Virus record (IMG/VR): IMGVR_UViG_3300027861_000128
Span: 1-31,842 of that record
Length of the DNA: 31,842 nt
Direction: 5' to 3' (one strand)
Source: a virus
The notes under the pieces were generated by a model. The model did no database searches and was not told the DNA's origin. It worked only from the letters and a program-made list of their open reading frames with translations. Of this stretch, positions 1 to 31,842 are shown piece by piece. A program made the position numbers and the translations under genes. Position 1 is the stretch's first letter; each line of letters opens with the position of its first letter.

Positions 1-1
1 T

Positions 2-112
2 GAAGATTACAAAGAAATATTAGAAGCTGAATATGGCGCTATTAATATTGACCTTGAAGATGGTTCTTATACTAAGATAGAAGAAGATGTCGAAAGTAAT
101 AAGGAAGATTAG
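2..112 (+). CDS. 3' end of an unknown, acidic-tailed protein (partial)
   Basis: An open frame enters from the left edge and ends at TAG 110-112, giving a 36-residue tail rich in Glu and Asp (for example EILEAEY and KIEEDVESNKED). There is no recognisable domain in so short a piece. It overlaps the next start codon (ATG at 87) by 26 bases, which fits the tightly packed rightward unit seen downstream. Function is unknown. The frame is supported only by being open to the window edge and by this overlap, so it is a modest call. Confidence 0.5.
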   Translation, partial: EDYKEILEAEYGAINIDLEDGSYTKIEEDVESNKED

Positions 113-314
113 TATAGGTTCTGACTATAAGAACGATGCAATGCATTATTCAACCGGTCAGGAAGTATATGGCGGACACGTAATTAGCGATATTCTTTTT
201 GAAGACAAAGACCAATCATATAATATTTTTATAACTAAAAATAATGAAGTCTTACCTTGGAAAAAGTTTAATGCTAATATGTCGATCTCTGTAGAGTATG
301 ATCTTAAATATTAG
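87..314 (+). CDS. small conserved-looking phage protein, 75 aa, unknown function
   Basis: A 75-residue protein starting MSKVIRKIS and ending in a short beta-like stretch (SISVEYDLKY). It is mixed-charge and soluble-looking, with no signal peptide or membrane segment. It begins inside the end of the preceding frame, and its TAG stop (312-314) shares its last base with the GTG start of the GroES-like gene (TAGTG), so translation is probably coupled. Size and position suggest an accessory gene of the head/packaging operon, but I do not recognise the family. Confidence 0.7.
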   Translation: MSKVIRKISIGSDYKNDAMHYSTGQEVYGGHVISDILFEDKDQSYNIFITKNNEVLPWKKFNANMSISVEYDLKY

Positions 315-907
315 TGAAAAGCTTATATTACTTTATTGTTAAACCTTTTGAAGATAGGTATGACAATATACGAAGAGTTGATGATACTGACCTTATTATC
401 AATACTAGCATTGAAAACCATAGATTTATTAGTAAAAAAGCTGTAGTAGTTTCAACTCCTGCAGCTTATACTACTGAAGTAAATATAGGAGATGAGGTTT
501 ATGTTCATCACAACGTATTTAGAAGATGGTATGATCAAAAAGATAGAGAAAGAAATAGCTCTACTTATTTTAAAGATGATTTTTATTTTGTTATACCTGA
601 ACAAATCTATATGTATAATTTAAAACCACATTTAGATTATTGCTTCGTAAAACCACTAAAAAACCAAAGCATTTTAGAGAACAGAAAAGAACAACCTAAT
701 GTTGGAATAGTTAAATATTCTAATAAGTCCTTAGAAGCTCTAGGAATAACACCTGAAACACTTATTACGTTTACACCTGACTCTGAGTTTGAGTTTATTA
801 TAGAAGGTGAACGACTTTATTGTATGAAATCTAATGATATAGCTTTAACTCATGAATACCAAGGAAACGAAAAAGAAAATAATCCAAGCTGGGCAAAAAG
901 CAGTTGA
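314..907 (+). CDS. tandem GroES-like (co-chaperonin fold) protein
   Basis: A 197-residue protein that starts at GTG 314, overlapping the previous stop. It contains what looks like two GroES-type beta-barrel units. The first (about residues 5-105) has FIVKPFEDRYDN followed by AVVVSTPAAYTTEVNIGDEVYVHHNVF, the GroES pattern of a Gly turn, a GD-V strand and a following loop. The second (about 108-190) starts CFVKPLKN and ends with LITFTPDSEFEF, an IEGERLYCM strand and NDIAL, very close to the GroES end (GD-V-F ... G-E-Y ... DI-A). Phage co-chaperonins such as T4 gp31 help the host GroEL fold the capsid protein; that role is inferred here from fold and position. A structural beta-barrel or decoration role is the alternative. 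Confidence 0.65.
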   Translation: MKSLYYFIVKPFEDRYDNIRRVDDTDLIINTSIENHRFISKKAVVVSTPAAYTTEVNIGDEVYVHHNVFRRWYDQKDRERNSSTYFKDDFYFVIPEQIYMYNLKPHLDYCFVKPLKNQSILENRKEQPNVGIVKYSNKSLEALGITPETLITFTPDSEFEFIIEGERLYCMKSNDIALTHEYQGNEKENNPSWAKSS

Positions 908-1127
908 GGAATTAATTAAGGTAGCAAAAGAAAAGATTGTTGACTCAGACGATGATGTAAGCGCTGACAGATTAAAAAACGCTGCCGCAACTAAGAAGCT
1001 AGCTATATTTGATGCTTTTGAAATACTTAATCGTATTCAAGTAGAAGAGGATATGCTAAATGAAAAACCTAAGGAAGTTAAAGTAGAAAAAACTTTTAAA
1101 GGTTTTGCAGAAGGGAGAAGCAAGTGA
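852..1127 (+). CDS. putative small terminase subunit (by position), 91 aa
   Basis: A helical, charged 91-residue protein lying directly before the large terminase, with which it shares bases (its TGA stop 1125-1127 overlaps the GTG start at 1124). It starts at ATG 852 inside the end of the GroES-like gene, a 56-base overlap. The core (about residues 14-70) reads as two to three helices, including DRLKNAAATKKLAIFDAFEI. Small terminase subunits recognise the phage DNA and form rings; they are short, helical and usually sit right here. There is no clear helix-turn-helix motif I can point to, so the call rests on position, size and helical character. Confidence 0.45.
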   Translation: MNTKETKKKIIQAGQKAVEELIKVAKEKIVDSDDDVSADRLKNAAATKKLAIFDAFEILNRIQVEEDMLNEKPKEVKVEKTFKGFAEGRSK

Positions 1128-3352
1128 GTTATAAACAAACTCTTTGGAAAGAAATTAAGGACGTTGTAAATCCTAAGATATTAGCTAAAAACAATAGATT
1201 TAAAAAATGGGAGTATGGTTACAACTCTGATTATGATTTTATAGTAATAAGTAAAACTGGAAAAATTGGACAAATCATTGAAATACAGAATCTCAGGATT
1301 GCTTTACCAACAACAGATGAACCGTTTAAACGAAGTAAAGAAAAAGCGGAACAATACTGGGAAAGAGCAGAATATCCAAAAGAATTAAGTAAAATTAAAA
1401 GTAGATTTGACTGGGATGAATACCCTACAGATTTTAAAGAAAAATGGTACGATTATATTGATGATGAATTTACTAGACGAGAAGAAGGATTTTGGTTTTA
1501 TAACAATGGTACTCCTACTTACATTACTGGCACTCATTACATGTACTTGCAATGGTCAAAGATCGACGTTGGAGCCCCTGATTTTAGAGAAGCAAATAGA
1601 TTATTCTTTATATTTTGGGAAGCATGTAAGGCAGATACGAGATGTTACGGAATGTGCTACCTTAAGAACAGAAGATCTGGATTTTCATTTATGTCCTCGG
1701 CTGAACTTGTTAACCAAGCAACAATATCTAGTGATGCCAGATTTGGTATACTCTCTAAATCTGGATCAGATGCTAAAAAAATGTTTACAGATAAAGTCGT
1801 CCCAATATCCGTTAACTATCCGTTTTTCTTCAAACCGATCCAGGACGGTATGGATCGTCCTAAAACAGAACTCGCATACAGAGTTCCAGCTTCGAAGCTT
1901 ACTAGAAGGAAGCTTGAAAGCAATGAACAACTAAGAGAGCTAGACGGACTTGATACAACTATTGACTGGAAAAATACTGGTGATAACTCTTACGATGGTG
2001 AAAAGCTAAAGCTATTAGCTCATGATGAAAGTGGTAAATGGGAAAGACCTGATAATATATTAAACAACTGGAGAGTTACAAAAACTACACTACGTCTTGG
2101 TTCTAGAATTGTAGGTAAATGTATGATGGGCTCAACTTCAAATGCTTTAGACAAAGGTGGAGAAAACTTTAAAAGACTTTACAACAATTCAGACGTTACT
2201 AAAAGAAATAGAAACGGACAAACATCTTCTGGGCTCTATAGCTTGTTCGTTCCTATGGAATGGAACTACGAAGGATTCATCGATACTCATGGATTACCTG
2301 TCTTCGTTAGAGGTAAAGCTACAGTTAAAGGAGTTGATGGTTACGAAATTGCAACAGGAGTTATCGAGCACTGGGAAAACGAAGTCGACGGTTTAAAGTC
2401 TGATCAAGATAGTTTAAACGAATACTACAGGCAATTTCCAAGAACTGAAGCGCATGCTTTTAGAGACGAAACAAAAGAAAGTTTATTTAATTTAATAAAA
2501 ATCTATGAACAAATAGATTATAATGATGAATTTAATAACAAAGCTAACGTTACTAGAGGTAAATTTATGTGGGAAGGTGGGATTAAAGATACTAGGGTTC
2601 AGTTTGTTCCTGATAAAAATGGTAGATTTAATATTAGTTGGGTACCAACAAGTGACTTGCAAAATAGAGTTATAGTTAAAAACGGTATTAAATACCCAGG
2701 CAACGAACACTTAGGTGCTTTTGGATGTGATAGTTACGACATTAGCGGCACTGTTGATGGTAAAGGCTCTAATGGAGCTTTACACGGATTAACCAAGTTT
2801 TCAATGGAAGACGCACCGCCAAATCATTTTTTCTTAGAATATATAGCTAGACCAGAAACAGCTGATATGTTTTTTGAAGAAGTTTTAATGGCTTTAGTTT
2901 TTTACGGTATGCCAATATTGGCTGAAAACAATAGACCTAGACTATTGTATTATTTAAGACGAAGAGGTTACAGGGGTTTTAGCATGAATAGACCTGATAA
3001 ACTTTGGAATAGATTATCTACTACTGAAAAAGAAATAGGTGGAATACCTAATTCAAGTGAAGATATTAAACAAGCTCACGCAGCTGCTATAGAAGCTTAT
3101 ATAGAAAATTATGTAGGTATATTAAAAGATTCTTTTGGAGATATGTATCACCAAAAAACATTACAAGACTGGTCTAAATTTAATATAAATAACAGGACTA
3201 AGTTTGATGCTACTATTAGTTCAGGTTTAGCTATAATGGCTTGCAATAAAAATAATTATAGACCTAATGCAATTAAAAATAAACAACCATTAAATTTAAG
3301 TTTTAAAAAATATGACAATGATGGTTTTGTTTCAAAAATACAAAATAAATGA
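1124..3352 (+). CDS. terL: terminase large subunit (packaging ATPase and nuclease)
   Basis: A 742-residue packaging motor protein that pumps DNA through the portal and cuts it. The ATPase half shows a P-loop with no GK[S/T]: K181-NRRSGFS-188, with the lysine at the front, resembling the deviant Walker A of lambda gpA (KSARVGYS). A Walker B follows (LLAHDE, D301/E302), then a coupling motif (GSTSN, 336-340). The nuclease half has an RNase H-like acidic set: D536 and D539 in GCDSYD, E601 in AENNRP and D695 in TKFDA. The start is GTG, overlapping the previous stop (GTGA). The stop overlaps the portal start (ATGA, 3349-3352). The length is at the long end for the family because of an N-terminal region of about 150 residues. 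Confidence 0.9.
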   Translation: MSYKQTLWKEIKDVVNPKILAKNNRFKKWEYGYNSDYDFIVISKTGKIGQIIEIQNLRIALPTTDEPFKRSKEKAEQYWERAEYPKELSKIKSRFDWDEYPTDFKEKWYDYIDDEFTRREEGFWFYNNGTPTYITGTHYMYLQWSKIDVGAPDFREANRLFFIFWEACKADTRCYGMCYLKNRRSGFSFMSSAELVNQATISSDARFGILSKSGSDAKKMFTDKVVPISVNYPFFFKPIQDGMDRPKTELAYRVPASKLTRRKLESNEQLRELDGLDTTIDWKNTGDNSYDGEKLKLLAHDESGKWERPDNILNNWRVTKTTLRLGSRIVGKCMMGSTSNALDKGGENFKRLYNNSDVTKRNRNGQTSSGLYSLFVPMEWNYEGFIDTHGLPVFVRGKATVKGVDGYEIATGVIEHWENEVDGLKSDQDSLNEYYRQFPRTEAHAFRDETKESLFNLIKIYEQIDYNDEFNNKANVTRGKFMWEGGIKDTRVQFVPDKNGRFNISWVPTSDLQNRVIVKNGIKYPGNEHLGAFGCDSYDISGTVDGKGSNGALHGLTKFSMEDAPPNHFFLEYIARPETADMFFEEVLMALVFYGMPILAENNRPRLLYYLRRRGYRGFSMNRPDKLWNRLSTTEKEIGGIPNSSEDIKQAHAAAIEAYIENYVGILKDSFGDMYHQKTLQDWSKFNINNRTKFDATISSGLAIMACNKNNYRPNAIKNKQPLNLSFKKYDNDGFVSKIQNK

Positions 3353-5784
3353 TAGAAACTAGTTATGGAAGTTCATTTCCGGATCAGGTAGTACCTGATG
3401 CAGTTAAAGCGTCTTATGACTATGGATTAAAAGTAGGACAAGCAATAGAAGGCGAATGGTTTAGTGGTACTAGAACTGGAGCCGGAGGTTATAGATTTGC
3501 GACTAACTACAATAATTTCCATCAATTAAGACTATATGCTAGAGGAGAACAATCAGTTCAGAAATACAAAGATGAACTATCTATAAATGGAGATTTATCT
3601 TACTTAAATCTAGACTGGACACCTGTACCTATTATTTCTAAATTTGTAGACATAGTTGTAAATGGTATGTCTCAAAAAAATTACGATATTAAAGCTTATG
3701 CTCAAGATCCTTCTTCTACTGGAAAAAGATCTGCATATGTTCAAGGTTTAATGAAAGATATTTACGCTAGAGAATATATAGCTAAAGCAAAAGCTCAACT
3801 AGGTTTAGATGTTTCAACAGGTGGTGGTAAATCTAATATGCCAACTAACCCTGATGAAGTTTCTGTTTATATGCAGCTTAATTACAAGCAAGGTGTAGAA
3901 ATAGCTCAAGAAGAAGCTATTAACTATGTATTAGATTATAATAAATATGATTTAGTTAGAAGAAGATTAAACCATGATTTAACAGTGTTAGGTATCGCTT
4001 GTTCAAAAACTGAATTTAATTTACAAGAAGGTGTTGGAGTTAGCTATGTTGATCCTGCTAATTTAGTTTATTCATATACTGAGGACCCAAACTTTGAAGA
4101 CATATGGTATGTTGGCGAGGTAAAAGGACTTAGCATGGCAGAGCTTAAAAAACAGTTTCCTATGCTTACGCCTGAAGAATTAAAAGAAATAAGTAAGTAT
4201 CCAGGTAATTCTAACTATAGAAACGGAGCAGAAGGTAGATATTTTGATGATAAAATACAAGTAATATATTTTGAATATAAAACTTTTACTAATCAAGTGT
4301 TTAAAATAAAAGAAACTCCAAATGGTTTAGAAAAAGCATTAGAAAAAACAGATGCATTTAATCCACCTGAAGAAGTTAACTTTACTAAAGCTTTTAGATC
4401 TATAGAAGTATTATACAGCGGTGTTAAAATATTAGGCCACCCTAAAATGTTAAGATGGGAAATGGCTCAGAATATGACAAGACCTAATGCTGATACTACT
4501 AAAGTTAATATGAATTATAATATATGTGCTCCTAGAATGTATAAAGGACGTATAGATTCATTAGTTAACCGTATAACAGGTTTTGCAGATATGATTCAAC
4601 TAACGCATCTTAAGCTACAACAAGTATTGTCTAGAGTAGTTCCTGATGGTGTTTATATGGATGTAGATGGTTTAGCTGAGGTAGATTTAGGCAATGGAAC
4701 AACATATAATCCACAAGAAGCTTTAAATATGTATTTTCAAACAGGTTCTATTGTTGGTAGATCATTCACTCAAGATGGTGATATGAATCCTGGTAAAGTT
4801 CCTATTCAAGAATTACAAAGTGGTAGTGGTGGTGCTAAAATACAAAGTCTTATACAAACTTATCAATACTATTTACAACTTATAAGAGATGTTACCGGAC
4901 TTAATGAAGCTAGAGACGCTAGTAGTCCTGATAAAAACTCTTTAGTAGGTTTACAAAAAATCGCTGCTGCTAATTCAAATACCGCAACTAGACACATATT
5001 ACAAGCTAGTTTGTATTTAACACTTAAAAACTGTGAAAACATATCGCTTAGAATAGGTGATGCTTTAATGTTTCCACTTACTAGATCAGCTTTACAAAAC
5101 AGTATAACTAAGTTTAATGTTTCTACATTAACAGAGCTTATGGATAAAAATATATATGATTTTGGTATATTTTTAGATCTTGAGCCAGATGATGAAGAAA
5201 AAGCTAAACTAGAAGAAAATATACAAATAGCTTTAAAAACCGGTGGTATCGATTTAGAAGACGCTATAGACATTAGAGAAGTTAAAAACTTAACATTAGC
5301 TAATCAATTGCTAAAACAACGTAGACAGCAAAAGCAAGCAGCTGAACAACAAATGAAACTTCAGCAAATACAACAGCAAGCTCAATCACAAGCAGAAGCA
5401 GCTGAAAAGCAAGCTTTAGCTGAAACTCAAAAACAACAAATATTAACAGAGCAGAAAGTACAGTTCGAACAAGCTAAAGTACAGTTTGATTTAGAAAAGT
5501 ATAGACAAGAGGCAGAAGTTAAAATAATGATCATGAACCAACAACATAAGTTTGATTTAGAATTAAAACAAATGGAAGTTAATGGTTTAAAAACCAAAGA
5601 AAAAGAAATTGAAGACCGTAAAGATGAAAGAGTACGTATTGAAGGTTCTCAACAGTCTCAATTAATAGACCAAAGACAAAACGATTTATTACCAACAAGC
5701 TTTGAAACAAGTGCAACTGAAAAAGATCAGCCAACACCTAGTGAAGAGCCTATGCCAATACTCAATCCTTTTGGAATGGGTTAA
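3349..5784 (+). CDS. portal protein
   Basis: An 811-residue protein immediately after the terminase, with the size and layout of the long portal proteins of crAss-like and related marine phages. The N-terminal and middle parts (about 60-620) carry the portal-type pattern of mixed helices and strands, including LNHDLTVLGIACSKTEF, YVDPANLVYSYTEDP and the helix-rich QLTHLKLQQVLSRVVPDG region that would form the stem and clip. The C-terminal 170 residues (about 640-770) are a Gln/Glu/Lys-rich coiled coil (QQAEQQMKLQQIQQQAQ), probably the barrel helix that projects into the capsid. It forms the vertex ring through which DNA enters and leaves. The call rests on order and motifs. Confidence 0.85.
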   Translation: MIETSYGSSFPDQVVPDAVKASYDYGLKVGQAIEGEWFSGTRTGAGGYRFATNYNNFHQLRLYARGEQSVQKYKDELSINGDLSYLNLDWTPVPIISKFVDIVVNGMSQKNYDIKAYAQDPSSTGKRSAYVQGLMKDIYAREYIAKAKAQLGLDVSTGGGKSNMPTNPDEVSVYMQLNYKQGVEIAQEEAINYVLDYNKYDLVRRRLNHDLTVLGIACSKTEFNLQEGVGVSYVDPANLVYSYTEDPNFEDIWYVGEVKGLSMAELKKQFPMLTPEELKEISKYPGNSNYRNGAEGRYFDDKIQVIYFEYKTFTNQVFKIKETPNGLEKALEKTDAFNPPEEVNFTKAFRSIEVLYSGVKILGHPKMLRWEMAQNMTRPNADTTKVNMNYNICAPRMYKGRIDSLVNRITGFADMIQLTHLKLQQVLSRVVPDGVYMDVDGLAEVDLGNGTTYNPQEALNMYFQTGSIVGRSFTQDGDMNPGKVPIQELQSGSGGAKIQSLIQTYQYYLQLIRDVTGLNEARDASSPDKNSLVGLQKIAAANSNTATRHILQASLYLTLKNCENISLRIGDALMFPLTRSALQNSITKFNVSTLTELMDKNIYDFGIFLDLEPDDEEKAKLEENIQIALKTGGIDLEDAIDIREVKNLTLANQLLKQRRQQKQAAEQQMKLQQIQQQAQSQAEAAEKQALAETQKQQILTEQKVQFEQAKVQFDLEKYRQEAEVKIMIMNQQHKFDLELKQMEVNGLKTKEKEIEDRKDERVRIEGSQQSQLIDQRQNDLLPTSFETSATEKDQPTPSEEPMPILNPFGMG

Positions 5785-5789
5785 TTATT

Positions 5790-5806
5790 AATTATTATAT
5801 TATATT
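5790..5806 (+). promoter_or_regulatory. A/T-only leader repeated before two genes (copy 1)
   Basis: The 17 bases AATTATTATATTATATT sit directly against the ATG at 5807 and recur before the ATG at 8800 with one extra ATATT unit. There is no Shine-Dalgarno sequence. It may be an unstructured ribosome landing site or part of a promoter. The repeat is seen directly; the role is inferred. Confidence 0.45.
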
Positions 5807-6952
5807 ATGTCAGAAAAACAAGAAGTAAAAGAGGCTCCTGATGGAACCTTAGAACAAGGTGACTTTAAAATGAAAAAGAAACCTAAAAAATTAGTTAAAA
5901 CAGAACTAACAACTAAAGTAGATTTAACTAAAAAAGAAGAAGAAACAAAACAACCTGAAGAAACTAAAGAAATTGTACAAGAAATTGTAGAAGAAAAGGT
6001 TGAAGAAAAAGTAGAAACTAAAGAAGAGCCGGTTAAAGAAGAGGAATTTACTGTTATAAATGAAGTGGCAGAAGATGAAGTTCCAGTAGAAAAACCGGTT
6101 ATAAAAGCGCCTGAGCAAGTTATAGAACAAGTAGATTTACCTGAAAATGTAGAAAAACTTGTTAAATTTATGAAAGAAACTGGTGGTACATTAGAAGATT
6201 ACGCAAGACTAAACAGAGACTACACTAATGTAGATGAAGATGTTTTACTTAGGGAATACTACAAACAGACTAAGCCTCATTTAGATAGAGAAGAAGTAGA
6301 TTTTATATTAGAAGATAAATTTTACTTTGATCCTGAAGAAGCTGAGGAACGTGAGCAAAAGAAAAAGAAACTTGCTTATAAGGAAGAAATTGCAAAAGCC
6401 AAAAACTTTTTGGAGGAAACGAAAAAGAAGTATTACGACGAGATCAAGTTGAGACCGGGCGTTACTCAAGAACAACAAAAAGCAATGGACTTTTTCAATA
6501 GATATAACAAAGAACAAGAGGTAGCAAAGCAAAGTCATGAGAGCTTTAAAGCCGCAACTAAAGATTATTTTACTAATGATTTCAAAGGTTTTGATTTCGA
6601 AGTTGGTGAAAAGAAATTTAGATATGGCGTTAAAGATGCTAATGAAGTTGCCGAGGCGCAATCTGATCTAACAACATTTATTAAGAAGTTCTTAAACGAA
6701 GATGGTACAGTTAATGATCCAGGTGCATACCACAAAGCTATATATGGAGCTAGAAACATCGACACTATTGCTTCTCATTTTTATGAGCAAGGTAAAAGTG
6801 ACGCTGTGAAAGATATTACTGCTAAATCAAAGAACATAAGCAAAGACGCTAGAACTGAGGTTCCGGGTGATGTTTATTTAAATGGTTTTAAAGTAAGAGC
6901 TATTTCTGGTGATACAAGTTCTAAGTTAAAAATAAATAAAATAAAAAAATAA
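5807..6952 (+). CDS. putative scaffolding protein
   Basis: A 381-residue, highly charged protein between portal and major capsid protein, the usual place for a scaffold. Residues 1-120 are low-complexity Glu/Lys/Val (KEEETKQPEETKE, VEEKVEEKVETKEE). The middle (about 120-260) is predicted helical and coiled-coil-like, with KKKKLAYKEEIAKAKN and EETKKKYYDEIKL. The end is short and basic (KLKINKIKK), which is typical of the scaffold region that binds the coat protein. Scaffolds guide capsid assembly from inside and then leave or are cut. I see no protease motif in it. The alternative is a structural protein of unknown role. Confidence 0.6.
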   Translation: MSEKQEVKEAPDGTLEQGDFKMKKKPKKLVKTELTTKVDLTKKEEETKQPEETKEIVQEIVEEKVEEKVETKEEPVKEEEFTVINEVAEDEVPVEKPVIKAPEQVIEQVDLPENVEKLVKFMKETGGTLEDYARLNRDYTNVDEDVLLREYYKQTKPHLDREEVDFILEDKFYFDPEEAEEREQKKKKLAYKEEIAKAKNFLEETKKKYYDEIKLRPGVTQEQQKAMDFFNRYNKEQEVAKQSHESFKAATKDYFTNDFKGFDFEVGEKKFRYGVKDANEVAEAQSDLTTFIKKFLNEDGTVNDPGAYHKAIYGARNIDTIASHFYEQGKSDAVKDITAKSKNISKDARTEVPGDVYLNGFKVRAISGDTSSKLKINKIKK

Positions 6953-6971
6953 CTTAAACTAAAATATAAAA

Positions 6972-8432
6972 ATGGGATTTTTAGACAATTCTGCAGGTGG
7001 CGGAGCATTTCCACCATCAATTGTCCCTATGCCGAAACAACAAGCTGTGGTTGATAACTATATCAATTTTCACGACGCTAATTTTTCGACTTGGACACAA
7101 CAATATCTACCTGAGCTTTACGAAGCTGAAGTAGAAAGATACGGAAACAGAACTTTATCTGCTTTCTTGAGAATGGTAGGCGCTGAAATGCCTATGACAT
7201 CTGATCAAGTAATTTGGTCTGAGCAAAATAGATTACACATCGCTTATGAAGGTGTAACTAGAGCTGGTGATGTTTTAACTATAACAGGTAACCAAGCTGT
7301 AAGAGTAAATCAAACTATAGTTATAGCTGATGGCTTTACTACTGTAAAAGCTTTAGTTGTAGCTGTTGCTGGTTTAACTATTACTGCTGTACCTTACGAA
7401 GCTGCTACTTTAACTGCTGCTAATTTGGGAACTACTGGATTAAAACTGTTTGTTTATGGTTCTGAATTTGCTAAAGGAACTAACCAAATGGTTGGATCTA
7501 TTGAGCCTACTCCAAAAACTTATGCAAACAACCCAGTTATCATTAAAGATAAATTTGAAGTATCAGGTTCTGACGCTGCTCAAATTGGTTGGATTGAAGT
7601 TGCTACTGAAGATGGAACATCAGGTTACATGTGGTATCTAAAAGCTGAGTCTGAAACAAGACTAAGATTTGAAGATTACTTAGAAATGACTTGCGTTGAA
7701 GGTGTAAAAGCTGCTGCTGCTTCTGGCGTTAGCGCCTTTGACTACACAGCTGGTAATACTCAATTTACTAGTGATGGCACTAATGGAGTTGCTCCAATAG
7801 GTACTCAAGGTTTATTTGATGCTATTGAAACAAGAGGTAACGTATGGCAAAATTTTGCTGGTGCTGCTGCTCCTGGAGCTGGTGCATTAGGTGATTTTGA
7901 TGCTATTCTTAAACAACTTGACAAGCAAGGAGCTATTGAAGAAAACATGTTATTCTTAAACAGAGCTACTGCTTTGGATTTTGATGATATGATTGCTGCT
8001 ATGGCTGGCGGAGGTTACGCTGGTACACAAGCTGCTTCTTATGGTTTATTTGACAATGAATCAGAAATGGCACTTAACTTTGGTTTTTCAGGATTTAGAA
8101 GAGGTTCTTATGACTTCTACAAGACTGACTGGAAATACTTAAACGATGCTACTACTAGAGGTTTAACACAAGATATTGACGGTGTTATGGTTCCTGCTGG
8201 TACTACTACTGTTTATGATCAAATGTTAGGATCAAACATTAGACGTCCTTTCTTACATGTAAGATATAGAGCTTCTCAAACTGATGACAGACGATATAAA
8301 AACTGGATTACAGGTTCTGTAGGTGGTGCTTATACTTCTGCTCTTGATGCTATGGAAGTACACTTCTTATCTGAAAGATGTTTAGTTACTCAAGCTGCGA
8401 ATAACTTCGTATTGTTTAAGTCAACTATATAA
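6972..8432 (+). CDS. major capsid protein (HK97 fold expected)
   Basis: A 486-residue protein with the position and size of the marine podovirus / crAss-like major capsid protein. The N-terminal arm (FSTWTQQYLPELYEAEVERYGNRTLSAFL) is followed by an Ala/Val/Thr-rich stretch (about 93-165: GDVLTITGNQAVRVNQTIVI, then TAVPYEAATLTAANLG) that looks like a small beta-barrel inserted at the E-loop. Conserved-looking C-terminal parts include MLGSNIRRPFLHVRYRASQT. The codons are unusually uniform (heavy use of GCT, ACT, GGT), as expected for the most highly expressed phage protein. The leader before ATG 6972 is all A/T/C with no ribosome-binding motif. Confidence 0.85.
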   Translation: MGFLDNSAGGGAFPPSIVPMPKQQAVVDNYINFHDANFSTWTQQYLPELYEAEVERYGNRTLSAFLRMVGAEMPMTSDQVIWSEQNRLHIAYEGVTRAGDVLTITGNQAVRVNQTIVIADGFTTVKALVVAVAGLTITAVPYEAATLTAANLGTTGLKLFVYGSEFAKGTNQMVGSIEPTPKTYANNPVIIKDKFEVSGSDAAQIGWIEVATEDGTSGYMWYLKAESETRLRFEDYLEMTCVEGVKAAAASGVSAFDYTAGNTQFTSDGTNGVAPIGTQGLFDAIETRGNVWQNFAGAAAPGAGALGDFDAILKQLDKQGAIEENMLFLNRATALDFDDMIAAMAGGGYAGTQAASYGLFDNESEMALNFGFSGFRRGSYDFYKTDWKYLNDATTRGLTQDIDGVMVPAGTTTVYDQMLGSNIRRPFLHVRYRASQTDDRRYKNWITGSVGGAYTSALDAMEVHFLSERCLVTQAANNFVLFKSTI

Positions 8433-8459
8433 TTATTAACATTTTAAAAGATAAAGAAA

Positions 8460-8738
8460 ATGGGATATGTAAAATTAAAAAAAGCTGGTAGCGAATATGA
8501 TTTGTTACCTGCTGAAAACGTAGGTTCAATAAAACTAGGAACTTCTGCTGATGTAGAAATAATAGTTAAATATGTACCTAGTGGAACTGTAACAATAGTT
8601 CCTACCGCTTCTTCTGATTTTGTTCAAGGAGACGTTGACAAGATTACTGACGCTATAAATAAAATAAATGGTGCTGCTGGCCCTGGTATTTATCCAGATG
8701 CTCTTAGCCAAAATGTTTTATCGGTAACTGTATCTTAA
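8460..8738 (+). CDS. small virion-associated protein, 92 aa, unknown function
   Basis: A 92-residue protein 27 bases after the capsid gene and just before a strong terminator. The sequence is beta-rich and hydrophobic-polar alternating (MGYVKLKKAGSEYDLLPAEN, SADVEIIVKYVPSGTVTIV), without cysteines, signal peptide or membrane helix. Sharing the capsid transcript suggests a high-copy virion part such as a decoration or head-fibre base protein, but I do not recognise the family with certainty and the role is inferred from position alone. Confidence 0.65.
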   Translation: MGYVKLKKAGSEYDLLPAENVGSIKLGTSADVEIIVKYVPSGTVTIVPTASSDFVQGDVDKITDAINKINGAAGPGIYPDALSQNVLSVTVS

Positions 8739-8751
8739 AAAACAATAATAA

Positions 8752-8777
8752 GATCCCGCTTCGGCGGGGTCTTTTTT
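8752..8777 (+). terminator. intrinsic terminator after the capsid genes
   Basis: GATCCCGC (8752-8759), a TTCG tetraloop (8760-8763), GCGGGGTC (8764-8771), then six T residues. The eight-pair stem has one G-T pair and is very GC-rich against the AT-rich surroundings. This is a textbook Rho-independent terminator, placed to end or attenuate the head-gene transcript after the 92-residue protein. Confidence 0.92.
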
Positions 8778-8799
8778 AATTATTATATTATATTATATT
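8778..8799 (+). promoter_or_regulatory. A/T-only leader repeated before two genes (copy 2)
   Basis: This is the same leader as at 5790-5806 with one additional ATATT unit, running from the end of the terminator T tract to the ATG at 8800. Because it lies between a terminator and a gene, it would also have to hold any local promoter for that gene. Function is inferred. Confidence 0.45.
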
Positions 8800-9600
8800 A
8801 TGGAAACAAAAGAAAAGAAAAAGCCTGTGGCCAAAGCCCCAGCAACTCCTGAAGTAAAAAAAGATACTTGGGAATATAAAGATAGAACTTATTTTTTAAC
8901 AGGTTCAAAAGAACCATTAACATTTAAAATTCCTTCAAGACACACTCCTAGACATCCAATGTTTTGGTTTGACCCAATAAAAGGTTATAACAGAGAGTTA
9001 AGATATGCAACTAATCAAAAGTCTGTGTTTGTTGATGAACAACAAGGGCCAGTTACTTTAGAGCATATTGTTTTTGAAGATGGAACATTATTTGTGCCAA
9101 AAGAAAAAGTTCAATTACAAAAACTATTATCTATATACCATCCAGCTAAAGGAAAAGTTTATAATGAATTTGACAAAAAAGCTGTAGCTGTCGATGAATT
9201 AGATATGATAGAATTTGAAATTAAAGCATTAAACGCTGCTTCAGTAATGGATATTGAACAAGCAGAAGCTATATTAAGAGTTGAAAATGGTTCAGCTGTA
9301 TCTGGTTTAAGTTCTAAAGAGCTAAAAAGAGATATATTAATATTTGCTAAAAGAAACCCTAAATTGTTTTTAGATTTAGCAGAAGATGAAAATGTAGTAC
9401 TTAGAAACTTTGCTATTAACGCAACTGAGTCAGGTATTATTAAGTTGTCTCAAGATCAAAGAACGTTTACTTGGGGTACTAACGGTAGAAAATTAATGAC
9501 AGTTCCTTTTGATGAGAATCCATATTCAGCAATGGCTGCTTGGTTCCAAACAGATGAAGGACTTGAAGTTTACAAATCTATCGATAAAAAACTTAAATAA
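8800..9600 (+). CDS. conserved-looking phage protein of unknown function, 266 aa
   Basis: A 266-residue soluble protein. Residues 1-22 are a Lys/Pro/Ala-rich tail. The body begins with YKDRTYFL and FKIPSRHTPRHPMFWFD. The C-terminal third holds SSKELKRDILIFAKRNPKLFLDLAEDENV (a helical unit) followed by GIIKLSQDQRTFTWGTNGRK and PFDENPYSAMAAWF, which looks like a winged-helix-sized domain (residues about 205-262). It stands alone between two terminators, so its dose may be set separately from the neighbouring virion genes. The style is familiar from marine phage head-gene clusters, but I know no established role. It could be a capsid-associated or regulatory protein. Confidence 0.75.
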   Translation: METKEKKKPVAKAPATPEVKKDTWEYKDRTYFLTGSKEPLTFKIPSRHTPRHPMFWFDPIKGYNRELRYATNQKSVFVDEQQGPVTLEHIVFEDGTLFVPKEKVQLQKLLSIYHPAKGKVYNEFDKKAVAVDELDMIEFEIKALNAASVMDIEQAEAILRVENGSAVSGLSSKELKRDILIFAKRNPKLFLDLAEDENVVLRNFAINATESGIIKLSQDQRTFTWGTNGRKLMTVPFDENPYSAMAAWFQTDEGLEVYKSIDKKLK

Positions 9601-9615
9601 CAAGTGATTATAAAT

Positions 9616-9646
9616 AAGGGTGGTTTTATCGCCACCCTTTTTTTTT
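9616..9646 (+). terminator. intrinsic terminator after the 266-aa gene
   Basis: AAGGGTGG (9616-9623), an 8-base loop, CCACCCTT (9632-9639), then a run of T residues to 9646. The stem is perfect. It lies between the stop at 9600 and the true start of the next gene at 9659, and it overlaps a false upstream GTG start. Confidence 0.9.
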
Positions 9647-9658
9647 AAAAATATTAAA

Positions 9659-10726
9659 ATGGCAATAAACGTAAATGAAGTTTATAAAACGGTTTTATTA
9701 ATATTAAACAAAGAACAGAGAGGTTATATAACTCCTGATGAATTTAATAAAACAGGCACACAAGTTCAGTTAGAAATATTTGAAAAGTATTTTGAAGACT
9801 TGAACCAGAACTTACGTATACGTCAAGATGAAACAGAATATGCCGATAGAGTTAAAAACGTAGATGATAAAATATCTATATTTAAAACTCAAGGCAATTG
9901 CACTTGGGACGGTGCTAACAAACTTTTTACTACTCCTACAGGCTTACACAGAATAGGTACTGTTATATATAAAGACTCAACAGAAGTTGAAAGAGTGCAA
10001 AGAAATGATTTATTGTATTTAAAACTTTCACCTTTAACAAAACCTTCTGCTTCCTTTCCTGTATACTCATACGAGGACAAATTAACTACAACTCCATCTC
10101 CAAAGCTTTATGTAGAACCTAGTTCTATACAATCAGATATTTCAGTAACATACATAAGAAAACCTAGCAATGTAAGATTTGGTTATTCAGTAGGCTCTTT
10201 AGGTCAATACATATACGACAGCAATGCATATATTCCAACAGGGCTTTTATTGGCAAATAACAACTTGTTTAATTTTTTAACTACTAATTTTGTTGCAACG
10301 TCTAGCCAGCCAACTAGTATATCTTGGTCTGGATTAACTACATCTTCAAATGGTATTACTTATGTAGGTAACGGCAGCGGGTTAGAGTTTACATTGACCA
10401 TGAGTAATACTGGCGTTATAACAGGATTAAATGTGGACAAGCCTGGAACTGGTTTTGCGGCAGGTGATACCTTAACGTTTGATTCAACAGTATTTCAAGC
10501 AGGTGGTGGTGGAGGTGGTGGCATTAATGCTGTTGTCACGCTTGCTTCTAATAGTATATATAGCGGAACTACGTATGGATCAACTCAATTTGAAATAGAC
10601 AATACTGACCAAACAGAAGTTATACTAAACATACTTAAATACTCAGGTATAGTAATAAGAGATCCACAAATAATACAGTCAGCACAGCAAATGGCTATGG
10701 CAGAAGATCAAAACGAAAAAAGTTAA
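9659..10726 (+). CDS. head-tail connector / ring protein with an inserted domain
   Basis: A 355-residue protein. I start it at ATG 9659 (MAINVNEVYKTVLLIL), not at an in-frame GTG at 9620 that lies inside the terminator hairpin. The N-terminal part (1-200) is a helix-then-beta pattern (EQRGYITPDEFNKTG, then beta strands around GNCTWDGANKLF and YEDKLTTTPSPKLYVE) common to adaptor proteins next to the portal. Residues about 218-305 look like an inserted beta domain with a GTGFAAGDTL turn and an eight-Gly run. The C-terminal part (about 315-355) returns to the core with FEIDNTDQTEVILNILKYSG and a final helix. The role is inferred from order before the second ring protein. Confidence 0.6.
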   Translation: MAINVNEVYKTVLLILNKEQRGYITPDEFNKTGTQVQLEIFEKYFEDLNQNLRIRQDETEYADRVKNVDDKISIFKTQGNCTWDGANKLFTTPTGLHRIGTVIYKDSTEVERVQRNDLLYLKLSPLTKPSASFPVYSYEDKLTTTPSPKLYVEPSSIQSDISVTYIRKPSNVRFGYSVGSLGQYIYDSNAYIPTGLLLANNNLFNFLTTNFVATSSQPTSISWSGLTTSSNGITYVGNGSGLEFTLTMSNTGVITGLNVDKPGTGFAAGDTLTFDSTVFQAGGGGGGGINAVVTLASNSIYSGTTYGSTQFEIDNTDQTEVILNILKYSGIVIRDPQIIQSAQQMAMAEDQNEKS

Positions 10727-10729
10727 TAA

Positions 10730-11896
10730 ATGGGACTAATTACAGAAACTAACGAAGAATATTACGCTGGCGAAAAAGTATTTTTAATAGCAGCAGCTAC
10801 AACTCAAAGTTCTTTTGAAACAACTTTTAATACTGAACTAGTTTTAAGTTCTTCTTCTGCTGATGCTAATTTTATATTTGAAATAAGCACAGACGGTGGA
10901 GTTACTTATAATCCGTATTCCGCAGGTGTTATATCACTAAGTAACAATAATAAAACATTAGATGTAAGTGTTGCTGTTGCTGGACCAGCTATAGCTAGAA
11001 TAATTTTGAAAATAGCTGCTGTACAAAACAATTATGGAGGCTATTCTTATGTGAAGCTTAATGATATTATAAACACTTTTATAGCTACATATGTTGGCAC
11101 AGGTAAGCTAATACCAAGTGTTAAAAGAACTGACGTCATATTCCACGCTAAAAGAGGTTTACAAGAATTTAGTTATGATACTTTAAAAAGTATTAAATCT
11201 CAAGAAGTTACAATTACACCAAGTCTATCGATGATAATACCACAAGACTATGTTAATTACGTTAGATTATCTTGGACAGATGCTTATGGTATTAAACATA
11301 TTATTTATCCATCTGATAATTTAACTATAAAACCTACAGATGTACCATTACAAACTGTCAATGGAGATTTTATACAAGACCAATATGGTTCAAACACTCA
11401 AGGAACTTCTGACACTTCTAGAAACTGGGATAACCTAAATCAAAGAAGATTAAGTGGTGGTTTTGACGCTTATCAAAATGGAGTTGAAAACTACTACGGT
11501 GATGGTTACATGTTTGGACATCAGCAACTAGGCATGAGATATGGAGCTTTACCTGAAACAACTCAAGTAAATGGTTATTTTACAATGAATCCAGCTAGAG
11601 GTACTATATCTTTTTCTAGTGATATGAATGGTAGAACAGTTGTTTTAGAATATATATCAGACGGTTTAGCTTACGATACTGATTCTAAGGTGCCTAAGAT
11701 GGCCGAGGAAGCGATGTATATGCATATAGCTTATTCTATATTAGCTGGAAGATCTGGAGTTCAAGAATACATTGTTCAAAGATTTAAAAAAGATAGAAGA
11801 GCACAGTTAAGAAATGCTAAAATAAGATTATCAGATATTAAACTAGATCAAATAGTTAGAATAATGAGAAACAAATCTAAACAGATTAAACATTAA
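10730..11896 (+). CDS. head-tail ring / tail adaptor protein (crAss-like type)
   Basis: A 388-residue protein three bases after its neighbour. Residues 1-95 look like an added Ig-like beta sandwich (FNTELVLSSSSADANFIFEI). The conserved core then starts with YVKLNDIINTFIATYVGTGK, KRTDVIFHAKRGLQEFSYDT and IPQDYVNYVRLSW, a pattern I associate with ring proteins of crAss-like and marine podoviruses. The C-terminus has helices (AEEAMYMHIAYSILAGR) and a very basic end (RRAQLRNAKIRLSDIK). It would stack under the portal and join head to tail. A gp4/gp11-type adaptor of T7-like phages is the functional parallel. The core assignment is fairly safe; the exact ring number is not. Confidence 0.7.
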   Translation: MGLITETNEEYYAGEKVFLIAAATTQSSFETTFNTELVLSSSSADANFIFEISTDGGVTYNPYSAGVISLSNNNKTLDVSVAVAGPAIARIILKIAAVQNNYGGYSYVKLNDIINTFIATYVGTGKLIPSVKRTDVIFHAKRGLQEFSYDTLKSIKSQEVTITPSLSMIIPQDYVNYVRLSWTDAYGIKHIIYPSDNLTIKPTDVPLQTVNGDFIQDQYGSNTQGTSDTSRNWDNLNQRRLSGGFDAYQNGVENYYGDGYMFGHQQLGMRYGALPETTQVNGYFTMNPARGTISFSSDMNGRTVVLEYISDGLAYDTDSKVPKMAEEAMYMHIAYSILAGRSGVQEYIVQRFKKDRRAQLRNAKIRLSDIKLDQIVRIMRNKSKQIKH

Positions 11897-11897
11897 T

Positions 11898-14800
11898 ATG
11901 GCTCAAGTTAAAAACACATTTGTAAAATCTAAAATGAATAGGGATTCAGACGCTAGACTGATTCCTAATGGCGAATATAGAGAAGGTAGAAATATAAATG
12001 TTAGTAGATCTGAAGGCGCAGATGTAGGCGCTTTAGAAAATGTTAAAGGAAATGCTAGCGTTTTACCTGGCTTTATAAACGGACTAAACGCCGCTTTGAC
12101 TCCTAATGAAAAGCCTTTAGAAGTTATAGGTATGTTTACACATGAAGATAGTAGTTCTATATACATGTTCTTAACTACTTTTTTAGACGCATCAAAGACA
12201 CAACTTGATAATCACGCTAAGTTATTTAACTCTCATTGTTATATAACTAGAATAAAGTACAATGGTAATTTAGAAATTCCTGAAGAGAACAGATATGAAT
12301 CTTCTATACTTGTTGAGGGTAGTTTTTTAAACTTTTCAAAAACACATCCTATTTTAGGTTTTAATATAGTAGAAGATTTAATGTTTTGGACTGATAATAG
12401 AAACCAGCCTAGAAAAATAAATATTGAAAAAGCTTCACAAAGAGCTCCTGGCAATAGTTCACTTCCATATTATTACAGTGAAGATCAAATATCAGTAGCT
12501 AAATACTATCCTTACAATTCTATTTCTTTAATGAGAAAAGATGGTAGTAACTGGAGTTCTACTGTAAAAGCCACAACTACTGAGTGGTTGCCAATATCTT
12601 TGTCTGCCCCTTTAGATTCTATAAAAACAGTTGGATCAAATGATGTTTTAAGCTTTCTCGACACTGCACAACCCGCGCCTCCCGTAGATAAACCCAACTG
12701 GACAGGTACTGGAGCATCTAATAGCTCTATAGCTAACTTTTTTAGCAAATCAAGTTCATCAACAAGCCCTGTAGTTAGAGTTAAAAATGCTAGCGCACCT
12801 GGTAAAGTTGATTTATTTATATACTCTGTAATAGGAAATGAAGTCAACGTTGCAGCGGATAAATCATCTGTAGACACTCAAATAAGTGTTCCAGCAGGCT
12901 GGGCATCGCCAGGTGATGTTATAATATTTCAATTACAAAATCCAGAATATGACACCGCATTTAATGGTGATAGAGATTTTTTAAAAGATAAATTTCCAAG
13001 ATTTAGTTATAGATTTAAATATACAGATAATGAGTATTCTTTAATGGCTCCTTTTACTCAACCTGTTTTTGTGCCTGCTCAATATGGTAGTTTTACTTTT
13101 GGAGATGAAGATAACTCAACTAGAACCACAGAACTTGGTTTTATGGAAAATAGAGCCAGCGAAATAGGTTTAGTTATTAATTTACCTTATTACCCAGGTA
13201 GTAAAAATTCAACAACCCCAACTGTTAATTTAGAATTACAAAGGCAATTACATATAGACGAAATAGAAATACTATTTAAATCCTCTAAAGATAATAATAT
13301 TTACGTTTTAGATTCTGTAAACATTGAAGATGGTTGTTCCACAGATTATTTAGTCGCTCCAGAAAGCACAACTATATTTAATAGAAATCAATTTATATAT
13401 ACTTACAAAGGTAAAAAACCTTACAAGGTGGTTCCTGAATCGGATGTTACTAGAGTTAACGATATAGTTCCTGTAAGAGCACAATCTCAAGAAACGTCCG
13501 GCAATAGAATAATGTATGGTAATTACGTAGATAACCACGCTTTGCCTTCTAGGCCTTTTTATGAGGTAACTTCATCTGTTAAAAATGGTTCTTTTACACC
13601 TGATTTCAATATAAACACAAATCCTCCTATAGCTAGCACTGTAAACAACAAAATTAAAGAATATTACAATGCCACTTTAAAACAAGGTAGAAATTACCAA
13701 GTAGGCGTTGTCTTTTCTGACAGGTATGGAAGACAATCTACAGTTATGTTAGCTGACGAAACTTCTGTTTACGGAACTGGTGCCAAAGAAAGATCTACAG
13801 TTTTTGCTCCCTACGACAACTCTGGAGCTTCTGACATTATAAACTTTTTTGGAAACTCATTAAAAGTAGATTTTTACCAAAAAATACCAGATAAACAAAC
13901 TTGGAATCCAACTAATTACCCTGGATTATATAATAATTTCAATCAAAATTTAGGTTGGTATAGTTATAAAATAGTTGTAAAACAACAACAACAAGAATAT
14001 TATAACATGTTTCTGCCTGGTAGTATGTCTGGTAACGTTGTTTATAAAAATAATCAAACTCAACTAAGTTATAGTGATTCTTTTAATATTTCTAATTTAT
14101 CTTTATATGGTGATAATATAAATAAATTACCAAGAGACATGACTAATGTTGGTCCTACTGACAGGATATATGGCAGTAAAGAATCTTTGTATTTTAGAGT
14201 TGCGCAACCTAACTATACCTATTCTGGTAACTCTGCTGACTCTAGTACGGTAGATGTAAATAGATGGAACTCAAGACAAACTCAATTGCCAGTTATTGAA
14301 TCGACAGTTGTTTCTATACAGCCGTTTTTAGACATGGGTAAATGGACGACTCAAAAAGGTGTTGCTAGTTCTATATCGTATCCAGGAGGATATGAATATC
14401 CATCAAATACTTTAGTTCCAGGAACTACAGATCCTTTAGTTAAGTCAGATAATAATCCATTTGTTGCCAATGTTGATAATGGTGAAAACAAAGATAGAGT
14501 AGGTTTTTTTAGCACCCAACAAGTCTCTAATATAACTTCAGGAACTCCAAATGTAAATGATTTTGCTCAATTTTCTAAATCTTTAATAGTTGCAGAAACT
14601 AAACCAACTCAATCAGATTTAGATTTATATTGGGAAACAACAACCTCTGGTTTAATAAGTGAATTAAATACCGGTATAGGAACTGAAACTAGTAATACAG
14701 CACCTTCTGATTTAACTACTTTTTCTTTTACTGGAGACGAAAGTATTTTATATGATGGAACTGCATTAAGTAAATCATTATTAAATAGCAATATAAACAT

Positions 14801-15899
14801 AGTAACACAAAACGGAAGTGTAAATGTTAATAACACTTATAGCATTTCAATAAACTCAGTTGAAGCTATAGTCGCTGGCGCCTCGCAAGATGTAACTGAT
14901 TACTTTAAGATGTACGAAGACACTTCTACTACTCCTAAAACTTATAATATAAAGCTAAACCAGACAGGTATTGGTGTTAATTCTCTTCTATATTTTAATA
15001 AAGATAATCCTAGTAATTGGGGTAATAAAGAAATAAAGTTTAATTTTAAATTAGAAATAGATAACGAGCTACCAACTACTGTTTCAAAAGCAAATAACTT
15101 TTTTAGTAATGCAGCTCCAACAATGGGATCAACACCTAACCCTTCTGCCGACGCTCCTTATGATTCGGGATGGAACGGTGATGGATGGGCTTTTAGTATT
15201 GGTGGCGAAGAACCTGACGCTGGCCAAACTAATGTTAACTATGTTAAAACATATCCTATGTTTGAAAAGTCTGGAATATCAACAAATTACGAAGTTACAT
15301 CTACTTCTATAAGTAATGTTAGAAGTAGAAATCAAAGATTTTTTACTCAATATAATGTTCCTGGAGCTACAACAGCTGAAGATCCTAAATTTAACCCTGG
15401 CTCTACTGGTTGGAACAATGGTAGCTATATTGGTCAAGATGAAGGCTCTGAGTTGTATATAGAAAAACTAGAATGTGCAGTGTATGATAAGAACCATAAC
15501 GAGCTTTATCCTTTTTTAGAGTGGATAATTGCTGACGGCGCTCAAATGCCTTTAAAAGTTAATTTTGGTGGTTTATATGGTGGTCAAGGACTAAGATATA
15601 CCTGGAGAGAGTATCCTTGGAAAGTAGAATATGTTGACGCTAACAACCCCATATGGAGTGGTTCACCTTCTTTAAATTTTGGTTCTGGTTATTATCTTTT
15701 TGCCAATGAAAACTATCCTCCTTTTGAGTGGCATGGTGCCGCAAGAGAAAAAAACAATGGAAGGTTTTGGGCGGAAGGCTTTTTAAATGGAGGTGATTAC
15801 AGTGTTCATAAAATAACTATAGGCGTTAAGGAAACTTTCCAAGATGGTAAAACATCACAACCTAATCAATTTGTTGTTTATACAAAACTTTATAGATAA
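11898..15899 (+). CDS. large tail nozzle / tail tube protein, 1333 aa
   Basis: A 1333-residue beta-rich protein. The N-terminus (about 8-55: VKSKMNRDSDARLIPNGEYR, then NVSRSEGADVGALENV) is the conserved start of the nozzle-type proteins of this phage group. Around 595-614 lies a second conserved block, GRNYQVGVVFSDRYGRQSTV, preceded by GNRIMYGNYVDN. Residues about 800-1290 are Asn/Ser/Thr-rich and more variable, probably surface domains. The function inferred is the tail tube end through which DNA leaves, comparable to T7 gp12. Its TAA stop shares a base with the ATG of the next gene (TAATG at 15897-15901), and that gene also looks nozzle-like, so the two may form one complex. Confidence 0.65.
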   Translation: MAQVKNTFVKSKMNRDSDARLIPNGEYREGRNINVSRSEGADVGALENVKGNASVLPGFINGLNAALTPNEKPLEVIGMFTHEDSSSIYMFLTTFLDASKTQLDNHAKLFNSHCYITRIKYNGNLEIPEENRYESSILVEGSFLNFSKTHPILGFNIVEDLMFWTDNRNQPRKINIEKASQRAPGNSSLPYYYSEDQISVAKYYPYNSISLMRKDGSNWSSTVKATTTEWLPISLSAPLDSIKTVGSNDVLSFLDTAQPAPPVDKPNWTGTGASNSSIANFFSKSSSSTSPVVRVKNASAPGKVDLFIYSVIGNEVNVAADKSSVDTQISVPAGWASPGDVIIFQLQNPEYDTAFNGDRDFLKDKFPRFSYRFKYTDNEYSLMAPFTQPVFVPAQYGSFTFGDEDNSTRTTELGFMENRASEIGLVINLPYYPGSKNSTTPTVNLELQRQLHIDEIEILFKSSKDNNIYVLDSVNIEDGCSTDYLVAPESTTIFNRNQFIYTYKGKKPYKVVPESDVTRVNDIVPVRAQSQETSGNRIMYGNYVDNHALPSRPFYEVTSSVKNGSFTPDFNINTNPPIASTVNNKIKEYYNATLKQGRNYQVGVVFSDRYGRQSTVMLADETSVYGTGAKERSTVFAPYDNSGASDIINFFGNSLKVDFYQKIPDKQTWNPTNYPGLYNNFNQNLGWYSYKIVVKQQQQEYYNMFLPGSMSGNVVYKNNQTQLSYSDSFNISNLSLYGDNINKLPRDMTNVGPTDRIYGSKESLYFRVAQPNYTYSGNSADSSTVDVNRWNSRQTQLPVIESTVVSIQPFLDMGKWTTQKGVASSISYPGGYEYPSNTLVPGTTDPLVKSDNNPFVANVDNGENKDRVGFFSTQQVSNITSGTPNVNDFAQFSKSLIVAETKPTQSDLDLYWETTTSGLISELNTGIGTETSNTAPSDLTTFSFTGDESILYDGTALSKSLLNSNINIVTQNGSVNVNNTYSISINSVEAIVAGASQDVTDYFKMYEDTSTTPKTYNIKLNQTGIGVNSLLYFNKDNPSNWGNKEIKFNFKLEIDNELPTTVSKANNFFSNAAPTMGSTPNPSADAPYDSGWNGDGWAFSIGGEEPDAGQTNVNYVKTYPMFEKSGISTNYEVTSTSISNVRSRNQRFFTQYNVPGATTAEDPKFNPGSTGWNNGSYIGQDEGSELYIEKLECAVYDKNHNELYPFLEWIIADGAQMPLKVNFGGLYGGQGLRYTWREYPWKVEYVDANNPIWSGSPSLNFGSGYYLFANENYPPFEWHGAAREKNNGRFWAEGFLNGGDYSVHKITIGVKETFQDGKTSQPNQFVVYTKLYR

Positions 15900-17698
15900 T
15901 GGCATATAGCGTAGAAGTATCATATTTTAATTCTTTTTGGGCTAAAAAGACTAATAACGAGTTTACAGAGTCTCAGTATCCTACGGATGGTTACGGTAGT
16001 ATATCTAAAATACCTAATTGGCCAGGCGTTCCTTACCATAGTTATGATAATACAAGTAACTCTACTAGATATTTAAATTATGCTACAACGTCAAATGTCT
16101 CTCCTTTACCTGATAATAGGCCTGATATAAACTTATCACCAACTGCTAACCACTCGTCTTTAAACTGGATAATTGAAGAGTCTAGAATAAAAGGTGCTTT
16201 TAATGGTGCTTCTACTGATTATGGTGTTAAAGCTTATTTACTAGATGATGAATATACGTCTGTAACTAGAAGAAATAATATCATATATTCTGGTTTATTT
16301 AATTCTAAAACAAACGTAAATGAAACTAATGTGTTTTCTTCAGCACAAAGCATAACATTTGCAGCTCCTGAGCAATATGGTTCTATACAAAAGCTATATA
16401 GTGAAGATACTAAGTTGTTAATATTTCAAGAAAACAAGGTTAGTAGAGCAATGGTTGACAAAAATGTTATATATACGGCAGAAGGAAGAAGTGCAAACGT
16501 TAGCACACAAAATCTTGTAATAGGGGAAATAATTCCATTTGTAGGTGAATATGGTATTAGTAGGAATCCTCTTTCATTTGCTAAGTTTGGTAGAAGAAAA
16601 TACTTTACTGATAAAAATAGAAATGTAGTATTAAGGCTTTCTGATAATGGACTAACTGAAATAAGTAGTTATGGTATGGCTGATTTTTTTAGAGACAAAT
16701 TAGCTGAAATAGATGATAATGTCTATACAACAAGTGTTACTAGAGACTTAGACGGTACACAATCACCAGCTTGGAGCAACTCTCCAGTTAACCAGCCTAT
16801 AGCACCTGGACAACCTTTTATAACAATTAGCCAACCAGGAGACGATACTTTTACAGATATACCTATAGGCTCTGCTGTTTTTATAAATGGTATAGATACT
16901 GGTTGCTATGTTAGAAATGTAGACTTATTAACAGGTGACGTTCAATTAACTGATTTATGCCCTATTGACTTAAGCTCTTTAACTAGTCCTAAAGCTACTT
17001 TTGTTACTTATGAGCAAGATTCAATTATAGGAGCTTATGACGTTTATAATGACAATTATTTAGTTAGCTTGCAAAAAAGGCAAGGTACTTACAACACCTT
17101 AGTTTTTGATGAAAAAGTTTTAGGGTGGGTTACTTTTTATGATTATAGACCTTATAATGCTAAAAGCTTATTTAATAGATTTTATACTACTAATCAAACT
17201 AATCTATGGCTACATAACGCTAGTAACGTGTTTAGAAATAGTTTTTACGGAAACAATCCTGTAAAATCTTCTATTGAATTTGTTTTTAACGCCCAGCCTA
17301 ACATCGTTAAAACTTTTAAAACGGTTAACTATGAAGGCACAAATGGTTGGGAGGTCTCTAGCATGATCTCTGATCAAACTGGAGCATTACAAGCTCCTGG
17401 TTTAAATTACAATACTTATGAAGATCAAACAGCTGTAATAAAAAGCTATGATGAAGGTCTTTACATAGAAGATGGATCACCTCAAAGAGCAGGTTTTGAT
17501 CTAAAAGAAAATAGATATGTAGCAAACGTTATAAATGCTACTACCGCTCAACCAGGTGAAATAATAATAGGCCCTGAAGCTAGCGGCATAAAAGGATATT
17601 TTACTACATTAAAATTAACAACAGACGAGACTACAGACTTTGGCGGAACAAAAGAGCTATTCGCTGTAGGATCTGAATATGTTATGTCATCTTATTAA
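15899..17698 (+). CDS. second tail nozzle-like protein, 599 aa
   Basis: A 599-residue beta-rich protein whose start overlaps the previous stop. About residues 135-285 contain FAAPEQYGSIQKLYSEDTKL, EIIPFVGEYGISRNPLSF and FGRRKYFTDKNRNVVLRLSD, repeating strand units like a beta-propeller or tail-tube platform. Residues about 385-430 hold DVYNDNYLVSLQKRQGTYNT and a GWVTFYDYRPYNA strand, again a propeller-like unit. No signal peptide, membrane helix or enzyme motif is visible. It probably builds the tail tip with the preceding protein; a receptor-binding role is possible for the variable C-terminal part but is not shown. Confidence 0.65.
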   Translation: MAYSVEVSYFNSFWAKKTNNEFTESQYPTDGYGSISKIPNWPGVPYHSYDNTSNSTRYLNYATTSNVSPLPDNRPDINLSPTANHSSLNWIIEESRIKGAFNGASTDYGVKAYLLDDEYTSVTRRNNIIYSGLFNSKTNVNETNVFSSAQSITFAAPEQYGSIQKLYSEDTKLLIFQENKVSRAMVDKNVIYTAEGRSANVSTQNLVIGEIIPFVGEYGISRNPLSFAKFGRRKYFTDKNRNVVLRLSDNGLTEISSYGMADFFRDKLAEIDDNVYTTSVTRDLDGTQSPAWSNSPVNQPIAPGQPFITISQPGDDTFTDIPIGSAVFINGIDTGCYVRNVDLLTGDVQLTDLCPIDLSSLTSPKATFVTYEQDSIIGAYDVYNDNYLVSLQKRQGTYNTLVFDEKVLGWVTFYDYRPYNAKSLFNRFYTTNQTNLWLHNASNVFRNSFYGNNPVKSSIEFVFNAQPNIVKTFKTVNYEGTNGWEVSSMISDQTGALQAPGLNYNTYEDQTAVIKSYDEGLYIEDGSPQRAGFDLKENRYVANVINATTAQPGEIIIGPEASGIKGYFTTLKLTTDETTDFGGTKELFAVGSEYVMSSY

Positions 17699-17707
17699 AA
17701 TTAAAAT

Positions 17708-18475
17708 ATGGGTTTATTAAATAACAATAACAATAGAAAAAATAAAAGAAATACTTTAAGAAAACAACTTCCACCAAGAGGCATTCAACCTATAAGTATA
17801 TCAAATCCTCAACCTACTTTGCGAACTTTACAAACTAATACTAGTGGAACTACCAACACCACTAACATGGGTGGTGGAAACATGATGGGTTACATGCAAA
17901 TGGCTGCAGCTGCTACACCTATGGTTATGGGTTTTATACAGGCTAGACAACAAAAAAATTTAGCTGAAAAGTTAGAAACAGAAAGATTAGCAAAAGACGA
18001 AGAAGTAGCTGGCCTATTAGCTAATAGACAAGAAATAAGAAATCCTTATGCTAATTTAGCTGTAGCTACAGAGGCTGCAGAGTTTCAAGCTCAACAGGTA
18101 GATCAATCACTTGCTAATACTTTAGATGCTATGCAAGCTGGAGGTTTTGGAGCTGGTGGCGCTACTGCGTTAGCTAGAGAAGCTGCTAAAGCTAAACAAG
18201 GCATATCAGCTGACATACAAAAACAAGAAGCTACTAATCAAAGATTTTTTGCTCAAGGAGAGCAAGTTAGACAAAACATGCAAGAACAAAGAAATATTGA
18301 TGATATTGATTTTGCTAGAGCTCAGTCTGACAATTTAAGGCAGCAAGAAATGGATGCTTTAACTGCTAGACAAGCATCACAACAAGCTGGAGTTGGAGGA
18401 ACTATGCAAATGGCGCAAAGCATTATGTCTAATCCAGAAGCAATGAGTCAAATATCCGGTTTATTTGGAGGTTAA
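17708..18475 (+). CDS. internal virion (ejection) protein, T7 gp14-like
   Basis: A 255-residue protein. Residues 1-60 are Asn/Arg/Pro/Thr-rich and disordered-looking. A Met/Ala/Gly-rich hydrophobic stretch follows (about 58-78: MMGYMQMAAAATPMVMGFI), fit to enter a membrane. The rest is long amphipathic helix with many Gln and Ala (NPYANLAVATEAAEFQAQQ and QAGGFGAGGATALAREAAKA). This layout matches the internal proteins that short-tailed phages expel first to form a channel in the outer membrane. The gene comes directly before a second helical protein and a giant one, the same order as gp14-gp15-gp16 in T7. The assignment is by layout, not close identity. Confidence 0.65.
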   Translation: MGLLNNNNNRKNKRNTLRKQLPPRGIQPISISNPQPTLRTLQTNTSGTTNTTNMGGGNMMGYMQMAAAATPMVMGFIQARQQKNLAEKLETERLAKDEEVAGLLANRQEIRNPYANLAVATEAAEFQAQQVDQSLANTLDAMQAGGFGAGGATALAREAAKAKQGISADIQKQEATNQRFFAQGEQVRQNMQEQRNIDDIDFARAQSDNLRQQEMDALTARQASQQAGVGGTMQMAQSIMSNPEAMSQISGLFGG

Positions 18476-18485
18476 AAAATAAAAT

Positions 18486-19649
18486 ATGGCAACAAGAAGA
18501 TACACACCTAAATTAGTTAGAGATACTAGAGGCGCACAAGCTGCTAAAAACCTTACTTCTATATCAGATAAGGCTTCTAAAATGTATGACAAAGCTACGC
18601 AAGCTAAAGCTGCAAAAAAACTTGGTGTTAAGATTCTTACTAAAGAGTCTTTAAACGAGTCTCAAGCGTATAGAGATATAGCTAAAAACATAGCTAAAGT
18701 AAATCCAGATTTAGACGAGCAAATAATGGCTGACGTAGAAAATAACGCTAGACTAATCAGTGATGCTTATATGAAAGCCTATGGCCCTGATGGAACACCT
18801 GAAGACATGATCATGTTTCAGAAGTTAGACAATAATTTAACTGGTGAGTTAAACGATTTAACAACGATGATAGGCGCTATGGATGCAGATTTAGAAGCTT
18901 ACGATCTAGCAAAAAAAGAAGGAAGATTAATAAAAAAGACTAATGAAATAGGAGAAGTAATAGAAGATGAAAACTACGACTTGTTTAGGTATGGTATAAC
19001 AGATGGAACTTCTGATGTTCTTTTAACAAGAGACGAAGATGGCAAGTACATGTTAAAAGGAAAAAGTAGAGCTGGAGGTGATGAAATGCAAGGTATATAT
19101 ATAAGTGATTACGTAAATGACTTAAAAAATAATGGCGGAAGTTTTAAAGAAATTAACCCTAACTTAGAAGTTCAGGCTATAGAATTTGGACAATCTATAG
19201 CAAGAGGTCTTTTACCTGAGTTTAAAAAAACAATGAAAGGCCAAAGCGTGGGTACTCAAAAAAATCCATTAGCCGGCGATGAAGATCCTACAAACCCTGG
19301 GTTTGATGCTAAAGGACAACCTCTAACTTTTGTTGGTAAAAAGCAATATAGTATACAAGATCCTACTAAAGCAAGAAACACTTTAATTCAATATTTTGAT
19401 GGAAACTTTGCTGAAGGTTTTAAAAATTTAACAGGTAGTAAATCTGTTCCAAAAGAAGAAGAGCTGTGGGAGTATTTAAAAAACGAAGGATTTATTAATA
19501 AAACATTTCCAAGCTGGGAAAAGTCTCCAGAAGGAACGAAGCAGCAAATGTTAAACGACGCTTATGTTGATTTTATAGTTGAATCAAATGTTAGACCTGG
19601 AGAAACCGATGTTGTTATTTCAGGTAGTAAAGTAGCTCCAACTCCATAA
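18486..19649 (+). CDS. internal virion (ejection) protein candidate, T7 gp15-like position
   Basis: A 387-residue, mostly helical protein. The basic N-terminus (MATRRYTPKLVRDTRGAQAA) leads to a long charged helical part (about 45-140: DIAKNIAKVNPDLDEQIMAD). A beta-containing middle follows (EVIEDENYDLFRYGITDGTS) and then a helical C-terminal region. No membrane helix is visible. It lies between the gp14-like protein and the giant protein with short A/T spacers, so it is probably the second ejection protein. No motif proves this; a structural chaperone for the giant protein is possible. Confidence 0.55.
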   Translation: MATRRYTPKLVRDTRGAQAAKNLTSISDKASKMYDKATQAKAAKKLGVKILTKESLNESQAYRDIAKNIAKVNPDLDEQIMADVENNARLISDAYMKAYGPDGTPEDMIMFQKLDNNLTGELNDLTTMIGAMDADLEAYDLAKKEGRLIKKTNEIGEVIEDENYDLFRYGITDGTSDVLLTRDEDGKYMLKGKSRAGGDEMQGIYISDYVNDLKNNGGSFKEINPNLEVQAIEFGQSIARGLLPEFKKTMKGQSVGTQKNPLAGDEDPTNPGFDAKGQPLTFVGKKQYSIQDPTKARNTLIQYFDGNFAEGFKNLTGSKSVPKEEELWEYLKNEGFINKTFPSWEKSPEGTKQQMLNDAYVDFIVESNVRPGETDVVISGSKVAPTP

Positions 19650-19669
19650 AAATAAATTAAATAAAAAAT

Positions 19670-22600
19670 ATGCCAGGTTACGCTGAAGAAGTATACGACT
19701 ATATAGACTCTGAAGACTCTACTTTTAAAGATAAAGTTTCTAAGGAAGATTTTAAAACAGCTATAAAGGATAAGTCTTATTCTGATGAGATATATGGCTA
19801 CATGGCTGAACTAGATTCTGGCTTTAAAGATAAAATTGATGAGCAAGTATTTTTTGAAGCTATATCTGATGGATCAAAAGGCAAAGAAGGTGAAGTAAAA
19901 AAAGAAGAAGTTGAAGAAGAAGGTATTAACAGAGATTCTTTAGCCAATAAATACGATTTAATTATAAATCAATTTGAAGACAAAAAGTTTAAACCTGAGT
20001 TAATAGGTGAAGATAGAGAAAAAGCTATTAGCGATATAAAATCTAAAAAAGATCAAGCATTAAAAGATTTTGATTCAGATGAAGATATAGCAGGTTTTGC
20101 TGACAGGATATATAAGTTAGGTAAAAAATATTCTTTAACTCAAGAAGATATTGATGGTACTCAAGTTGGCTTAGAAGAAAAATGGTCTATAATGCCTGAT
20201 GAAGTAGAAGAAGAAACTACTGAATTAGACGTGTTTGGAAGGCCTATGCCTGGTGCTGTTGAGCAAGAGTCTACTGTTGATTTAAAATCTATTAATACAC
20301 CAGCTATAGAAACAGCTAGATTAGAAGAACATAGTAATGATTTAAACAATTACAAAAAAGAAGCTATAAGACAAGGTTATACAGTTGTTGGTGCTTACGA
20401 TGAAGCTCCAGAAAAAGTTAATAAAGATAAATTAATAAAACTACCTGGGCCTTTGCAAAATGCTAATATAAGTGATATATATCCAAAGTCTGTTATTGAC
20501 AACGTTTTAAACGAGAAAAGAACTAAAGTTGCTAAAGATCAAAAGGTAAGAGACATGAAGCCTGAGCTTGATGCTATACTAGAAGATTTTGAAAACGAAA
20601 AAGGAGTAACCGCTGTTGGAGGTCATATACTAGGAACTATAATAGAGGCAAATGATTTTTTTGACAATATATTTTTAGATGATAAATCAAGAGAAAGACA
20701 AGAAAAAATATCATTAGAACTTCACAAGGCTATAGGTACCGATGCTTCTTATATGGACGCTAGAGAAAAACTTAACAGATTACTAAAGTCTAAGCAAGAT
20801 ACGGAAAATTATGAAATAGACGTAAACACATACAGAATAGAGGCAGCAAATGATAACTTGCAGTTACTGGAACATCAACTATTAAGTTACGAAAAAAGAG
20901 CTAATAATAATGAGGCTTTTACAGAAAAAGATGTAGCTGAATATAATGTAATAAAAACTGCTTACAATAATCAAATAGATGTTGCTAATCAAGCAATGGT
21001 TAGACTAGGCGAATTGACAGTTGAAGGAGTTAATTTTGATAAAATTAAAGACAAAACATTAAAAACTTATTCTACTTTATCAGTATATGGTAACAACATA
21101 GGCTCTAGTGTTGTTAGAATAGCAGGCGGTTTAGCTACGTTAAGACATGAACTTACTGTTCCTCAGCTTGCTAAATGGGCGGGATATGATATAAATGACG
21201 CGCAAGTAAGATCTGAAATAGCTTCTGGTTTTGATGATTTTTTTGGTACTGAAATAGGTGACGATATTGAAGCTGGTTTATCTTCAATAAACAGTGGAAA
21301 TCAAGAAGTAAAAAATCAAATAGGCAAACTACATAGTTGGGCAGAAGAAATTAAAGACGAAAATAGAGAGAAACAAGACTTTAATAAAATAACAAACCCG
21401 TTAGAGTTTATTTCTTGGGGCTTTGAAGGTGTTACAGAAAACGCTGTCAACTTAGGTGTTTCAGCTATTACAGGCGGCAGTGGAGGTCTAGTACTTATGG
21501 CATTGTCAGAATCTGGTAACAAGATGAATGAGATGAATAAAGAAATGGAGGGTGAGAAATGGAGCAATGATGAGCTAAGATTTATTCAAAAAGAAAAAGA
21601 AAGATTAGGTAATAACTATAGTTTGTTTTATCCAGGTCAAGACGATGAATTTAAAATAAAACCTAAAAACATAAGTGCTTTACAATATTTTGGAACAGCC
21701 GGTATCTATGGAGCTTCTGAATATTTCAGCGAAAAAATTACTTTAGGAAATTTTAAATTTGCTAAAAACAACATAAAAAAAGCTTGGAAAATAGGTGGTA
21801 AATCTACAGATGAAGTAGGCGGTAGAATAATAAACAGTAAATTAAATCCGCTTACTAAAGCAGAAAATTTTAATGTATGGGGTAAAGAAGCTTTAAAAGG
21901 GACTTTTACAGAAGCTGGCGGCGAAGGATTAGTAACAATGTCTCAAAACTTTGCTGATAGATATTTTTTAGACAATTATGATGTTTCAATACTTGACGGT
22001 GTAACTGAATCTATGGCTATGGGGGCGTTTATGAACGGCACCATGCAGTCGCCGGTGCTGCTTTCTCAAGCTTCTAATGCTTTTAGGTCTGAAAGTCAAA
22101 ACGCTTTAATATCTAAAACAGGTGCTGAAATACTTTCTTTAAGTAAACAACGTGATAAAATAGATGCTCAAATATTTGCGTTAAAAGGATCTGATCCTGC
22201 TGCTATAGAAAAATTGAAGAACAATAGAAACGAGATACAAGACAATATAATGGATCTTAGTACTAAGCAGTTAGAAAATATGAGAGAGACTGAAAGTACT
22301 ATAGCTAGTTTAACACCATCGGATAGGCAAAGTTTAATAGATGTGTTTAACAACGAACATAAAGTAAGAAAAGAAATTGATGATATAAATGAAAATGAAT
22401 CATTAAGTAAAGCTGATAAGAAAAGTATGATAAATACTCGTTTAGATTATCTTACTAAACAAAATGCTAAAAAACAAAGAGTATTAACTAACAGAGTTTT
22501 TGAAGCTGACAAGCAAAGAGGTAGAAATTTTGCTACAGCTTGGAGAACTGAAAACAACTTGCTTGATGACGTTGCTAACATACAAGGTAATAATAATAAA

Positions 22601-25600
22601 GAAACTTTAGAGAAAGGACTACAACATATAGACACTATAGAAGATCTTACTGATCAAGAAAAAAATCAGGTTAAAGATCAAATGAAAAACGAGTTTAAAA
22701 GAGCTGAACAAGAGTCTAGTGGTGATTACACTGTACATGGTATGGCTTTTGGTGATAACTTAACTGTTGAAACAATTGCACCTGACGGAACTAAAAGCAC
22801 TCGTAAAGTTAACGTACCTATAAACTTCTCTATGGGTAAGGGAAATAGAACTGTTCAGTCACATGAAATGGGCCATCAAACAGTCTTTAAAAAGTTTATG
22901 CAAAATAATCCTAACGCTACAGGTTTAGTTAACGACATGGAGTCTTATATTAAAAAGAATTTTAAAGGAGAGATATTACAAGAGTTAAAAGAAGTAGAAG
23001 AAGCTTATAAAGATAAATCAAAAGCAGAAATAGCAGAGGAGAAACTAGCTAGAATTAGTGATTTTCTTAGAAGAAAAAACATTAAAGGAGATAGGACTTT
23101 AAACAATAAATTATTTGGAAGGTTCCAAAAATTTAATGAAGGCAATGGTCAAATAAGTACTGGTAAAGATGTATTTGACATGATTACTAGTTATAATCAA
23201 TCATTTGAATCAGGAGTTTTAAGTGGATTAGCAAAAACCATAGCTCAGCAAGAATCTAAAAGCGAACCAACTACAGCTAAAAAGTCTATGACTAAAGCTG
23301 AGCGAAATAAAGTTGAAGATGCTTTAAATGATGCTCCAGGTCAAAGAAATAAAGATGGTAAGTATACCATGACTAAAGCAGAGTGGCGTGCTGACAAGAA
23401 CAGAGCATTTAGTAAAGCATATAACATGCTTATGAATGGTGATTTAGATGGTCTTATAATAGCTAAAATGGCTTCTGGTAAAGATATATATGGTCAAGCT
23501 AGAGAAGAATTCTTAAGTGACGCTAGAGACAAAATAGGACAACATATGCTTAACTTTGATCCACGAGGCAGAGACAGTTTATTTGGATGGGTTAATTCTT
23601 ATATTGGTAGAAAGGTTAGTGATGTTGCTAATAAAGCTAAGAGAGAAAAAGCTAAAACACCAGGTACAAAAATATCTACAGATCAAAAGCTAGGTGAAGA
23701 AGGTAGAACAGTTGCTGAAACTATTGAAGGTGATACTGCTAGTGATATAGAAGCTGCAGTTGATAGATCATTAAATGCTAAGAAAAAAGGTGTTGATAAT
23801 CTTAGAACTAGACTAGGTATTGAAAAAGGTGGTAAGATATATAACAAAGTAGTTGATTCTGTTAAAAAAGTATTTGGAGCTAAACTACCTGAAGTATCTA
23901 ATAAAAATTTTAAAGAAGCACTTAAAAAAGATTTTAATACTTTATTATTTAAAGATATTAAAAACGATATAGGAACTAGAGCTAAGTATAAAGAGTTTAT
24001 TGAAGGTGATATAACTTTTAAAGACGCAAATGGTAATACAAAAACAATGCCGCGTTGGGAAATGTTGTATGATTATATATCACAGTCTACGTTCAATAAA
24101 AGATTTGAACCGTTTATAGAGCCTCTAATCAACCCTGAGACTGGCAATCAAGCTAGGCCTGATAATAATCCTTTGTTTACTAAAAAGAAAATAACTAAAG
24201 AACAATGGGTTGAGTATTTCTTAGGTGATAAAGTAGGTGCATCGACTAAAGGAACTAGAAAAGATGCTTTAGCATCTGCCATAGCTCAAGAGCTAGCTTT
24301 TGATGCTACTATGGAAACTATATCTGATCCAGATATACAAAATAGAATAAAAGATATTTATGAGTCACAAGGCTTAAGACAAGCTGAAAACTATTTAGAG
24401 CAAGTAGCTAAAGAAATAGATAGAACTCCCGATAGTAAGTTTAGTATAACTAAAGATATACCAGTTGATGTTAACCAGCCAAAGTATTTAGTGCAATCTG
24501 CTTTAAATAATTTAAAAGATTATTTAGAAAATGAAAACACGGGTATATTAAGCAATAGACCGGTTCGTGAAATAATAAATGATTTTAGAAAAACTATAAA
24601 TAGCACGCAAAACTCTATATTAGAACCTCTTTTTGAAGCAATAGAAGATAAAATATCTAGCTCAACTAATCCAGACCCAGACTCTTTATCATCTTACGAG
24701 TATGCGGCTAAATTAAGAGATTCTATAATTGGAGAAATATTATTTGAAAACTTAGATAGTAGTCCTAAACCTGGTAAATCTTTTAAAGATTTAATATTTT
24801 CAAAGTTAAGTAAAAAACAACAAGAAAACTATCAAAAACCTTACACTACTAACGCTAGAAGTAAACCGCTAGATGCTGATCAAACAAAAGAATATACTGA
24901 AGGAATAGAAGATTTAGGTAATTTCTTGCCTGATGACTTGAAGAACAATACTGGTATATTAACTTCTTTAGCTGGATCAAACAACATCAGAACAGAACAA
25001 AAAGTAAAAAAACATCAAGACAAAACAAATGCCTTAATAAAAAAAGGTATGAGTGAGGCTGATGCTAAGAAAAATAATAAAACTACTAAGTCTATAACCA
25101 ACGATGATGTTAAAAAATTACTTAATAAAAGTAAAAACAATAAAAAGTCAAAAGCTTCTAATAGCAGTGTTACTACTCCTAATTGGGGTGGTAAAACAGG
25201 TATAAGTCAAAGTGTTGATAATTTAATAAACGATCCTAACTTTGATAGAAATAATCCTAAAGACTTAGCTAAATTAAAAAAACTAATAGATGCTAAATAT
25301 CCAGCATCAAAAGCTAAAGAGTTGCAAGAGGTTGGTGAGGCGTTAATAAACTCGTTAAACGAGATGGTAAATAGTTATACTCCATTTAGCCCAAAATGGT
25401 GGAAAGCTTTTAATTTTGCTCAGAATCTTATAGCTGCTCAAACAAACGCTACTAATGGAATATTTAGGCAAATGGCCGGTTTAAATGCTGTTAGTCTTTT
25501 ATCAGGTAGTAAAGCTGCTTTTCAAATAGAACACAATGTACAAAGTGGTAAGTTTAGTTTTAACGCTTTAAATTATATATTTCTTGAAGCACAAGCTAAA

Positions 25601-28600
25601 ATACAAAACAAAGATTTTAATTTCAAAAAAGAATTATCTAGATTAAGCAATATGTTTAATAGAAACATGATGTTACTAGATAAAGATATACAAGTTGTAG
25701 CTGATGCTAAAGCAGGTAGTGAAACTTTTAACAAAGGGTTAGAAGTTCTAAAGAAAAAGTACGGAGAAAAGTGGTTAACGCCAGAAAGACTACAAAGAAT
25801 AAAAGACATAGCAGGTTCAACAACAAACCAAGCAGGTTTTAATCCTAATATGGACACGTTAGTTAATAATGTTCTAGCTTTTGGTATAGCTAGTACAACG
25901 CTTGATACCAAGAGTGGATTAACTTATGACCAAGTACTCATAAATCAAATGCAAGGATCTTTAGCGCACGACTTAGTTAGTAAGATTATTGAGAAAAACA
26001 TTAAGAAAAGTACAATGGGTAAACAAGTTTTAGAAAGTAAAAGCATTTCTAAAACAATAAAAGCAATTCCTGAAGCAAACGAATTATTTAACGAGATGAT
26101 AAGTGAGTCTGCTCAATTACAAGTTAATCCAAATGCCGAAAACAACATTAACGAAAACTCAATAAAACTTAGTTTAATTGATAGCAACTATGAGTCTTAT
26201 AAAAAGCGTAATGAAGAAAATAACAAGCTAAGTGAAAACGCTCCTGTAGTTAAGTTTTCTAAAACAAAAGATACTAATAAAGAAAACATTGAAGAGCTAG
26301 GAACTGTAGATAAAGCTCTAAATGTAGCAAGAGATCCTAAAGCACCTATTAAAAAGATTAGAGTATTTGATTTTGATGATACATTAGCTACTACTAAATC
26401 TGATGTTTTATACACAGCTCCTGATGGAACTAATGGTAAGCTAAACGCAGAGGAGTTTGCTACACAAGGTAAAGAGCTGTTGGATCAAGGTTATAAATTT
26501 GATTTTTCTGAATTTAATAAAGTAACTAAAGGTAAGCCAGGTCCATTATTAGACATAGCTAAAAAAATACAAGCAGCAAGAGGAACAGAAGACGTATTTG
26601 TATTAACCGCTAGAGCACCTGAAGCTCAAGCAGCTATTAAAGAATTTTTAGATAGTGTAGGATTAAATATACCGTTAAAGAATATAACTGGCTTAGGTAA
26701 TTCAACTGGTGAAGCTAAAGCCCAATGGTTAGTAGGTAAAGCCGCTGAAGGTTATAATGATTTTTACTTTGCAGATGATGCTATGCAAAATGTTGATGCA
26801 GTTAAAAAAGCTATGTCAGTTTTAGATGTTAAATCTAAAGTACAGCAAGCTAAAGCTAAATTTAGTAAGACAGTAGACGAAACTGTAAATGATATTATAG
26901 AGCATAAGACTGGTATTAAATCTGAATCTGAATATTCTGATGTTAAAGCTAGATTAAAAGGTAGAAAGAAAGGTAGATTTGAAATGTTTATACCACCATC
27001 AGCTGAAGACTTTGTGGGTTTACTTTATAAAATGTTAGGTAAAGGTGAAATAGGTAATATGCAAATGGATTTTTTCAAAGAGCATTTACTTGATCCTTAT
27101 GGTAGAGCAATGGAAAACTTATCTCGTGACCAAAACAGAATGATCAACGATTTTAAAGCATTGAAAGATCAATTAGTTAAAGAAGGTTTAATTCCTAAAG
27201 ACTTAAATAAAAAAGCTTTTGGTGAATATACGCTTCAAGATGTAGCTAGAGTATTAGCTTGGAATAAACAAGGCTTTGATATACCTGGTATTTCTAAAAC
27301 TGATTTAAAACAAATATTAGATTATGCTAAGAAAAACCCTGCTATAGATGTATTTGCTCAAAACTTAATTGATATAAACAAAGGAGATGGTTACTCTGCT
27401 CCAAACGCTGATTGGTTAGGTGGTACAATATCTACAGACTTATTAGATGGTTTAAGAACTGGCAAGCGAAGTAAGTATTTGCAGCAGTGGCAAGAGAATG
27501 TTGATTTAATATTCTCACCTAAGAACTTAAACAAGATGGAAGCAGCTTTTGGTACTAAGTACAGAGAAGCTATGGAAGACATGTTAGGTAGAATGAAGTC
27601 TGGTAGAAACAGATCTAACAAAATGGGTAGATTAGAAAACAGGTTACTAGATTATATCAACAACTCTGTTGGTACAGTAATGTTCTTCAACATGAGATCT
27701 GCTTTACTTCAAACTATATCAGCTGTTAACTTTATAGATTTTGGTAGCAACAATGTATTTAGAGCGGCTAAGGCATTTGCAAATCAACCTCAATATTGGA
27801 AAGATTTCATGGAGTTAATGAACTCTGAGTTTTTAGTTGAAAGACGTAATGGATTAAAATTAAACGTTAGTGAATCTGAAATAGCTGATGCTGCTGCTAC
27901 TAGCAAGAACAAAGCTAAAGCTGCTGTTGCTTATATACTTCAAAAAGGTTATTTACCTACTCAGTTTGCTGATAGTTTTGCTATTGCTTCAGGTGGTGCT
28001 ACTTTCTATAGAAATAGAATAGATGCTTTAATGAAAGAAGGTATGAGTGAAGCTGATGCTAAAAAACAAGCATTTTTAGAGTTTAGAGAAATAGCAGAAG
28101 AATCACAGCAGTCTTCTAGGCCTGATAGAGTATCTCAACAGCAAGCTAGTGTGTTAGGTAGATTGATATTAGCTTTTCAAAATACACCTATGCAAATGAA
28201 TAGACTTGGTAAAAAAGCTTTCTTAGATTTAAAAAATAGAAGAAAGAGACCAGGTATGACACAGTTTCAAAGTGATATGAGTAATGCTTCAAGAGTAACT
28301 TACTATTTTGCTGTTCAAAGTGCTATATTCAGTGCATTACAACAAGCTTTATTTGCTTTAGCATTTGATGACGAAGAAGAAGAAGCTGAAAAAGAAAGAT
28401 ATTATAATGTAGCTAACGGCATGTTAAATACTTTCTTAAATGGCACAGGCATGATAGGTGTTGCTGCATCTACATTAATATCTGTAGGTAGAAAAGTTTA
28501 TAAAGAGTCTGCTAAAGAAGGCCAGTTTCCTGGCCCTAACTACGAAGATGCCGCAAATGAAATGTTAAACTTCTCACCACCAATAGATATTAAATTAAGT

Positions 28601-29125
28601 AAGTTAAGACAAGCTGGTTTAACTTGGAAGTATGAAGGATACAAACATGATGAAGCTAATTGGGGTATAGATGATCCTGCGTATAAATCAGCTGCCTATG
28701 TAATATCAGGGCTAACTAATGTTCCACTTGATAGATTAATTTCTAAATCAGAAAATGTTAGAAGCGCTATTGAAGATGAGCAACAAAATTGGAAAAGAGT
28801 TTCTTTAATACTAGGATGGAGAGATTATCAATTAAACTCTACTGAACAAAGAAAAGAATATGTTACATCACAGAAAGAAGCTAAAGCTGCTTATAGAAAA
28901 AATATGAAAAACAAAGGCACTAGACAATATACGCCTAAGAATCTAATGACAACTAAACAGTTTGAAGAAGAGAAAATAGAAAAACAAAGAATTAAATATA
29001 AGAAATTAAATCAAGCAGAACAAGTAAGAAAACTAGATAGTCTAGGCTTGTCAAAGAAACAGATAAAGTCTTTAAAATACGAAAAAGATAGAGTAGCAAA
29101 ACTTATACAATTAATGAGCAAATGA
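19670..29125 (+). CDS. giant multidomain internal virion (polyvalent) protein, 3151 aa
   Basis: Residues 4-36 and 37-69 are a tandem 33-residue repeat (YAEEVYDYID / YSDEIYGYMA). A Gly/Ala hydrophobic stretch lies near 592-615 and helical coiled-coil regions near 820-1010. H1065-EMGH-1069 is a zinc-protease HExxH motif, with E1123/E1124 as candidate third ligand (gluzincin pattern). Residues about 1280-1365 resemble sigma-70 region 2-3 (NFDPRGRDSLFGWVNSYIGR). A HAD phosphatase is visible: D2234-FDDT-2238, T2313 in VLTAR, and D2369/D2370 in FADD. KFS motifs stand at 1590, 2195 and 2397, and the last two bracket the HAD. The last 750 residues resemble the shared C-terminal region of marine phage giant proteins, with hydrophobic helices near 2878-2900 and 2914-2946. 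The order suggests a gp16-like ejection protein that also carries effector enzymes. I find no RNA polymerase DxDGD motif. Confidence 0.85.
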   Translation: MPGYAEEVYDYIDSEDSTFKDKVSKEDFKTAIKDKSYSDEIYGYMAELDSGFKDKIDEQVFFEAISDGSKGKEGEVKKEEVEEEGINRDSLANKYDLIINQFEDKKFKPELIGEDREKAISDIKSKKDQALKDFDSDEDIAGFADRIYKLGKKYSLTQEDIDGTQVGLEEKWSIMPDEVEEETTELDVFGRPMPGAVEQESTVDLKSINTPAIETARLEEHSNDLNNYKKEAIRQGYTVVGAYDEAPEKVNKDKLIKLPGPLQNANISDIYPKSVIDNVLNEKRTKVAKDQKVRDMKPELDAILEDFENEKGVTAVGGHILGTIIEANDFFDNIFLDDKSRERQEKISLELHKAIGTDASYMDAREKLNRLLKSKQDTENYEIDVNTYRIEAANDNLQLLEHQLLSYEKRANNNEAFTEKDVAEYNVIKTAYNNQIDVANQAMVRLGELTVEGVNFDKIKDKTLKTYSTLSVYGNNIGSSVVRIAGGLATLRHELTVPQLAKWAGYDINDAQVRSEIASGFDDFFGTEIGDDIEAGLSSINSGNQEVKNQIGKLHSWAEEIKDENREKQDFNKITNPLEFISWGFEGVTENAVNLGVSAITGGSGGLVLMALSESGNKMNEMNKEMEGEKWSNDELRFIQKEKERLGNNYSLFYPGQDDEFKIKPKNISALQYFGTAGIYGASEYFSEKITLGNFKFAKNNIKKAWKIGGKSTDEVGGRIINSKLNPLTKAENFNVWGKEALKGTFTEAGGEGLVTMSQNFADRYFLDNYDVSILDGVTESMAMGAFMNGTMQSPVLLSQASNAFRSESQNALISKTGAEILSLSKQRDKIDAQIFALKGSDPAAIEKLKNNRNEIQDNIMDLSTKQLENMRETESTIASLTPSDRQSLIDVFNNEHKVRKEIDDINENESLSKADKKSMINTRLDYLTKQNAKKQRVLTNRVFEADKQRGRNFATAWRTENNLLDDVANIQGNNNKETLEKGLQHIDTIEDLTDQEKNQVKDQMKNEFKRAEQESSGDYTVHGMAFGDNLTVETIAPDGTKSTRKVNVPINFSMGKGNRTVQSHEMGHQTVFKKFMQNNPNATGLVNDMESYIKKNFKGEILQELKEVEEAYKDKSKAEIAEEKLARISDFLRRKNIKGDRTLNNKLFGRFQKFNEGNGQISTGKDVFDMITSYNQSFESGVLSGLAKTIAQQESKSEPTTAKKSMTKAERNKVEDALNDAPGQRNKDGKYTMTKAEWRADKNRAFSKAYNMLMNGDLDGLIIAKMASGKDIYGQAREEFLSDARDKIGQHMLNFDPRGRDSLFGWVNSYIGRKVSDVANKAKREKAKTPGTKISTDQKLGEEGRTVAETIEGDTASDIEAAVDRSLNAKKKGVDNLRTRLGIEKGGKIYNKVVDSVKKVFGAKLPEVSNKNFKEALKKDFNTLLFKDIKNDIGTRAKYKEFIEGDITFKDANGNTKTMPRWEMLYDYISQSTFNKRFEPFIEPLINPETGNQARPDNNPLFTKKKITKEQWVEYFLGDKVGASTKGTRKDALASAIAQELAFDATMETISDPDIQNRIKDIYESQGLRQAENYLEQVAKEIDRTPDSKFSITKDIPVDVNQPKYLVQSALNNLKDYLENENTGILSNRPVREIINDFRKTINSTQNSILEPLFEAIEDKISSSTNPDPDSLSSYEYAAKLRDSIIGEILFENLDSSPKPGKSFKDLIFSKLSKKQQENYQKPYTTNARSKPLDADQTKEYTEGIEDLGNFLPDDLKNNTGILTSLAGSNNIRTEQKVKKHQDKTNALIKKGMSEADAKKNNKTTKSITNDDVKKLLNKSKNNKKSKASNSSVTTPNWGGKTGISQSVDNLINDPNFDRNNPKDLAKLKKLIDAKYPASKAKELQEVGEALINSLNEMVNSYTPFSPKWWKAFNFAQNLIAAQTNATNGIFRQMAGLNAVSLLSGSKAAFQIEHNVQSGKFSFNALNYIFLEAQAKIQNKDFNFKKELSRLSNMFNRNMMLLDKDIQVVADAKAGSETFNKGLEVLKKKYGEKWLTPERLQRIKDIAGSTTNQAGFNPNMDTLVNNVLAFGIASTTLDTKSGLTYDQVLINQMQGSLAHDLVSKIIEKNIKKSTMGKQVLESKSISKTIKAIPEANELFNEMISESAQLQVNPNAENNINENSIKLSLIDSNYESYKKRNEENNKLSENAPVVKFSKTKDTNKENIEELGTVDKALNVARDPKAPIKKIRVFDFDDTLATTKSDVLYTAPDGTNGKLNAEEFATQGKELLDQGYKFDFSEFNKVTKGKPGPLLDIAKKIQAARGTEDVFVLTARAPEAQAAIKEFLDSVGLNIPLKNITGLGNSTGEAKAQWLVGKAAEGYNDFYFADDAMQNVDAVKKAMSVLDVKSKVQQAKAKFSKTVDETVNDIIEHKTGIKSESEYSDVKARLKGRKKGRFEMFIPPSAEDFVGLLYKMLGKGEIGNMQMDFFKEHLLDPYGRAMENLSRDQNRMINDFKALKDQLVKEGLIPKDLNKKAFGEYTLQDVARVLAWNKQGFDIPGISKTDLKQILDYAKKNPAIDVFAQNLIDINKGDGYSAPNADWLGGTISTDLLDGLRTGKRSKYLQQWQENVDLIFSPKNLNKMEAAFGTKYREAMEDMLGRMKSGRNRSNKMGRLENRLLDYINNSVGTVMFFNMRSALLQTISAVNFIDFGSNNVFRAAKAFANQPQYWKDFMELMNSEFLVERRNGLKLNVSESEIADAAATSKNKAKAAVAYILQKGYLPTQFADSFAIASGGATFYRNRIDALMKEGMSEADAKKQAFLEFREIAEESQQSSRPDRVSQQQASVLGRLILAFQNTPMQMNRLGKKAFLDLKNRRKRPGMTQFQSDMSNASRVTYYFAVQSAIFSALQQALFALAFDDEEEEAEKERYYNVANGMLNTFLNGTGMIGVAASTLISVGRKVYKESAKEGQFPGPNYEDAANEMLNFSPPIDIKLSKLRQAGLTWKYEGYKHDEANWGIDDPAYKSAAYVISGLTNVPLDRLISKSENVRSAIEDEQQNWKRVSLILGWRDYQLNSTEQRKEYVTSQKEAKAAYRKNMKNKGTRQYTPKNLMTTKQFEEEKIEKQRIKYKKLNQAEQVRKLDSLGLSKKQIKSLKYEKDRVAKLIQLMSK

Positions 29126-29529
29126 AAATATCAGAAAGCACAGAGTTTAAAATAGATTTAAAAACATTTATTGGCATAATAATGCTAACTACGACTTTAG
29201 TTGGTATGTACTATACGCTACAAGAAGATATAAGGTTAGCAAAAACATTACCTCCAGTAGAAGTTACTCGCTTAGAATATGAACTAAAAGAAGAGTGGAA
29301 CGAAAAAATGATCATGCAGTTGAAAGATCAAGTAGAAATGCTAGAGCAAACTCAAGACATATTAAAGGAAGAAATTAGTATAACTGCTAGTATGATCAAA
29401 GATGGAACGGAAGCTGATGGTAAATTAGAAGAGCTTAATAGACAGTTAGAAGAATTACAAAACAAAAAACCTAGTACTAGAGTTATAGTAAAAGAGGTTA
29501 AAGTAGATAAAAAAGGTAGAAAATTATAA
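29122..29529 (+). CDS. membrane-anchored coiled-coil protein (possible spanin or holin partner)
   Basis: A 135-residue protein whose ATG overlaps the giant gene's TGA (ATGA, 29122-29125). Residues about 15-33 form one membrane helix (TFIGIIMLTTTLVGMYYTL) with a short charged N-tail. Residues about 50-115 are a Glu/Lys/Leu coiled coil (KDQVEMLEQTQDILKEEI, LEELNRQLEELQNK), and the end is basic (KVDKKGRKL). This one-helix-plus-coil plan is that of an inner-membrane spanin subunit (Rz), but no partner lipoprotein is visible. An ejection-complex membrane anchor is equally possible. The function is open. Confidence 0.65.
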   Translation: MKISESTEFKIDLKTFIGIIMLTTTLVGMYYTLQEDIRLAKTLPPVEVTRLEYELKEEWNEKMIMQLKDQVEMLEQTQDILKEEISITASMIKDGTEADGKLEELNRQLEELQNKKPSTRVIVKEVKVDKKGRKL

Positions 29530-29532
29530 ATT

Positions 29533-29682
29533 ATGGGTAAAATATCAGGACCTTGTAAGACAGCAGCAAAAAATAAATTTAAAGTATGGCCAAGCGCTTA
29601 CGCTAGTGGTTGGGGTGTACGATGTACTAAAGCTGGTGGACCAAGTAAGATGGGTAAAAGTAATAGAAAAAAGAAAAAGTAA
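29533..29682 (+). CDS. tiny basic protein with a KVWPSAYASG motif, 49 aa
   Basis: A 49-residue basic protein starting at ATG 29533. Its motif is CKTAAKNKFKVWPSAYASG, then GVRCTKAGG, ending KSNRKKKK. I recognise the K-WPSAYASG pattern as a small module common in marine phage and some giant-virus genomes; its role is not established. Two cysteines (C8, C31) flank it and could bind metal. The stop shares its last base with the next ATG (TAATG). The last codons contain A_AAA_AAG in frame (29667-29673), so a -1 shift would fuse it to the next protein. Confidence 0.8.
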   Translation: MGKISGPCKTAAKNKFKVWPSAYASGWGVRCTKAGGPSKMGKSNRKKKK

Positions 29683-29957
29683 TGGCTAAAAAAACTAAAG
29701 GTGGTGGAACTACCAAGGTATGTTTGCCAGCTAGTAAAGTTAAATCCATGAGCAAGGCAGAGCGTGATAAAGTTGTAAGTGCTAAACGTTCAGCTGCTAG
29801 TAAAGGAAAGTATAAAAGATCTAGTAAGTCAAATGTTAAAGGTGCACGTAAAAAAGGAGCAACACTTCGTGACTGGTTTGAAAAAGAAAACTGGATTAAC
29901 GTAGCAACTGGTGCGCCTTGTGGAGCATCAAGCAGAACTCGTAAAAAGAAAAAGTAA
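29682..29957 (+). CDS. small basic protein, 91 aa, DUF5872-like
   Basis: A 91-residue protein rich in Lys, Ser and Arg. The C-terminal half (about 58-85) has GATLRDWFEKENWINVATG followed by APCG, a pattern I associate with the DUF5872-type module found in small phage proteins and some eukaryotic viruses. The N-terminal half is Lys/Ser-rich (SKAERDKVVSAKRSAASKGK), suiting nucleic-acid binding. It ends RKKKKK and TAATG, sharing a base with the next gene. Function is unknown; packaging of basic proteins with DNA is one idea. The family name is from memory and should be checked by search. Confidence 0.75.
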   Translation: MAKKTKGGGTTKVCLPASKVKSMSKAERDKVVSAKRSAASKGKYKRSSKSNVKGARKKGATLRDWFEKENWINVATGAPCGASSRTRKKKK

Positions 29958-30069
29958 TGGCTACTAAAAGAAAAAAGAAAAACCTTGCTGGGATGGTTAT
30001 GTCAAAAAAGGTATGAAAAAAAAAGGTAATAGAATGGTAAACAATTGCGTACCAATAAAAAAGAAATAA
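29957..30069 (+). CDS. CWDGY-type tiny protein requiring a -1 frameshift
   Basis: The ATG at 29957 opens a 19-codon frame ending at TGA 30014-30016. The adjacent frame holds KPCWDGYVKKGM, NRMVNNCVP and a KKK end with TAA 30067-30069, a motif set I recognise from small marine phage proteins. That second frame has no ATG before the motif, because TAA lies at 29965-29967. The slippery heptamer A_AAA_AAG (29971-29977) lies in the zero frame between them. A -1 shift there gives a continuous 37-residue protein beginning MATKRKKEKPCWDGY. Either translation is programmed to shift, or one A has been lost from the run (mutation or read error). Function is unknown. Confidence 0.65.
29971..29977 (+). promoter_or_regulatory. 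A_AAA_AAG slippery heptamer (candidate -1 frameshift site)
   Basis: This is the same heptamer used by E. coli dnaX. It is in the zero frame of ATG 29957 and joins exactly the frame that encodes CWDGYVKKG. I see no strong stimulatory hairpin by eye, and the A-rich sequence makes chance occurrence possible. Confidence 0.5.
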
Positions 30070-30070
30070 T

Positions 30071-30268
30071 ATGAGATCAAGAGGTAAAAATGAATGCAAA
30101 AAAGCTTGGAAAAAATGGGAAGCTGGGTATGCTAAAAAAGAAGGTGGTAAAGAAGAAGCTTCTAAAGAAAGAAGAGAGTTTTATTGTGATAATGGAGTAA
30201 TAAAGCTTAGACCGTCAGATGATGCTGATGTACCTTTAAATGACGAGCAAATAGAAAATAAAAAATAA
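30071..30268 (+). CDS. small charged protein, 65 aa, unknown function
   Basis: A 65-residue protein starting one base after the previous stop. The first half is basic and aromatic (KNECKKAWKKWEAGYAKKEG) and the second half acidic (RPSDDADVPLNDEQIENKK), with cysteines at 9 and 39. I recognise no family. It belongs to the run of tiny basic genes by spacing and style. An ATG with an A/T leader and no ribosome-binding motif precedes it. Confidence 0.65.
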   Translation: MRSRGKNECKKAWKKWEAGYAKKEGGKEEASKERREFYCDNGVIKLRPSDDADVPLNDEQIENKK

Positions 30269-30271
30269 GTT

Positions 30272-30532
30272 ATGGCAATAAGAAAAACTACAAAAGGTAA
30301 AGGTAGGAATTTTAGGACAACTGAAGAAGGAGCTGGAATGACTGCTAAAGGAGTTAAAGAATATAGAAAGAAAAATCCTAAAAGTAAACTAAAGACTGCA
30401 GTTACTAAGTGTGATGTCAAAGTAGGTACTGAAGCTTACAAAAGACAAAAAGCATTTTGTAGTAGATCTAAAAGTTGGGATGGAGAAAGAGGCAGAGCAG
30501 CTAGAAAGCGCTGGTGCTGTAGTAGATTTTAA
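30272..30532 (+). CDS. small basic Cys-containing protein, 86 aa, DUF6321-like
   Basis: An 86-residue protein. It has GAGMTAKGVKEYRKKNPKSK followed by LKTAVTKCD, then FCSRSKSW, ERGRAARKRWCCSRF at the end. The order GMTAKG - Y - NP-S-LK - C - FC-RSK-W - R-RW-C matches a small phage protein family I recall as DUF6321, also seen fused to larger proteins. Four cysteines in the C-terminal half could hold a metal. It is the last gene of the rightward unit before the bidirectional terminator. The role is unknown; DNA binding fits its charge. Confidence 0.75.
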   Translation: MAIRKTTKGKGRNFRTTEEGAGMTAKGVKEYRKKNPKSKLKTAVTKCDVKVGTEAYKRQKAFCSRSKSWDGERGRAARKRWCCSRF

Positions 30533-30580
30533 TTAGGAACAATAAAAAACTGGGCACCATACCCAAAGTTCCTGTAACCA

Positions 30581-30613
30581 AAAAAGGGGAAGTCGTAATG
30601 ACCTCCCCTTTTT
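30581..30613. terminator. bidirectional intrinsic terminator between convergent units
   Basis: AAAAAGGGGA (30581-30590) pairs with TCCCCTTTTT (30604-30613), with GTC/GAC pairs inside and a GTAAT loop. A residues on one side and T residues on the other serve both strands. It lies between the end of the rightward gene at 30532 and the leftward genes ending at 30618 or 30670. The rest of 30533-30660 shows nothing else apart from the micro-ORF. Confidence 0.85.
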
Positions 30614-30617
30614 ATAT

Positions 30618-30659
30618 TTAGCACCATGGGCAAAATCCGCCCGGACAGTTTTCACACAT
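30618..30659 (-). CDS. candidate 13-residue peptide with two CxxC pairs
   Basis: ATG at 30659 to TAA at 30618 on the minus strand encodes MCENCPGGFCPWC: four cysteines in two CxxC pairs in 13 residues. It begins 10 bases after the stop of the 51-residue gene and ends five bases before the terminator hairpin, so it would be the last frame of the leftward operon. Such composition is unlikely for random AT-rich DNA and could bind zinc or act as a redox peptide. There is no proof of translation. Confidence 0.35.
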   Translation of the reverse strand: MCENCPGGFCPWC

Positions 30660-30669
30660 AATTTTAATT

Positions 30670-30825
30670 TTAGAATCTATAAGTAATACCAAAAGCAAAT
30701 ATAAAACCTCCACTAGCTATAGCTAAAGTGTTAGGATTTAAATTGATTTTTTGTTTATGTAGTATCATATTGCTAACTGCAAAGCTAGCTAGGCTTATAC
30801 CACCTATTATTGCTAATTTTCTCAT
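30670..30825 (-). CDS. small membrane protein, 51 aa
   Basis: ATG at 30825 overlaps the stop of the upstream gene (ATGA on the minus strand, 30822-30825). The 51 residues hold two hydrophobic stretches, LAIIGGISLASFAVSNMI (about 4-21) and TLAIASGGFIFAFGI (about 33-47), joined by a short polar turn (HKQKINLNPN), and end YRF. The N-terminus MRKLAIIGG could also be read as a signal anchor. I recognise no family. The tight overlap chain back to the reductase gene supports real translation. Confidence 0.65.
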   Translation of the reverse strand: MRKLAIIGGISLASFAVSNMILHKQKINLNPNTLAIASGGFIFAFGITYRF

Positions 30826-31082
30826 CCTTTTATTTTTATTATAAGATAAACGTTAGAAAACATTATACTTATCAAAATAATAGCTGCATATATTATAGCA
30901 TCACCTAAATAGGGTTTAACTGCTAAAGTAAACGCAGATAAAGTTACCATTTTAATAAATAAACTTCCGTACATAATACCATAGCCGGCTTTTGCAAACC
31001 GACTAGTTAGTATTATTACCATAAATGTTATTACAAGAACCAGTATTGCAGCAACAAATCCGTATGCAGCTGATGCTATCAT
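30822..31082 (-). CDS. small membrane protein with three hydrophobic helices, 86 aa
   Basis: An 86-residue, very hydrophobic protein. Helices lie at about 8-27 (GFVAAILVLVITFMVIILTS), 37-55 (YGSLFIKMVTLSAFTLAVK) and 62-83 (AIIYAAIILISIMFSNVYLI). The start ATG overlaps the TGA of the reductase gene (ATGA, 31079-31082) and the end overlaps the 51-residue gene in the same way, so all three are probably translated together. A holin-like or small transport role is possible. The second helix loosely recalls AtpI-type proteins, but I would not name it so. Confidence 0.7.
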   Translation of the reverse strand: MIASAAYGFVAAILVLVITFMVIILTSRFAKAGYGIMYGSLFIKMVTLSAFTLAVKPYLGDAIIYAAIILISIMFSNVYLIIKIKG

Positions 31083-31842
31083 TTTATTTCGCAGCCGTCT
31101 GCACCACAGGCAATTTCTCCAGCAAGATCTGTTTCATCCTCTGTTTCAATAATCTTACTAAGATCAATATCTTTAAGATGTGTCATTGCCATGTCATATT
31201 GGACTTTACTTATATCTTCAAATGGTGCTTGAGTATATGTACCACCATCGTAAGGTAGTACAGATAGACCATTGTAATGATCTCTGTTTTCCCACATCCA
31301 TTTACCAGCTTGATCCCACTCTGTTTGTTTTAAACTAACAGTAGCTGAAACATTGTGAGTGTTAGATCCTTTTCTATGGCCTGGCTTAACCCACTCAGTA
31401 GCAACCTTTTTAATTCTTTCAAGTAAATCAAATGGTGATTCACCTCTTAGTATAGAACCTTTAGGTGCTTTTTGTGGTATACTAATTACAGCTGTATCAT
31501 GAGGTCTGAAAAACTCATCTTCAATTAACTCAGGATGATTAGTAGATAAATACTTATACATAGATTCGTTTTTACCAACTCTGATTCTACGCGTGTAATA
31601 ATCATTATGCCATGCGTGAATACCAGATGAAGTTCCTAGCGCCAGAGATGTCGTCCCAGCAGGCTTCACTGTCGTGCATCTTGCAGCTGGATTAATACCA
31701 ATTGCTTTAGCTGTCTTTGTATTCTCTCTTTTTACTATATTTGCAGCGGCCTTCATATCCAACGGCAGCACAGCGGCACTCGCGATTCCTGTCATTGATA
31801 CACCGATAAGGGCGTCCTTCTCTGTCGTATCTCTCCATACAT
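31079..31842 (-). CDS. nrdJ: class II (B12-dependent) ribonucleotide reductase, C-terminal part
   Basis: The minus-strand frame is open to the right edge; the first residues seen are VWRDTTEKDALIGVSMTGIA, so the internal Met at 31795 is not the true start. CTTVKPAGTTSLALGTSSGI is the conserved barrel-strand signature of the adenosylcobalamin-dependent ribonucleoside-triphosphate reductase, followed by HAWHNDYYTRRIRVGKNE and HNVSATVSLKQTEWD. The tail has a CGADGC pair (CX4C), the redox-active cysteines that reload the active site. The enzyme reduces ribonucleotides to deoxyribonucleotides in the cytoplasm for phage DNA synthesis and needs no iron centre or oxygen. About 250 residues are present and the remainder lies beyond the window. 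The stop is coupled to the next gene by ATGA. The edge-proximal codons are richer in G and C than those further on. Confidence 0.88.
   Translation of the reverse strand, partial: VWRDTTEKDALIGVSMTGIASAAVLPLDMKAAANIVKRENTKTAKAIGINPAARCTTVKPAGTTSLALGTSSGIHAWHNDYYTRRIRVGKNESMYKYLSTNHPELIEDEFFRPHDTAVISIPQKAPKGSILRGESPFDLLERIKKVATEWVKPGHRKGSNTHNVSATVSLKQTEWDQAGKWMWENRDHYNGLSVLPYDGGTYTQAPFEDISKVQYDMAMTHLKDIDLSKIIETEDETDLAGEIACGADGCEIK

Follow-up and report, generated by a model that had tools for sequence, protein, structure and literature searches.

A four-cysteine micro-ORF at the end of a ribonucleotide reductase operon belongs to a microprotein family in uncultured phages of flavobacterial type

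The micro-ORF and its surroundings

The DNA analysed here, called the window, is a virus record of 31.8 kb (IMGVR_UViG_3300027861_000128, 31,842 nucleotides). Close to one edge, a minus-strand operon runs from a ribonucleotide reductase gene through two small genes to a micro-ORF of 13 codons, and meets a convergent virion operon at a hairpin (Table 1). The micro-ORF encodes MCENCPGGFCPWC, in which four cysteines are spaced CxxC-x4-CxxC, that is, two CxxC knuckles in 13 codons. Its GC content is 0.50, against 0.29 for the 51-aa gene and 0.33 for the window. The first-pass annotation had described a micro-ORF with this cysteine spacing between a 51-residue gene and a terminator, in a GC-rich patch. 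Translation and position bear this out, and the observation was correct and indeed understated.

Table 1 Features at the operon junction of the window
Feature	Position	Strand	Remarks
Small basic protein gene, last of the convergent virion operon	30272..30532	+	Far side of the junction; from the ORF list
Second terminator-like hairpin	30550..30566	-	1 found against 1.0 expected by chance
Near-perfect inverted repeat, AAAAAAGGGG..CCCCTTTT	about 30580..30613		Directly beyond the micro-ORF end
Micro-ORF, MCENCPGGFCPWC and stop; Cys4 microprotein gene	30618..30659	-	13 codons and TAA; from translation and relatives
Start context, AATTAAAATT-ATG	30660..30672	-	A/T-rich; 10 nt from the stop of the 51-aa gene to the micro-ORF start; A at -3 and -6
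51-aa gene, putative membrane protein (by eye)	30670..30825	-	Usual upstream neighbour of the micro-ORF
86-aa gene, putative membrane protein (by eye)	30822..31082	-	Optional operon member
Class II (RTPR-like, B12-dependent) ribonucleotide reductase gene, 3' part	31079..31842	-	Ends CGADGCEIK; from profile matches

The reductase fragment matches TIGR02505 in a profile search (E 1.1e-21), the 5' part of the gene lying beyond the window edge. A full-length relative matches the same model at E 1.1e-81, which is under the equivalog cut-off, PF21995 at E 1.2e-8, which is over its cut-off, and also PHROG 367. A search of the family libraries gave no accepted match for the 51-aa and 86-aa genes. The terminase of the window is closest to those of flavobacterial phages (63% to Caudoviricetes sp. 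MW202828 and about 45% to Flavobacterium elemo phages), and this similarity suggests a host in the flavobacterial group.

The inverted repeat is probably a bidirectional terminator between the convergent operons. An 81-nt stretch holding the hairpin folds with -30.3 kcal/mol (z -4.15 against shuffled sequences). The second hairpin falls within positions 30540-30579 (GGTTACAGGAACTTTGGGTATGG, minus strand), a stretch that is nearly unchanged in many loci with differing flanking genes.

Family members and evidence for coding

The micro-ORF belongs to a family of microproteins in uncultured phages of flavobacterial type, defined by a length of 12-19 codons, the spacing C-x2-C-x3/4-C-x2-C and a stop no more than a few codons beyond the last cysteine, all of which the window micro-ORF has. 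A viral scan for CxxCPGGxCPWC gave 21 further contigs, with an ATG immediately 5' and a TAA immediately 3' in every one. Wider patterns led to four forms. A1 is MC(E/D)(N/G)C(P/T/L)GG(F/I)CPWC, A2 is MC(G/P)LCLGG(I/T)CEYC with 1 or 2 further residues, and B is MC(P/E)xC(N/G)GYCxxC. D is N-terminally extended (for example MSEKNTCPFCGGYCGLC and MENCPLCGGHCGLC) and measures 12-19 residues from the nearest in-frame ATG. The relatives are 12-19 residues long, end at the last cysteine or just beyond, and have as a family trait a glycine between the two CxxC pairs. With the window included, the family comprises 159 loci (55 type A, 32 type B and 72 N-extended type D); removing duplicates leaves 105 micro-ORF DNA sequences and 147 surroundings.

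Not every pattern match was accepted. The D pattern, CPxC[NGSD]GxCxxC and a stop, occurs in 98 viral contigs against three for the reversed pattern, and by that measure a few members of type D could be coincidental. In one wider scan, eight of the 31 matches (L023, L024, L026-L029, L031, L032) did not have the context typical of the family and were set aside as chance; L026, L028 and L032 among them are likewise 13-codon four-Cys ORFs. In another wide scan, 29 of 83 matches lay in longer proteins and were dropped. The loci fetched by the reductase (L034-L113, see below) were kept out of one family scan, so that no contig was counted twice.

A scan of 84,980 cellular genomes returned 17 stretches, with a pattern that would miss the A2 and N-extended D forms. 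The single family member among them, MCDNCLGGFCPWC, is on a phage-like 3-kb contig in a Flavobacteriaceae MAG (L219), and is counted on top of the 159 loci. The other cellular stretches, such as MCSDCTGSGCSHC (L207) and MCTICSGYCYCC (L217), were taken as chance.

The gene is single-copy: 29 records were searched, one (G018) was set aside as a chance match, and the remaining 28 family records all hold exactly one member. One extra pattern match, in G029, contains an in-frame stop, and the reversed pattern was found in none of the 29 records. In the window, the strict cysteine pattern occurs once, as against no occurrence in 3000 order-1 Markov sequences of equal length. A chance ORF is ruled out by this control, together with the intact relatives in the family scans and the comparison with the reversed D pattern.

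Most of the scans fixed the Cys codons, and the sole unbiased test of the cysteines is therefore the sample fetched by the reductase alone. The first-pass annotation had named retention of the four cysteines with synonymous changes as the check on its reading, and a broken frame or lost cysteines in relatives as the contrary outcome. The micro-ORF is present in 24 of the 80 loci of this sample, many of which are close relatives; several of the other 56 have too little downstream sequence to tell. In all 24 the frame is intact and the four cysteines are kept, their codons differing only between TGT and TGC, and the glycine is kept as well. A three-Cys form of up to 25 codons was not found in the sample, apart from one unrelated TTG frame (L052).

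The synonymous share of codon differences in frame is 0.44 for A1, 0.82 for A2 and 0.62 for B, against 0.06-0.27 in the other sense frames; it is also raised in antisense frame 1 (0.26-0.42). The counts are over pairs, take no account of ancestry and contain the Cys columns that the search had fixed. Codon 4 of A2, left free by the search pattern, is written with five different Leu codons. The free columns of B appear close to neutral by eye, and there the residues inside the CxxC pairs vary freely. With the frame intact and the four cysteines kept through synonymous changes, a real four-Cys peptide gene is well supported at the level of sequence, and we hold with high confidence that the micro-ORF is a translated and selected gene.

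The start sites were also compared. A stop lies 3-14 nt 5' of the ATG in 48 of the 55 type A loci. A 31-aa extension of the window micro-ORF from a GTG (30618-30713) was rejected, because that frame is closed just 5' of the ATG in most of the relatives found by the A1 scan. The base at -3 is A in 77% of the type A upstream sequences (31 distinct) and in 67% of those of type B (15 distinct); the share is 35% for random ATGs and 44% for the 54 ORFs of at least 150 aa in the same contigs. At -6 the micro-ORFs have an A in 52-53%, level with the ORFs of at least 150 aa (56%) and above the random ATGs (29%). According to the available part of PMC6847099, initiation in F. johnsoniae is promoted by A at -3, -6, -12 and -13, and the enrichment at -3 agrees with the preference as described there. 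No Shine-Dalgarno sequence was seen in the start context of the window micro-ORF. Judged from such features, the micro-ORF appears to be translated in these uncultured phages.

Reductase company and other genomic contexts

A class II reductase lies upstream in all 34 type A loci that have at least 700 nt of upstream sequence (32 by motif and 2 by reading); the other 21 are too short upstream for this test. Between the reductase and the micro-ORF, genes of 86 aa, 51-55 aa and 39 aa come and go, and the micro-ORF is constant. The same class of reductase is upstream in 11 of 29 testable B loci and in none of 69 testable D loci.

A reductase is nevertheless present somewhere in 40 of 45 micro-ORF records (14/16 and 26/29), and the five without it are contigs of 25-44 kb. 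The type A records, and the B records in which the micro-ORF is at the reductase, have the weak PF02867 match of a class II enzyme. The remaining B and D records have a strong, class I-like PF02867 match, and the reductase of L314 is typed as NrdA by NCBIfam. Most loci of the non-A forms are in the late region of phages whose reductase is class I-like. The B forms away from the reductase are found there, many of them close to a peptidase M15 endolysin; for D, the full reading of contexts covers two regions (L311 and L313).

Among 22 records selected by their terminase, the micro-ORF is found in six of nine with a reductase and in none of 13 without, the six including two N-extended forms and the nine including G072, where the contig ends within the reductase gene. 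The hypergeometric p, computed by hand, is about 0.001; the association is inflated, and its weight reduced, because the reductase and the micro-ORF are neighbours on fragmentary contigs. For records of at least 40 kb, the figures are four of six and none of two.

Phages with a reductase and no micro-ORF also exist, namely G065, G067 and the cultured immuto, phi14:2, MaF61 and Panino, of which immuto, phi14:2 and MaF61 were picked for their reductase. In 26 records with a reductase no micro-ORF was found behind it, the only other match being frame-broken (G054), and a looser pattern applied to 25 of these gave no member: one match (G044) has an open frame with no ATG upstream, and the other extra matches have in-frame stops by eye. 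Fourteen records of cultured phages (W01-W14) gave 35 pattern matches, none of them family-like; those in 14 loci were translated (the first per record and two more) and the rest judged by eye. The match in Panino is on the strand opposite an annotated gene. Nine cultured relatives (W06-W14) have neither a reductase match nor a family member.

In 12 of the 80 reductase-fetched loci (L071, L073, L076, L077, L080, L086, L094, L102, L105, L106, L109 and L112; ten by strict motif, L076 and L086 by reading), the class II reductase is followed by a different Cys-rich protein resembling DUF5522, never together with the micro-ORF. The one such protein that was tested matches DUF5522 (PF17653) at E 2.5e-15; the literature search found no mention of this domain. 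Like the micro-ORF product, it is a small Cys-rich protein behind a class II reductase in related phages, but it has roughly 26-50 residues and another spacing, CCxxxCxHCP, a motif that is absent from MCENCPGGFCPWC. The presence of two different Cys-rich small proteins behind one enzyme strengthens a thiol or metal reading.

The first-pass annotation had speculated on a redox or metal link to the reductase of the same operon. The constant position of type A behind the class II reductase, the presence of a reductase in most records and the DUF5522-like parallel speak for a link, which thus has a stronger footing in position and co-occurrence than that annotation could know. The link would not be one of strict co-operonic coupling, given the many relatives outside the reductase operon and the reductase phages that lack the micro-ORF.

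The terminator hairpin is found in one orientation in 18 type A loci and as the exact reverse complement in 17, mixed within peptide types, which suggests that inversions at this repeat are frequent. Between the micro-ORF and the hairpin, 11 loci that were checked have a tRNA gene, and in these the hairpin is about 90-100 nt further on. The tRNA was confirmed in six (L117, L121, L122, L130, L185 and L196), as tRNA-Ala (TGC) or tRNA-Arg (TCT).

Candidate functions of the peptide

On balance we favour the explanation that the micro-ORF encodes a translated, single-copy phage microprotein, most likely a minimal Cys4 metal (zinc) knuckle that keeps company with a reductase. The micro-ORF would be translated as the last cistron of the operon from its A-rich start site, and the peptide would fold around one metal ion, probably Zn2+, held by the four cysteines. 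The metal-bound peptide would then dock on a larger partner. The near-constant company of a phage reductase suggests that the partner, or the need, may lie in reductase or thiol metabolism. The knuckle is judged most likely because the four cysteines and the glycine are strictly kept, because CPxCxG is frequent, and because the residues within the pairs vary freely and the reductase tails need no replacement (see below). We lean towards metal binding as the main function, with slightly better than even confidence; a direct tie to reductase or thiol metabolism is a serious possibility that falls somewhat short of probable.

Family libraries are insensitive to peptides of less than 20 residues, and the 13-mer is too short for a profile test and may be too short for a stable fold. 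For the long form of L200, with 20 aa, Pfam had no accepted match, and a search of solved structures gave weak matches to zinc proteins (best E 0.031, no single stretch being significant). Several known systems have partial likenesses. DnaJ zinc repeats have four CxxCxGxG motifs; they resemble the micro-ORF product in the CxxCxG with which the motif starts, whereas here one CxxCxG is closed by a second CxxC. METP, a designed miniaturised rubredoxin (PDB 5sbg and others), is also very short and was matched in the search of solved structures at E 4.7, which is not significant. It is artificial and has a PDB chain of 30 residues; at most it shows that Cys pairs in so short a peptide are able to bind a metal. 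In the available part of PMC10716476, the Haloferax zinc-finger micro-proteins of the HVO_0758 type, with two C(P)XCG motifs, are likewise very small and have two CxxC knuckles that are thought to hold one zinc. They have fewer than 70 residues, whereas here the pairs are 3-4 residues apart in a peptide of 12-19, and the likeness is one of Cys motifs and not a claim of sequence homology.

A second reading is that of a thiol-redox helper, in which the CxxC pairs would alternate between the dithiol and disulfide states, relaying electrons from thioredoxin or glutathione of the host to the cysteines of the reductase tail, as a minimal stand-in for a redoxin. We retain it because of the reductase company noted above, although we consider it rather unlikely. 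Of the 32 B loci, 15 have a thioredoxin-like ORF, recognised by motif, in the 600 nt upstream, in some cases directly before the micro-ORF, and the one tested matches PF00085 at E 2.9e-7; the same motif was found in only one of 72 D loci and in none of 55 A loci. PF00085 was matched in seven of 20 records, but in none of the 11 with a class II reductase or type A. The thioredoxin-like neighbour, moreover, retains only one cysteine at its active-site region; in the late region (L175, L177, L183 and others) this protein has an export-signal-like start. One pair of the peptide can be CPWC, which is near the CPYC of glutaredoxins, but the pairs vary widely (CPWC, CEYC, CGLC, CGSC, CDGC), unlike a tuned redox site. 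The CPxC pair and the partnership with a reductase are in common with glutaredoxin and NrdH redoxins. The thioredoxin fold has about 75-110 residues, and a glutaredoxin, thioredoxin or NrdH fold is impossible in 13 residues; nor are the pair residues of the micro-ORF conserved. Replacement of a missing reductase tail is excluded: the tails seen in both reductase classes retain their own Cys pair, and so there is nothing missing for the micro-ORF to replace.

The peptide might instead be a host take-over factor, binding RNA polymerase, a protease or a defence protein with or without a metal, in which case the reductase link would reflect shared phage ancestry. Small phage proteins often act on the host. 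This is also the theme of PMC11323111, in the part of it available. Because the gene occurs now in the reductase operon and now in the late region, it does not require a constant operon partner, and the carriers examined resemble one group of flavobacterial phages. Within one terminase group, however, presence tracks the reductase in the comparison given above, itself inflated by adjacency on fragments, and we regard a take-over role as unlikely.

Cys attenuators work by ribosome stalling at Cys codons. A leader peptide of this kind, in which stalling controls the hairpin or the next gene and the peptide is a by-product, would fit the four Cys codons immediately before a strong hairpin and the overlap of most D and some B forms with the start of the next gene. 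It is disfavoured, and we give it very little weight. Past the hairpin, genes run on the opposite strand, both in the window and, judged by eye, in the A1 loci shown; the window has no same-strand downstream gene for a leader to regulate, whereas the overlapping B and D loci have one. In the 11 loci where a tRNA follows, the hairpin is too far away for direct coupling. The glycine and the spacing are conserved as well, and neither is needed for stalling.

The overlaps deserve separate treatment. An ORF of at least 45 aa in another frame of the same strand overlaps the micro-ORF in 62 of the 72 D loci and in 13 of the 32 B loci when ATG, GTG and TTG starts are allowed (75 of 104 together, or 59 of 104 by ATG starts only). 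These ORFs are of several families, most with a signal-peptide-like start by eye. Since the micro-ORF is the part common to all contexts, the overlaps are taken as probable later additions to it; for D the reverse is possible. So many D loci overlap another ORF that the D pattern could partly be a by-product there, and the reversed-pattern control is compatible with such a partial origin. Free of overlap are 49 of 55 A, 19 of 32 B and ten of 72 D loci (two of the ten at contig ends). In the six type A loci with an overlap, the other ORF extends into the hairpin and is not signal-peptide-like. That the Cys codons in general reflect an overlapping signal peptide or a structured RNA is likewise disfavoured and highly improbable, in view of these overlap-free loci, the several families of overlapping genes around one constant micro-ORF, the highest synonymous share in frame 0, and the ordinary RNA folds of the micro-ORF (z from -0.5 to -1.1, with A1, A2 and B represented by one locus each) together with the lack of an accepted Rfam match for its region, which exclude an RNA element.

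Returning to the Cys4 knuckle, we see in the micro-ORF product a Cys-rich microprotein well below its known counterparts in size; for part of the family, the overlapping coding is unusual as well. No report of the family was found in a literature search that did not extend to Fremin et al. 2022 (small phage genes). Gene finders easily miss such small genes and family libraries are blind to them, and thus a conserved single-copy phage gene stayed hidden. If it binds metal, the peptide would be among the shortest natural metalloproteins, and it is short enough for chemical synthesis and direct test; the reductase link would offer a handle on how phages tune the enzyme for DNA precursors. Dual coding of this sort, in which a Cys4 peptide overlaps signal-peptide-like starts from several genes, would be unusual. 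In its boldest form, which we put forward as speculation with the odds clearly against it, the proposal is of one of the smallest metalloproteins: a single-copy Cys4 peptide of 12-19 residues that serves the reductase as metal-bound cofactor, regulator or electron shuttle, changes place between reductase operon and late region, and in many phages shares its DNA with the signal peptide of an unrelated exported protein, a single short stretch then yielding a metal knuckle from one frame and an export signal from the other.

It is worth adding that other Cys-rich small ORFs were seen. The longer proteins dropped from the wide scan are mostly of a 51-62-aa family, MCxxCxGGGC(S/T)xC.., found in other phages (L116, L118, L119, L125, L127, L128, L131, L134, L135 and others), which has the same N-terminal Cys pattern and, by eye, Shine-Dalgarno-like sites. 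A second Cys-rich micro-ORF, MENCPFCGSCTCN, is at L316:6501-6542 (-), in a record that also has a type B member. In the window, another frame within the reductase gene holds a 43-aa ORF rich in Cys and Arg (31707-31838, minus strand), which recurs in many relatives and is probably a by-product of reductase conservation.
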